From the NCBI GenBank assembly GCA_024640985.1, contig JAHEDY010000005.1, forward strand, positions 19,694 to 83,693: a DNA stretch of 64,000 nt, read 5' to 3'. A program made the position numbers and the translations under genes. This DNA is from Gammaproteobacteria bacterium (GTDB taxonomy: Bacteria; Pseudomonadota; Gammaproteobacteria; Pseudomonadales; Litorivicinaceae). Below, piece after piece: positions 1 to 64,000 of this stretch (its first letter is position 1; every line of letters begins with the position of its first letter). Under the pieces are notes generated by a model. It saw only the letters and a program-made list of their open reading frames with translations, was not told the DNA's origin and made no database searches.

Positions 1-899
1 ATGTCTTGACCATCGGTAATTTTGATGGTGTTCATGTGGGGCATCAGCGTGTCATTTTACAAGCGCAAGACCTTGCGAAACGGCTTGACTTGCCATTAAC
101 AGTCTTGGTGTTTGAACCACAACCGAAAGAATTTTTCGCAGACAAACATGGATCAGAAGCGCCGGCACGATTGATGAGCTTGCGCACCAAAGTCGGCGCC
201 CTCGAGGCTTTGGGTGTCGATGTGATTTGGTGCCTCAAATTTTCCGATGTGCGTCCAATGACTGCGGAATCTTTCGTTCGCGATTTGGTCGTTAATCAGC
301 AGGTCGCGCAGATGGTTGTCGGTGACGATTTTCGCTTTGGCTGCGATCGGCAAGGGGATTTTTCCTATTTGATCCAGCAGGGTGCGAAACTTGGGTTTTC
401 CATTGAGCAATCAGCCACACATCGCGTTGAGGGATCTCGGATTTCTTCGTCGCGTATTCGTGATTTGCTGAAGTCTCATGATTTTGATGGGGCTCAACGA
501 TTACTTGGTCGACCTTATGCCCTCTGTGGCCGAGTCATTTATGGTCAACAATTGGGGCGGAAAATTGGGTTCCCGACTGCTAATATAGCTCTATCGAATT
601 CACCGCCTGTTCGCGGGGTCTTTGGGTGCACTGTGACGCTGCCAGATGGACAGGTCGTTGGAGGTATTGCGAACATTGGTTCGCGACCAACGGTTTCCGG
701 CCATCAGGTTAGACTTGAAGTGCATTTGCATGCGTTCACCGGGGAGTTGTATGGTCAAATGCTGACCGTGACTCCACGGGTCTTTATTCGCGCTGAGCAA
801 AAGTTCGACAGCCTTGAAGCGTTAACCGAGCAAATTCGGATCGATAACGACGCGGCTCGGCAATTGCTCGGCTCATTAACTGGATTTGAAACTGAATGA
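1..899 (+). CDS. ribF: Bifunctional riboflavin kinase / FAD synthetase, 5' end outside window
   Basis: [14 protein letters not shown] nucleotidyltransferase motif and C-terminal flavokinase region ([11 protein letters not shown]); reading frame is open to the window edge (gtc ttg acc atc ggt...); adjacent to ileS-lspA. Confidence 0.95.
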
Positions 900-3721
900 C
901 CGATTACAAACAGACACTGAATCTTCCTGAGACTGAGTTCCCGATGCGTGGGAATTTGGCAAAGCGTGAGCCAGACATGCTGGCATCGTGGATTGCCGCT
1001 GATTGGCATCAGCAGATTCGTGAAGTGCAGTCGAGCCGTGAACAGACGTTCATCTTGCATGACGGTCCTCCGTACGCAAATGGCGACATTCACATTGGTC
1101 ATGCCGTCAACAAAGTATTGAAAGACATCATCGTCAAATCCAAAGGATTGGCAGGTTTCAACGCGCCCTACATCCCTGGTTGGGATTGCCATGGGCTGCC
1201 GATTGAGCACAAAGTGGAAACGACCATCGGCAAGATTGGTGATCAGTTCAAATCAGCCAGTGAATTTCGCAATGCTTGTCGCGAGTATGCAGCGACTCAG
1301 ATTGAGCGTCAGAAAGTGGATTTTCAACGCCTGGGAATTCTCGGTGATTGGGATCATCCGTATTTGACCATGGACTACAAAATCGAAGCGGATATCGTTC
1401 GTTCACTCGGTCGGATCATTGAGAATGGTCATTTCCATCAAGGCGCAAAGCCGGTCTACTGGTGTATGGATTGTGAGAGTGCTTTGGCTGAAGCTGAAGT
1501 CGAGTATCAGGATCGAAAAACTTGGACCGTTGACGTGGCCTTCCCGATTAAAAACACCGAGCAGATTGAGAATGTCTTTGCTGTCTCTTCTGAGGTTGCC
1601 TCGAGCGCGGCGATGGCGATTTGGACAACGACACCTTGGACATTGCCTGCGAACCAGTTTGTTGCGGTCAATGCTGAGCTACCTTATGTGTTGGTTGAGT
1701 TTGATAAAGACGATCATCGTTGGACGTTGGTCTTGGCCGAAGGTCGTCTTGAAGCGCTATCTGAGCGCTATGGTATCGAAGACTTCAAGATCCTCGGGAG
1801 AACCTTAGGTCATGCGTTAGCGGGTATCCAATGTGAGGCGCCCTGGGACGAGCGCATTGTCCCTGTCATAACCGGCGATCATGTCACGCTTGAGGCAGGA
1901 ACAGGAGCGGTTCACTCAGCGCCTGCCTATGGTCTCGAGGATTTTCATGCGGCGAAATCATTGGATCTTGAGCTTCTGACACCGGTTCGTGACGATGGAA
2001 CCTTTGCTGAGACTGTTTCTGTCGTTGCCGGACTGCATGTCGAGAAGGCGGGTCCTGTGATTGCAGAGTATTTGGCGGAGAAGGGCCGGTTGGTTCACAA
2101 AGCTCGCCTTGAGCATTCCTATCCGCATTGTTGGCGTCACAAAACGCCGGTGATTTATCGTGCGACCCCGCAGTGGTTCATTCGTATGCAGGGCGAGGGT
2201 CTTTTAGAGACTGCGCGACAGGAGGTTGAAACCAGCATCCAGTTTACTCCGACTTGGGGTAAGAATCGGTTAGCAGCGATGCTTGAAGATCGTCCGGACT
2301 GGTGTATCTCTCGTCAGCGAAATTGGGGTGTGCCGATCACTGTATTTGTGCACCAAGAAACCAGTCAGCTTCACCCGGATACCCAACAGTTATTCGAGAC
2401 GATCGCGCAGCGGATCGAACAAGGTGGAATCAACGCGTGGTTTGATCTCGATCCCGCAGAATTGTTGGGGGAGGATGCAGCCGACTATCGTAAGGTCACC
2501 GATGTTCTTGATGTGTGGTTTGACTCAGGAACGACGCATGCATCCGTTTTAGGTCGCCGGGAAGGATTACATTTCCCCGCAGATCTCTACCTCGAAGGGT
2601 CTGATCAGCATCGTGGTTGGTTCCAGTCATCGTTATTAACCTCGGTTGCGATCCACGGGTGCGCGCCATACAAGGGCTTGCTCACGCATGGGTTCACCGT
2701 TGACCAAGATGGTCGAAAAATGTCGAAGTCACTTGGCAATGTGATTCCACCGCAGGATGTGATGAACACTCTCGGTGCCGATATTTTACGTTTGTGGATT
2801 GCCTCGACAGATTTCACAAAAGAAATGACGGTGAGTCATGAAATTTTGAATCGGACCTCCGACACTTATCGACGGATCCGAAATACGGCTCGATTCCTGT
2901 TGGCGAATATGGCTGGATTTGATCCAGCCACCGATCAGGTTGCCAATGATGATTTGGTGTCCTTGGACGCTGAAATGATCCGGCGAACCACCGAGCTTGC
3001 GAGCAAAATTATGGGTCATTACGCACGGTATGAATTTTCGGAAGTCACTCAAGCCTTACATCATTTCTGTGTTGATGACTTAGGCGGTTTCTATCTTGAT
3101 ATCGTCAAAGACCGTCAATACACGCTAAAACCTGACAGTCACGCACGAAAGAGCTGTCAGACAGCGCTTTATTGGATCACTGATGCCTTAGTGCGTTGGA
3201 TGGCTCCAATTTTATCCTTTACTGCCCAAGAGATCTGGGAAGCAATGCCAGGTAAACGGCCGCATCAATTTGTGTTTGCTGCGAAAGAGGCAGACTTGCC
3301 AGAGGCAAACGGTCGAGCACAAGTGAATTGGCGACTGATTCAGTCAGCGAAAGAATCGGTGAACCAAGCCATCGAAGCGGCACGGAACGACGGTTTAGTG
3401 AAGGGCTCTTTATCGGCTGAAGTCGCGCTCTACGCCGATGGAGAGGTATTTGATGCGTTGACGGCTTTGGGTGACGAGATTCGTTTCGTGACCATTACCT
3501 CAGAGGTCGATTTGTCTCCACTATCTGAAGCGCCAGACGGTGCGTTGACTGATTCTGTATGCCCACAACTGGCTGTGGTTGTCAAAGCAACGGAGTCTGA
3601 GAAATGTGAGCGGTGCTGGCATCATCGTCCTGATGTTGGCTCTGTGAGTGCGCATCCGACACTCTGCACCCGGTGTGTTGATAATGTTGATGGAGCCGGT
3701 GAAGAGCGAACCTTTGCATGA
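896..3721 (+). CDS. ileS: Isoleucyl-tRNA synthetase
   Basis: 941 aa; HIGH motif variant [23 protein letters not shown]-terminal zinc-binding CERCWHH...CTRC. Confidence 0.98.
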
Positions 3722-4197
3722 GGCTTGATTTTGTCCTGGTGATTGGGGTCATTTTCCTTATCGACCAGTGCACCAAGCTTTTGGCATCTACCTATTTAAA
3801 TTACGCTGAGCCTATTGGACTGTTGCCGTTTTTCTCCTTCACCTTGCTCCATAACACGGGGGCTGCGTTTAGTTTTCTTGCCGACGCTGGTGGCTGGCAA
3901 CAGTGGTTGTTTTTGGTGTTGGCCATTGGTGTGTCTGCCTATTCGGTTTGGTCATTACGGGATGCTGAACTTTGTGGATGGATGCAAGCCGGGTTCGTTC
4001 TGTTGATTCCTGGTGCAGTCGGCAACGCAGTCGATCGGGTTGCTTTTGGCTATGTGGTGGACTTTTTGCACTTTCATTGGGGAGATTGGTCGTTCCCAGC
4101 CTTTAATGTTGCTGACACAAGCATTACGTTAGCAGCAGGTTGTTTATTAATTGGATGGTATGTAGATGCTCGACATCGGCCCAAACTGCAAAGTTGA
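3718..4197 (+). CDS. lspA: Lipoprotein signal peptidase
   Basis: 159 aa, multiple TM segments, [12 protein letters not shown] and FNVADTSIT motifs; ATGA overlap with ileS. Confidence 0.96.
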
Positions 4198-4612
4198 ATT
4201 GCATTTCGCGTTACGCCTTGCCGATACCGGTGAGTTGGTGGACTCCACATTTGAGAAAAAGCCAGCCAATCTGGTCATTGGTGATGGCAATCTTCCAGAG
4301 GCATTTGAGGCGGTCATCTTCGGCATGAAAGCTGGGGAAAAAAAAGTGGAGCGAATCGCACCGAAAGATGGCTTTGGCCAACACAACCCATCCAATGTTC
4401 AAAAAATTTCTCGGGATCAATTTGATCCATCTGTTGAATTGTCCGAAGGCTTGGTCGTCAGCTTCCAGGATAAAGCCAAATCAGAGCTGCCTGGAGTGGT
4501 CTCAGCGATTGAAGAACAGATGGTGACGGTGGATTTTAATCATCCTTTGGCGGGACGTGATTTGGAGTTCGAAGTCGAAATTCTCTCAGTCGTACCGGCG
4601 GAGATGCACTGA
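4166..4612 (+). CDS. fkpB: FKBP-type peptidyl-prolyl cis-trans isomerase (SlpA/FkpB-like)
   Basis: 148 aa, FKBP/SlyD-like sequence ([22 protein letters not shown]); conserved position between lspA and ispH. Confidence 0.9.
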
Positions 4613-5559
4613 TGCAAGTCACACTGGCGAATCCACGCGGCTTTTGTGCCGGTGTCGATCGTGCCATTGATATTGTCAATCGAGCGCTCGAGGTTTTCGG
4701 TGCTCCGGTGTACGTGCGCCATGAAGTGGTGCACAACAAAACCGTTGTGGATGACTTAAAGTCCCGGGGTGCGATCTTTGTCGATGAGCTCGATGAAGTT
4801 CCCGATGACACTATTGTGATTTTTTCGGCCCACGGTGTCTCACGAGCGGTCCAGAACGAAGCAAAGCGTCGGAAATTGAAAGTCTTTGACGCCACCTGTC
4901 CTCTGGTGACCAAGGTGCATATGGAAGTGATTAAGTTTTCGAAAGAGGGCCGCGAATGCATTTTAATTGGTCATGCAGGTCACCCTGAAGTTGAGGGTAC
5001 CATGGGCCAATTTGATACCTCTCGTGGTGGTGTCATGAAGTTGGTCGAAGATGAGGATGATGCTTGGACGGTCGATATTACCGATCCGAAAACCGCTTCC
5101 TTTGTCACTCAGACCACGCTTTCGATGGATGATACGGCTCGCATCATTGATATTCTGCGAAAGCGTTTCCCCGATATTCAGGGACCGCGTAAAGACGATA
5201 TCTGCTATGCCACGCAAAATCGCCAGGATGCCGTGAAGCGCTTGGCTGAGGGTAACGATCTGGTCTTGGTGGTTGGCTCTCCAAATTCGTCCAACTCCAA
5301 TCGATTGAAAGAGCTGGCTGAACGGTTGGGTTCAAAATCCTATTTGATTGATGGTCCAGAGCAAATTGACCCGGAATGGGTTGATGAAGCCAGTGCCATT
5401 GCAGTGACGGCTGGTGCATCTGCGCCTGAAAATGTGGTGCAGGCTGTCTGTGACCGGCTCAGAGAATTAGGTGCTGATCATATCGGTCAAGAAACAGGCG
5501 TCGATGAGTCTGTGCAATTCTCCCTCCCGAAAGAGTTGAAACTCCACCCAGTCGATTAG
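4612..5559 (+). CDS. ispH: 4-hydroxy-3-methylbut-2-enyl diphosphate reductase
   Basis: 315 aa, [31 protein letters not shown] motifs. Confidence 0.97.
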
Positions 5560-5622
5560 GACCGAAGTCCAAGAGTCCTCCATTGAGGATGTGATCTGCT
5601 GTACTGCCGTGACGGAGGTGGT

Positions 5623-6027
5623 ATGCGCGGCTTTGCTTTATCTGACAGTCTGATGGCGCTCGCGATTGTCAGTTTGTTATTGGTTGTGATGTTAAGCCGA
5701 GGTCCGGATCTCGAGGCGCGTGAGGCTGAGCGACGGATTGAGGCTCAGATGTTTGATGCGGCCAATGCGGTGTTGGTGTTAAGTCAGTCTCTGGATCAGA
5801 CGGGGTCTTGGGTGCTTTTTGATCGAGGCCAAGCGGGTGTTGTGCCGAGTGATCGTTTCCAATACCTCAATCAAATCATTGCGCGATTTCCTGATGCTCC
5901 CTACCGGCTCGAGTTACACGTCATTGCTGTGTCGACAGATCGCTATACCAGTGCGGTGCAACTCTATCGAGATGATGAATTGATGTTTGGTGAAGAGATT
6001 ACATGGTCAAGCAAGCAGGCTTCCTAG
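5623..6027 (+). CDS. Type IV pilus minor prepilin-like protein (PilV-like position)
   Basis: MRG|FALSDSLMALAIVSLLLVVML type IV prepilin N-terminus; located between ispH and other prepilin-like ORFs. Confidence 0.7.
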   Translation: MRGFALSDSLMALAIVSLLLVVMLSRGPDLEAREAERRIEAQMFDAANAVLVLSQSLDQTGSWVLFDRGQAGVVPSDRFQYLNQIIARFPDAPYRLELHVIAVSTDRYTSAVQLYRDDELMFGEEITWSSKQAS

Positions 6028-6512
6028 CTGAAAATCTCGTGGGTATTGCCGTTGGTTTGGGTGTTGTTGTGATTTTAGTATCGCTCTGGGTCGCTGATGC
6101 ATCGCGACGCACTCATGAAATCGAAGGCATGATTGAACGCGCTGATTTGGATGCTGCCACATTTTATCTGCCACTGGTCGTGGTTCCGGCACAGCGGATC
6201 GAAGTGGTCTCGAGGGCGACCTTAGTGCAAGCGATTCATGAGTCCCAAGTTCATCCCATCTCCTCGGCTGCAGTCAAATTAACCCATCCGTTTTCCACGA
6301 CCTATCTGTATCTCGGGATGAGCAAAACGCAGAACAAATCAGCCCTCTGGGTTCACCAAGAACGCTTTGGAAATACGTCCAACCAAGCACTACTCGACGC
6401 ATCCGGAGATTTGACACTCGAGATGACGAACGAAACATTCTGTTTGGGACTCTCTGACCCTCAGTGGGTGTATTGCCATCATCGATTACCAGGGCAAACC
6501 CATGAGTTCTAG
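6003..6512 (+). CDS. Type IV pilus minor prepilin-like protein (PilW-like position)
   Basis: MVKQAG|FLAENLVGIAVGLGVVVILVSLWV degenerate prepilin N-terminus followed by TM helix; overlaps neighbours. Confidence 0.65.
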   Translation: MVKQAGFLAENLVGIAVGLGVVVILVSLWVADASRRTHEIEGMIERADLDAATFYLPLVVVPAQRIEVVSRATLVQAIHESQVHPISSAAVKLTHPFSTTYLYLGMSKTQNKSALWVHQERFGNTSNQALLDASGDLTLEMTNETFCLGLSDPQWVYCHHRLPGQTHEF

Positions 6513-6846
6513 AGCTGGTTCTGCCTTGATTGCGGTACTGATCGTCATGGCGGTACTGGGGTTTCTTTGGGTTGGTGACTGGGTGCTTCGGCTGACCGAT
6601 GAAATGACCAGAGATCGAGTGATTCAGATGGAGCAAAAGCATCGCTCAGCTTCTCAAGCGGAATGGGATGCACTCGATCGATTGATTCGGGAGGCCGATC
6701 CGCTGGAGGGTTGGCAGCCGATCGAATATGTGATCCCAGATGGTGTTTCAGAACGTGTGGTCAGTTTGAAACTGGCGAATGTCAATGGTCAATGGATGGT
6801 CAAGGATCGGCAGGTTTTATGGCGCGCGAAAGTGGTTTCTCATTAA
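6502..6846 (+). CDS. Type IV pilus minor prepilin-like protein (PilX/GspK-like, no Glu5)
   Basis: MSSRAG|SALIAVLIVMAVLGFLWV: PilX/GspK-like prepilin start without the conserved +5 glutamate. Confidence 0.65.
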   Translation: MSSRAGSALIAVLIVMAVLGFLWVGDWVLRLTDEMTRDRVIQMEQKHRSASQAEWDALDRLIREADPLEGWQPIEYVIPDGVSERVVSLKLANVNGQWMVKDRQVLWRAKVVSH

Positions 6847-7220
6847 TCGAAGCCTTAATCGCCATGGCCATCGCGGCACTCATGGTGATGAGTGGATTTC
6901 AATTATTTGGCTCGACAGCCGAGCGATCCAGTACCTTGTATTTCCAAAGCGAGTTAATGGGTCAAATGGAATCGTTGAAACGCCGGGCGCAGTCGGTGGG
7001 TGACTTCCCTGATCATCTTCAGAGCGGATCTGATTACACACTCGAGATTACAGCCTGTGGCTCTGATTGTCGTCGGCTTCGATTGACTCCCAAGCGCTCT
7101 CATCATTGTCTTTATTGGGAGCTTGATACCACCGGCATCATGGCGTCCGGTCGAGCGGGATGCTGGCCGCAATCAGCAGTTCGACGGCTCTCGGGAGAGT
7201 CGAGTCCGCCCGAGACTTGA
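6819..7220 (+). CDS. Type IV prepilin-like protein (PilE/PilV-like)
   Basis: Start set at the internal ATG (6819) of the 6663..7220 ORF: MARESG|FSLIEALIAMAIAALMVMSGFQLF, a canonical G|FSLIE prepilin cleavage site. Confidence 0.75.
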   Translation: MARESGFSLIEALIAMAIAALMVMSGFQLFGSTAERSSTLYFQSELMGQMESLKRRAQSVGDFPDHLQSGSDYTLEITACGSDCRRLRLTPKRSHHCLYWELDTTGIMASGRAGCWPQSAVRRLSGESSPPET

Positions 7221-7535
7221 GACCGTCAAGACCCAGTCCACTTGATGACCGCACAGTCGGACTTGCCCCGGGCTCACTGATCCATCCGGGTAGGCTTCTA
7301 AATGTTGTCCAGAAAATGAGCGCACTTGTGTGACTAAGACGGTGTCTGGGAGTGTCATGGTGGTTGGCCGTTGTTGAGTCATGGCATAGGCCATGTGTTC
7401 TCGGATGGCGGAACGCAGCATTGCGACGTCTTGATGAGCGATCGAAGCATCACGAGGTGTCGACCAAGTCGATACCGCTTGGGACGCCAGAATCACGCTG
7501 ATTGTCAGTGCTGTCAGTAATGAAAGAATCTGCAT
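7173..7535 (-). CDS. FimT/GspH-like pseudopilin fragment or divergent minor pilin
   Basis: 120 aa, N-terminal hydrophobic helix and GspH/FimT-like body; no prepilin cleavage motif at the annotated start; overlaps the 3' end of 6819..7220. Confidence 0.5.
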   Translation of the reverse strand: MQILSLLTALTISVILASQAVSTWSTPRDASIAHQDVAMLRSAIREHMAYAMTQQRPTTMTLPDTVLVTQVRSFSGQHLEAYPDGSVSPGQVRLCGHQVDWVLTVSSLGRTRLSREPSNC

Positions 7536-7589
7536 CCTGGGAGTGTAGTTGGTTCTGACGAAACTGCTGATGCATGCGATAATCGACTC

Positions 7590-8684
7590 ATGGTTCAGGT
7601 TAATTTTTCATCGCCCGACATTCTCATGGTTGGTGCTGGCGTCATGGGCATGTTGTCGGCATTGGAATTGGCTGAGGCGGATCAAAGGGTTCTGGTGATT
7701 GATCAAGGCCGGGCTGGCCTTGAGGCCTCTTGGGCTGGAGGCGGGATCATTTCGCCTCTCTACCCATGGCGGTATGCGCCACCCATTACAGCCCTGGCAA
7801 CTTGGTCTCAAAAGGCGTTTCCAGATTTGATTGCTTCGTTAACCGATTCCACAGGAATTGACTCGGAGTTATCGGCTAACGGAATGTTGGTGACCGCGAC
7901 CGACGAACGAGATCAGGCATTGGCTTGGGGTGCAGGATTGTCTCGAGCGGTGGTTGAGATTTCTGATCAAGAGGCACGAGTGTTGGAGCCTCATGTGCAT
8001 CTCGACGCGACACCCCTTTGGATGCCTAGAGTTGCTAGTGTCCGAAATCCAAGGATGGGTCAGGCGCTGCGGCAAGCGTGTCTGAATCATCCAAAGATTG
8101 AGCTACGTGAACATCATGAAGTCTCCCTCGGTGGTGATCTGGATGATCCGCAGGCATTCAGTGGCAGTCAGCGGATTGCTGCGCATCGTATCGTGCTGTC
8201 AACCGGCGCCTGGACCGGACACTTACTCTCCGGATTGAATGTCCGTTGTCCAATTAAACCTATGAAGGGTCAGATGTTGTTATTCAGCCCCTGTCACCTG
8301 ATTCATCGAGTCGTGCTCGCGAATGGTCGTTATGCCATTCCTCGAGCCGATGGCCGGATCGTATTCGGTTCAACCCTTGAGGATGTCGGTTTTCAGAGAA
8401 CACCGGATCGAGATGCCTTTGAATCACTCTATGCCTCGGCAGTGCGTTTAGTCCCTCAGTTGGCAACGGTCGACATCGAAGCGCAGTGGGCAGGATTTCG
8501 ACCGGGCTCGCCCGAGGGGATGCCGTGGATTGGCCCGATTTCAGAAAAACTCTGGGTGAATTCTGGTCATTTCAGAAATGGAGTAGTCTTGAGTCCTGCC
8601 TCGAGCCGATTATTATGCGATCTAATGATGGGTCGCACACCGATCATTGACCCAGCACCCTACCAACCTCGGAACCCTGTATGA
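7590..8684 (+). CDS. thiO: FAD-dependent glycine oxidase-like (ThiO/DAO family)
   Basis: 364 aa, N-terminal FAD-binding GAGVMGMLSALELAE, C-terminal GHFRNGVVLSPAS typical of ThiO. Confidence 0.85.
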   Translation: MVQVNFSSPDILMVGAGVMGMLSALELAEADQRVLVIDQGRAGLEASWAGGGIISPLYPWRYAPPITALATWSQKAFPDLIASLTDSTGIDSELSANGMLVTATDERDQALAWGAGLSRAVVEISDQEARVLEPHVHLDATPLWMPRVASVRNPRMGQALRQACLNHPKIELREHHEVSLGGDLDDPQAFSGSQRIAAHRIVLSTGAWTGHLLSGLNVRCPIKPMKGQMLLFSPCHLIHRVVLANGRYAIPRADGRIVFGSTLEDVGFQRTPDRDAFESLYASAVRLVPQLATVDIEAQWAGFRPGSPEGMPWIGPISEKLWVNSGHFRNGVVLSPASSRLLCDLMMGRTPIIDPAPYQPRNPV

Positions 8685-10336
8685 CGCAATCTTTTCGTAT
8701 TCGGCTTTATCAAATGGACGCAGTTGTTGGTGACTTCGATGCCAACTTGCAAAAGATTGCGCGAGCAGCGGATCAAGCGCGTGCAGATGGGATTTCGATG
8801 TTGGTTGTTCCAGAGTTGGCATTGACCGGTTATCCACCAGAGGATTTGCTTTTACGACCGGCGTTGATCGACAAATTAACCGCGGCCGATTTGATGCTCC
8901 AAGAGATCAGTCGTGACCTGACGCTCTGTGTTGGTGCGCCCAGTGCGGCGGCGGCAGCGATCAGTGATTGGGCGCTTGGCAACAATAGTGCGCGTCCGGC
9001 TTCATTATTGAACAGTCTTTTGATTTATCGAAATGGCGAGCACATCTTGTCTTACCATAAGCAATCCTTGCCGAATTATCAGGTCTTTGATGAGCGGCGA
9101 TATTTCGTCGCTGGAACCCAATCCATGGTCTGTGATCTTGACGGGTTGCGTGTGGGTTTACTGGTGTGTGAGGACGTCTGGGTTCCGGATATTGTTGAAG
9201 CGACCTGTCGACTCGGTGCGGATTTGATTCTGGTGGTGAATGCATCGCCCTTTGCCGAGGGGAAGTTCGATGAACGCCTCGATCATCTGAAGCATCGGGC
9301 AAGCGTCAATCAAGTGCCAATTGCTTATGTGAATCTCGTCGGTGGCCAGGATGAGCTGATTTTCGATGGCGGGTCGCTTGTGGTTGACCGCAATGGTGAG
9401 ATTATCGCGCAGGCGACTTTCTTCGCCGAAGATCGATTGGATGTGGTGTGGGATGGCCAGCATCTGATTGGTGACCGCGTGGAACATACGCCATCGGATG
9501 ATGCGTTGTTGTATCAAGCGCTTGTCACAGGGGTTCGCGATTACTTCTCCAAGACAGGGTTTCGCAAAGCTGTTCTTGGTCTTTCTGGTGGAATTGATTC
9601 GGCTCTGACGCTTGCGGTTGCAGTCGATGCACTGGGCGCTGACAACGTTCATGCGGTGATGATGCCTTATCTCTATACCGCAGATATCAGTGTCACTGAT
9701 GCCAAACGTCAAGCGGAGATTCTCGGCTGTGAATTTTCGATCGTTCCCATTGAACCCATGGTGCGGGAATTCATGCAGACGCTTGCGCCATTTTTTGACG
9801 GTCATCCGGTCGACACCACTGAAGAAAATCTGCAAAGCCGATGTCGTGGCGTCTTGTTGATGGCGCTTTCGAATAAAACCGGGGCTCTGGTGCTGACAAC
9901 TGGGAACAAAAGCGAAATGGCAGTTGGTTATGCGACGCTATATGGGGACATGGCTGGTGGTTTCGCTGTTCTGAAAGACGTTTGGAAAACTCGAGTGTAT
10001 GACTTAGCGCGTTTTGTGAACCGCGCGACCGAAGTGATCCCCGAACGGGTTATCGTTCGTCCACCCTCAGCGGAACTCGCTCCGGGTCAGGAAGATTCTG
10101 ATAGCCTGCCGCCCTATGATCGACTCGATACCATGCTGTCGCTGTACATCGAATCGGATGTATCGCCTGATGAAATCATCGATGCCGGATTTGATCCGGT
10201 GGAAGTCAAGCGCATGTGTCGCCTGGTGGATATCAATGAATACAAACGTCGACAATCGGCCGTGGGGCCGAGGGTAACAGTCAGAGGCTTCGGTCGCGAT
10301 CGGAGATATCCGATCGCAAACCGCTGGTCGTTTTAG
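8681..10336 (+). CDS. nadE: Glutamine-dependent NAD+ synthetase
   Basis: 551 aa; nitrilase-like N-terminal domain (PELALTGYPPEDLL, CEDVW) plus synthetase domain LGLSGGIDSALT, TTGNKSEMAVGY. Confidence 0.97.
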   Translation: MTQSFRIRLYQMDAVVGDFDANLQKIARAADQARADGISMLVVPELALTGYPPEDLLLRPALIDKLTAADLMLQEISRDLTLCVGAPSAAAAAISDWALGNNSARPASLLNSLLIYRNGEHILSYHKQSLPNYQVFDERRYFVAGTQSMVCDLDGLRVGLLVCEDVWVPDIVEATCRLGADLILVVNASPFAEGKFDERLDHLKHRASVNQVPIAYVNLVGGQDELIFDGGSLVVDRNGEIIAQATFFAEDRLDVVWDGQHLIGDRVEHTPSDDALLYQALVTGVRDYFSKTGFRKAVLGLSGGIDSALTLAVAVDALGADNVHAVMMPYLYTADISVTDAKRQAEILGCEFSIVPIEPMVREFMQTLAPFFDGHPVDTTEENLQSRCRGVLLMALSNKTGALVLTTGNKSEMAVGYATLYGDMAGGFAVLKDVWKTRVYDLARFVNRATEVIPERVIVRPPSAELAPGQEDSDSLPPYDRLDTMLSLYIESDVSPDEIIDAGFDPVEVKRMCRLVDINEYKRRQSAVGPRVTVRGFGRDRRYPIANRWSF

Positions 10337-11304
10337 AAGAAGACCTCATCGACAACCCGAGGGGCATCGATCGATGGCGCATCCTCTGCTGGCCGTAAGG
10401 TCGCTTGTGGACGACGACTGGTATCCAGCCTGCGGGATTGACTAAAGGCAGCTAAGCGGTCTGCCAAATCGCCGGCACTCCCTAAAAAACCAAGCGTTAG
10501 GATGCTCGTGAGCGTTTCCCCTTCCTCGTAAAGCACTCCAGGTGCTAAGCGCTGATCGCTGCGTTCACCGACGACATATTGCGGATAGTTTTCAGACAGG
10601 ACAAACAGTGAATCTTGCGATTCTTGGGGAAGGCCCAAGGCCTCGAATGAGAGATGCATCACGATCAATGCATCAATCACCGCAGGCGTTGACGGATAGC
10701 CTTCGACCACTTGGCGCGACCGGTTGGCCGCTGCTAAATAGGCTCCTTTGCGGATGTAATAGCGTGAGACGTTCACCTCATATTCGGCCAGCTGATTGCG
10801 CACATAGATCAGACGCAGTGTGGCGTCTTCAGCAAACTCGCTATCGGGATAACGTTCAAGCAGTTGTTTGAAATCATCAATCGCGTCACGCGCACCACCG
10901 ATATCGCGACCGGTCTCATCGCCGGGAAGATATCTGGAGACCATGGAATCATTGGATGCATAAGACGACAAGCCTTTCATATATTGCGCATAGTCGGCCT
11001 CAGGATGATCAGGATTCAGTCGAATAAACCGATCTGCTGTCAGTCGTGCGAGCTCATATTTTGATGATTTAAAGTAGGCGTAGACTAAATCCAGTTGAGT
11101 GCCATCGGCATATTGACCGAATGGAAAGCGGCGATCGAGTTCTTCCAGTGAGGTGATGGCTTCAAGATACCGACTGCCATCCATGTGGCCTTGCGCTTCT
11201 TCCCACAATTGCCGCTCGCTTTTTAAATTGGCGTCTGGATCAAATAGCGAACAGGCGGTAAGTACAACACAAATGAGCAGGAAGCTAAGGGTCCGGGTTA
11301 TCAT
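10333..11304 (-). CDS. bamD: Outer membrane assembly lipoprotein BamD
   Basis: Start set at MITRTLSFLLICVVLTACSLF (lipobox LTAC); TPR-like repeats; adjacent to rluD. Confidence 0.92.
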   Translation of the reverse strand: MITRTLSFLLICVVLTACSLFDPDANLKSERQLWEEAQGHMDGSRYLEAITSLEELDRRFPFGQYADGTQLDLVYAYFKSSKYELARLTADRFIRLNPDHPEADYAQYMKGLSSYASNDSMVSRYLPGDETGRDIGGARDAIDDFKQLLERYPDSEFAEDATLRLIYVRNQLAEYEVNVSRYYIRKGAYLAAANRSRQVVEGYPSTPAVIDALIVMHLSFEALGLPQESQDSLFVLSENYPQYVVGERSDQRLAPGVLYEEGETLTSILTLGFLGSAGDLADRLAAFSQSRRLDTSRRPQATLRPAEDAPSIDAPRVVDEVFF

Positions 11305-11332
11305 GGAATTCCTTGTTTCGATGAATCGACAA

Positions 11333-12301
11333 ATGACCGATCGGCAATATACCAAGACGCATATTCAAGCACAGTTTGACGTTCCTTTGGAGGAATCCGG
11401 GTCACGAATTGATCAGGTATTGGCTCGGCTCATGCCGGATTACTCACGTGCTCGTTTAACGCAATGGCTCACCGAGGGGCAGATCTTAATCGATGGCGCT
11501 GCCAGAAAGCCAAAAAATAAAGTCTTAGGTGGTGAAAAGATTGTTGTGAATGCGGAACTCGAGCCGCAGATTGACTGGTCTGCAGAAAATATCCCCTTGG
11601 ATCTGGTACACGTTGATCATGATTTGATTATCGTGAATAAGCCAGCCGGTCTTGTCGTGCACCCTGGTCATGGAAATCCGTCAGGAACCTTGGTGAATGC
11701 GTTGCTATCTCAATTTCCGGAACTGGAAGAGATCCCACGAGCAGGCATTGTTCATCGACTCGATAAAGAAACCAGTGGTGTGTTGGCAGTGGCGAGATCT
11801 CTGAAGGCGCAGGCCAACCTCGTGAAGCAGCTCAAAGATCGTTCCATGAGTCGGCAATACGTTGCATTGGTTTACGGTCACCCCAACAAAGAAGGCACGA
11901 TTGATGCGCCGATGGACCGCCATCGCTTGCAACGAACGAAAATGGCCGTGGTGTATTCCGGGAAGCCAGCGGTAACCCACTACCAGATGACGGATACCAC
12001 AGCGCATTGTGCGTGGGTTGAGGTCAAGTTGGAATCAGGTCGCACGCATCAAATTCGGGTCCATATGACGCATATCGGGCATCCGTTGGTTGGTGATCCT
12101 GTCTATCGGCAAGGGCGTCCAGGGCTTGGTCGTGCGACGGTGGCTGCCCGGGATCTAATTGATCAATTCCCGAGACAGGCGTTGCATGCACAATTGCTTG
12201 GACTTAAGCATCCATCAACCCTTGAGATGGTCCAGTTTGAAGTGCCGATGGCTCAAGACCTTGTCGAACTGCACGCAAAGTTGAAGATCGTCGATGTCTG
12301 A
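11333..12301 (+). CDS. rluD: 23S rRNA pseudouridine synthase RluD (start approximate)
   Basis: S4 domain SGSRIDQVLARLMPDYSRARLTQWL and catalytic motif GIVHRLDKETSGVL; MTDRQ or an upstream in-frame ATG could be the start. Confidence 0.93.
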   Translation: MTDRQYTKTHIQAQFDVPLEESGSRIDQVLARLMPDYSRARLTQWLTEGQILIDGAARKPKNKVLGGEKIVVNAELEPQIDWSAENIPLDLVHVDHDLIIVNKPAGLVVHPGHGNPSGTLVNALLSQFPELEEIPRAGIVHRLDKETSGVLAVARSLKAQANLVKQLKDRSMSRQYVALVYGHPNKEGTIDAPMDRHRLQRTKMAVVYSGKPAVTHYQMTDTTAHCAWVEVKLESGRTHQIRVHMTHIGHPLVGDPVYRQGRPGLGRATVAARDLIDQFPRQALHAQLLGLKHPSTLEMVQFEVPMAQDLVELHAKLKIVDV

Positions 12302-13007
12302 TCCCTGGTTCGCAATCGATATCAATCCGACCGTGATGGCTCTCCAAACGACTTGTGTATCGCAGCCCTCTCCCTATGGATCCTTTAATTTGGGTTTTCA
12401 TGTGGGTGACGATGCAGCCACTGTCGCTGACAACAGGGACCGGTTAGCTTCCCATCTCGGGCGTCCAGTTTACTTTCCAGAGCAAGTCCACGGTGTCGAT
12501 GTCTTGCGAGTCGACGCAAATACAGATGGTCAAGTCGCCGATGCAGTCGTCACTTCTGAGATGCATCATCCGATTGGCATTTTGACGGCTGATTGTTTGC
12601 CGGTTTTATTCGCATCAAACACTTTAGTGGGTGCTGCTCATGCTGGTTGGAGGGGATTGGTGTCGGGTGTTCTTGAAAACACTTTGGCTGAATTTTCGAA
12701 TCCAGCGGAGGTGAGTGTCTGGTTGGGCCCATGTATTGGGGCAGCGGCTTTTGAAGTGGGGCCTGAGGTTGTGGATGCTTTTGTGTCTAAACACCGCCGC
12801 TACAGCCAATACTTTCAACCAGTGTCGGGTTCGGATCGATCCCTCGGGGATCTTCAGGCGATTGCTGCCGATCTGCTTGAAAACCAGGGTGTGACTGTCA
12901 TCAAACGGGTTCAGGCTTGTACTTATGGTGAGGCTAAGCGGTGGTATTCGTATCGACGATCTGGAATCACTGGCCGTATGGCCAGCTGTATTATGCGTAC
13001 TGAATAA
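12294..13007 (+). CDS. pgeF: Peptidoglycan editing factor PgeF (YfiH/DUF152 multicopper oxidase-like)
   Basis: 237 aa, AAHAGWRGLVSGVLENTL, WLGPCIGAAAFEVG motifs; between rluD and clpB. Confidence 0.93.
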   Translation: MSDPWFAIDINPTVMALQTTCVSQPSPYGSFNLGFHVGDDAATVADNRDRLASHLGRPVYFPEQVHGVDVLRVDANTDGQVADAVVTSEMHHPIGILTADCLPVLFASNTLVGAAHAGWRGLVSGVLENTLAEFSNPAEVSVWLGPCIGAAAFEVGPEVVDAFVSKHRRYSQYFQPVSGSDRSLGDLQAIAADLLENQGVTVIKRVQACTYGEAKRWYSYRRSGITGRMASCIMRTE

Positions 13008-13018
13008 CCTGTGGATAA

Positions 13019-13046
13019 CTTGAAACCTGATGACTTCGCCCCCACC
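13019..13046 (+). promoter_or_regulatory. Sigma32-like heat-shock promoter upstream of clpB
   Basis: CTTGAAA-N14-CCCCAC at 13019..13045, close to the CTTGAAA-N11-16-CCCCAT consensus, about 40 bp upstream of clpB. Confidence 0.75.
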
Positions 13047-13085
13047 AATAATCATAGTGGATTGGGATAGATAAGGGATTACCGA

Positions 13086-15659
13086 ATGCGAATGGATCGA
13101 TTAACGAATCGGCTCATGCAAGCCTTGCAGGATGCACAAAGCCTCGCTTTAAGTTTGGATCATAATGAAATGTCGCCTTGGCATCTGCTTAAGGCGTTGT
13201 TGAGTCAACACAACGGATCGGCTCGCTCATTGATTGCTGCAGCCGGTGGCCATCAAGACCGTTTGATCTCCGAAGTTGATCGCGCGTTAGATGGTCTGGC
13301 TCGCGTGACAAATCACGATGGCGAGGTTCGTATGAGCCAAGAGTTGGCTCGTCAATTCAACTTAGCCGAAAAACAATCAATGTCTCAAAAAGACGCTTAT
13401 TTGTCGTCTGAGACGCTGTTGTCTGTGATGGCTAAGGATAAAGCGACCAACGCTGCTTTTCGGGCTGCTGGCGTGAATGAAGATCGGTTGGTTGATGCGA
13501 TAGACAAACTGCGTGGAGGCGAGTCAGTGCAAACTGAAAACGATGAAGACAACCGAGGAGCTTTGGACAAGTATTGTCTCGATCTGACGGCCAGAGCATC
13601 AGAAGGGAAATTGGATCCAGTCATTGGACGAGATGAAGAAATTCGGCGCGCTGTGCAGGTGTTGCAGCGTCGTACGAAAAACAATCCGGTGTTAATCGGT
13701 GAGCCTGGCGTCGGTAAGACAGCGATCGTTGAAGGTTTGGCCTCGCGGATTGTCAATGGTGAGGTGCCAGAAGGATTAAAAGGCAAGCGTGTTTTGTCTT
13801 TGGATATGGGCGCCCTGATTGCGGGCGCGAAATTCCGTGGTGAATTTGAGGAGCGCTTGAAGGCGGTTCTCAAGGAGCTGTCTCAGCAAGAAGGTCAGGT
13901 CATTCTCTTCATCGATGAGATTCACACCATGGTTGGCGCTGGAAAATCTGAGGGAGCCATGGATGCGGGCAATATGTTGAAGCCAGCATTAGCGCGTGGT
14001 GAGCTGCACTGTGTGGGTGCGACCACTCTTGATGAATACCGACAGTATTTTGAGAAGGATGCAGCGCTTGAGCGTCGATTCCAGAAAGTATTTGTGGGTG
14101 AACCCAGTGAAACAGACACCATCGCAATCTTGCGTGGATTAAAACCGAAATACGAAGTGCACCATGGAGTCGAGATTTCTGATTCGGCAATTATCGCGGC
14201 TGCCAAGCTATCCAGTCGTTACATCACTGATCGACAGTTGCCGGATAAGGCGATTGATTTGATGGATGAGTCGGCAAGCCGGATTCGGCTCGAAATGGAC
14301 TCGAAACCTGAAGAGCTCGATCGGCTCGATCGCCGCTTGATCCAGTTGAAAATCGAGCGAGAAGCGCTGAAGAAAGAAAAAGATGATGCCAGTAAGGCTC
14401 GTTTGGTCGAGTTGGAAGGAACCATTGCTGAAGTCGCTGCCGAAGCCAGTGCCTTAGAGGAAATTTGGGCATCTGAAAAAGCGCAAACTCAAGGCGTTCA
14501 GTCCATTAAAGAAGAGCTCGATCGAGCGGAAATTGATCTTGAGCAAGCCAGACGCGCCGGTGATTTGGCCCGAATGAGTGAGATTCAGTACGGGGTCATT
14601 CCGTCGCTTGAAAAACGGATGGCTGAAGCACAAAAAGCCAATGAATCTGATGAAGGTAAGTTGGTGCGTTCTCGGGTGACCGAAGAAGAAATCGCGGAAG
14701 TGGTCAGTCGTTGGACTGGGATTCCTGTCGCGAAGATGCTCGAAGGCGAAAAAGATAAGCTTCTGCAGATGGAGAGCGCCCTACATAGCCGGGTTGTGGG
14801 CCAGGATACAGCGGTGACTGCTGTGGCCAACGCGGTGCGTCGTTCGCGCTCTGGGTTATCGGATCCCAAACGTCCCAACGGATCATTTTTGTTCCTCGGG
14901 CCAACCGGGGTTGGTAAAACGGAACTCTGTAAAAGTTTGGCGGAATTTTTGTTCGATTCAGACGATGCGATGGTTCGCATCGATATGTCTGAATTCATGG
15001 AAAAGCATTCGGTTGCTCGCCTAGTTGGCGCGCCTCCAGGCTATGTCGGTTATGAACAAGGGGGTTACTTAACAGAAGCCGTCCGTCGACGCCCGTATTC
15101 GGTGGTGTTATTAGATGAAGTTGAAAAAGCCCACCCCGATGTGTTCAACATTTTATTGCAGGTGTTAGATGATGGTCGGCTGACCGATGGTCAAGGTCGC
15201 ACTGTCGACTTTTCAAACACGGTCGTTGTGATGACTTCAAATTTAGGATCGGATTTGATTCAGAGCATGGTCGGGGAGTCGCATGAAGCCATTCGGGATG
15301 CGGTGATGGGTATTGTCGGTACACATTTCCGTCCGGAATTCATTAATCGTATCGATGAGGCGGTTGTTTTTCACGCCCTGGGACGTGAACACATCCGAGG
15401 TATTTTGGATGTGCAGTTGTCCTATTTACGAGCGCGTCTTGAAGACATGGATTACGGATTTGAGTTGTCGGATGCAGTGGCTGAAAAGCTGTGTGAGGCT
15501 GGATATGATCCGGTCTATGGTGCGCGACCACTGAAGCGTGCAATCCAAGTCCACTTGGAAAATCCTCTGGCTGGGGCGCTCTTGAAAGGGCAGTTTAGTC
15601 CTGGGTCAATCATCCATGCAGACGTCAGTTCAACCGGTGAAATCACCTTTCACGCTTAA
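13086..15659 (+). CDS. clpB: ATP-dependent chaperone ClpB
   Basis: 857 aa, two AAA+ modules ([27 protein letters not shown]), Clp N domain and middle coiled-coil. Confidence 0.98.
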
Positions 15660-15667
15660 AATACCAA

Positions 15668-15692
15668 GGCCTGTCAGTTGACAGGCCATTTC
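15668..15692 (+). terminator. Hairpin terminator candidate after clpB
   Basis: GGCCTGTC AGTT GACAGGCC perfect stem, followed by a weak T run (ATTTCT). Confidence 0.6.
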
Positions 15693-15745
15693 TGGGTGTC
15701 ACAATTCTCGGTTTACCTTAACTATTTTCTTAAAGAGGGTCGGAA

Positions 15746-17482
15746 GTGGAATTGCTTTCTGGCGGTGAGATGATCATGCGCGCGCTGAAAGAAGAAGGGG
15801 TCAAAATGATTTTTGGCTACCCTGGCGGTGCGGTTTTACATATTTACGATGCACTGTATCAACAAGACGCAGTGGAACATATCCTCGTACGCCACGAGCA
15901 GGCTGCTGTGCATGCGGCTGATGGCTTTGCGCGTTCCACTGGTGAAGTTGGCGTTGCTTTGGTGACATCGGGTCCTGGTGCGACTAATGCAATTACTGGG
16001 ATTGCCACGGCCTATATGGATTCGATTCCTCTGGTCGTGATCTCTGGAAACGTGCCCAGTCATTTAATCGGCAGTGATGCGTTCCAAGAAACTGACATGA
16101 TTGGTTGTTGTCGACCGATCGTGAAGCATTCGTTCTTGGTTCGCTCGATCGAAGAAATTCCAAGCGTGATGAAAAAGGCCTTCCATATTGCAAAAACAGG
16201 TCGTCCTGGGCCTGTGGTTGTGGATGTCCCCAAAGACATGACTGCGCCGGCTGAAAAGCGAGCATTTGAATACCCAGAAACTGTCAAATTACGGTCTTAC
16301 ACGCCTGCGCTCAAAGGGCATGCCGGTCAGATTCGCAAGGCCCTTGATCTGCTTTTAGAGGCGAAACGACCTGTGATTTACGCCGGTGGCGGCGTGGTTC
16401 TTGGTGATGCATCCGCTGAATTGGTCTCACTGGCTAAACGTCTTGGTTATCCAGTGACGAATACCTTGATGGGACTTGGAGCCTTTCCAGGATCCGATGA
16501 TCAGTTTATCGGAATGCTCGGTATGCATGGGTTTTATGAGGCCAACCAGGCCATGCACCAGGCGGATGTGATCTTTGCGGTTGGTGCGCGCTTTGATGAT
16601 CGAGTGACTAACAATCCGAAAAAATTCTGTCCGAACGCTCGGATCGTTCACATTGACATTGATCCAGCCTCGATTCAAAAAACTGTGCGTCACATTGAAG
16701 TGCCTCTGGTGGGTCCAGTGCAGCCTGTGTTGGCTGATATGGTCGAAATGCTGAGCCAGATGGACGTTGAGCCTGATCAAGAAGCATTGAAAGGTTGGTG
16801 GGAAACCATCAATGGCTGGCGTGAAAAGCATGGTCTTTGGACGGGTGATCGGTACACGCGCGGCGAAAAAATTATGCCGCAGGATGTGATTCGTACCCTG
16901 TACGAAGTGACCAACGGCGAAGCTTACATTTGCTCCGACGTCGGCCAGCATCAAATGTTTGCAGCTCAGTATTACAAGTACGACAAGCCAAGGCAGTGGA
17001 TTAATTCTGGCGGTCTTGGAACCATGGGATTTGGTCTTCCGGCAGCCATGGGTGTGCAATTAGCGCATCCCGACAGTGCAGTTGCTGTTGTGACAGGGGA
17101 AGGCTCAATCCAGATGTGTATCGAGGAATTGTCGACCTGTACGCAATACAACATGCCTGTGAAGATTATTAACCTGAATAATGCTGCGCTTGGCATGGTG
17201 AAGCAGTGGCAAGACATGCAATATGGCGGCCGTTACGCAGCATCGACCTATCAGGATTCGTTGCCTGACTTTGTCAAACTGGCGGAAGCCTATGGTCATG
17301 TTGGCATGAAAGTCACCGATCCAGCTGAATTGAAAGCCAAGATGGAAGAGTGCTTTGCCATGAAAGATCGCGTGGTCTTTATGGATATTGATATTGATCC
17401 GGATGAACACGTCTATCCAATGCAAATTCAAACGGGCTCGATGAAAGACATGCTTTTGAGTAAGACGGAGCGTACCAAGTGA
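15746..17482 (+). CDS. ilvI: Acetolactate synthase large subunit
   Basis: 578 aa ThDP enzyme: [33 protein letters not shown]-type motif ([12 protein letters not shown]); GTG start with AAGAGGGT SD. Confidence 0.96.
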
Positions 17483-17970
17483 GACACATTATTTCGGTTC
17501 TGATGGAAAATGAGCCCGGTGCTTTGTCTCGCGTGGTCGGTTTGTTTGCCCAGCGCGGTTACAACATAGAATCTTTAACAGTTGCTCCGACAGAAGACCC
17601 AACATTGTCGCGCTTGACGGTGACAACCATTGGTGATGATGCGGTGATCGAGCAAATTACCAAACATCTGAACAAATTGATCGATGTCGTGAAGTTGGTT
17701 GATTTGACTGAGGGTGACCACATCGAGCGTGAGCTGATGTTAATCAAAATTAAAGCCACTGGCGCTCAACGTGCCGAGGTGAAGCGGACCTGTGACATCT
17801 TCCGCGGTCAAATCGTTGACGTGAGTCCAGCAATGTATACAGTGCAGCTCACCGGAACGAGCGACAAGCTTGATGCATTTATTGAAGCCATTGGTGCTTC
17901 GGCCATTTTAGAAGTGGTTCGGAGCGGAGTCAGCGGCATTGCACGCGGTGAGCGCGTGCTGTCTGTGTAA
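17479..17970 (+). CDS. ilvH: Acetolactate synthase small subunit
   Basis: 163 aa, ACT domain [31 protein letters not shown]. Confidence 0.97.
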
Positions 17971-19017
<1,047 letters not shown>

Positions 19018-19023
19018 TTGAAT

Positions 19024-19045
19024 GCGGGCCTAACGGCCCGCTTTT
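19024..19045 (+). terminator. Intrinsic terminator after ilvC
   Basis: GCGGGCC TAAC GGCCCGC TTTT. Confidence 0.85.
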
Positions 19046-19046
19046 C

Positions 19047-19799
19047 ATGATGACTCAGTCCAAAGGTATTTACCTCCTCCCCAACATACTGACCACAGCC
19101 GGATTATTGGCAGGATTCTTCTCGATTATCACAGCCACTCGTGCTGTCTATCAGGGCGAGGGTTTGTTTGAAACAGCAGCAATCGCGATACTTGTGTCTG
19201 GATTATTTGATGGATTGGATGGACGAGTCGCCCGTTTAACCAATACCCAGAGCGAGTTTGGCGCACAGTACGATTCGTTAAGTGATGTGGTGGCTTTCGG
19301 TGTCGCCCCTGCTGTTTTAGTGTTTAGCTGGTCACTGTCGGCGCTTGGGAAATTGGGTTGGGTTGCGGCGTTTATTTACGTCGCTGGTACTGCCTTACGA
19401 TTAGCGCGATTTAACGTTCAACGTGAGATTGTCGATTCGAACTATTTTGTTGGGCTGGCTTGTCCTGCCGCCGCCTACTTCTTGGCTGCTGCTGTCTGGA
19501 CATTGGTCGACTCCAATATTCAAGGCGAAACAGTCGCCTTAACCATGGTGATTTTGACTGCTGTCTGTGGTCTGTTAATGGTTTCTTCAGTTCCTTACCC
19601 GTCGTTTAAGAACTCAGATCTGAAGGCGCGGGTGCCGCTGTTGGCGATCATGGCGGCAGCGTTGATTTTTGCGTTTGTTTCGCTGGATCCACCGAGAGTC
19701 CTCTTTTTGCTGACGGGTTTGTATTTATTGAGCGGACCGGGGCTATGGTTAAAAACAAAATTAGGTAGCAAGCGGAATGCGGCGAAAGAAGAAGAGTAA
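19047..19799 (+). CDS. pssA: CDP-diacylglycerol-serine O-phosphatidyltransferase
   Basis: 250 aa, CDP-alcohol phosphatidyltransferase motif DGLDGRVARLTNTQSEFGAQYDSLSD. Confidence 0.95.
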   Translation: MMTQSKGIYLLPNILTTAGLLAGFFSIITATRAVYQGEGLFETAAIAILVSGLFDGLDGRVARLTNTQSEFGAQYDSLSDVVAFGVAPAVLVFSWSLSALGKLGWVAAFIYVAGTALRLARFNVQREIVDSNYFVGLACPAAAYFLAAAVWTLVDSNIQGETVALTMVILTAVCGLLMVSSVPYPSFKNSDLKARVPLLAIMAAALIFAFVSLDPPRVLFLLTGLYLLSGPGLWLKTKLGSKRNAAKEEE

Positions 19800-20034
19800 A
19801 CGCGGAATCATCGATGAAGATATTCCTGAGGTTTCCGAAAATGAAGCGAGACGCCAAGTCATCTATGGTGGAATTGGTTTCGTTGTCAGCTTAGTGCTTG
19901 TCTTGGTATTTCGGCCAGGCACGGAACATCTCCTTGAAATGATCATCCTGATCGGTTTCGTGGCGTCCAGTACTTTTGGTGGGATGAAACTTGCCAGCTG
20001 GGTTGAATCAAAAAACTACAATCTCAAAGGATAA
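19777..20034 (+). CDS. Small membrane protein of unknown function
   Basis: 85 aa, two predicted TM segments; overlaps the pssA 3' end by 23 bp, suggesting co-translation. Confidence 0.6.
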   Translation: MRRKKKSKRGIIDEDIPEVSENEARRQVIYGGIGFVVSLVLVLVFRPGTEHLLEMIILIGFVASSTFGGMKLASWVESKNYNLKG

Positions 20035-20037
20035 ACA

Positions 20038-20328
20038 ATGCAAAAAGGGTATTGGGTTAGTTGCTATCGTGAAATCTATGATGCGGACAAACTAGCGGCC
20101 TACGCCGCGCTCGCCAAGCCAGCCATTGAAGGTCAGGGTGGACAATTTTTGGTGCGCGGGACTGCGGCCTATGCATCTGGCTCTGGATTAAAAGAGCGGA
20201 CGGTTATTGTGGAATGGCCGACGTTAGATGCCGCTCAAGCAGCTTATGAATCCAAAGCCTACCAGGCTGCGCTAGACGCACTATCCGATGGTGTTGACCG
20301 GGACTTCAGAATCATTGAGGGTGCGTGA
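20038..20328 (+). CDS. DUF1330 family protein
   Basis: 96 aa: MQKGYWVSCYREIYDADKLAAYAALAKPAIEGQGGQFLVRG...RTVIVEWPTLDAAQAAYESKAYQAAL, typical DUF1330. Confidence 0.85.
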   Translation: MQKGYWVSCYREIYDADKLAAYAALAKPAIEGQGGQFLVRGTAAYASGSGLKERTVIVEWPTLDAAQAAYESKAYQAALDALSDGVDRDFRIIEGA

Positions 20329-20404
20329 GTTGATAGTCACGCACAATGGCACCGATAGAAAAAACTGACTTGCGCAAACAGCTGTTCATTGGCATTCTCA
20401 AGCC

Positions 20405-20458
20405 ATGAATATGCAATTCGCCAATGACAATCTGCTATTTGGCCTTCGACTGCCCTGA
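20405..20458 (+). CDS. leuL: leuA leader peptide MNMQFANDNLLFGLRLP
   Basis: Short ORF read directly: ATG AAT ATG CAA TTC GCC AAT GAC AAT CTG CTA TTT GGC CTT CGA CTG CCC TGA; four Leu codons in its last eight codons, overlapping the terminator hairpin upstream of leuA. Confidence 0.75.
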   Translation: MNMQFANDNLLFGLRLP

Positions 20459-20475
20459 TGGGCGGTTCGATTTTT
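20446..20475 (+). terminator. Attenuator terminator upstream of leuA
   Basis: TCGACTGCCC TGAT GGGCGG(T)TCGA followed by TTTTT; about 10-bp stem with one bulge, containing the leader-peptide stop codon. Confidence 0.75.
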
Positions 20476-20543
20476 CTCGGTTTCGATTCCTATTTTATTT
20501 GTTTGTTGTTGCCAAGCGGCACTGAGCCGTTGGAGAGATTAAG

Positions 20544-22094
20544 ATGGCGAAAGATCAATTAATCATTTTTGATACGACCTTGCGCGATGGGGAACAAAGC
20601 CCCGGCGCATCAATGACGCGCGATGAAAAAGTTCGCATTGCCAAGGCCCTCGAGCGACTCCGAGTCGATGTCATCGAAGCCGGTTTTGCTGTGGCGAGTC
20701 CCGGTGACTTTGAGGCTGTGAAAGCTGTCGCTGAAGCGATTACAGAGTCAACCGTCTGTAGTTTGGCACGCGCACTGGATCGCGATATCGAAGTGGCTGC
20801 GGAGGCGATCGCGCCGGCGCCGCGACGTCGGATCCACACGTTTATCGCCACCAGTCCGATTCATATGAAGCATAAATTGAAGCTTGAGCCTGAGCAGGTG
20901 ATTGAGCAGGCTATCTATGCGGTGAAAAAGGCCCGTCAATACACCGACGATGTGGAGTTTTCAGCCGAGGACGCAGGTCGTTCGGACATTGACTTCTTGG
21001 CACGTGTCTTCGAAGCCGTGATCAATGCCGGCGCCACCACCTGTAATTTCCCGGATACGGTCGGCTATAACCTCCCGTTTCAGATCGAAGAGACGGTACG
21101 CACACTCCTCACGAAAATTCCCAATGCAGACAAGGCGGTATTTTCGGTGCATTGCCATAATGATCTTGGGTTGGCTGTTGCGAATTCACTGGCAGCTGTG
21201 CGGGCTGGGTGTCGTCAAGTGGAATGCACCATCAATGGCTTAGGGGAGAGAGCTGGGAATACGTCACTGGAAGAGATTGTTATGGCGGTGAAGACGCGCT
21301 CGGATATCGTTGACGTGGAAACACACATTGATACACGACACATTGTGCCTGCGTCTCGTCTCGTGTCCTCGATTACGGGTTTCCCAGTCCAACCAAACAA
21401 AGCCATTGTCGGTGCCAATGCTTTCGCGCATGAGTCAGGCATTCATCAGGATGGTGTCTTAAAACACCGCGAAACCTATGAAATCATGCGAGCTGAAGAC
21501 GTCGGTTGGAACACCAATAAAATGGTCTTGGGGAAGCACTCAGGTCGTGCGGCCTTTAAATCCAGACTGGATGAATTAGGGATTACGCTCGCTGATGATC
21601 AGGCCTTAAATGATGCCTTTGCGCGCTTTAAAGATCTGGCCGATCGTAAGCATGAGATTTTCGATGAAGATCTTCAGGCGTTGATGAATGCACAAAAAAT
21701 GGAAGCAGATAGTGCTCGGTATGAACTGTCGGATCTATCAGTGACATCGAAACTGGGTATTGCTCCAACAGCGTATTTGACATTACGAGTTGATGGCGCT
21801 GAAGTGGATGTGTCCGCCCAAGGCGATGGCCCAGTTGATGCCGTCTACAAAGCCATTGAGTCGGTTGCAAATTCAGGCAGTGATCTGCAGTTGTACTCGG
21901 TCAATGCCATCACGACAGGAACCGATTCGCAGGGTGAAGTGACCGTGCGGCTTGAGAAATCTGGACGCATTGTCAATGGGTTAGGGGCAGATACAGACAT
22001 TATTGTGGCATCAGCAAAAGCCTATTTGCACGCGCTCAATTTAATCGAAAAGCCTCTGGATAAGCAGCACCCGCAAAAATCTGAAGGAATCTGA
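20544..22094 (+). CDS. leuA: 2-isopropylmalate synthase
   Basis: 516 aa, [42 protein letters not shown] and C-terminal regulatory domain. Confidence 0.97.
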
Positions 22095-22792
22095 TGCAAG
22101 GCTTGCCACCACAGGAGTCGCGAAAGATTCTGGATGCGATGGGTATTCCAGTGGTGGTGTTGCGTGATCGTCAACCTGATGCAATGACTGATGATCACCC
22201 GACCCCTGCTGCGAGCTCCTCAATGCCTCAGATGGCCTCTGAACTGGTCAAGCAATTCGTCTCTGAGACAGTAGTAGAGATCAATCCGATTGATCCTGAG
22301 GCTCCTGCATCAAACCCTCCGGTTGAATCCACCGTACCTTCTGAGCCAGTTGAGACTGAGGCTGCTTCTAATGCAAAGCCAATTCAATTTACCTTGGTCA
22401 GTGCGGTTTCAGATGACACTTTATTAGCGTGTGAACTCCCTGAGTGGGCTGGTGGCTTACTCGAAGGGCGTCTCACAGGCCTGTGCTCAGATTTAATGCG
22501 TGCGTTGTCACCGATATCTCAAGAGAGTGATTGGCAATATTTTCATTGGCCGATCGCTGGTATTAAAGATCAAAGCGAGTCGGCCGCGATCGAAGCCTTG
22601 GATGCTTGGTTACATCGACGATGGGCAGAAACGACAGCGCAAGATCCGACCATTGTCTTGGCGGTATCGCAGTTGGATCTCTCATCGATTTTTGCCGATG
22701 CTCTGATTCTCCCGACGCTTGATGAGCTTGCTGTTTCAGCGGATCGGAAACGGCACGCTTGGCATGTGATTCAAGAGTCTCGACGTGCCTGA
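22094..22792 (+). CDS. HolD-like (DNA polymerase III psi subunit) candidate
   Basis: N-terminal ESRKILDAMGIPVVVLRDR and C-terminal LPTLDELAVSADRKRHAWHVIQ resemble the psi pattern; immediately upstream of rimI as in other gammaproteobacteria; middle is low-complexity. Confidence 0.55.
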   Translation: MQGLPPQESRKILDAMGIPVVVLRDRQPDAMTDDHPTPAASSSMPQMASELVKQFVSETVVEINPIDPEAPASNPPVESTVPSEPVETEAASNAKPIQFTLVSAVSDDTLLACELPEWAGGLLEGRLTGLCSDLMRALSPISQESDWQYFHWPIAGIKDQSESAAIEALDAWLHRRWAETTAQDPTIVLAVSQLDLSSIFADALILPTLDELAVSADRKRHAWHVIQESRRA

Positions 22793-23255
22793 CTCGCTGA
22801 CGTTTCGATTGATGCAAGAGTTGGATCTCGACGCAGTCTGTGCATTAGAAGCTCGCGCCTATGAGTTTCCGTGGTCGAGAGCCATTATTGGCGGATGTAC
22901 CACAGTTCCATACCGGATTTGGCTCGGCACGCGCGCAGGTGAGACAGTTCATGTGTGTCAGGCGTTTCTCTCGATTACGCTTGATGAAGCACATATTTTA
23001 AACGTGTCTGTGGAGCCAAGCCTGCAAGGGAATGGATTGGGGAGCCAAATGCTCGTCCATTTGATTGAAGATGCCAGGGAGCAGGGTGCACGTCAGATGT
23101 TCTTGGAAGTCCGTGAGTCGAATCCAGCAGCCATTCAGATGTACATGAACCACGGGTTTAATGAAGTGGGGCGACGGCGGCATTATTATCCGACAGCCAC
23201 AGGGCGAGAAGACGCCCTGGTGTTTGGATTGCAGTTACGATTTGATCAAATCTGA
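22785..23255 (+). CDS. rimI: Ribosomal protein S18 alanine N-acetyltransferase
   Basis: 156 aa GNAT: ILNVSVEPSLQGNGLGSQMLVHLIEDAREQGARQMFLEVRESNPAAIQMYMNHGFNEVGRRRHYY. Confidence 0.93.
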   Translation: MPDSLTFRLMQELDLDAVCALEARAYEFPWSRAIIGGCTTVPYRIWLGTRAGETVHVCQAFLSITLDEAHILNVSVEPSLQGNGLGSQMLVHLIEDAREQGARQMFLEVRESNPAAIQMYMNHGFNEVGRRRHYYPTATGREDALVFGLQLRFDQI

Positions 23256-25112
23256 GTATTTCGTTTTTGCTTGGTCGAGCGGCAGGCTATGGCCAAACCC
23301 AGGGACCGAGACTGACGTGGCGGTCATTTCTAAATCAGATCCGTCGACGATGTTCTCGCCATAATGGTAGAGGATCTCGATGGTGCCCCGATCTATCTCA
23401 TGACGATATCTTTCCTGCCTTGCTCGAACTTCGTCTGAGCCTGCGATCTGGATTGGGCCATGGCGTGACTGAAGCAGTGTCGCAGTTGCTTCGGGAGATA
23501 ACACAGCGGCAGTTGCGTTATTACCGCCAAATCCTTTGGCATTAATGAGCGCAGCCGAGAGTGTTTGCTCACGAGAATGTAAGACAAACTCGAGCCCCTG
23601 TTGAATGACATCAGGGGCTAATGTCTCGGTTGTTTGGATGCCGGGCGCAATTTGTGATGCAAAAGCACCTAGGCTGACCGCCAGCTGATCACCTCCGGCG
23701 GTTCCTTGAGAATGCCCAAGTTGACTCTTAACGGCACTGACCATCCACCGATCAATGCCAAAAGCTTGAGCCACGCGTGAGAGAACATCGGACTCAGTCA
23801 CCCGGTTTTGAGGTGTACTGGTGCCATGTGCTTGCACCAAGGTTTCATGCGCGAGCACATCCTGCCCCAATAAATCACGAATACTGGCGGCTGCCTGGGC
23901 GAGGGTTAGATAGTTACCCGCACCTGGGGCTGAAATGCTCCGCTTGCCGCCATCGGCGTGGCTCGCCACGGTCGGTACTGAACCATAAATGGTTGCGCCT
24001 AATTCCAGAGCCAACTGGTCATCCATCAAGATGACATACTGACTGGATTCACCTATGGTGAAACCGCAATTGAGACCAAAAGGCCGGCTGGTGCGTCGGT
24101 AGTTCGGGGTTTCGGTGTCACCGAGTCCATCGAGCTCTCGAAGACCTTGGTCTTCAGCGAGGGCGCCCATCGCACGAAAGCCTTCGATGACTTCTGGCGT
24201 AATTGGGCAGTCAGCACCACCGACGATCGCGACTTTATAGCGTCCTTCTTGAATTCCATCGACTGCATTGTGGAGGTTGTAGAGGAAGCTAGCGCAGGCC
24301 CCCATGCTCGCTCCCGAGCGTCCAAGACTCCCAAGTACGTACGCGTTACTGAAATCGGCGGGCATCTGCGGATAACCAAGCGGTAGTTGTTTTGAAGTGG
24401 TTCGTTTGCCGAGCAATGCACTTTTCAGCATCCCCCCAAAACCTGATTCATCCATCTGTCCGATAGATGATCCGGCAAAGACAGCAACTTGGTTTGGCGC
24501 AATGTGATGTTTGATGTGATGCCACTGAAGCCCGGAGCTAAGCCAGCAGTCGGATAAGGCGAACAATGCTAACTGGAGCGTTCGCGGGTGATTGCGTGAC
24601 GGATAAAACATATCTGGCCGAAATCCTGTCGGTGCCATTCCGGCCGCTTGGACGGATAGTTTTCGCGTACAAGGTTTCAACACATCTCCAGGTTCGATGA
24701 CATATTCCGTCAGGCGGCCTTCTTTGCGACCGATACTCCAACCGATCGGTAAAGGATTTGGTATCTGAAGTGGTCCCAGCCAGATGGATGACGCTTCTTT
24801 CGTGTGGCCAAGACGATTGAGAGCTACTGCATCAGGATTAAACCAGTCGGGATGAATTCGACGGATCAGTGTATTCTCAAGGACATGTCGAGCTTGCGCT
24901 TCGTTCATTGAGATGTCGGGACCTAGACCAATGAGTGCTCCAATCTGATCAACGGTTCGAGCTGTCTCAGATGGTGTGAGGGCATCCATGATCAGACGTC
25001 TGAATGCTTGATGATCTGAGCTTCGGCCGGCAGCGTTGATGCCGCCAAACCCGACGATAAGTGGTAATGCAGTCACTGTATTATCCGCGATTGAAAGGAC
25101 GTAATGTAACAA
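23235..25112 (-). CDS. fabY: Beta-ketoacyl-ACP synthase (FabY-like long KAS)
   Basis: 625 aa; KAS domain with catalytic-site region GASMGACASFLYNLHNA, C-terminal HGTSTPQNRVTESD and KSQLGHSQGTAGG; length and N-terminal extension match FabY. Confidence 0.8.
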   Translation of the reverse strand: MLHYVLSIADNTVTALPLIVGFGGINAAGRSSDHQAFRRLIMDALTPSETARTVDQIGALIGLGPDISMNEAQARHVLENTLIRRIHPDWFNPDAVALNRLGHTKEASSIWLGPLQIPNPLPIGWSIGRKEGRLTEYVIEPGDVLKPCTRKLSVQAAGMAPTGFRPDMFYPSRNHPRTLQLALFALSDCWLSSGLQWHHIKHHIAPNQVAVFAGSSIGQMDESGFGGMLKSALLGKRTTSKQLPLGYPQMPADFSNAYVLGSLGRSGASMGACASFLYNLHNAVDGIQEGRYKVAIVGGADCPITPEVIEGFRAMGALAEDQGLRELDGLGDTETPNYRRTSRPFGLNCGFTIGESSQYVILMDDQLALELGATIYGSVPTVASHADGGKRSISAPGAGNYLTLAQAAASIRDLLGQDVLAHETLVQAHGTSTPQNRVTESDVLSRVAQAFGIDRWMVSAVKSQLGHSQGTAGGDQLAVSLGAFASQIAPGIQTTETLAPDVIQQGLEFVLHSREQTLSAALINAKGFGGNNATAAVLSPEATATLLQSRHGPIQIAGSDEVRARQERYRHEIDRGTIEILYHYGENIVDGSDLEMTATSVSVPGFGHSLPLDQAKTKYSDLIKS

Positions 25113-25131
25113 GATGAGGCCTTGTTGTGCT

Positions 25132-25659
25132 ATGCAGAATCACCGCTTTTCTGATGCTTTATGGATTCCGAGTCCACATTTTGACGAAAGACCCGATTCA
25201 TCGATCTCTTTGATCGTGATTCATGCCATTTCTTTGCCCCCTGGATTATTCAATCCGCTGCCGGTGTTGGCGTTCTTCCAAGGGACCTTAAATCATGAGA
25301 TGGATGCCTATTTCGAGGCGATCAAAACCGTGCGTGTTTCCTCGCACTTGGTAATTGGTCGTGACGGCGCGATGTATCAGCCAGTTGCCTTTGATCAGCG
25401 AGCCTGGCATGCCGGTGAGTCGAGTTTTTCAGGGCAATCGGGGTGCAATGATTTCAGTATCGGTATTGAGTTAATTGGCGCAGAAGAGGGTCCATTCACC
25501 GATGCGCAGTATCGGGTATTAGCGACGGTTTGCCAGAGGCTCTGCCAGACTTACGATATTCCTGTTGACCAGATCGTTGGGCACCGTGACATCGCCCCTG
25601 GTCGAAAAGTTGATCCAGGAGCCGATTTTGACTACGGGAGGATTCGGCCGACGATTTAA
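25132..25659 (+). CDS. ampD: 1,6-anhydro-N-acetylmuramoyl-L-alanine amidase AmpD
   Basis: Zinc amidase: VIHAISLPPG, HLVIGRDGAMYQPVAFDQRAWHAGES, VGHRDIAPGRKVDPG; start approximate. Confidence 0.93.
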   Translation: MQNHRFSDALWIPSPHFDERPDSSISLIVIHAISLPPGLFNPLPVLAFFQGTLNHEMDAYFEAIKTVRVSSHLVIGRDGAMYQPVAFDQRAWHAGESSFSGQSGCNDFSIGIELIGAEEGPFTDAQYRVLATVCQRLCQTYDIPVDQIVGHRDIAPGRKVDPGADFDYGRIRPTI

Positions 25660-26549
25660 AACGGTGGTGCGAGAGCCAGAGCCAGTGGCATCCAGACAAT
25701 CGCGCCGATATTGCCGATCAACACAATTGAAGCCACACGTGTCGGTTCCTGATTGTATCGTTCTGCAATCATGTAATTGAGTACCCCCGGTGGAAGCGCT
25801 GCGAAGACCAAAAACACACTCCACTGCAGTGGATCCAGTTGCAGTAGCGGCTGCAGGGCAAAGGCAATGCCGAGCCCTAAGACCGGGCAGAGGATTGCTG
25901 CGAATAATCCAGTCCCAAAGTCGTTGGTACTCACATCTTGCATGCGAACACCCAACGCAAAGAGGACCAGGGGAATGACAATTTGACCGAGCATATCGAG
26001 AGGGATTAGTGCGATTTCAGGAATGTGTGTGTGGGTAAAGCCGACGAACAATCCAGCAAAGGTCGCCAGGATTGTTGGGATCGATAATGCGTTCAGCACT
26101 TTGGCGCGGCGGTCGAGGATGTAAAAGCCCAGCGTAAAATGTAAAAACATAGAAATGATAAAGATCACAATCATTGCGGGCATTGCTGCTTCACCGAAGG
26201 CTAACAGCACGAGAGGCAGAGCTAAATTTCCAGTGTTGGTAAACATCATGGGTGGAATCAATGTTTTGGGCTGGATACCTGTGAGCTTGCAGATTGGCCA
26301 AGTCAGAACCGCAGACCCGAGAATGATGCCGAGGGTACCTATCGTCAGTGGAAGATAGTCTGTGAGATCGACTGACTTCGATGCCAAGACCGAAAAAATC
26401 AACATGGGTACGAAAAGTTCCATATTGACTTGGTTGATGGTCGACATGTTGGGTTTGCGCCAACGACCATAAAGATAGCCGATCATGACGACAATCAATA
26501 CCGGAATGACACTCCCGAGAATACGATCAAGAATGACATCATTAGCCAT
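25656..26549 (-). CDS. AEC family (auxin efflux carrier-like) transporter
   Basis: 297 aa, about ten TM segments, FTNTGNLALPLVLLAFGE motif. Confidence 0.85.
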   Translation of the reverse strand: MANDVILDRILGSVIPVLIVVMIGYLYGRWRKPNMSTINQVNMELFVPMLIFSVLASKSVDLTDYLPLTIGTLGIILGSAVLTWPICKLTGIQPKTLIPPMMFTNTGNLALPLVLLAFGEAAMPAMIVIFIISMFLHFTLGFYILDRRAKVLNALSIPTILATFAGLFVGFTHTHIPEIALIPLDMLGQIVIPLVLFALGVRMQDVSTNDFGTGLFAAILCPVLGLGIAFALQPLLQLDPLQWSVFLVFAALPPGVLNYMIAERYNQEPTRVASIVLIGNIGAIVWMPLALALAPPF

Positions 26550-26610
26550 GTTGCATGAGGTTCCTTAGCAAGCGCCACCAGGCCGCTCGATGACAGTTTG
26601 GAGGTCCAGA

Positions 26611-27768
26611 TTACTTCCGATGGAAGCCGTCGGGAACCATTAAGATCTCTTGGTCGATATCACTCATTCGGGTTCGGCCGCAAAGACCCATGGTGGTATC
26701 GAGTTCTTTATGAATCACTCTGAGTGCATCTGTGACACCTTGTTCGCCATTAGCTCCTAAGCCGTAGGTGTAAGCGCGACCGATCATGGTCCCTTTGGCT
26801 CCGAGTGCAATCGCCTTCAGGACGTCTTGCCCTGAGCGGATTCCACTATCAAACATGACTTCGGTTTGATGGCCCACGGTATCGACGATGTGTGAAAGCA
26901 TCCGAATTGAACTCGACGCACCATCCAGTTGTCGTCCGCCATGGTTTGAGACCACAATCGCATCAGCGCCTAGGTCGGCTGCTTTTTTCGCGTCCTCGGC
27001 ATCTAAGATGCCTTTCAGGATGACCTTGCCGTCCCACATTTCCATCAGTTGCCCGATGCGCTTCCAGTCCAGCGATTGATCAAAAGCCTCCGCGGTCCAG
27101 CTGCTGAGTGATGACGCATCACTAACACCTTTCGCGTGACCAACGATATTGCCGAAGAATCGCCGTTTGGTCCCCAGCATTTCAAGCCCCCAGCTGACTT
27201 TGGTCATCATGTCCGCAATGGATTTGACGGTGAGTTTTGGTGGAGCTGAGAGCCCGTTCTTCAAATCTTTGTGACGCTGCCCAAGCATCTGTAGATCGAC
27301 AGTGATCACTAATGCGGAGCAATTCGCCGCTTTGGCGCGCTCCATGAGTCGACGCATGAAATCATCGTCTTTGAGCGTGTAAACCTGAAACCAAAACGGC
27401 TGATCGGTATGTTCAGCGACATCTTCGATGGAGCAAATTGACATCGTTGAGAGGGTGAATGGGATGCCAAATTTGGCCGCTGCGCGTGCTGCTTTAATTT
27501 CACCGTCAGCGCATTGCATGCCCGTTAATCCAACAGGTGCTAATGCCACTGGCATCGACACATTGTGTCCAATCATTGTGGTTTCGGTAGAGCGACCTTC
27601 CATGTTGACAGCAATTTTTTGGCGAAACCGGAGATCTTGGAAGTCGGTTGTGTTTTCAACAAAGGTTTGCTCTGTCCAGCTGCCGGTTTCCGCATAGTCA
27701 TAGAACATTTTGGGAACACGACGTTTATAAATCTGTTTGAGATCCTCAATGCAGGTGATGACTGTCAT
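26611..27768 (-). CDS. FMN-dependent alpha-hydroxy acid dehydrogenase (LldD-like)
   Basis: 385 aa, FYDYAETGSWTEQT, VVSNHGGRQLDGASSSI, FDSGIRSGQDVLKAIALGAKGTMIGR. Confidence 0.9.
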   Translation of the reverse strand: MTVITCIEDLKQIYKRRVPKMFYDYAETGSWTEQTFVENTTDFQDLRFRQKIAVNMEGRSTETTMIGHNVSMPVALAPVGLTGMQCADGEIKAARAAAKFGIPFTLSTMSICSIEDVAEHTDQPFWFQVYTLKDDDFMRRLMERAKAANCSALVITVDLQMLGQRHKDLKNGLSAPPKLTVKSIADMMTKVSWGLEMLGTKRRFFGNIVGHAKGVSDASSLSSWTAEAFDQSLDWKRIGQLMEMWDGKVILKGILDAEDAKKAADLGADAIVVSNHGGRQLDGASSSIRMLSHIVDTVGHQTEVMFDSGIRSGQDVLKAIALGAKGTMIGRAYTYGLGANGEQGVTDALRVIHKELDTTMGLCGRTRMSDIDQEILMVPDGFHRK

Positions 27769-27798
27769 CTGGATGTTCCTTTTCCTTGATGAAAATAA

Positions 27799-27809
27799 TG
27801 GTCTGACCA
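27799..27809. promoter_or_regulatory. PdhR-type operator 1 (TGGTCTGACCA)
   Basis: 11-bp palindrome 31 bp upstream of the LldD-like start; identical to two sites upstream of the PdhR-like gene. Confidence 0.75.
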
Positions 27810-27864
27810 GTGAATCAATTAATGCGTTAAATGATAGATATATTAACGGTTGGTCGATATCTGA

Positions 27865-27875
27865 TGGTCAGACCA
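27865..27875. promoter_or_regulatory. PdhR-type operator 2 (TGGTCAGACCA)
   Basis: 11-bp palindrome, followed by a further TGGTCAG half-site at 27878..27884. Confidence 0.7.
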
Positions 27876-27880
27876 CTTGG

Positions 27881-28081
27881 TCAGTCTTTTTGCTTCGTGG
27901 TTTCTTCCCAAAGATCATAGCAGGCCATTCCAACGACAAAAATCGCGATCAAAGCGAATGGGAGGCCGCCCCAGAATCCTGCGAAACCGGTCGAAATACT
28001 GTGCGATAGACCGAAAATAAAGGTTGCGAACAAGGCAGTGGCGATGAGCCCGAGGATTTGTTTTACGCGTTGTGAAAGCAT
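27881..28081 (-). CDS. Small two-TM protein of unknown function
   Basis: 66 aa, hydrophobic; start codon overlaps amidase stop (TAATG), implying translational coupling. Confidence 0.65.
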   Translation of the reverse strand: MLSQRVKQILGLIATALFATFIFGLSHSISTGFAGFWGGLPFALIAIFVVGMACYDLWEETTKQKD

Positions 28082-29415
28082 TAGCCTTCTCCTTCATCAA
28101 ATAATTCATTCGTCAACCAGTGCGCGGTCCTCAAAAGGCGCGCATCGTCTCTCATGCGTCCGATTAATTGAACGCCGATCGGTAACCCATGTTCTCCCTG
28201 CAGAATCGGAAGATTCAGGGTTGGGAGCCCCGCAAGCGTCCAAACGGTGCAGAAAATAGGATTTCCAGTATGTCCTTCATTCAACAAAGGTGCTTCTCCA
28301 GACGCTGATGGCGAAAGAATGGCATCAAAATCTTCAAAGAAATTGTCGAAGAAAGCAGTCAGCGAGTGTTTGATATCAAGCGCCTCTTGATACTGATCTT
28401 CAGAATACGCTGCGCCTTGCGTCAGCATCGAGCGCAATGTCTCAGACAGTTGATCATGACCAAATAAGCCCATGGTCTCAAATGCAGCCGCGGCTTCTTT
28501 AAGATGAATAATTCGCTGTGACTCGATCAATTGATCAAAGACCGGCGGTGCTTCTAAGACCTCGATGCGCCCTTCAAGTGCTTCGGCAATCTCGCGAAAA
28601 CCTTCGGTGCAGGCGTGTTCCTGCAGGTCTTGGTAGGGAAGTGTGAAAATCGCCAAATTCGGCTGCATCGGTGGATCGGATAAATAACCTTCAACGCAGT
28701 TCGGTCGCGGAGCGGCGATACTGTGTGGATCGCGGCTATCGTGAACCGATAACACATCAACGATCGAGGCGATATCAGCAAGCGATGCTGCGAATACACC
28801 CATCTGATCGAGTGTGGGTGATTGCTCGAAGACTCCTGTTCGGGAAATAATTCCAGCTGAGGGTTTCATCGCGTAGACACCGCAGTAAGACGCTGGACGA
28901 ATGACCGAACCATTGGTTTGCGAGCCAATCGCAATCGGAACTTCTCCGGCTGCCACTGCGGCCGCTGAACCGGCCGATGATCCTCCAGGCGAATGCTCCA
29001 ATGAGTGAGGGTTCTTCGTTCTGGCTGGATGCAAGGCCGCGAATTCGGTGGTCTCAGTTTTCCCAAGAATGACAGCGCCCGCTGCCTCTAATGCGTCAAC
29101 GAGCGCGGCGTTTCTTTCAGACACCTGTCCCATCAGCGGAGATCCGCAGCCATGCGGCATTCCTTTAACCTCAATGATATCTTTGAGGCCAATGGGACAG
29201 CCATGTAAAGCCCCCATCGCGCTGCCGTCTTTTCGCAACCAATCCATAGCATCGGCGCGCTCCAGTGCACGATCACGGTCAATATAAGACCAAGCTCCAA
29301 TCGCGTCTGGTGAATCAATTTGCGAGAGACAGTGTTCGGTCCATTGCCGAGTGGTCAATTGACCGTCAGCAATGGCTACGACTGTCTCTGCGACTGTTTG
29401 CGTTGAGTCGGGCAC
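28081..29415 (-). CDS. Amidase signature family protein
   Basis: 444 aa; HGCPIGLKDII, GGSSAGSAAAVAAGEVPIAIGSQTNGSVIRPASYCGV; GTG start overlapping dctM stop. Confidence 0.9.
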   Translation of the reverse strand: MPDSTQTVAETVVAIADGQLTTRQWTEHCLSQIDSPDAIGAWSYIDRDRALERADAMDWLRKDGSAMGALHGCPIGLKDIIEVKGMPHGCGSPLMGQVSERNAALVDALEAAGAVILGKTETTEFAALHPARTKNPHSLEHSPGGSSAGSAAAVAAGEVPIAIGSQTNGSVIRPASYCGVYAMKPSAGIISRTGVFEQSPTLDQMGVFAASLADIASIVDVLSVHDSRDPHSIAAPRPNCVEGYLSDPPMQPNLAIFTLPYQDLQEHACTEGFREIAEALEGRIEVLEAPPVFDQLIESQRIIHLKEAAAAFETMGLFGHDQLSETLRSMLTQGAAYSEDQYQEALDIKHSLTAFFDNFFEDFDAILSPSASGEAPLLNEGHTGNPIFCTVWTLAGLPTLNLPILQGEHGLPIGVQLIGRMRDDARLLRTAHWLTNELFDEGEG

Positions 29416-30776
29416 TATGGGATGTACTCGCCAAAGAGATAGTCAGGCAACCACAACGCGATTCCTGGGAATTGGTACAAGAGCACCATGCTGAATAGCA
29501 CAATTCCCAGATACGGCAATAACCCTTTAAAGATCTCTACCAACTCAATCTGATTTTTCAAGACCCCTTTCAGGTAGTAAGCAGACATCGCCATCGGCGG
29601 TGTCAGGAAGGAGGTCTGAAGGTTGAGTGCGACTAGCATTGCAAAGAAATATGGGTTAACTCCGAAAGTGTCGAGCATCGGCAAAAAGATTGGGACGAAG
29701 ATGATCAGAATTTCTGACCACTCAAGAGGCCAACCCAAGACGAAGATGATGGTCTGAACCATGACGAGGAATTGCCAAGGAGCCAAATCCATCCCGAGAA
29801 CCCAATGCTCGATCACATCGTGTCCTCCAAGGTACGAGAATATCGATGCGAACGTCCAAGAACCAACGAATAACCAACAAACCATGGCTGTCGCTTTGGC
29901 ACACAGGAACACACTCTCCTGAATTTTTTTCCAAGTCAGCGCCCTGTAAAAAGCAGCAAGGATCATCGATCCGAGCGCACCCATCGCGGCCGCTTCAGCC
30001 GGGGTCGCTAATCCACCAAGTATCGAACCCAGTACCGTGACAATCAAAATAGTCAGCGGTAAAAATGACACCAGAAGATCTTTATAAATCTGCGCTTTTG
30101 GCGGGATATCTTCTGCGAGTGGTTTTGGTGCAATCGAAGGATTAAGTGTTGCCCGCGTAATGGCATAAACGATGTATAAGCCGGCGAGGATGAGGCCGGG
30201 GAACATCGCTGCTGCGTATAACCGTAACGGTGACAATTCAGCAATTGCAGCGTAAACGATCAACATGATGGATGGCGGAATGAGGATTCCCAGGGTTCCA
30301 CCAGCACAGATCACGCCGGCAGCAAACTTCTTGTCATAGTTCGCTTTGGCCATGGCGGGGTAGGCGAGAAGGCCCATCAACGTCACAACCGCGCCCACGA
30401 TACCCGATGCTGTTGAAAATACAGCGCAGGTAATTAATGCAGAAACGGCCATTGATCCTGGGAGGTTGTGCGCGGCCATTTGTAACGATCGGAAGAGACG
30501 TCCAACAATATCGGCGCGTTCGACCACATACCCCATAAACAGGAATAGTGGGATGGCGACTAATGTGTCACTTTCCATGACCGAGTAAGTGTTTTGGTTC
30601 AGCAGGTAGAAAATTTGGTTATCAAAAATATCGCTGAATGTTTGAGGGCTGCTGTAGTAGGCGTAATAGCCAAATCCAACACCCATCGCAATCAGAGTGA
30701 ACGCGATTGGGAAGCCAAGTAGCACCAATACGATAAATAGGCATAACATTAAAATCGCGACTTCAGGGTTGCTCAT
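29415..30776 (-). CDS. dctM: TRAP transporter large permease (DctM)
   Basis: Start set at MSNPEVAILMLCLFIVLVLLGFPIAFTLI; multi-TM, AGGTLGILIPPSIMLIVYA motif. Confidence 0.93.
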   Translation of the reverse strand: MSNPEVAILMLCLFIVLVLLGFPIAFTLIAMGVGFGYYAYYSSPQTFSDIFDNQIFYLLNQNTYSVMESDTLVAIPLFLFMGYVVERADIVGRLFRSLQMAAHNLPGSMAVSALITCAVFSTASGIVGAVVTLMGLLAYPAMAKANYDKKFAAGVICAGGTLGILIPPSIMLIVYAAIAELSPLRLYAAAMFPGLILAGLYIVYAITRATLNPSIAPKPLAEDIPPKAQIYKDLLVSFLPLTILIVTVLGSILGGLATPAEAAAMGALGSMILAAFYRALTWKKIQESVFLCAKATAMVCWLFVGSWTFASIFSYLGGHDVIEHWVLGMDLAPWQFLVMVQTIIFVLGWPLEWSEILIIFVPIFLPMLDTFGVNPYFFAMLVALNLQTSFLTPPMAMSAYYLKGVLKNQIELVEIFKGLLPYLGIVLFSMVLLYQFPGIALWLPDYLFGEYIP

Positions 30777-31351
30777 GCTTGCACTTCCTTCTTCTCTGCT
30801 TCTTCCATCAGCAATTGCTCTGTCTCTTTCACATCGCTTAAGCGCGCCATCCACTCGTTATCTTTGATCGCTCGGATGCAACGGCAGATCTCGGCAAGGC
30901 CCTGAAGGATGAGTAAGAATCCAGCGACAGGGATGAGTGTTTTGAAGAAATAAATTTGGATTCGAGCTGGGCTATTCCAACTCACTTCTTTGTAGCGCCA
31001 ACTGTCGGCCGCGACCTCTGTGCCAAACCAAAACAAAGCGAGCATGCCTGGAAAGAAGAACGTCACGTAAAGCACAAGGTCAATCTTGCCTTGCGTCTTT
31101 GGTTTCAATAATCGATATAAGAAATCACCGCGGACATGGGCGTCTTGAGCGAGCGCGTAAGGCCCTGCCATTAAGAAAAGTGCCCCGTACATCTGGATCA
31201 TCATGTCCATTGACCATACAGTCGGAGCGTTCAGCACGTAACGAACAAACACCTCATATGACACCGAGAGTGTCAAAATTAAGATACACCAGCCAAAGGC
31301 ACGCCCTACCCAGACGTTTAACCCTTCAATGGTATAGACAAATCGTTCCAC
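30773..31351 (-). CDS. dctQ: TRAP transporter small permease (DctQ)
   Basis: Four TM segments; proposed GTG start at 31351 preceded by GGAGA SD rather than the upstream ATG at 31444. Confidence 0.85.
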   Translation of the reverse strand: MERFVYTIEGLNVWVGRAFGWCILILTLSVSYEVFVRYVLNAPTVWSMDMMIQMYGALFLMAGPYALAQDAHVRGDFLYRLLKPKTQGKIDLVLYVTFFFPGMLALFWFGTEVAADSWRYKEVSWNSPARIQIYFFKTLIPVAGFLLILQGLAEICRCIRAIKDNEWMARLSDVKETEQLLMEEAEKKEVQA

Positions 31352-31470
31352 GATTGTTTCTCCACAATAAGATTCACAGTGTGCATTTAATTGCCTTACA
31401 ACAGTGTGTTGTAAGGATTCGGGCTCCAGTCCACCCAAGGGCACTGACTTTGATGTGCCACTTAGAAACT

Positions 31471-31502
31471 AAAAATCCCGGAGCGCTTGAGCGCCCCAGG
31501 AT
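31471..31502 (-). terminator. Intergenic terminator/attenuator between dctP and dctQ
   Basis: Minus strand ATCCTGGGGCGCT CA AGCGCTCCGGGAT TTTT: long GC stem followed by a U run. Confidence 0.75.
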
Positions 31503-31520
31503 CGTAAATCACCGTTCGGA

Positions 31521-32624
31521 TTAACCGAAGTAGTGATTGTAGGCCATACGATAGTCTGGCTGATTCAAGTTCAAGTAGCCCATGACGCGCTCAGCGTATG
31601 CTCTTTGCGAGTCGATCACTTTCTTGAAGAATGGATCTTCGGCATTCAGACGATCGACAACGATGTCCCAAGCCTTTAACTGCTCTTTCATCACAGAGTC
31701 AGGAGTCCGGTGAACGTTTACACCCTGATTGCGCAGGTTTTGCAAATCGTCAGCGTACCGGTTCGTGTTGTGCCAGTAGAAGTTTGAGTTCTCAGCTTCT
31801 GAAGCGTAGCGCAAGATCGCTTGCTGCTCGGCTGGTAAAGCATCGTACTTCTTCTTGTTGAACGAGATTTCGAAGAATTCCTGTGACTGGTGGAACGACC
31901 CGAGGTGATAGTCTTTCGAGACATCCTGCATACCGAAGTCACGGTCAGATGTTGGGTTGTTAAATTCTGCAGCGTCAATCAAACCTGACTTCATCGCTGG
32001 CTGGATCTCACCACCTGGCAACTGAACGACTGACATACCCATTTCCAGAAGAACGTCTGCAGCCAGACCAACAGTACGGTACTTAAGACCATTCATCTGC
32101 GAAGCATCTTTGATTTCTTCTTTGAACCAACCCATTGGCTGAGCTGGCATTGGGCTGTTGAAGAATGAAATGATGTTGAGGCCTAAAGAACCCATCAACT
32201 CGTCAAACAACTGCTGACCACCGCCGTAGTGCAACCAACCGAGAACTTCTTGTGATGACCAGCCAAAGCATGGGCCAGTTCCGAACAATGACGCTGTTTT
32301 GGATTTTGAGTACCAGTACGCAGGTACGTAGTGACATCCATCCAACACCCCGCGGTGAACCGCGTCTTGCATCTGTGATGTTTTAACGACGGAATTCACT
32401 GGAAGTAAATCAATCTTAAGATCTTTCCCAGCCATTGCATGAACGCGGTCGACATAGGCTTGCGCGTTTTCTAGGAAAATACCGCCACCCCAAGCTGCCT
32501 GCACTTTCAATGTTGTACCGCCGTGACCACCGGCGTTGACAAGTGCTGGGAAACCGAGGCTGGAGGCCGCTGCTGTTGCCGTAGCTCCTTTCAGAAACGA
32601 ACGGCGATCGAGTTTTTTGCTCAT
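31521..32624 (-). CDS. dctP: TRAP substrate-binding protein (DctP/TakP-like) with Tat signal
   Basis: MSKKLDRRSFLKGATATAAASSLGFPALVNA Tat signal; GLKYRTVGLAADVLLEMGMSVVQLPGGEIQPAMKSGLIDAAEF typical of the 2-keto acid/lactate TRAP group. Confidence 0.9.
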   Translation of the reverse strand: MSKKLDRRSFLKGATATAAASSLGFPALVNAGGHGGTTLKVQAAWGGGIFLENAQAYVDRVHAMAGKDLKIDLLPVNSVVKTSQMQDAVHRGVLDGCHYVPAYWYSKSKTASLFGTGPCFGWSSQEVLGWLHYGGGQQLFDELMGSLGLNIISFFNSPMPAQPMGWFKEEIKDASQMNGLKYRTVGLAADVLLEMGMSVVQLPGGEIQPAMKSGLIDAAEFNNPTSDRDFGMQDVSKDYHLGSFHQSQEFFEISFNKKKYDALPAEQQAILRYASEAENSNFYWHNTNRYADDLQNLRNQGVNVHRTPDSVMKEQLKAWDIVVDRLNAEDPFFKKVIDSQRAYAERVMGYLNLNQPDYRMAYNHYFG

Positions 32625-32753
32625 CGGACTACCTTTTTTATCTATTTTTTTCTAGCGCTTATCCATATCTGCTCAATGCAGTGCGCCCTACAAATCCATC
32701 CTTGGAGAGCCGATATTGAGGATTTCGAGCCGATGTTGCAAGGCTTTTAAAAA

Positions 32754-32774
32754 AAAAGTGATCAGACCACTTTT
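32754..32774. promoter_or_regulatory. PdhR-type operator 3 in the dctP / hydroxyacid dehydrogenase divergent promoter region
   Basis: AAAAGTGATCAGACCACTTTT, 21-bp near-perfect palindrome containing TGATCAGACCA. Confidence 0.7.
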
Positions 32775-32835
32775 CGATTGAAACTTGTTTCCAAAAACGC
32801 CAATGTGCCTTTTCGCATCAATTAAGGAAATTGAA

Positions 32836-33792
32836 ATGGTTGACTTAAGCATTACGAGGTTATTGGTCGAACCCGTCTTGGAGCGCGCTCGCAACAATTA
32901 CGCGGTTTGGCTGAATGACGATGATCATATTATGTCATCTGATGAACTCATCGCTCGGAGCCATGAATCCGATGCCCTGATGGTTTGTCATTCAGAACTC
33001 TTGTCGGCCGATGTTGTTGCCAAGCTGGGAAGCCGTTTGAAAATCGTTGCCAACTACTCGGTCGGCGTTGATCACTGTGATCTGGAAGCACTCAAATCGC
33101 GCGGGATCGTGGTGACCAATACTCCTGATGTACTTTCAGATGCGACCGCGGAAATTGCCATGTTGCTGCTTTTAGGTGCGAGCCGTCGTGCGTACGAGGG
33201 TGATCAGATGCTACGCCATGGGACTTGGAAGCACTGGGCTCCGGTGGAAATGAACGGTATTCAAGTCACATCGAAAAAGCTTGGGATTGTGGGTATGGGT
33301 CGAGTCGGTCAGACGGTTGCGAAGCGTGCGCGCGGTTTCGACATGGAAATCCATTATAGCAACCGTCGTCGATTGCCTCCTGAATTGGAATGTGGAGCAA
33401 TCTATCACACTTCAGTGAAATCCTTGTTTGAGGCGGTGGATATGATTTCCCTGAATTGTCCAGCGACTCCTGAAACAGACTATTTAATTAATGCCGAATC
33501 CATCGGTTGGATGCGTCCGGGTGCGGTCTTTGTCAATACTGCTCGAGGCCGCTTGGTTGATGAGGCAGCATTAATCGATGCATTGCAGTCAGGTCACATC
33601 GCAGCTGCAGGTCTGGATGTCTTTCAGAATGAGCCCGGTGGCAATCCTGAGTTCGCCAAATGTCCGAACGTTTTGATGTTGCCGCATTTGGGGTCGTCAA
33701 CACGCGAAACACGAAAGGCGATGGGTGATCGGGCGCTCGATAATTTGGATGCATTCTTTGCTGGCCAAGAGCCGAGAGATCGATTGGTTTAA
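32836..33792 (+). CDS. D-isomer-specific 2-hydroxyacid dehydrogenase
   Basis: NAD-binding GIVGMGRVGQTVAKRARGFDMEIHYSNRR, FVNTARGRLVDEAALIDAL, LPHLGSSTRETR; start at ATG with AAGGAAA SD. Confidence 0.92.
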   Translation: MVDLSITRLLVEPVLERARNNYAVWLNDDDHIMSSDELIARSHESDALMVCHSELLSADVVAKLGSRLKIVANYSVGVDHCDLEALKSRGIVVTNTPDVLSDATAEIAMLLLLGASRRAYEGDQMLRHGTWKHWAPVEMNGIQVTSKKLGIVGMGRVGQTVAKRARGFDMEIHYSNRRRLPPELECGAIYHTSVKSLFEAVDMISLNCPATPETDYLINAESIGWMRPGAVFVNTARGRLVDEAALIDALQSGHIAAAGLDVFQNEPGGNPEFAKCPNVLMLPHLGSSTRETRKAMGDRALDNLDAFFAGQEPRDRLV

Positions 33793-33806
33793 CTGTTTGC
33801 GCATTT

Positions 33807-33817
33807 TGGTCTGACCA
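33807..33817. promoter_or_regulatory. PdhR-type operator 4 (TGGTCTGACCA)
   Basis: Exact palindrome upstream of the pdhR-like gene. Confidence 0.8.
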
Positions 33818-33827
33818 GTTAACCTAT

Positions 33828-33838
33828 TGGTCTGACCA
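33828..33838. promoter_or_regulatory. PdhR-type operator 5 (TGGTCTGACCA)
   Basis: Exact copy of operator 4, displaced by 21 bp (two helical turns), 26 bp upstream of the pdhR-like start codon. Confidence 0.8.
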
Positions 33839-33863
33839 CTTTGCTGCTAATGAGACTGTTGCA

Positions 33864-34631
33864 ATGCATGGATACCTGTCGACCCCTCGAGTGACGCGAG
33901 CGGCTGATGTCATTATGGACCAGATCGAGCGCTTGATTCTCGAGGGGAAAGTGCGCCCAGGCCAGAAACTACCCTCTGAACGTAGCTTAGCTGAAGAGTT
34001 TGATGTTTCAAGGCCGACCGTCCGAGAAGCCATTCAAAAACTCGAGGCGCGAGGGCTGATCCAGCGTCGTCATGGCGGTGGCACTTTTGTTGCGGAGCAT
34101 GTGGGCTCAACATTCATCGATCCGATGATGGCGATGATTCAACGGTCGCCAGATGGAACCTTTGACATCCTTGAATTGCGATTTGCTCTAGAAAGTGTGG
34201 CTGCTTGGTTAGCCGCTGATCGCGCAACCGAGCGGGCTCGCGGGAATGTGCAACGTCGCTACCACGAACTCCAGGCTGCGGTGCGATCGCATGACCTCCA
34301 TCGGGAAGCGAAAGCAGACGCTGAGTTTCATTTGGCGATTGCCGAGGCATCTCAGAACGGCATCATCCTTCATATCATGCGATCGATCTTCGTGCTACTT
34401 GAGGAATCGATTGTGAAAAATTTAGCCGAGCTCAATCTGGATCGAATTCGAAAACAAGATCTGGCCCTGCAGCATGAGGCGATTTATCGCGCGATCGTGA
34501 TCGATCGCGATCCGGGGGCGGCCAGGAGGGCAGTCCGTCAGCATATGTTAACTGTGAGTGAATCACTGGACCGTGAACGACTTGCAGATACGAAACCGCG
34601 GCGCTTGAAAGAGTTGACACAATCGACTTGA
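33864..34631 (+). CDS. pdhR: GntR/FadR-family (FCD) regulator, PdhR-like
   Basis: wHTH ILEGKVRPGQKLPSERSLAEEFDVSRPTVREAIQKLEARGLIQRRHGGGTFV closely resembles E. coli PdhR; immediately upstream of aceE. Confidence 0.8.
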   Translation: MHGYLSTPRVTRAADVIMDQIERLILEGKVRPGQKLPSERSLAEEFDVSRPTVREAIQKLEARGLIQRRHGGGTFVAEHVGSTFIDPMMAMIQRSPDGTFDILELRFALESVAAWLAADRATERARGNVQRRYHELQAAVRSHDLHREAKADAEFHLAIAEASQNGIILHIMRSIFVLLEESIVKNLAELNLDRIRKQDLALQHEAIYRAIVIDRDPGAARRAVRQHMLTVSESLDRERLADTKPRRLKELTQST

Positions 34632-34675
34632 GTGAAGTGCCGTTGTTCACCAACCAACCCAACGAGGTGAGAACT

Positions 34676-37345
34676 ATGGCGAATACGCCAATAACAGTCG
34701 ACCAGGATCCGGTCGAAACCAAAGAATGGCTAGAAGCCTATGAGTCTGTACTACAACATGAAGGAGCTGATCGCGCGGCCTACTTGCTGAATCAACTTGT
34801 TGCACGTGCCAGCCAGGAGGGAGCAAGTCTTCCGGTTGCCATGACCACACCGTACCGGAACACTATCCCCGTGCAAAAAGAAGCGCGGATGCCGGGCGAT
34901 TTGTTCATGGAGCGACGCATCCGTAGCTTGATCCGCTGGAATGCACTCGCCATGGTGATGCGCGCGAACAAGTCAGGCGATGATTTGGGTGGTCACATTG
35001 CTACCTACCAATCGGCAGCAACCTTGTACGAAGTGGGTTTTAACTATTTTTGGAAAGGACCTGATCATACTGAAGGCCAGGATCTTCTGTATATCCAAGG
35101 CCATGCAAGTCCAGGAATTTATGCGCGTTCCTTTTTAGAGGGGCGTCTATCTGAAAAGCAGTTGGATAATTTCCGACGCGAAGTGGATGGGGACGGTTTA
35201 TCGTCCTACCCACACCCCTGGTTAATGCCGGATTACTGGCAATTTCCGACGGTTTCAATGGGTCTCGGACCCATTCAATCGATCTACCAAGCCCATGTGA
35301 TGAAGTATTTGGTGAATCGTGGGCTCTCTGATCAGCCAAACCGCAAAGTTTGGGCATTCCTCGGTGATGGAGAGATGGACGAACCTGAGTCTTTGGGTGC
35401 GATCGGTCTCGCTGGGCGAGAAGGTCTTGATAACCTGATTTTCGTGATCAACTGTAATTTGCAACGTCTCGATGGACCGGTTCGTGGTAACGCCAAGATC
35501 GTTCAAGAACTGGAAGGCGTCTTCCGTGGTGCTGGATGGAATGTCATCAAAGTTCTTTGGGGTCGTCATTGGGATCCATTATTCGCTCGTGACCGCCAAG
35601 GCCTGATGCAGAAAGTCATGGATGAAGTGGTCGATGGTGAATTGCAAAACTGCAAGGCCAAAGGTGGTGCATACACGCGCGAACATTTCTTTGGCCAATA
35701 TCCGGAATTGAAAGAGATGGTGTCTGATCTTTCAGATGAAGACATTGCGCAACTGAATCGTGGAGGTCACGATCCCACCAAGGTGTATGCGGCTTATCAT
35801 GCGGCCGTTAACCACACAGGACAGCCGACCGTGATTCTGGCGCAAACCGTCAAAGGGTACGGCATGGGTTCATCAGGTGAGTCAGCTAACCCATCGCACC
35901 AGGTGAAAAAGCTAGATCTGGAGAATTTGAAAAAGTTCCGCGATCGTTTTGCCATTCCGGTTAGTGACGACGACCTCAGTGATTTGCCCTATTTCAATCC
36001 AGGTCCTGAGAGTCCTGAAAACAAATATCTACAAGAGCGTCGACAGGTCTTAGGTGGTTATTTGCCCTCACGTCGGGCCTGGAAAGATCCGCTAGGATGT
36101 CCAAGTCTCGATGCGTTTAAGCAGCAGACCAAAGGGACAGGCGACCGCCAAATCTCAACGACCATGGCATTCGTTCGGATGTTGTCGACACTGGTGAAAG
36201 ACAAAACCATTGGACATCGAGTGGTCCCTATCGTACCTGATGAGGCACGGACATTCGGGATGGAAGGCATGTTCAAGCAACTGGGGATTTACACCACCGA
36301 AGGTCAGAAATACATTCCACACGATGTCGACCAGGTGTTGTCTTACCATGAAGACAAAGCCGGCCAGATTCTCGAAGAAGGTATTAATGAATCGGGTGCG
36401 TTTTCAGCTTGGATGGCCTGTGCTACCTCTTATGCAAACCATAACCAACCATTAATCCCATTCTATATTTACTATTCGATGTTTGGTCATCAGCGGGTGG
36501 GTGATCTGACCTGGGCTGCCGGTGATATCCAGGCCAAGGGCTTCTTGTTGGGCGCAACTTCAGGCCGGACCACCTTAAATGGGGAAGGGCTGCAGCACCA
36601 AGACGGGCATAGCCATATCCTTGCGGGCACTGTACCGAATCAGCGTTCTTATGATCCAACCTATAGCTACGAAGTTGCGGTCATCGTTCAGCACGGCTTA
36701 AAGCAGATGTATGACGAGAACCAGAGTGTGTTTTATTACATCACCTTGATGAATGAAAACTACAACCATCCGGACATGCCTGAAGGTGTTGAATCAGACA
36801 TCATCAAGGGAATGTATCTGCTGAAGCCTGCTGCGCCTAAGATGAAGCACAGCGTTCGTTTGCTGGGCTCAGGAACGATTCTGAGAGAGGTTGAGGCAGC
36901 AGCTGAAATGCTGGCTGATTTTGGCGTCGGTGCTGAAGTGTATAGTGCGACCAGCTTTAATGAGTTGCGTCGTGATGGCCAGTCGGCAGCACGTTACAAC
37001 TTGTTGCATCCAGAAGAGAAAACGGCTCGGATTAGTCACGTTGAAACCATGTTGGGTGGATCTGATGCGCCAGTGGTGGCTGCGACAGACCACATCCAGC
37101 TGTACTCCGAGCAGATTCGTCCATTCCTCGGAAAACGGACCTACATTACGCTTGGGACTGATGGATTTGGTCGGTCGGATTCACGCAAAAAATTGCGTGA
37201 GCATTTTGAAGTGGATCGTCGATTTGTCACGATTGCGGCGCTCAGAGCGCTGTCGATGGATGGAAAGATTGATCCTAAAGTCGTGACGAAAGCGATCAAA
37301 GATTTCGACATCGATCCCGATCGTCTTGATCCGGTGACATTGTAA
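34676..37345 (+). CDS. aceE: Pyruvate dehydrogenase E1 component (homodimeric)
   Basis: About 889 aa from MANTPITVDQDP; GDGEMDEPESLGAI ThDP motif; start set at ATG after GAGGTGAG SD. Confidence 0.97.
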   Translation: MANTPITVDQDPVETKEWLEAYESVLQHEGADRAAYLLNQLVARASQEGASLPVAMTTPYRNTIPVQKEARMPGDLFMERRIRSLIRWNALAMVMRANKSGDDLGGHIATYQSAATLYEVGFNYFWKGPDHTEGQDLLYIQGHASPGIYARSFLEGRLSEKQLDNFRREVDGDGLSSYPHPWLMPDYWQFPTVSMGLGPIQSIYQAHVMKYLVNRGLSDQPNRKVWAFLGDGEMDEPESLGAIGLAGREGLDNLIFVINCNLQRLDGPVRGNAKIVQELEGVFRGAGWNVIKVLWGRHWDPLFARDRQGLMQKVMDEVVDGELQNCKAKGGAYTREHFFGQYPELKEMVSDLSDEDIAQLNRGGHDPTKVYAAYHAAVNHTGQPTVILAQTVKGYGMGSSGESANPSHQVKKLDLENLKKFRDRFAIPVSDDDLSDLPYFNPGPESPENKYLQERRQVLGGYLPSRRAWKDPLGCPSLDAFKQQTKGTGDRQISTTMAFVRMLSTLVKDKTIGHRVVPIVPDEARTFGMEGMFKQLGIYTTEGQKYIPHDVDQVLSYHEDKAGQILEEGINESGAFSAWMACATSYANHNQPLIPFYIYYSMFGHQRVGDLTWAAGDIQAKGFLLGATSGRTTLNGEGLQHQDGHSHILAGTVPNQRSYDPTYSYEVAVIVQHGLKQMYDENQSVFYYITLMNENYNHPDMPEGVESDIIKGMYLLKPAAPKMKHSVRLLGSGTILREVEAAAEMLADFGVGAEVYSATSFNELRRDGQSAARYNLLHPEEKTARISHVETMLGGSDAPVVAATDHIQLYSEQIRPFLGKRTYITLGTDGFGRSDSRKKLREHFEVDRRFVTIAALRALSMDGKIDPKVVTKAIKDFDIDPDRLDPVTL

Positions 37346-37356
37346 GGAGGTATGAC

Positions 37357-39264
37357 ATGACAACGATTCGTGTACCGGATATTGGTGATGCCTCGAACGT
37401 CACAGTCATTGAAGTGGCTGTTGCTCAAGGCGATACAGTCGCCGAAGGGGATACCTTAATTGTTTTAGAGTCCGATAAGGCCTCCATGGAAATTCCAGCC
37501 GACGCATCCGGTGTTGTGGGTGCGATCCATGTGTCTGAGGGTTCTGAGGTCAATGAAGGTGATCCAATTTGTGAATTGGACAGTGCGGATGCTGTTGGCT
37601 CTGCGCCTGTTGAGCCGCCTCCCGCTGAGGCTGTGACTGCAGCGCCAGTCGCAGCAGCTCCTGCGTCCCAAGAAGCCACGGCGAGTGAGCAGGTGGTTGT
37701 GCCTGACACTGGGAGTGCTGATGGCGTGACTGTGATTGAGGTCTCGGTTTCAGTGGGTGATACCGTTGCCGAAGGCGATACTCTGATCGTTCTGGAGTCA
37801 GATAAAGCGTCCATGGAAATTCCTGCACCTAAGGCTGGAGTGATTAGCGCCTTGATCGTGGCCGAGGGCCAGCAAGTGGTGCAGGGCGACCCAATTTGCG
37901 AGATGTCAGTGACCGCAGGCAGTCCAACTGCGACTCCTTCGCAAGCTCCGGCAACCGACACACCAACGACACCTGTGGCTGCTGCGCCGTCAAGCCGTGC
38001 AGGCAGTCTCGAAAAAGTGGTCGTTCCTGATACCGGAAATGCCGATGGTGTAACTGTGATCGAGGTCAGTGTTGCGATTGGTGAGACCGTCTCTGAGGGC
38101 GATACATTAATTGTTCTCGAATCGGATAAAGCCTCGATGGAAATACCATCGCCGGTGAGTGGGAAAATCGTCGCACTCTCTGTGAAAGAGGGTGATTCCG
38201 TGGCTCAGGGTGATGCGATTGCCGATGTGGAATCCACCAGCGGTTCGGCGACCCCGGCAAGTCCAGTAGCACAACCGAGTGAACCTGTGGCTCCAGTCGC
38301 TACAGCGGCCGCCCAAAGCCAGACGATAGAACCTCCCGCAGCAGAGATTTCAGGGTCTCATGTGCATGCAGGACCAGCGGTGCGTGCGTTAGCGCGTGAG
38401 CTCGGTGTGGATCTGACCAAAGTGCCGTCATCTGGACCACGAGGCCGGATCACCAAAGATGACTTGCACAATTTTGTGAAGGCGAAATTGAGCCAAAAAG
38501 AAGCAAGTCCGGCGGTCACGGGTGGAACAGGAATTCCAGCAATTCCACCGGTGGATTTTGCAGCCTTTGGTCCTGTGGAACGAATTCCCATGACCAAAAT
38601 TCACAAACTCACAGCCGATAACATGACGCGCTGTTGGCTCAACGTTCCAGCCGTGACACAGTTTGACGAAGCCGACATCACAGATTTGGAAGCGTTCCGG
38701 AAATCCATGAAAGCTGAGGCTGAAAAGAAGGGTGTGAAGCTTACTCCGCTTCCATTTTTGATTAAGGCCTCTGCCTATGCTCTGGCTGAACTACCCCAGG
38801 TCAATGCCTCGATCGATCCTGCGACGGACGAAATCGTCAGAAAAGGGTACATCCACATCGGTATTGCCGTGGACACACCTGATGGATTGATGGTTCCAGT
38901 GATCCGTGATGCGGATCAAAAAGGAATTTGGGAGATTGCCGCTGAAGCATCCGAGTTGGCCGATAAAGCGAAGAATAAGAAGTTAAAACCCGCAGAAATG
39001 CAGGGTGCGACTTTTACCATTTCATCGCTTGGATCCATCGGTGGTACAGCCTTTACACCAATCGTTCCTTCACCACAGGCAGCGATCCTCGGAATATCCA
39101 AGGCATCGATTCAACCGGTTTGGGATGGAGCTGCATTCCAACCACGGTTGATGCTACCGTTGTGTTTGTCCTATGACCACCGTGTGATTAATGGTGGAGA
39201 TGGTGCACGATTTACCACTGTCTTGAGCAAGGTGCTTGCTGATATCAGGCACTTGGTCTTTTGA
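37357..39264 (+). CDS. aceF: Pyruvate dehydrogenase E2 (dihydrolipoyl acetyltransferase), three lipoyl domains
   Basis: 635 aa; LESDKASMEIP occurs three times; E3-binding domain GPAVRALARELGVDLTKVPSSGPRGRITKDDL; catalytic LSYDHRVINGGDGARF. Confidence 0.97.
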   Translation: MTTIRVPDIGDASNVTVIEVAVAQGDTVAEGDTLIVLESDKASMEIPADASGVVGAIHVSEGSEVNEGDPICELDSADAVGSAPVEPPPAEAVTAAPVAAAPASQEATASEQVVVPDTGSADGVTVIEVSVSVGDTVAEGDTLIVLESDKASMEIPAPKAGVISALIVAEGQQVVQGDPICEMSVTAGSPTATPSQAPATDTPTTPVAAAPSSRAGSLEKVVVPDTGNADGVTVIEVSVAIGETVSEGDTLIVLESDKASMEIPSPVSGKIVALSVKEGDSVAQGDAIADVESTSGSATPASPVAQPSEPVAPVATAAAQSQTIEPPAAEISGSHVHAGPAVRALARELGVDLTKVPSSGPRGRITKDDLHNFVKAKLSQKEASPAVTGGTGIPAIPPVDFAAFGPVERIPMTKIHKLTADNMTRCWLNVPAVTQFDEADITDLEAFRKSMKAEAEKKGVKLTPLPFLIKASAYALAELPQVNASIDPATDEIVRKGYIHIGIAVDTPDGLMVPVIRDADQKGIWEIAAEASELADKAKNKKLKPAEMQGATFTISSLGSIGGTAFTPIVPSPQAAILGISKASIQPVWDGAAFQPRLMLPLCLSYDHRVINGGDGARFTTVLSKVLADIRHLVF

Positions 39265-39266
39265 TC

Positions 39267-39293
39267 AAAAGCCCGGTTCGCCGGGCTTTTTTT
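39267..39293 (+). terminator. Intrinsic terminator after aceF
   Basis: AAGCCCGG TTCG CCGGGCTT TTTTT. Confidence 0.9.
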
Positions 39294-39846
39294 ATTGAGT
39301 GCGCGCTGATTTCCAAAAGACCTCTTGGCCACCATCGCGTCGAGCCAATTGCCGAGCCATCACGAAAAGAACGTCTGAGAGCCGGTTGATGTAGTGTTTT
39401 AAGTCGTCGCCAACGGCTTCTTGTTTGGCTAAAGCGACAATGATGCGTTCGGCTCGTCTGGCCACAGCGCGAGCCATGTGGCATAAACCTGCTGATTTTG
39501 ATCCACCAGGAAGAATAAATTCTTTCAGAGCTGGAAGTTCGTCATTGAGTTGATCACACAAGGTCTCTAGATCCGAAACCATCTCTGGTTGGATCAGTTG
39601 AAATCCAGGAACTGCAAGTTCACCGCCGAGGTCAAACAAACGATGCTGAATGTCGGTGAGTGGTCCGATCAGGGGCTCGTTGTCAGAGAGTTCGGCGATG
39701 AGCAATCCCATCCAGGAATTGAGTTCATCAATAGTGCCGACCGCTTCGATTCGGAGACTATCTTTTGACGTCCGTGATCCATCACCCAGTCCGGTCGTTC
39801 CATCATCGCCTGTCTTGGTGTAGAGCTTTGTTAATCGGTTACCCAT
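39292..39846 (-). CDS. PduO-type ATP:cob(I)alamin adenosyltransferase
   Basis: 184 aa, LYTKTGDDGTTGLGDGSRTSKDSLRIEAVGTIDELNSWMG, FILPGGSKSAGLCHMARAVARRAER. Confidence 0.95.
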   Translation of the reverse strand: MGNRLTKLYTKTGDDGTTGLGDGSRTSKDSLRIEAVGTIDELNSWMGLLIAELSDNEPLIGPLTDIQHRLFDLGGELAVPGFQLIQPEMVSDLETLCDQLNDELPALKEFILPGGSKSAGLCHMARAVARRAERIIVALAKQEAVGDDLKHYINRLSDVLFVMARQLARRDGGQEVFWKSARTQ

Positions 39847-41185
39847 TGGAATCCTTGTGATGTGTTGAAATTTGCTCGAGTGGTTTGCGAATGAACACCA
39901 GAAGCAATAGCCCCGGAATGACCATCAATGCAGTTAACACGAAAAATAGAGGCCAATTGCCTCCCGTCCAATCGACAAACCATCCTCCGCTTGAGGCCAG
40001 TACAGTTCGACCCGCATTGCCAATCGATGCCAGTAGGGCATATTGAGTAGCCGAGAATGCTTTGCCGGTCAGCGCGGTTAAGAAACTTACAAAAGCCACG
40101 GTCGAGAATGCCGTGGTGAAATTATCGGTTAAGATCGCAAACAGCAGAATGGATTTATCAGGGCCAGCCATCGCAAGCCAGGCAAACAGTAAATTACTGC
40201 CGGCCATTGCGACGCCACCGATAAACAAACCGCGTGTTACGCCTAACCGAACATTGATAATGCTGCCAATGAGTGCAAAAACACAGGTCGCAAGTCCGCC
40301 ATAGAGTTTTTGGTAGGTCCCGATTTCTTCGTTAGTGAACAATTCTTTATAGAAGACGATCGACATGCGTCCGAGAAACGCCTCACCGATTTTGAACAAA
40401 AAGATGAACACCAAAATCAAGATGGCAAGCCGTAATCCATGGTTTTTGAAGAAGTCAGCCAAAGGCTCCCAAGCAGTCACCGTCAACCAGGTGATGATGC
40501 GCTGGGATCGACTCCGTTCACCTTGGAGATAGTGAGATTCAATCTCGCGCTGTAAAGCCTCTCTGTCGGTGATTGGTTCTTTGACGAGACAGGTGGCCAA
40601 CATAAAGGCGCCCAAACACCCCGCGAGCATCAAATAGACCGTATTCCAACCGACCATATCTGCGTAAGCAAAGGCGAAGTAGCCCGGGAACGAATAGCCT
40701 GCCCACCACCCAACGGTCGCCATTGCAGAGGCAGCTGGAATGGAAGCTTGATGACCATAAGAAAAATGATCGACCCGAAATGCGTCAATGGCGATGTCTT
40801 GCGTCGCGGAAAATAGCGCGATGGCGAAAATTAACATTCCGACCAGCGCGAGCTGTTCTCCTGGCGCTTGAACTGTGGCCAAAACTAAGGTCAGTACGGC
40901 CATGGCTGCCTGTGTTAGAAGAATCCAGCTTTTTCGTTGGCCGATTCGAGTGATGGAAGGAATGTTCACTCGGTCGACCAGTGGAGCCCATAGGAAGTTA
41001 AATGCGTAGATTCCGTAAGCAATGCCCACCAAGCCAATTTCGGTTCTTGAGACTCCGGCATCTTTGAGCCAAGCAGCCAACGCTGAGGCGATGAGAACCC
41101 AGGGGAACCCACTGGCGCAACCCATTAGGAAAACCCAGAGAATGCGCTTGTCGAGATAGGTTTTGAGCGTGTCGTTGAGTGTCAT
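39839..41185 (-). CDS. MFS transporter, AmpG family permease
   Basis: 448 aa, 12+ TM, GCASGFPWVLIASALAAWLKDAGVSRTEIGLVG typical of AmpG. Confidence 0.85.
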   Translation of the reverse strand: MTLNDTLKTYLDKRILWVFLMGCASGFPWVLIASALAAWLKDAGVSRTEIGLVGIAYGIYAFNFLWAPLVDRVNIPSITRIGQRKSWILLTQAAMAVLTLVLATVQAPGEQLALVGMLIFAIALFSATQDIAIDAFRVDHFSYGHQASIPAASAMATVGWWAGYSFPGYFAFAYADMVGWNTVYLMLAGCLGAFMLATCLVKEPITDREALQREIESHYLQGERSRSQRIITWLTVTAWEPLADFFKNHGLRLAILILVFIFLFKIGEAFLGRMSIVFYKELFTNEEIGTYQKLYGGLATCVFALIGSIINVRLGVTRGLFIGGVAMAGSNLLFAWLAMAGPDKSILLFAILTDNFTTAFSTVAFVSFLTALTGKAFSATQYALLASIGNAGRTVLASSGGWFVDWTGGNWPLFFVLTALMVIPGLLLLVFIRKPLEQISTHHKDSNG

Positions 41186-41240
41186 AAGCCGTCCGGATCA
41201 GAGTCCCATTGTCGGGAGACTGCTCCGAAAGGCAAGATTT

Positions 41241-42002
41241 TTAAACGCGTAACCCGCCGTCAACTTCGATGACGCGGCCATTGACGTAATCATTTTCTAA
41301 AATGAACTCGACGGTTTGTGCAATTTCATCGGGCTCACCGAGTCGTTTTGCAGGAATTCCGGCAGCAATTTTTTCCAACGCCTCTGGCTTCATCGTCAGC
41401 ACCATTTCAGTCCCGATGTAACCAGGAGCAATGGCTGCACAACGGATCCCTTGACGCGCTAATTCCTTCGACCAGGTCACAGCCATTGCAGCAACGCCGG
41501 CTTTGGTTGCGACGTAGTTGGTTTGACCCATATTCCCGTGGCGAGAAATCGAAGAAATATTGATGATGCAGCCACCGTTTCCGGCTTTCACCATTTCAGT
41601 TGCGGCAGCACGCCCACACAGAAAGGTACCGGTTAAGTTCACATCGACAACCTGCTGCCAATGCTCGACGCTCATCCGTTTTTCAACGACACCGTCTTTG
41701 ACCTTTAACAGCATTGAGTCACGGGTAATTCCAGCATTATTGACGACGGCGTCAAGACGCCCCGTTTGTGCAGCAATTTGCGCGAAGACTGAATCAACTT
41801 CCTCTTCTTTTGCAACATTGCAAACCCAAGTTGAGGCTGTTGCACCAGCGTGTTCGATCATCGCTTTGGCTTCAGCGAGTGAGTCTTCGTTCATATCAAT
41901 GAGTGCGATATGCGGTTTCTTCGGCGCGAGTCTGAGCGCCATCGCGCGTCCAAGACCCTGCGCGCCACCTGTGATGACCACTACCTTGCCATTGAGATCC
42001 AT
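41241..42002 (-). CDS. SDR family oxidoreductase (FabG/PhaB-like)
   Basis: 253 aa, TGGAQGLGRAMA, NNAGITRD, YVATKAGVAAM, EVDGGLRV. Confidence 0.9.
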   Translation of the reverse strand: MDLNGKVVVITGGAQGLGRAMALRLAPKKPHIALIDMNEDSLAEAKAMIEHAGATASTWVCNVAKEEEVDSVFAQIAAQTGRLDAVVNNAGITRDSMLLKVKDGVVEKRMSVEHWQQVVDVNLTGTFLCGRAAATEMVKAGNGGCIINISSISRHGNMGQTNYVATKAGVAAMAVTWSKELARQGIRCAAIAPGYIGTEMVLTMKPEALEKIAAGIPAKRLGEPDEIAQTVEFILENDYVNGRVIEVDGGLRV

Positions 42003-42051
42003 ATTTAATCCTTAAAATCTATATCCGTTTGTCGTTGCACAAAATCATTTG

Positions 42052-42093
42052 TTGCGATGCAATATTTTCTCTTGCAGTTTAGTTGCACTGCAA
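42052..42093. promoter_or_regulatory. Paired TTGC-N3-GCAA palindromes
   Basis: TTGCGATGCAA (42052..42062) and TTGCACTGCAA (42083..42093), with TTGCAG between and TTGCA at 42035. Confidence 0.6.
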
Positions 42094-42157
42094 AAAAAAG
42101 CTACCCCTCTTTGGTTTGTGGTCGACAAATCTGTATTCTGGCGACACAGGAGGATGC

Positions 42158-42553
42158 ATGCCGTTATTACTATTTATGCTGATCCCCATCGTTGAGATGT
42201 GGATTCTCATCGAAGTCGGTGGCTGGATTGGTGCATTACCAACGATCGCTTTAGTGGTGTTGACGGCAACGATTGGCTTGTCACTCCTCAAACAGCAAGG
42301 CCTCTCTACACTGATGCGTGCGCGGCGCAAAATGGATGAAGGAGCGATTCCAGCATCAGAGCTTGTCAGCGGTGTAATGATTGCTGTCGGTGGCGCGCTG
42401 TTGTTAACCCCTGGGTTTGTGACTGACGCGCTAGGATTTGCACTTCTCATCCCGCAAACGCGGCAGTGGTTGCTCTTCAAACTCATCGATCGATATCGCG
42501 ACAAAATCGTGGTCGAAGGTGAATTCCATCGCGTCGATGATAGAAATTTTTAG
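42158..42553 (+). CDS. fxsA: FxsA family membrane protein
   Basis: MPLLLFMLIPIVEMWILIEVGGWIGALPTIALVVLTATIGLSLLKQQG; upstream of groES as in E. coli; start at ATG after AGGAGG. Confidence 0.9.
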   Translation: MPLLLFMLIPIVEMWILIEVGGWIGALPTIALVVLTATIGLSLLKQQGLSTLMRARRKMDEGAIPASELVSGVMIAVGGALLLTPGFVTDALGFALLIPQTRQWLLFKLIDRYRDKIVVEGEFHRVDDRNF

Positions 42554-42561
42554 TTCGACTG

Positions 42562-42586
42562 TTGAAAAAAATAAAAGCGTCCGCAT
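42562..42586 (+). promoter_or_regulatory. Sigma32-like promoter upstream of groES
   Basis: TTGAAA-N13-CCGCAT; located after fxsA, about 146 bp upstream of groES. Confidence 0.6.
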
Positions 42587-42731
42587 CAACCGGGTTGTCC
42601 TGGGGACAGGTAGTCCCTGGCGGTTAACCCCCCACAGGTGAGCTAAGGAAAGCGTTCCAACTCATTGGGTTGGGAGGGTCGAGGAAAGGCGCAAGCCTCA
42701 GTTCATTGTCATAACGCGGAGATATCAGCAA

Positions 42732-43025
42732 ATGAACATTCGTCCACTCCACGATCGCGTCGTTATTCGTCGCATGGAAGAGGAAACTAAAACTTCAGGT
42801 GGCATCGTGCTTCCTGGTTCTGCGGCTGAAAAGCCAAATCAGGGTGAAATCGTTGCTGTCGGTACCGGCAAGCCACTCGATAACGGAGATGTCCGTGCGA
42901 TGTCGGTATCAGTCGGTGACACAGTAGTGTTCGGCCAGTATTCAGGCTCCAACACAATTAAAGTTGACGGTGAAGAGCTTCTGATCATGAACGAATCAGA
43001 GATTCTTGGCGTAGTTGAAAAGTAA
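42732..43025 (+). CDS. groES: Co-chaperonin GroES
   Basis: 97 aa [44 protein letters not shown]. Confidence 0.99.
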
Positions 43026-43037
43026 GACCCCTGATAA

Positions 43038-44681
<1,644 letters not shown>

Positions 44682-44697
44682 GCCGACCTTGAGGTCG

Positions 44698-44732
44698 AAA
44701 ACCCCATTCAGTTTCTGGATGGGGTTTTTTTA
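44698..44732 (+). terminator. Intrinsic terminator after groEL
   Basis: AACCCCATTCAG TTT CTGGATGGGGTT TTTTT. Confidence 0.85.
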
Positions 44733-44759
44733 TGTCTATAGACTTGAAACATGAGCGCA

Positions 44760-44786
44760 TAAAAAAACCCGCCGAAGCGGGTTTTG
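44760..44786 (-). terminator. Intrinsic terminator after sodB
   Basis: Minus strand AAAACCCGCTTCGGCGGGTTTTTTT. Confidence 0.85.
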
Positions 44787-44801
44787 ATCAGGCAATGCGA
44801 A

Positions 44802-45386
44802 TTATGCGTTTGCGTATTGCTCAGCGACATAATCCCAATTGATCAGCTCCCAGAATGCCTTCAAATACGCTGGGCGAGCATTCCGATAATCGATGTAATA
44901 GGCATGCTCCCAAACATCGCAAGTTAACAATGGTGTTTTGCCATCGGTCATTGGGTTACCAGCACCAGTCGTTGATGCTAGCTCCAATTGACCCTCTGCA
45001 TTTTTCACTAACCAACCCCAGCCAGAGCCAAAGGTTGTAACAGAGGTTTTGGTAAACTCTTCTTTGAAATTGTCGAATGATCCAAAGGTATCGTTGATAG
45101 CATCAGCGAGCTCGCCTGTTGGTTCGCCACCACCATTCGGTGAGAGGCAATGCCAATAGAATGTATGGTTCCAGACTTGGGCTGCGTTATTAAAGATTCC
45201 GCCGGAAGACGCTTTGATGATGTCTTCAAGCGACTTGCCTTCGAACTCGGTTCCTGGAACCAAGTTGTTTAAGTTATCCACGTAGGTTTTGTGGTGCTTT
45301 CCGTGGTGAAATTCGAGTGTTTCTTCTGAAATATGCGGTGCCAATGCATTTTTAGCATACGGCAGTGAGGGCAATTCGAATGCCAT
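44802..45386 (-). CDS. sodB: Fe/Mn superoxide dismutase
   Basis: 194 aa, [57 protein letters not shown]. Confidence 0.97.
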
Positions 45387-45515
45387 GATGACCTCCAGTG
45401 AGTTTTGATCGACATGATTGTGGGGGCTTCTCGTGACAATTCAATCTTTTCGGTAATCATGGGTTCGTTTTGTCGAAGGATTCGGTACACTCAAGTCCCT
45501 CGAGAAGGCAAATGT

Positions 45516-46484
45516 ATGACGCGTAAAGAACCTCAGTTTAGTGACGATTTGACGACTCCGATTTCGGTATCCGATCAACGGCAAGCGGAGCCTCTGAAGT
45601 CAACGATTGAAACACCTCGAACCAACTCACCTGCGTCCCGCCAATCGAGTTCAAATTGGTTGCTGTGGCTATTTGTGGCGGTCAGTTTATGCGTGTCATT
45701 TGGAATGGCGTTCTTTGGTCTTGAGGAAGCCGGTCGATATCAGGCAGCCCTCAGTCAAGCCGAAAGTCAGGCAGAAGAACTCGAAGCGACCATCCAGCGT
45801 CTCAATCAGGCTCAAACTCAGGGGATTGGTGAATTGGCGCAATCTGACGCTCAGATGCGCAAGATGGTGCAATCGGTTGAGGCTCGTTTGAAATCAGACA
45901 TGAGTGCTGATCTGACAGTGATGGCGAAACAAGTCAAAGCGTTGCAGCAAGCGCTATTGGATTCAGGAAAAACCTCAGACGCACTGGAGAAGCAAACGAA
46001 AACCCTTCAACAGAGGCTGTCGGAGTCTGAACAACGGTCGAAAACATTAGAGTCCAGGCTCGACGAATCGGTTGCTTTGTTGAGTGAGCAAGTGAACGCA
46101 GAACGAACGCGGATCGACGGGGTTGCCGGTACTCGTCAAGCGGTCATGGCTCTGAGCGAAGAAGTGCGCGCGACCAAAGAGGTCCTGACCAGGCTCGATA
46201 ACCAGCTCAACGATGTGAATTCTGCTCAGTTAGACACTGAACAAACTGTGAAAGCTGTGCAGTTAAATATCGATGGGGTCAATGAACAATTGACACAGTT
46301 AGCCGATACGAATAACGCGCTGTTGGGCTTAGAGGTATTGTCTGAGGAGTTTGGGCGTCTTGCTGAGCAAGTGGGCAAACAACAGCAGATTCTTGAAGCT
46401 GTTGACGCCAGCCGAAAACAATTGACTCAACGAATTATTGATCTTGATGGCCGAGTGAATCTCGCGCTGTCACCAAAGGAGTAA
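45516..46484 (+). CDS. Single-TM coiled-coil protein of unknown function
   Basis: Start at MTRKEPQFSDDL; disordered N-terminus, one TM (NWLLWLFVAVSLCVSFGMAFFGL), then about 250 aa Gln/Glu-rich coiled coil. Confidence 0.75.
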   Translation: MTRKEPQFSDDLTTPISVSDQRQAEPLKSTIETPRTNSPASRQSSSNWLLWLFVAVSLCVSFGMAFFGLEEAGRYQAALSQAESQAEELEATIQRLNQAQTQGIGELAQSDAQMRKMVQSVEARLKSDMSADLTVMAKQVKALQQALLDSGKTSDALEKQTKTLQQRLSESEQRSKTLESRLDESVALLSEQVNAERTRIDGVAGTRQAVMALSEEVRATKEVLTRLDNQLNDVNSAQLDTEQTVKAVQLNIDGVNEQLTQLADTNNALLGLEVLSEEFGRLAEQVGKQQQILEAVDASRKQLTQRIIDLDGRVNLALSPKE

Positions 46485-46486
46485 CA

Positions 46487-47254
46487 ATGCGTCGCGTGGT
46501 GTTTAACCAAAAAGGTGGGGTGGGGAAATCGAGTATTGCTGTCAATTTGGCTGCAGCGAGCGCCAAGTCTGGTTTGAAAACCCTTTTGATTGATTTGGAT
46601 GTGCAAGGTAACAGCACGCATTACATTGTCGGCGAGCAATCGGAACAGTTGCTAGGTGTTGAGGATTTTTTCCAGAATCAATTATCGCTGTATTCTCGCG
46701 AACCGATGACTTCCTTAATTCACCAGAGTGCCTACCCAAATTTATCTGTCATGCCCTCTGGACGAGGCCTGCTTGAACTTGAGCATAAGCTTGAGAGTCG
46801 GTACAAAATGTATAAGCTCAAAGAGGCATTGGCTGAATTGATGACAGACTTTGATCGGATTTATCTGGATACGCCGCCTGCTCTTAACTTTTTTTCGCGA
46901 TCGGCAATGATCGCTGCCGACCGGGTGGTTGTGCCCTTCGATTGCGACACATTTTCCAAGCAAGCGCTGTATCAGCTGACTGAGACGATCGAAGAAATCA
47001 AAGCAGACCATAATCCGCAATTGGTGCTTGAAGCGATTGTTCCCAATCAGGTTCCGGCGCGTGCGAAGTTACCCAAGCAGCTCATTGAAGGCTTAAAGGC
47101 GGATTCACTGCCGGTCACTCAGACAACGCTTTCGTCGAGTGTGGTGATGCGTGAGTCTCATGAAAAAGCAAAGCCATTGGTTCATCTGTATGCAAAACAT
47201 CGCCTGACGCAAGAATTTGAGGCGCTACTGCAAGAGCTTGAGTCGCAAGCTTGA
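46487..47254 (+). CDS. ParA/Soj family ATPase (orphan)
   Basis: 255 aa, deviant Walker A NQKGGVGKSSIAVNLAAA, LLIDLDVQGN, DRIYLDTPPAL; no parB adjacent. Confidence 0.9.
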   Translation: MRRVVFNQKGGVGKSSIAVNLAAASAKSGLKTLLIDLDVQGNSTHYIVGEQSEQLLGVEDFFQNQLSLYSREPMTSLIHQSAYPNLSVMPSGRGLLELEHKLESRYKMYKLKEALAELMTDFDRIYLDTPPALNFFSRSAMIAADRVVVPFDCDTFSKQALYQLTETIEEIKADHNPQLVLEAIVPNQVPARAKLPKQLIEGLKADSLPVTQTTLSSSVVMRESHEKAKPLVHLYAKHRLTQEFEALLQELESQA

Positions 47255-47579
47255 TCGATCAACAAAGCGTAGAGATCATCGATGCGCTGAATCAACTTGA
47301 GGTTGGCTTGAGGGATTTGGGCTTGTGGTCAGACGAGCGGCCGACGGCTGAGGCTTTGGCCAGTACACTGCCGTTTTGTTACGACACACTAGAATTGGAA
47401 CAATGGCTTCAGTTTGTGTTTTTAGGCCGGATGAGGGAGATTTTGGAACAAGGTGATCGTTTACCGGACTCTTGCGCGATCTATCCGTACATCGAGATGC
47501 TATCGGGAGCTGGGAAAACGGTCAATCCAAAACTGGCTACGTTAATCCAGCGAGTGGATCAAAGTATCTCGAAAAAAAG

Positions 47580-47601
<22 letters not shown>
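47251..47601 (+). CDS. YqcC-like (DUF446) protein
   Basis: 116 aa, ALASTLPFCYDTLELEQWLQFVFLGRMREILEQGDRLPDSCAIYPYIE typical of DUF446; 3' end overlaps tRNA gene. Confidence 0.85.
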
Positions 47602-47656
<55 letters not shown>

Positions 47657-47668
47657 ATCGAGGCGCGA

Positions 47669-47697
47669 ATATTAATGAAATGCAGTTGTTTCGTCAA
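47669..47697 (-). promoter_or_regulatory. Sigma70 promoter for tRNA-fMet
   Basis: Minus strand TTGACG-N17-TAATAT followed by GC-rich discriminator (TCGCGCCTCG). Confidence 0.75.
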
Positions 47698-47744
47698 GTA
47701 ACACTTGGCAATCATTGCACAACTTTTTCTAACTGAGTGGATCT

Positions 47745-48440
47745 ATGACATCAACGCCCCGCATTCGTGCCAATCGATACAGTGTCATGACGCTGGAGTG
47801 GCCTAAAGACAGTGGCCCATTGGACTCGTGGTTGCGTCTCCAGTGTGACAAAGCACCAGCGCTCATGCAGGAAATTGCGATCGTTTTAAAGCCTGCGATA
47901 GAGCATACTGCCAGCGAGATCGGCGAAGCGGTCGATCTCCTGGATCAGTTGGGGATTGGTTTGATCGGTTTAACAGGCGATCCTCAGCACCGGACGGTTG
48001 CTGACGAACTTGGTCTTGCCTGGTTGTCTTCGAACAATGTGACTGTTGAGGCAGATACTTCAAGAGCGGTGTCGGCCACATCGCCAGTCCCTGATCAGAC
48101 TCGAAACAGCGCATTAGTGATCGAAGGTCCAGTCCGTTCAGGCGTTCAAATCTACGCGAAAGACCGCGATCTGGTGATCATCGGTCAAGTGAGCGAGGGT
48201 GCCGAAATCATGGCGGACGGGCATGTCCATGTGTATGGCCGTCTGCGAGGGCGGGTCGCAGCCGGTGTCAGTGGACAGGCCGATGCTGAAATTTTTTGCT
48301 TAACCTTCGAGCCAGAATTGGTGTCGCTTGCAGGGATGTATTGCGGATCAGACCAGATCCCCGAAGAGCTCTGGTCTGCTAGAGTAAGAGTTGGGCTTGA
48401 CGGAACGGCTCAAAAATTAACATTTGCTTTAATGGGATAA
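47745..48440 (+). CDS. minC: Septum site-determining protein MinC
   Basis: 231 aa, C-terminal beta-helix VRSGVQIYAKDRDLVIIGQVSEGAEIMADGHVHVYGRLRGRVAAG; precedes minD. Confidence 0.95.
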   Translation: MTSTPRIRANRYSVMTLEWPKDSGPLDSWLRLQCDKAPALMQEIAIVLKPAIEHTASEIGEAVDLLDQLGIGLIGLTGDPQHRTVADELGLAWLSSNNVTVEADTSRAVSATSPVPDQTRNSALVIEGPVRSGVQIYAKDRDLVIIGQVSEGAEIMADGHVHVYGRLRGRVAAGVSGQADAEIFCLTFEPELVSLAGMYCGSDQIPEELWSARVRVGLDGTAQKLTFALMG

Positions 48441-48453
48441 AGGAGAAGAAAGC

Positions 48454-49269
48454 TTGGCTACCGTTGTCACTGTGACCTCAGGGAAAGGTGGTGTTGGTAA
48501 AACGACGTCATCAGCAGCTCTGGCTGCCGGTCTTGCAAAGGCCGGTCACCGCACTGTGGTGATTGATTTTGATGTGGGACTGCGGAACCTCGATCTCATT
48601 ATGGGTGTTGAGCGCCGTGTCGTGTTTGATTTCGTCAATGTGATCTCCGGTGAGGCGACACTGAATCAAGCACTGATTCAAGATAAGCGCATGGAGAATC
48701 TGTCGATCTTGGCGGCAAGCCAGACTAAGGATAAAGATGCCTTGTCTGAAGAGGGTGTCGGCCAAGTTCTCGACCAATTGGCTGACATGGGTTTTGAATA
48801 TATCGTCTGTGATTCGCCTGCGGGTATTGAGCGAGGTGCAACAATGGCGCTTCACTTTGCCGATCATGCGGTCATTGTCACCAACCCAGAAGTTTCGTCG
48901 GTTCGCGATTCAGATCGGATTCTGGGCATTCTGCAATCGAAATCCAAGCGTGCGAAAGAAGGCGGAAAAGTTCAAGAGCATTTGTTGATCACGCGATACG
49001 ATCCGATTCGTGTGGATCAGGGAGAAATGTTATCCAAAGAAGACGTCTGTGACATCTTAGCGGTGAAGCTCATTGGAGTCATTCCTGAATCGAAAGCGGT
49101 GTTAAAAGCGTCAAATACCGGTGTCCCTGTCATCTTGGATGAAGACTCTGATGCGGGACAAGCCTACAGTGATGCGGTCGCTCGGTTTCTTGGGGACGAT
49201 CGTCCGCTAAGGTTTGTCACAGCGAAGAAGCAAGGACTTCTCAGTCGCATTCTGGGTGGAGGTGACTGA
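48454..49269 (+). CDS. minD: Septum site-determining ATPase MinD
   Basis: 271 aa, TSGKGGVGKTTSSAALAAGLA, DFDVGLRNLDLIMGVERR. Confidence 0.98.
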   Translation: MATVVTVTSGKGGVGKTTSSAALAAGLAKAGHRTVVIDFDVGLRNLDLIMGVERRVVFDFVNVISGEATLNQALIQDKRMENLSILAASQTKDKDALSEEGVGQVLDQLADMGFEYIVCDSPAGIERGATMALHFADHAVIVTNPEVSSVRDSDRILGILQSKSKRAKEGGKVQEHLLITRYDPIRVDQGEMLSKEDVCDILAVKLIGVIPESKAVLKASNTGVPVILDEDSDAGQAYSDAVARFLGDDRPLRFVTAKKQGLLSRILGGGD

Positions 49270-49520
49270 TGGCATTCTTTGGTCTGTTTTCAAGCAAGCA
49301 AAAAACCTCGGCAGCGGCAGCTAAAGAGCGGTTACAGATTCTGATTTCGCATGAGCGCCAGAATCGTGAGGGCCCCGATTTCCTTCCGGATTTACAGCGA
49401 GAAATTCTGGATGTTGTCAAAAAATATGTGGCGATTCGTGATGATCAAGTCGCGATCCGATTAGACCGAGTCGGTGACTCGTCCGTGTTGGAATTGAACG
49501 TCACCTTACCTGAGCGCTAG
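49269..49520 (+). CDS. minE: Cell division topological specificity factor MinE
   Basis: 83 aa, AKERLQILISHER...FLPDLQREILDVVKKYV. Confidence 0.96.
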   Translation: MAFFGLFSSKQKTSAAAAKERLQILISHERQNREGPDFLPDLQREILDVVKKYVAIRDDQVAIRLDRVGDSSVLELNVTLPER

Positions 49521-49521
49521 G

Positions 49522-50979
49522 GTGCAGATTCTCTGGTACGACTATGAAACGTCGGGCCGAGATGCAGCTGCAGATCGGCCCATCCAAATGGGGTGGCAGC
49601 TGACTGATCCCGGAATGGAACCATTGGCGGATGCACAGTCTCTTCTCATCCGTCTTCCCGACGACGTCCTTCCCTCTCCTGGCGCGATGCTAGTCCATCA
49701 AATCCTCCCGGAGAGGCATCAGCGCGAGGGTGTTTCTGAGGCTCAGCTTGCGACTCATCTCGAGAATCTCATTGTTCCGCGAACCCTAGTCGCTGGTTAT
49801 AATTCGCGTGGCTTTGATGACAAGTTTACGCAGCATGTCTTTTATCGCTCGTTGCGCGATCCTTATGCTTGGCAATATGCCAATGGTCGTGGTCGGTTTG
49901 ATTTATATCCGGTGGTTCTGAGTTATTTTGTGTTCGCTCCAGCGGCGATTCGCTGGCCGGAAGATCATGATGGCCGACCGCGATTTAAACTCGACCGGAT
50001 TGGCCCGCTCAACCAGCTCGATCACGGGCTGACGCGGGCGCATGATGCGTCCTCTGATGTCACAGTGACGGCGCGATTAGCGCGACAACTGGCGCTCTAT
50101 GATGCTGATCTATTTGCCTCTTGCTTAAAGCGGATTGATAAGCACTTTGTGACCGACCAAATTCGAGCCGATGGTCGAAGTGAGGGGCTTCTTGAGGTCA
50201 CCCCCTTTGCCGGTTGGGAACGCGGATTCGTCAGAGACTGTTGGATTCCGTTCCGTTTGTCAGAACGTTCGAATGATTATGTGGCCTTTGATTTAAATCA
50301 TGATCCACAAGAGGTCATGGCAGGCTTGATTGCGTTGGCGGAATCGGAATCGAGCGATCTGAGCGACACTCGAAAAGCGGCTTACGCGTTGGGTCTTCAC
50401 ACGATCCGAATCAATGCGCAGCCAATGTTGTTTCGTCGTGGCACTCTCGATGCCGATGTCAAAGCACGTTTAGAGGCCTTTGGTCGCGACGAGGCAATGC
50501 AAAACCGGCATCTCGAGATTTGGCAACATATTCAAGAATCACCGGCCTTTAAACAGCTGTATCAGTTGGCGGTTACCATCTTCAGTGAACCCCAACAGTC
50601 GGCTCCTGACGACGTTGACTTGGCGCTTTACGCAGGACGCTTTTTGTCAACACATGATAAGGATCTACTGGCCGGTCTCCCATTGATGGATGCAGAGGCT
50701 TTAAGCCAGTTAGATCTCGCATTTGATGATGTTCGTTACCCGGAATTGCTCTTTCGGTATCGAGCACGTAATTTTCCACGATCGTTATCTCAGTCGGAAT
50801 GGAAGCGTTGGCAGAAAGTTCGTCGAGACAAGCTGATGGGGATTTCCAATGCAAAAACGGCAGCAAGTCGAGTTCAGGATGAGTTGATGGAAATCAGTCA
50901 GCGGTCTGATCTCGATCCTCATCAAATCGGCCTATTGCAAGAGTTTGTCAATTGGTTGGACAATCAACCACCTGTGTGA
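49522..50979 (+). CDS. sbcB: Exodeoxyribonuclease I
   Basis: 485 aa, LWYDYETSGRDAAADRPIQMG, YNSRGFDDKFTQHVFYRSLRDPY, HDASSDVTVTARLA. Confidence 0.95.
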   Translation: MQILWYDYETSGRDAAADRPIQMGWQLTDPGMEPLADAQSLLIRLPDDVLPSPGAMLVHQILPERHQREGVSEAQLATHLENLIVPRTLVAGYNSRGFDDKFTQHVFYRSLRDPYAWQYANGRGRFDLYPVVLSYFVFAPAAIRWPEDHDGRPRFKLDRIGPLNQLDHGLTRAHDASSDVTVTARLARQLALYDADLFASCLKRIDKHFVTDQIRADGRSEGLLEVTPFAGWERGFVRDCWIPFRLSERSNDYVAFDLNHDPQEVMAGLIALAESESSDLSDTRKAAYALGLHTIRINAQPMLFRRGTLDADVKARLEAFGRDEAMQNRHLEIWQHIQESPAFKQLYQLAVTIFSEPQQSAPDDVDLALYAGRFLSTHDKDLLAGLPLMDAEALSQLDLAFDDVRYPELLFRYRARNFPRSLSQSEWKRWQKVRRDKLMGISNAKTAASRVQDELMEISQRSDLDPHQIGLLQEFVNWLDNQPPV

Positions 50980-50997
50980 TCCCGCTAAGGGGATAAT

Positions 50998-52644
50998 ATG
51001 ATTCATCGTGGTGATTTTTTCGGTGGCGTAACAGCAGCTGTCGTTGCACTTCCACTCGCGTTGGCATTCGGCGTGGCCTCTGGAGCTGGAGCGGCAGCTG
51101 GTCTTTACGGCGCGATTGCTGTGGGGTTCTTTGCAGCGCTCTTCGGTGGGACACCAAGCCAAGTCTCTGGTCCAACTGGACCCATGACTGTGGTGATGGC
51201 TGCGGTCATTACCAACGCGGTTGCTATGAATCCCGAACAGGGCCTGACAATCGCTTTTACAACAGTGTCTCTTGCCGGCTTGTTGCAGATCGCAGCTGGG
51301 AAGTTACGCCTTGGTCGCTACTTGGTGATGGTTCCGTTTCCCGTAGTTTCTGGATTCATGAGTGGTATTGGGGTCATCATCATCTTGCTTGAGGTGGCGC
51401 CACTATTTGGTGTGGAGGGGCAGTCAAATCCGTTGCGAGCACTTCTCATGCTGCCGAAAGTCATGCATGAAATGCAGTGGGATTCCGCGGTCTTGGGTCT
51501 CGGCACGCTGGTGCTTTTATTTGTCTGGCCTAAGCGATTTCAATTATTGCCTGCTCCCTTGATGGCGTTGATTGCTTTTGCCTGCTTGTCCTTGGGTGGA
51601 CCCTTTGATCGGGTGGATCGGATTGGAGAAATTCCGAGGGGGCTCCCTGACTTGGTGATGCCCTATGTTTCAATTGATCTTCTTCCGATGATTGTCGGTT
51701 CGGCATTTTTGCTGGCGGCCTTAGGAGCGATCGATTCACTACTGACTTCGCTGGTGGCAGATAATCTCACCCGGACTCAGCATGATTCCGACAAGGAGTT
51801 GGTTGGCCAGGGTATTGGTAATTTTGTGGCTGGATTCATCGGTGGGTTACCCGGTGCTGGCGCTACGATGCGGACGTTAGTGAATGTACGTCTTGGTGGG
51901 CGATCTTCGGTCAGCGGGATGTTGCACTCGATAGTATTGGCGGTGTTGATGCTCGGCGCGGCACCTTTGGCCGAGGCGATTCCTCTGGCAGTACTTGCTG
52001 GGATTCTTTTAAAAACAGGTTTCGATATCATTGATTGGGGATTTTTAAAACGAGTCGCCAGTATTCCGCTGTTCTCCAGCGCGCTGATGTTGGTGGTATT
52101 TTCCGTCACTGTCTTTGTGGATTTGATCACAGCCGTTGCGATCGGAGTATTTGTCGCCAATCTGGAGACTTTGTACCGGTTAAGTGAGGCGCATCTCCAG
52201 AAGATGAAAGTGGGTCTGTCGAGAGAAGAAATTCCTGATTTGACCGATCATGAAGCGGCAGCGTTGGATGCGCTTCAAGGGCGAGTGCTTGTTTATCAAT
52301 TAAACGGGTTTATGAGCTACGGATTGTCTCGAGGGATTGCTCAGCATTTCTCGCAATTCTCAGATCACGACATTTTAATTGTCGATTTTACCGATGTGGA
52401 TCACTTGGATTTATCAGCCGGCCTCACTCTGATGGAGATGATTGAAGACGCAACTCGGATGGACCGGTCGGTCTTTCTGGTGGGCGTGCAAGCGCGCATT
52501 GAACAGGAAATGAAGGCTGCTGGTATTTACGCATCCGTCCCTCAAAACGATCGATTTGATACACGACCTCAAGCAATTTCTGAGGCCGCTAGCCGTCTGC
52601 ACGAAAAGCCTTCAATACCACAGGACTTTGGATCCGCTGTTTGA
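50998..52644 (+). CDS. SulP family anion transporter with C-terminal STAS domain
   Basis: 548 aa, multi-TM, SGPTGPMTVVMAAV, VADNLTRTQHDSDKELVGQGIGNFVAGFIGGLPGAGATMRT; STAS region VYQLNGFMSYG...DFTDVDHLDLSAGLTLMEMIEDA. Confidence 0.9.
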   Translation: MIHRGDFFGGVTAAVVALPLALAFGVASGAGAAAGLYGAIAVGFFAALFGGTPSQVSGPTGPMTVVMAAVITNAVAMNPEQGLTIAFTTVSLAGLLQIAAGKLRLGRYLVMVPFPVVSGFMSGIGVIIILLEVAPLFGVEGQSNPLRALLMLPKVMHEMQWDSAVLGLGTLVLLFVWPKRFQLLPAPLMALIAFACLSLGGPFDRVDRIGEIPRGLPDLVMPYVSIDLLPMIVGSAFLLAALGAIDSLLTSLVADNLTRTQHDSDKELVGQGIGNFVAGFIGGLPGAGATMRTLVNVRLGGRSSVSGMLHSIVLAVLMLGAAPLAEAIPLAVLAGILLKTGFDIIDWGFLKRVASIPLFSSALMLVVFSVTVFVDLITAVAIGVFVANLETLYRLSEAHLQKMKVGLSREEIPDLTDHEAAALDALQGRVLVYQLNGFMSYGLSRGIAQHFSQFSDHDILIVDFTDVDHLDLSAGLTLMEMIEDATRMDRSVFLVGVQARIEQEMKAAGIYASVPQNDRFDTRPQAISEAASRLHEKPSIPQDFGSAV

Positions 52645-55318
52645 GATATTCCACGAATTGCTCTTGAGTGATTGCCTCCAGCGTTTGAGCTTGCATCATG
52701 CGGTCATTGAAGGGTCTTCTGAGCCCAATCGCGCTCCAAATTGCATTGGAAAGTTCTGATTGCGTCGATGGCGGATTCATAAGTTGATTTAACAAACTCA
52801 GTCGTTGACTCTCAAATTGCTCATTCGGCATCGACTTCACCATGTCTGCAAAACTGTCGAATTCCTGTTGAATGGCCGCGGCTAATTCATCAGGATTCGC
52901 TGTCGGTGATTGGACAGCTCCGGTCAAGATAGGCGTGTTGTAGAGTGGAAAGGCGGTTGCGAAGGTAATGTAGCCGAGCTGCTTCTCAGTACGCAGCCGA
53001 GTGTAAAACGGAGCTTCAATCAAATTGCCGGCCAGTTGATTCAAAATTCGAGATCCCGGATCAGTGCGTTGGTCGATGTAGAGAATGCTGGCCGCTTGAT
53101 CGGGATGAGCATACGAATACGATCGAGTTCGATCGCCTGGCCAAGCATTCGTTGTGACTTCAACCGCTGGTGTATTGTCATCCAGCGGCAGCATATTGGC
53201 CCAGGAAGCTAACAGTTCTTCGCCTTCACTGCGAGAGACTGGACCATGAAGAAACATTTCTGCATGGATTCCTGAGAAAAACGCTTTTTGATACTGGTGG
53301 AAAGTGGATCGGTCAATCGCTGTGAACGCATCGTTGAGTTCGCTTTGTGCATAGGCGAAAGGCATTAATTCAGCGGTGACTTCATCGAACAACCGGCTTG
53401 ATGGACGCTGCGCCTGAACGCGGGCTAATTGCTGTGACTTGAGTTGTCTCAACCGAGTCCATGTCGGCTCGTCAATCAGAGGAATGGGAAGTGCGCGCAA
53501 CACGCTGTCCACCAAGAGGACCAAGGAATTGTGATAGCCGGAAAATTGCAATGTCATCCCGGACTGACTGGCTTGTGCTGAGAATCCGACGCCGGCGAGC
53601 GCAGCCTCATAGCTTAAAGTGTTGAAATGTTCATTGAGGGTATCGGCTAATAGATCACTCATGATCGATGCCTCAGGCGAACTGGCTGCCAGTGGTGTTC
53701 TGAGGCGAATGTACAAATCACTCCGCGGCTGAGCGTAACGATTCTCGGTCAGAATGTAGCCCACAGCGCTATCTGAAAAATACACTGTTAGAGGTTGGGT
53801 TTCGATGGTTGCCTTACGCGTGTTGGCGATTGGCTTTCCCGGGTCTTGAATAAATGGATTTGGAGCGGGGAGACGGACCATCTCGGATCGCTGGTTCCTC
53901 GCTGCCTGAAAACGTGTCAGCCGCGCATTCTCGAGTGCAAACCGAGCAATCGGAGTTGGGTAATACTGCGTGGTCTCGGTTGGCTCCACTTCAGGGGCAG
54001 TGATACGCACAAGCATTTGGTCAGGGATGAGCCAACTGAGCATGTCTCTGACCAGAGCCTGATCGAAACTCCTGAGGACTCGTCCTCGGGTCAACAGTTC
54101 ATGAGCCGGAGTTGAGTGCAGTTTTTCTGACAGATAGGTGACGAGATTTTGTGGATCTGATTCTTCCTCAAATCGAAAATTGGCATCGGAGACGGTTTTT
54201 AACTCATCAAAACGCCATGCTTGGAGACCATCAGTTTCAACTAACCGCAGGGTTTTAAACACGTCCTCGATCACTTGATCTCGTTGCGTGTAGCCTTCGG
54301 GCGTCAGGCTGATGCTAATCGAAAATGAGCGGCTCTCGGTCATGCCCAGGCTTTCACCGGCTGAAAGGCCATTGGCATAGCCTTTGGCCTTGAGGTGGGC
54401 TAGCAGGCTATTGTCACCTTCATGCCCCAAAAGATGACCGATAAACTGCAGTGGCGCATGATGCTGAAAAGCATCCGTATCTGGTATTGGGAATAAGAGC
54501 GTCAGGCGACGCGATTCAGTTGCCGGTTGTGATTGCACGACCAGAGGTAAGCGGCTGGTATCAAACAAGGGAGTGGAAATCACAGATGGCGCGAGTTGGC
54601 GATCAGGGATGTCTGTAAAGCGATCACGAACCCAGGTCTCTAGGGTGTCCAGTGATTCTTCACCCAGCACCACGAGTGCCATTCGATTCGCAGAATATTC
54701 GTTGTCATAAAAAGTTTTCAGTGCATCCAGAAGTCCGGGTTTGTTGAGAGTGCTGAGATTGCCGGCTCCAAATTGAGCAAAAGGATGATCAGGATTAAGC
54801 CCTTGCTTGGTCGCTTCAAAACTGAGGCGCGCCGGATCTTTGAGCTTTGACTGATATTCTGAATGCACTGCGTTGACTTCTCGATCGACATAGGTTGGAT
54901 CCAACGTCGGTGCAATAAAAAATCGACTAAAACGGTCAAGTGCTGGTTTGAGCGCCTTCGGGTTCAGGGAAAAGAAATAGTTTGTGTGTTCTGGCGCCGT
55001 GAATGCGTTGTGAGAGCCGGCTTGGTCGGAAATAAATTGTTGATATTCACCTGCATCAGGAAATTGATCCGTCCCTAAAAACAGCATATGTTCAAGGAAA
55101 TGCGCGAGACCTGGGAATTCCTTAGGATCGTTATTTGTGCCTACGTAAACATCCATTGATGCGGCAGCTTTGTCGGTGGTTGGATCTGAAATTAACAGCA
55201 CTTTCAGTGAATTTGGCAATGTCAGGTAGCGGTACTCTCGGTCACTGAGTTCCGGTGCCTCAATGGCCGCCTGAACAATGTTTGAGACGAGGACGAACAT
55301 CAGTGCAATCAGTCGCAT
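52589..55318 (-). CDS. M16 family metallopeptidase (pitrilysin/insulinase-like), secreted
   Basis: 909 aa, signal peptide, HFLEHMLFLGTDQFPD zinc site, four-domain M16A architecture. Confidence 0.9.
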   Translation of the reverse strand: MRLIALMFVLVSNIVQAAIEAPELSDREYRYLTLPNSLKVLLISDPTTDKAAASMDVYVGTNNDPKEFPGLAHFLEHMLFLGTDQFPDAGEYQQFISDQAGSHNAFTAPEHTNYFFSLNPKALKPALDRFSRFFIAPTLDPTYVDREVNAVHSEYQSKLKDPARLSFEATKQGLNPDHPFAQFGAGNLSTLNKPGLLDALKTFYDNEYSANRMALVVLGEESLDTLETWVRDRFTDIPDRQLAPSVISTPLFDTSRLPLVVQSQPATESRRLTLLFPIPDTDAFQHHAPLQFIGHLLGHEGDNSLLAHLKAKGYANGLSAGESLGMTESRSFSISISLTPEGYTQRDQVIEDVFKTLRLVETDGLQAWRFDELKTVSDANFRFEEESDPQNLVTYLSEKLHSTPAHELLTRGRVLRSFDQALVRDMLSWLIPDQMLVRITAPEVEPTETTQYYPTPIARFALENARLTRFQAARNQRSEMVRLPAPNPFIQDPGKPIANTRKATIETQPLTVYFSDSAVGYILTENRYAQPRSDLYIRLRTPLAASSPEASIMSDLLADTLNEHFNTLSYEAALAGVGFSAQASQSGMTLQFSGYHNSLVLLVDSVLRALPIPLIDEPTWTRLRQLKSQQLARVQAQRPSSRLFDEVTAELMPFAYAQSELNDAFTAIDRSTFHQYQKAFFSGIHAEMFLHGPVSRSEGEELLASWANMLPLDDNTPAVEVTTNAWPGDRTRSYSYAHPDQAASILYIDQRTDPGSRILNQLAGNLIEAPFYTRLRTEKQLGYITFATAFPLYNTPILTGAVQSPTANPDELAAAIQQEFDSFADMVKSMPNEQFESQRLSLLNQLMNPPSTQSELSNAIWSAIGLRRPFNDRMMQAQTLEAITQEQFVEYLKQRIQSPVVLKAFRADG

Positions 55319-55319
55319 A

Positions 55320-55805
55320 TCACCACCAATACTTATTCCAGTTTTCGGGATTTGCCCAGAACTTCGGATTGTTCCAGGCTCGGGTATGGTTATATGTGGC
55401 GAGTGAGTAATGAAAACTCAAGAGGGTGGCTCGTTTCTGGCGACAATGTTCCCCACGTGTAAACGCCAGGGCATAGAGCGCCTCTGATTCAATCGATTCG
55501 CTCACGAAGCACAGAATCTCTGGGATCAAAAGATTGCGAACCTGCCCCAGAATGAGCAAATCATCGGGAGTCTGGATCGGATCAGCAATCAAGGCGGCGC
55601 TCGGTAGTTGAGTCGCAGACCGTATCGATTTTGGATTCATCACCTGAACTTGATTCAGGCAATGGGCTTGATAATCCGAGACCACCGGGGGGGCTTCCTG
55701 ACCGACAACCCAAATCGTCTCAGGTGCCGTCGATTCAAGCCAGGGCGCAAGAATTGAATCTGGCGTACGATCGTTCAACGGACTTCGGGATCCCGAATAA
55801 AACAC
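55320..55805 (-). CDS. Conserved hypothetical protein (possibly DUF6231)
   Basis: 161 aa, C-terminal YSLATYNHTRAWNNPKFWANPENWNKYWW; overlaps yaaA 3' end so the true start may be internal. Confidence 0.55.
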   Translation of the reverse strand: MFYSGSRSPLNDRTPDSILAPWLESTAPETIWVVGQEAPPVVSDYQAHCLNQVQVMNPKSIRSATQLPSAALIADPIQTPDDLLILGQVRNLLIPEILCFVSESIESEALYALAFTRGEHCRQKRATLLSFHYSLATYNHTRAWNNPKFWANPENWNKYWW

Positions 55806-56545
55806 GGAGCATCTGGTGTGGAATGCGCTTTGGAATAGCGATATCCGTCATAATCAAATGCATGAAGATCAGTCGCTGTTTGTGGGTCGGTTTCAACCAT
55901 AAACCGCGCCATCAGGCCTCTTGCTCGTTTGGCGTAAAAGCTGATGATCTTGTATTCGCCATTTTTCAGGTCTTTAAACACCGGTGAGATAGTAGGTCCT
56001 TCGATTGCTTTGAAATCAACGGCTGCCGAGTACTCGTTGCTGGCGAGATTAATCAGAGGTGCACCTTTTAAGTCAGCGTTGAGCCTCTGTGTAATTTTGT
56101 TTTTCCAGAACGCAGGCAATGAGGTGATGGCCTGACCTTTAAGCTTGGTTCCCATTTCCAACCGGTAGGGACGCATGGCATCGAAGGGTCTGAGCAGTCC
56201 GTAGAGTCCTGAGAGAATGCGCACATGTCCGGTTAACCGATTGAGGGCGTCGGGACCTAAGGTCTGCACATCGAGGCCTTGATACACGTCGCCGTTAAAT
56301 GCGTAAACAGCCGGCAATAAGTCGTCTGCTTGATGGTCTGGAGACCATTGTTCGAACCGCGCAGCATTTAACGCCGATAACTTGTCGGAGAGCTTCATCA
56401 GGCTGGCCAGATCCGATGGGCTGAACCCCCGCATCATGTCGGTCAGTGTGGTTGCTTCGTCCAAGAATTGTGGCGTTGTGATCGTTGCGCGATCAACGCT
56501 CAAGTCCGTATTTAGGGATTTGGCTGGCGATAAGATTGCTAACAT
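55775..56545 (-). CDS. yaaA: Peroxide stress protein YaaA (DUF328)
   Basis: 256 aa, MLAILSPAKSLN, YQGLDVQTL, RILSGLYGLLRPFDAMRPYRLEMGTKL. Confidence 0.95.
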   Translation of the reverse strand: MLAILSPAKSLNTDLSVDRATITTPQFLDEATTLTDMMRGFSPSDLASLMKLSDKLSALNAARFEQWSPDHQADDLLPAVYAFNGDVYQGLDVQTLGPDALNRLTGHVRILSGLYGLLRPFDAMRPYRLEMGTKLKGQAITSLPAFWKNKITQRLNADLKGAPLINLASNEYSAAVDFKAIEGPTISPVFKDLKNGEYKIISFYAKRARGLMARFMVETDPQTATDLHAFDYDGYRYSKAHSTPDAPCFIRDPEVR

Positions 56546-56606
56546 GGATTCCTCTTTTTCTTGCGTCGACTCGGATGAAGCCGGACACTACACCTAGATT
56601 CAATAT

Positions 56607-58079
56607 TTGGACAAATGGACTGTGATCCAAGTCACCCCTGAAATTGCGGCTGGACAATTTTTCGACGAGCTTATCAGAGCCGACGGCGAAGCTCGTCCCG
56701 GAGCGGATAGTTTACTGAAATTTCTCACCGACCTCTCTCCTGAGGTGTTATCGGAAAAACGGACAGCGCTTGAGGCTGCGATCAAAAGCCAGGGAATTTC
56801 ATTTTTGGTCTATTCTGACTCCATGAATATTGACCGATCGTGGCCGTTGGACCTTGTGCCGCGTGTGATGCAGGCATCTGAGTGGCGACACACCGAGGCC
56901 GGATTGAAGCAACGGTTAAAAGCGCTCAATCTATTTTTAAACGATGTCTACAACGAACAGGCGATTTTGCGTGATGGCATCGTGCCTACTGAATTAGTCA
57001 CCGAAAGTCCTCACTACATCGCATTAGCCTCTGGAATGACGCCGCTTTTTGAGACTTGGGCTCACATTTGTGGATCCGATCTGGTGCGCGACCATCGTGG
57101 CCAACTCTTTGTTCTTGAGGACAATCTGCGAGTCCCAAGTGGCGTTTCTTATATGCTTGAAAATCGATCAGTGATGAAGCAAGTGTATCCAGAGTTATTT
57201 CGGAATCATCAAATCCTTCCGGTCAGTCAGTATGCGTCCGATTTGCTCGATATGCTCAATGCGTTGTCGCCACGGCCGGTCGATCATCCCGTCATTGTGG
57301 TGTTAACGCCCGGTATCTATAACTCCGCGTATTTTGAGCACAGCTATCTGGCTCAACAGATTGGTGCCGAATTGGTTCAAGGTTCGGATCTGTTTGTGGA
57401 TTCTGATGATTGTGTCTACATGAAGGCAGTCGAAGGTGTGAGCCGTGTCGATGTGATTTATCGACGGATTGATGACACCTTTCTCGATCCTGACGCTCTG
57501 AATCCTGATTCAGTACTTGGTGTTCCAGGATTGATGCGGGCATGGAGAGCCGGCAAAGTTTCGATTGCCAACGCGCCAGGCAGTGGAGTGGCTGATGATA
57601 AGGTGCTCTATGCCTATGTCCCTGAAATTATTCAATATTATTTAAATGAAAAACCGATCTTGGAGAATGTTCAGACCTACCTCTGTTCGGATCCCGAGCA
57701 ACAGGCATTTGTGCTGGACCACCTTGATGAACTTGTTGTTAAGCCGGCCGATGCGTCTGGTGGATATGGCATTATGGTCGGTCCGCATGCCACTGATGAA
57801 GAGATCGTGTCTCGTCGAGCCGAAATTCTGGAGAATCCTCGCGTTTGGATTGCGCAGCCAACGCTCGCGATTTCGACCACACTCACAGTCACCGAAGATG
57901 GCGATCTAGCCCCACGTCATGTTGATTTACGCCCCTTTGTTTTGCAAAGCTCGTCTCAATGGTGCTCAACCGGTGGATTATGTCGGGTGGCATTACGCGA
58001 AGGTTCATTGGTTGTGAATTCCTCACAAGGCGGTGGTTCTAAGGATTTTTGGGTGGTTGCCGACGAGATGCAGTCTTAA
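56607..58079 (+). CDS. Circularly permuted ATP-grasp family protein (DUF404/DUF407)
   Basis: 490 aa, FVLEDNLRVPSGVSYMLENR, VDVIYRRIDDTFLDP, VVKPADASGGYGIMVG; non-ATG (TTG) start as called. Confidence 0.9.
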   Translation: MDKWTVIQVTPEIAAGQFFDELIRADGEARPGADSLLKFLTDLSPEVLSEKRTALEAAIKSQGISFLVYSDSMNIDRSWPLDLVPRVMQASEWRHTEAGLKQRLKALNLFLNDVYNEQAILRDGIVPTELVTESPHYIALASGMTPLFETWAHICGSDLVRDHRGQLFVLEDNLRVPSGVSYMLENRSVMKQVYPELFRNHQILPVSQYASDLLDMLNALSPRPVDHPVIVVLTPGIYNSAYFEHSYLAQQIGAELVQGSDLFVDSDDCVYMKAVEGVSRVDVIYRRIDDTFLDPDALNPDSVLGVPGLMRAWRAGKVSIANAPGSGVADDKVLYAYVPEIIQYYLNEKPILENVQTYLCSDPEQQAFVLDHLDELVVKPADASGGYGIMVGPHATDEEIVSRRAEILENPRVWIAQPTLAISTTLTVTEDGDLAPRHVDLRPFVLQSSSQWCSTGGLCRVALREGSLVVNSSQGGGSKDFWVVADEMQS

Positions 58080-59008
58080 TGCTGGCCCGTGTCGCTGAAC
58101 ATCTTTACTGGCTTTCTCGTTATATCGAGCGAGCTGAGGCAACGGCTCGGCTCGCGATTGCTGCATCCGATACCATTTTAGATTTGCCCGATGGAGTTCC
58201 CTACGATTGGGAGTCTTTGATGCAAGTCTTTGGCTCGGGTGACTCAGATCCAGGAATTTCTGAAGTGGAGGTCATGGAGCAACTGGTATTGAGCCTCGAA
58301 CACTCAGGTTCGATTCGGGCGTCGATTGCGTCGGCTCGGGAGAATGCTCGAGTGACTCGAGATTTGATTCCGAAAGATGCTTGGATTGCCTTGAATGAAC
58401 TGCATGGGCTAATCGAACGTCAGTCATTTGCTGGTTTTGATCGATCATCACGGATTCGGTTGTTAAAACAGGTGATTTCGAGCTGTAGACTCTGGCACGG
58501 TTGCTTAGTCGCGAGCCAGGCGAGAGATTTGAGTTGGCTATTTTTGCGGCTCGGAGATCGACTTGAGCACGCAGACATGGTGTCTCGGCTGGTGGACCCT
58601 CGGGTCACACAGATGGTGCCGGGAGCGTCGACTCGATGGAGTAGTTATGAAGCCATTGGTTGGCAAAATCTTCTGACTGCGTTGGGTGGAGTGGAACTGT
58701 ATCGTCACAGCGCGCGTAACCGGATGCATGGAAGCGATGTTTTGGATTTTGTGCTTCGAGACACAAACTTCCCGCAATCGATGGCTGCGGCCTTAAATAG
58801 CGTCAGAGGCTACTTAAAAAAGTTGCCGCACCAACGTGTGTCGACTGACTTGCTGGATGGGATCGTTGATGGGTTAACTAAGCTAGATCTCGAGCGTTTA
58901 ACGCCAGATCTCCTGACGCAAAATATGGACTGGATTCAGCAAGGCCTTGTGACCTTGCATGGACACATTAGCGCTGAGTACTTCTTCTTCCAATCAAACA
59001 GTCCCTAA
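58079..59008 (+). CDS. Alpha-E domain protein (DUF403)
   Basis: MLARVAEHLYWLSRYIERAEATARL; TAATG overlap with the ATP-grasp gene. Confidence 0.92.
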   Translation: MLARVAEHLYWLSRYIERAEATARLAIAASDTILDLPDGVPYDWESLMQVFGSGDSDPGISEVEVMEQLVLSLEHSGSIRASIASARENARVTRDLIPKDAWIALNELHGLIERQSFAGFDRSSRIRLLKQVISSCRLWHGCLVASQARDLSWLFLRLGDRLEHADMVSRLVDPRVTQMVPGASTRWSSYEAIGWQNLLTALGGVELYRHSARNRMHGSDVLDFVLRDTNFPQSMAAALNSVRGYLKKLPHQRVSTDLLDGIVDGLTKLDLERLTPDLLTQNMDWIQQGLVTLHGHISAEYFFFQSNSP

Positions 59009-59064
59009 CCCGTGGGTTTGCGTCGGAGAATGTTGTATTCTTCGCGTTTCCTCAAGAGTGAGCC

Positions 59065-60630
59065 TTGAATTTGTCTGAATCAGTTGCGATCGCAGAGCGT
59101 TTGTCGGCTTCTTCGAAGCAATGCTTGGGCGTGCGTGGCTTAACGAAATATTTTGGAGACTTCCCAGCCAATGTCGATGTCACGCTGTCAGTCGACCAAG
59201 GCGAAATCCATGCTCTGCTCGGTGAAAACGGTGCAGGAAAATCCACACTCGTCAAAATGATTTATGGGATCTTAAAACCCGATGTCGGGTCCATGGAACT
59301 CAATTCTTGCCCGTATACACCAGATACCCCGAGTGATGCGAAACATGCTGGTGTTGGGATGGTTTTTCAACATTTTGCTGTGTTTGATGCGCTGACGGTG
59401 TTGGACAATATTGCCTTGGGTTTAGATGGCCGGCTTCCCGATGTTGCGCTTGCTGACGAGATCACAGCGGTTTGTGAGCGTTATCGATTACATCTTGAAT
59501 TGAACCGGCGGGTTTATGACTTAAGTGCCGGCGAAAGGCAGCGTGTTGAAATCATCCGTGCACTGATGCAAGACCCACGCCTATTGATTCTGGATGAACC
59601 GACATCGGTATTGACGCCGCAGGAGACTGAGCAGTTGTTCACAACGCTCGATCGGCTATCCGATGAAGGCCGGTCCATTATTTACATCTCGCACAAGCTT
59701 GACGAGGTCAGGGCGTTGTGTGATCGAGCCACATTAATGCGTGCAGGACACGTTGTTGATGTGGTGGATCCGAGGCAAGAAAGCACGCGCTCTCTCGGTG
59801 AAAAAATGATTGGTGAGCGTCTGAATGAAACCAAGCGAACAAAATTGCCGGCGACTGAAAAGTTAAAAGCACGTTTGACGGTTCGCGTCGGCGAGGTGTA
59901 TCCCGAATCGAGTCGAAGCGCGGTGTTACGTGATATTTACCTATCGGTGGCCCCTGGATCAATCCTCGGGATTTCAGGGGTTTCGGGGAACGGGCAAGAT
60001 ACCTTGTTTGACGTACTGTCAGGTGAGCTCACACTACCGAATCCCGACAGTTTAGTCCTGGATGGCGAGCCGATTGCACATCTGGGGATTGAACAGCGTC
60101 GACGCAGGCGATTGTTGGGTGCGCCGGAAAATCGTCTGGGACACGCGGCGGTGCCGGATTTAACGCTGTGGGAGAATGTCATTTTGACTGCACGACAAAC
60201 CCGCGGAATTCTAAAAAATGAGCATTTAATCAGCGGAACAGCTGCAAAAGCTTTTGCGCAAGAAGTGATTGAAACCTTTGATGTCAGAACAACTTCGGTG
60301 AATGCCAAAGCGTCGAGCCTCTCTGGAGGGAATCTGCAAAAGTTTCTGATCGGACGAGAGTTACTTGGCCAACCCCAGGTCTTTATCGTGTCGAATCCGA
60401 CTTGGGGTGTTGATGCGAAGGCGCAGTTGTTTATCCATCAAATGTTGATGGACATTGCCGACCAGGGCGCATCCATTATTCTTTTGAGTCAGGACATCGA
60501 TGAATTGCTTTCGGTGACTGATCGCATCTGTGCCATCTGCCATGGACGTCTTAGCCGTACGTTTGCGACTGAAGACATGACTCCAGAACACTTGGGAGCC
60601 TTGATGCTCGGACAGGAGATCGAGGCGTGA
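59065..60630 (+). CDS. ABC transporter ATP-binding protein with two nucleotide-binding domains (BMP/nucleoside-type)
   Basis: 521 aa, Walker A GENGAGKSTLVKMIYG, LSAGERQRVEIIRAL, second NBD with LSGGNLQKFLIGREL. Confidence 0.93.
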   Translation: MNLSESVAIAERLSASSKQCLGVRGLTKYFGDFPANVDVTLSVDQGEIHALLGENGAGKSTLVKMIYGILKPDVGSMELNSCPYTPDTPSDAKHAGVGMVFQHFAVFDALTVLDNIALGLDGRLPDVALADEITAVCERYRLHLELNRRVYDLSAGERQRVEIIRALMQDPRLLILDEPTSVLTPQETEQLFTTLDRLSDEGRSIIYISHKLDEVRALCDRATLMRAGHVVDVVDPRQESTRSLGEKMIGERLNETKRTKLPATEKLKARLTVRVGEVYPESSRSAVLRDIYLSVAPGSILGISGVSGNGQDTLFDVLSGELTLPNPDSLVLDGEPIAHLGIEQRRRRRLLGAPENRLGHAAVPDLTLWENVILTARQTRGILKNEHLISGTAAKAFAQEVIETFDVRTTSVNAKASSLSGGNLQKFLIGRELLGQPQVFIVSNPTWGVDAKAQLFIHQMLMDIADQGASIILLSQDIDELLSVTDRICAICHGRLSRTFATEDMTPEHLGALMLGQEIEA

Positions 60631-61688
60631 TGTTTGTTGAACCACGTGCAGTGACTCGCTGGTATCACGAGTGGCTGGCCGTCTTGGTTGCATTGATTTT
60701 GACACTATTGACCGCTTCGGTCTTGTTGGCAGCGATCGGGCTTGATCCGCTGTCGAGTTTGCATCGAATTTTTATCAAACCGCTGAATTCTGTGTATGGG
60801 ATCAGTGAATTGCTGGCGAAAGCCACCCCGTTAATCACCATTGGTGTGGCCTTGGCGCTTGGATTTCGAGCCGGTGTTTGGAATATCGGTGCAGAGGGGC
60901 AACTCGTCATGGGTGGGCTTTGTGGCGGTGCAGTCGCTCTCGCGTTCTGGGGTATTGATGGTTTTTGGGTCATGCCTCTGGTGCTTCTCGGTGGAACCGT
61001 CGGCGGACTTCTTTGGGGGGCTATTCCCGCTTTTCTCAAGGTTCGGTTTAACGCGAATGAGATTCTGGTCTCCCTGATGCTCACTTATGTGGCGATTTTG
61101 TTGTTGAGTGTCATGGTGCACGGTCCGTTGCGCGATCCCGATGGGTTTAATTTTCCCGAAAGTCGATTATTCCATGATGCGGCAACCTTGCCGAAACTCT
61201 TTTCCGCTGGTCGTGGCCATTTGGGTTTCGTGTTTGCAATCGCGTTCGCGATTGTCGGAACGTGGGTCGTCAAGCGATGGCATTTGGGGTTTGAGATGCG
61301 AGTCACGGGTCTGTCGGCGAGTGCTGCGAAGTTTGCTGGATACAGCCGTGATCGAACTGTTTGGATGGCTTTGTTGATCGGTGGGGCAATCAGCGGATTT
61401 GCCGGAGTGGTGGAAGTCACGGGTAATATTGGGCAACTGGTTCCGACGATTTCTCCATCCTACGGTTTCACAGCGATTATCGTTGCTTTCTTAGCAAGGC
61501 TGCATCCGCTCGCTGTGATTCCGGCAGGCCTTTTGGTGGCCTTGTCGTATTTAGCCGGTGAGGCTGCTCAGTTGTCGCTAGGTGTTCCGGCTGCGAGTAC
61601 TCAGGTCTTCCAGGGACTGTTGTTGTTTTTCCTACTTGGGACTTCACTGTTTGTGAATTATCGAGTTCGTTTAGGGCGGGTGGCCTGA
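60627..61688 (+). CDS. ABC transporter permease (nucleoside/BMP-type)
   Basis: 353 aa, multi-TM, GFRAGVWNIGAEGQLVMGGLCG motif. Confidence 0.92.
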   Translation: MMFVEPRAVTRWYHEWLAVLVALILTLLTASVLLAAIGLDPLSSLHRIFIKPLNSVYGISELLAKATPLITIGVALALGFRAGVWNIGAEGQLVMGGLCGGAVALAFWGIDGFWVMPLVLLGGTVGGLLWGAIPAFLKVRFNANEILVSLMLTYVAILLLSVMVHGPLRDPDGFNFPESRLFHDAATLPKLFSAGRGHLGFVFAIAFAIVGTWVVKRWHLGFEMRVTGLSASAAKFAGYSRDRTVWMALLIGGAISGFAGVVEVTGNIGQLVPTISPSYGFTAIIVAFLARLHPLAVIPAGLLVALSYLAGEAAQLSLGVPAASTQVFQGLLLFFLLGTSLFVNYRVRLGRVA

Positions 61689-62611
61689 TGGATTACAGCT
61701 TATTGTCCTCTATCTTGCATGCCATTTTGGTGGCTTCAACCCCGTTGGTGTTTGCAGGTCTTGGTGCATTGATCCAAGAGCGCGCCGGTGTATTGAATTT
61801 GGGGATTGAAGGACTCATGATCGTTGGCGCCTTGGCTGGTTTTGCAACTGCTCTGGCTGGTTATCCACTGTTAGTCTCCGTGATTGCAGCAGCGTTAGCC
61901 GGTTCTGCCTTGGCAGCGATTTTTGCGTTGTTGGTGTTGCGCCTGTACGCCAATCCGGTGGCGACTGGGCTTGCATTGACGCTCTTTGGATTGGGGTTGA
62001 GTGCCTTGGCTGGAGCGCAGTATGTTGGGCAGGCTGCACCTCAAGTATCAGTTTGGACAATCCCATTATTGAGTCAGTTACCGGTGGTTGGGCATGCGCT
62101 CTTTTCACACGATCCGCTGGTCTATCTGTCGATTTTGATGGCTGCCTTGCTTTGGTGGTTTTTGAAGAAAACTCGAGCAGGTCTGATTCTGCGCGCGGTC
62201 GGCGAAAATCACGCGTCCGCGCACAGTCTGGGCTTTTCTGTCATGGGAATTCGTTTTTTGGCGATAGCTGCAGGTGGTGCACTGGCTGGTATCGGAGGGT
62301 CCTATCTCACCTTGGTGCAGACACCGCTGTTTGTCGAAGGAATGACCGCAGGCAGAGGTTGGATAGCTCTTGCATTGGTAGTGTTTGCCTCATGGCGGCC
62401 TTTCCGGGTGATTGCTGGTGCCTATTTGTTTGGAAGTGTGACGATTTTACAATTGCATAGTCAGGCGTTCGGTATTTCAATACCGGCCCAATGGCTGTCG
62501 ATGCTGCCTTATTTGGTCACAATTATGGCATTGGTGATGATTTCAGCCCGAGGCGAAAAGGGTTTGGCGGCACCTGGGTCGCTTGGAAAAATTTTTCGCG
62601 TATCACGTTAA
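61688..62611 (+). CDS. ABC transporter permease (nucleoside/BMP-type)
   Basis: 307 aa, ERAGVLNLGIEGLMIVGALAGF motif. Confidence 0.92.
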   Translation: MDYSLLSSILHAILVASTPLVFAGLGALIQERAGVLNLGIEGLMIVGALAGFATALAGYPLLVSVIAAALAGSALAAIFALLVLRLYANPVATGLALTLFGLGLSALAGAQYVGQAAPQVSVWTIPLLSQLPVVGHALFSHDPLVYLSILMAALLWWFLKKTRAGLILRAVGENHASAHSLGFSVMGIRFLAIAAGGALAGIGGSYLTLVQTPLFVEGMTAGRGWIALALVVFASWRPFRVIAGAYLFGSVTILQLHSQAFGISIPAQWLSMLPYLVTIMALVMISARGEKGLAAPGSLGKIFRVSR

Positions 62612-62628
62612 CTAGGAGAGTACGAACC

Positions 62629-63741
62629 ATGAGAGGTTTGCTATTAAAAGCATTGGCTGTTTCGGCTGCCGTCTTGTTGGCTGCATGTTCTGATTCAGAG
62701 CAAACAGCATCCAATGCACCAGAAAAGTCGGCTGATAAAGTCAAAGCAGGTTTTATTTATGTGGGCCCAGTCTCAGATGGCGGTTGGACTTACGAGCACA
62801 ACCAAGGTCGTTTGGCCGTTGAAGAGGCCTTCGGCGATAAGGTTGAGACAACCTTCGTTGAGAGCGTTTCAGAGGGCCCCGATGCCGAGCGTGTCTTGAG
62901 TCAAATGGCGAATGATGGGGCGGATATTATTTTCACGACGTCTTTTGGCTTTATGAATCCAACCATCAAAGTCGCGGAGCAGTTCCCGAATGTAAAATTT
63001 GAACATGCGACTGGTTTTAAACGTGCTGACAACGTGGCAATTTACTCATCACGGTTTTATGAGGGGCGTCATGTCTTGGGTCTGGTTGCTGGAAAAATGA
63101 CGAAAACCAACACCGTTGGCTACATTGCATCTTTCCCAATCCCCGAGGTGGTTCGTGGCATCAATGCGGCCTATTTGGCTGCGAAAAGTGTCAATCCTGA
63201 AGTTCAGTTTAAAGTGATTTGGGTATCAAGCTGGTTTGATCCAGGTAAAGAAGCTGATGCTGCCAAAGCGCTGATTGACCAAGGTGCTGATATTTTGATG
63301 CAGCACACAGATTCTCCTGCAGCAATGCAAATTGCAGAGCAGCGTGGAATCTATGCATTTGGTCAGGCGTCTGACATGGCCGCATTTGGACCAACCGCGC
63401 AGTTAACAGCCATTATCGATGACTGGGCTCCCTACTACATCGAGCGGGTTGGCGCGATGCTTGATGGAACCTGGCAATCCACCGACACCTGGGGCGGCTT
63501 TAATACCGGAATGGTGGCATTGGCACCTTACGGTCAGGCGGTTCCCGATGATGTGCGCCAACTTGCTGAAGAGGCTCGCGTTGCGATCAGTGAAGGTCGG
63601 TTACACCCCTTTACTGGGCCGATCAATAAGCAGGATGGTTCGGCGTGGCTCGCTGCTGGTGAAACTGCAGACGATGGCACATTGCTCGGTATGAATTTCT
63701 ATGTCGAAGGCATTGAAGGTAGTTTGCCGTCCTCCAATTAA
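62629..63741 (+). CDS. BMP family ABC transporter substrate-binding lipoprotein
   Basis: MRGLLLKALAVSAAVLLAACSDSEQ lipobox; FIYVGPVSDGGWTYEHNQGR Bmp/Med signature; SD AGGAGAG. Confidence 0.93.
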   Translation: MRGLLLKALAVSAAVLLAACSDSEQTASNAPEKSADKVKAGFIYVGPVSDGGWTYEHNQGRLAVEEAFGDKVETTFVESVSEGPDAERVLSQMANDGADIIFTTSFGFMNPTIKVAEQFPNVKFEHATGFKRADNVAIYSSRFYEGRHVLGLVAGKMTKTNTVGYIASFPIPEVVRGINAAYLAAKSVNPEVQFKVIWVSSWFDPGKEADAAKALIDQGADILMQHTDSPAAMQIAEQRGIYAFGQASDMAAFGPTAQLTAIIDDWAPYYIERVGAMLDGTWQSTDTWGGFNTGMVALAPYGQAVPDDVRQLAEEARVAISEGRLHPFTGPINKQDGSAWLAAGETADDGTLLGMNFYVEGIEGSLPSSN

Positions 63742-64000
63742 CTGAGCGACGGGGAGTTCTGGTCAAACTGGCGTGAGAGTCGGTTGACCAGGCTCCAAAT
63801 CACCAGAGCCTCCACGCACAGCACCAAAAGTGCGGCAAACATCAAATCGGTTTGACCGCGTCCATTGGCATGGAGCATTAAATAGCCAAGCCCACTTGAT
63901 GACCCGACCCATTCTCCAACAACTGCACCAATCGGTGCGACTGAAGCCGCGACGCGAACACCCGACATGGCATAGGGAATGGCTAACGGTAGTCGCACAT
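63738..64000 (-). CDS. Binding-protein-dependent ABC transporter permease, 5' end outside window
   Basis: GVRVAASVAPIGAVVGEWVGSSSGLGYLMLHANGRGQTDLMFAALLVLCV, NitT/Ssu/Thi-type permease C-terminus; frame open to window edge. Confidence 0.8.
   Translation of the reverse strand, partial: VRLPLAIPYAMSGVRVAASVAPIGAVVGEWVGSSSGLGYLMLHANGRGQTDLMFAALLVLCVEALVIWSLVNRLSRQFDQNSPSLS

Follow-up and report, generated by a model that had tools for sequence, protein, structure and literature searches.

A PdhR-type regulator encoded beside aceEF and a conserved operator predicted to join pyruvate dehydrogenase to 2-hydroxyacid and glycolate oxidation genes in the marine OM252 clade

Looking across the 64,000-nucleotide stretch of contig JAHEDY010000005.1 analysed here (‘the window’), which belongs to a 1.63 Mb genome of the Litoricola-related OM252 clade (‘the host’), we see that control by a regulator encoded beside aceEF very probably extends to neighbouring genes for the uptake and oxidation of lactate-like acids, and to the distant glcDEF genes. 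The operator shared by these promoters upholds the coupling of pyruvate dehydrogenase to 2-hydroxy/2-keto acid genes proposed in a preliminary description of this DNA. The regulon is real and conserved, and broadens a mode of bacterial regulation already on record, since the lld and glc operons are known targets of PdhR in Escherichia coli. The features concerned are as follows.

25656..26549, minus strand: AEC-family permease, 3' of the LldD-like gene
26611..27768, minus strand: FMN-dependent 2-hydroxyacid dehydrogenase, LldD-like (43% identity to E. coli LldD)
27799..27809, unstranded: predicted promoter-proximal operator of the LldD-like/AEC operon (exact motif)
27865..27875, unstranded: predicted distal operator of the LldD-like/AEC operon, right after the stop of the small ORF (exact motif)
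27881..28083, minus strand: small membrane ORF (66 aa, from translation) closing the TRAP/amidase operon, between the amidase and LldD-like genes
28081..29415, minus strand: amidase
29415..30854, minus strand: TRAP large permease DctM
30773..31444, minus strand: TRAP small permease DctQ
31521..32624, minus strand: TRAP solute-binding protein DctP, with Tat signal
32754..32774, unstranded: predicted operator AAAAGTGATCAGACCACTTTT, between the divergent dctP and D-2-hydroxyacid dehydrogenase genes
32836..33792, plus strand: D-isomer 2-hydroxyacid dehydrogenase, glyoxylate/hydroxypyruvate reductase-like (start from ribosome-binding site and conservation)
33807..33817, unstranded: first predicted operator of the pdhR-aceEF promoter, TGGTCTGACCA (kept in 14/14 relatives)
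33828..33838, unstranded: second predicted operator of the pdhR-aceEF promoter (21 bp from the first)
33864..34631, plus strand: GntR/FadR-subfamily regulator, PdhR type, wHTH + FCD (Pfam GntR and FCD; aceE-aceF follow)
34628..37345, plus strand: aceE, pyruvate dehydrogenase E1 (TIGR00759, 1434 bits)
37357..39264, plus strand: aceF, pyruvate dehydrogenase E2 (TIGR01348, 696 bits)

The motif TGGTCWGACCA is found exactly at 27799, 27865, 33807 and 33828, just where the preliminary description had placed its palindromes. All five sites of the window (four exact, one near-exact) lie in promoter regions, upstream of the genes assigned to them at the three regions named there. The ‘extended’ 21-bp site reported at 32754 is likewise present and symmetric; its core (32759-32769, TGATCAGACCA), however, carries one mismatch to TGGTCWGACCA. 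With one mismatch allowed, the window contains 6 matches against 0.89 expected, a number reached by none of 100 dinucleotide shuffles. A position matrix derived from sites across the genus (38 for training, among them the four exact window sites but not the 32759 site) scores the five window sites at 17.8–27.8, the next best window position reaching 7.7; 12.8 Mb of shuffled window yields 5 matches scoring at least 17. Genome-wide, the motif is rare, with 8 exact copies against 1 for a reversed control pattern in a pattern-based scan that weak sites far from consensus could escape: four copies fall in the window cluster, one near glcD, and one each within an acetamidase-like gene, rng and valS. 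Two weaker matches were not accepted as sites, namely TGGTCGGACCA at -71 of icd (score 11.3), which is found in several relatives but with the neighbouring DNA equally kept, and one scoring 13.3 in the 3'-terminal part of bhcC. Scans for a sigma-70 consensus near the operators found none.

The regulator gene lies directly 5' of aceE-aceF, both in the window and in the relatives with flanking sequence. Its best NCBIfam model is PdhR at 221 bits (followed by LldR at 195 bits and GlcC at 162 bits), which falls below the 330-bit cut-off of that model, and so we name the protein ‘PdhR-type’ only and do not claim the E. coli-type equivalog label. In agreement with the PdhR-like protein proposed earlier at this position, the wHTH domain is 58% identical to that of E. 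coli PdhR versus 36% to that of LldR, with the helix VSRPTVREAIQKLEA fitting the PdhR-type recognition helix VSRPSxREAIQxLEA; both this likeness and a location next to aceEF, rather than in an lldP-lldR-lldD operon, set the protein apart from LldR. A tree of PdhR/LldR/GlcC/FadR proteins, with long branches and weak support, places E. coli LldR among the PdhRs and the regulator not firmly inside the PdhR clade. The FCD domain keeps its Asp-His-His-His metal ligands (D152, H156, H204 and H227), which are partly lost in the PdhR of E. coli and Alteromonadales.

Comparison of orthologous loci, an approach already suggested in the preliminary description, shows the pdhR-aceEF operator pair in all 15 genomes of the genus, with a spacing of exactly 21 bp in each. 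The pair sits 26-57 bp 5' of the pdhR start codon, the regulator's own gene thus having a GGTN3ACC-type operator upstream. In other genera every one of 66 pdhR promoters carries TGGTN3ACCA, a pattern seen in 4.6% of random 460-bp stretches (2.4% for the exact motif). In one relative, G017 (78% complete), the glcDEF operators are present; the regulator was not detected, and no regulator gene precedes aceE.

The most conserved partner of this promoter is glcDEF, the glycolate dehydrogenase genes, which lie on a contig other than that of the window; the regulon is consequently not purely local. The sole promoter-near exact copy of the motif outside the cluster is located at the 3' end of tauE, 94 bp 5' of glcD, and a matrix trained without the glcDEF sites finds an operator pair here in 15/15 genomes, with a spacing of 170 bp in 14 of them and 154 bp in the other. 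No regulator of the PdhR/LldR/GlcC subgroup adjoins glcDEF in the host. The host genome also has the capacity for glycolate assimilation through the beta-hydroxyaspartate cycle.

Within the window, the nearest solved structures to DctP are the keto-acid binders 7ug8 and TakP (2hzk). Pyruvate is contacted in TakP by Tyr100, Gln156, Arg177, Glu214, Trp215 and Glu240 (PMC1839085); aligned by eye, DctP keeps the tyrosine, glutamine, arginine and first glutamate, with the tryptophan replaced by phenylalanine and the second glutamate by glutamine, a set of residues compatible with a keto/hydroxy acid ligand, short of proof. For the divergently transcribed D-2-hydroxyacid dehydrogenase, ATG 32836 is the likely start rather than TTG 32785, because a ribosome-binding site precedes it and conservation begins there in several relatives.

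Could the palindromes be chance or coding by-products rather than operators? The motif is only 11 bp long and the glcDEF sites overlap tauE codons, yet those codons are themselves telling: GAC, ATT, GGT and ACC are each kept in 13/13 genomes and TTA in 12/13, against a mean entropy of 1.34 bits and 1% invariance for other conserved tauE codons, whilst in G014, which has no tauE at glcDEF, both operators are retained. Together with the shuffle tests and the constant spacing over 15 genomes, this leaves the idea hardly credible overall, and, given the conservation data, very unlikely for the pdhR and glcDEF sites in particular. A narrower regulon deserves more weight, although we consider it unlikely: the functional targets would be pdhR-aceEF and glcDEF only, the LldD-like and TRAP sites being leftovers or weak and unused. 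The LldD-like pair is indeed missing from 5 of 13 genomes, and the TRAP/2-hydroxyacid dehydrogenase site, which is weak (TGATC), from 5 of the 9 with the same gene arrangement. Where the LldD-like pair occurs (8/13), however, its sites mostly score strongly and are spaced by exactly 66 bp in six genomes and by 88-89 bp in two; moreover, a pair is found in L026 and L027, whose TRAP operon runs in the opposite direction and has been replaced by one ~51% identical. With the TRAP site in 4/9 and the LldD-like pair in 8/13, the clustered part of the regulon is its variable part. Of the local, physically clustered regulon first described, the expansion and shared operator stand but the purely local character does not.

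The identity of the binding protein is a further question, since TGGTCnGACCA has likewise been published as the box of E. coli LldR (PMC10272880), and the sequence alone cannot name the protein that binds it; the same motif also adjoins GlcC-like genes in related families. Another GntR protein (LldR-, GlcC- or FadR-like) might then use the sites, leaving the PdhR-like protein solely to regulate itself. We regard this as improbable. The host encodes 6 GntR proteins, among which no second PdhR/LldR/GlcC-type protein was found; the other five have different recognition helices, the best remaining match to the regulator being at E ~1e-9, and the sites flank the PdhR gene in 15/15 genomes. Assignment of the sites to the 33864..34631 protein rests on this synteny, on there being no other candidate, and on the exact motif in 52 of the 66 pdhR promoters elsewhere.

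We consider it likely that the 33864-34631 product is the host PdhR, acting on four promoter regions through TGGTCWGACCA, probably as a repressor with an acid effector. A PdhR dimer would bind operators at pdhR-aceEF, LldD-like/AEC, the divergent TRAP-amidase/D-2-hydroxyacid dehydrogenase genes and glcDEF, with two operators at three of the four targets, as at E. coli LldR targets. Repression is the likely mode, because the operators lie so near to the pdhR start codon, on its 5' side, and a pair of sites lets the protein bind cooperatively; the 21-bp spacing, equal to two helical turns, would permit this. Repression would probably be lifted when pyruvate, or a 2-hydroxy/2-keto acid related to it, binds at the FCD metal site. 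Pyruvate dehydrogenase would in this way be tied to the carbon that reaches the cell from lactate, glycolate and keto acids. More tentatively, the OM252 PdhR, with its intact metal-binding FCD domain, may have taken over the roles of LldR and GlcC, sensing glycolate/lactate besides or instead of pyruvate.

This arrangement resembles the E. coli PdhR regulon in its FCD-GntR gene beside aceEF, autoregulatory GGTN3ACC operator, and lld and glc targets, E. coli PdhR controlling lldPRD and glcDEFGBA (PMC7660256). The E. coli PdhR box (AATTGGTnnnACCAATT; PMC7660256) has a free centre, whereas that of the host is mostly fixed as CWG; LldR and GlcC are distinct further proteins in E. coli, no second protein of this group having been found in the host, and the host adds TRAP, AEC and D-2-hydroxyacid dehydrogenase genes. 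With E. coli LldR (PMC10272880) it shares the operator AAnTGGTCnGACCAnTT, two sites per target, and lldD-type and glc operon targets, core and pairing alike recurring in the host at pdhR, the LldD-like gene and glcDEF; the host regulator, in contrast, is PdhR-type in its DNA-binding domain and linked to aceEF rather than lldP. Shewanella PdhR similarly reaches beyond aceEF, including to lldP-dld, but adds TCA and fermentation genes where the host adds glcDEF, the TRAP system and hydroxyacid dehydrogenases (PMC5343134, PMC3223726). FadR-subfamily control of glycolate oxidase is known from GlcR/GlcC, alphaproteobacterial GlcR being a repressor released by glycolate (PMC11323563); those regulators are dedicated and adjoin glcDEF, unlike the more distant one predicted for the host.

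Conserved at its core (pdhR, glcDEF) and changing at its periphery, the regulon offers a case for the study of regulon evolution. All five window sites are present at the corresponding locus of the cultivated relative LSUCC0096, for which the operators give testable predictions and whose regulator protein shares 99% identity with the 33864-34631 product. Glycolate is a major product of phytoplankton. If the OM252 PdhR has indeed taken over from LldR and GlcC, it would be a single switch linking the oxidation of glycolate and lactate with pyruvate dehydrogenase. More generally, in a marine bacterium with so streamlined a genome, one FadR-subfamily regulator may run the pyruvate, lactate and glycolate metabolism for which E. 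coli uses three.

The four exact copies of TGGTCWGACCA and the 21-mer given in the preliminary description are all found in the window sequence, and are treated here as predicted operators:

27799 and 27865, exact copies at the LldD-like gene
32754, the 21-mer, with its core (32759–32769) between dctP and the D-2-hydroxyacid dehydrogenase gene
33807 and 33828, exact copies 5' of the regulator gene
33864..34631, + strand, FCD-GntR regulator gene, directly 5' of aceE-aceF

Allowing up to one mismatch, six matches are observed against 0.89 expected, a number that none of 100 shuffles gets to. A position matrix built from 38 genus sites, including the four exact window sites and leaving out the 32759 site and glcDEF, scores the five window sites at 17.8–27.8, with the next-best window position at 7.7; scores of at least 17 arise at just 5 positions in 200 window shuffles (12.8 Mb).

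Comparative footprinting, which the preliminary description had proposed, upholds the shared operator. The pair 5' of the regulator gene is spaced exactly 21 bp in the window and in every one of the 14 relatives that have the locus. At the LldD-like gene, 8 of 13 genomes show a pair (spaced 66 bp in six and 88–89 bp in two, the latter coinciding with an inverted, only ~51% identical TRAP operon) and five show none; the dctP/2-hydroxyacid dehydrogenase site is kept in 4/9. In these two relatives (loci L026 and L027, 4205–8761) the TRAP-amidase operon is inverted and substituted by a ~51% identical version, the paired operators still being common to it and the LldD-like gene.

The genome-wide scan, likewise proposed earlier, finds eight exact copies in the window's own genome (1.63 Mb, 98.9% complete) against one of the reversed control pattern: four in the local cluster, three within unrelated genes and one 94 bp 5' of glcD, pointing to glcDEF as a further predicted target (GlcD is 64% identical to its E. 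coli counterpart). Looser patterns and matrix scoring of matched loci give no extra site of at least 17 outside the promoter regions named above, save a second glcD-upstream operator; 14 two-mismatch matches without an extracted locus were assessed from their matched letters alone. A weak operator-like TGGTCGGACCA lies 64–71 bp 5' of icd (isocitrate dehydrogenase; loci L265–L273), retained in most checked relatives and lost in others; its flanks are conserved as well, and it is not counted among the predicted operators.

The glcDEF pair is present in all 15 genus genomes where the gene was recovered, spaced 170 bp in 14 genomes and 154 bp in the remaining one, with a weak distal site (10.7) in two. 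Both operators lie within the protein-coding part of tauE, the upstream gene (L189:6897, L189:7067), whose codons appear constrained. Because of this overlap we ran a codon test: under the operators GAC, ATT, GGT and ACC are each found in 13/13 and TTA in 12/13, against a mean entropy of 1.34 bits and 1% invariance for the remaining conserved tauE codons. Since these codons are near-invariant, and since relative G014 retains both operators though it is without tauE there, the pattern points to selection acting on the DNA and not on the protein only.

Which protein reads these sites is not something the motif can name by itself, since E. coli LldR recognises pairs of AAnTGGTCnGACCAnTT (PMC10272880), E. 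coli PdhR recognises AATTGGTnnnACCAATT, with lldPRD and glcDEFGBA among its targets (PMC7660256), TKGT-N3-ACMA is common to FadR-subfamily sites (PMC4494728), and TGGTCWGACCA also adjoins GlcC-like genes in related families. The regulator itself scores best against the NCBIfam model for PdhR (221 bits, below the cut-off of 330; LldR 195, GlcC 162); its DNA-binding domain is 58% identical to that of E. coli PdhR (LldR 36%, GlcC 34%, FadR 31%) and its recognition helix is of the PdhR type. The genome search turned up no more than six GntR proteins, and by sequence the other five include no member of the PdhR/LldR/GlcC group. In a tree of PdhR, LldR, GlcC and FadR proteins the branches are long and weakly supported, with E. 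coli LldR placed among the PdhRs. All four FCD metal ligands (D152, H156, H204, H227) are there, as in LldR, GlcC and Hahella PdhR, whereas E. coli and Alteromonadales PdhR are without the full set; two types of PdhR can be told apart, one with the Asp-His-His-His ligands (OM252, Hahella) and one with some lost.

Among pdhR promoters of other genera, TGGTN3ACCA occurs in 66/66 and exact TGGTCWGACCA in 52/66 (4.6% and 2.4% in random stretches), placing the predicted window operators well inside the range of PdhR sites. In Pseudoalteromonas, Rheinheimera and others (L029–L094, up to 450 bp 5' of pdhR) two operators stand ~137, 147 or 158 bp apart, about 13, 14 and 15 helical turns; phase concentration is R = 0.70 at 10.25–10.5 bp (n=21 representatives; uniform-null p = 0.0004, relatedness being only partly corrected for). 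Such helical phasing suggests DNA looping by PdhR in those genera.

The closest records to the host are Litoricola-type MAGs and isolate LSUCC0096, of the OM252 clade (proposed name Ca. Halomarinus; PMC8269220). Domain searches assign the LldD-like gene to the FMN-dependent 2-hydroxyacid dehydrogenases, at 43% identity to E. coli LldD, and identify an AEC permease, amidase, TRAP DctM/Q/P, D-2-hydroxyacid dehydrogenase, the FCD-GntR regulator, aceE and aceF. Among solved structures, DctP comes closest to 7ug8, a keto-acid-binding protein, and to TakP (2hzk); of the six ligand contacts described for TakP (PMC1839085), an alignment read by eye retains Tyr100, Gln156, Arg177 and Glu214, with Trp215 replaced by Phe and Glu240 by Gln. 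Several relatives carry a second aceE-like gene (~52% identical; G001:C1:957858, G002:C58:5146, G014:C30:57339, for example), in some adjoining its own GntR gene; none was found in the window's genome.

Most likely, a PdhR dimer would repress the target promoters through paired operators, with a small 2-keto or 2-hydroxy acid lifting repression. The pdhR pair lies 26–57 bp 5' of the start codon with two helical turns between operators, a spacing that would suit cooperative binding on the same DNA face; promoter scans detect no sigma-70 consensus near the operators. The targets would lead to pyruvate (lactate-type oxidation, keto-acid uptake) or to glyoxylate (GlcDEF). The genome encodes the entire beta-hydroxyaspartate cycle in one cluster (bhcR, A, B, C, D; L263:4882–10280, contig C28), with BhcB and BhcC over their NCBIfam cut-offs and BhcA, BhcD and BhcR under theirs yet best-scoring; it offers this OM252 genome a way to assimilate glyoxylate from glycolate, and no accepted operator was found there.

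Judged from sequence, this is an expanded PdhR-type regulon, real and conserved, whose predicted members divide into a core (pdhR-aceEF and glcDEF) and a local periphery that varies between genomes (LldD-like/AEC, TRAP and D-2-hydroxyacid dehydrogenase genes). It adds to an already known kind. A single metal-type PdhR may here stand in place of LldR and GlcC, with a changed effector; if true, that would be the more interesting side of the regulon.
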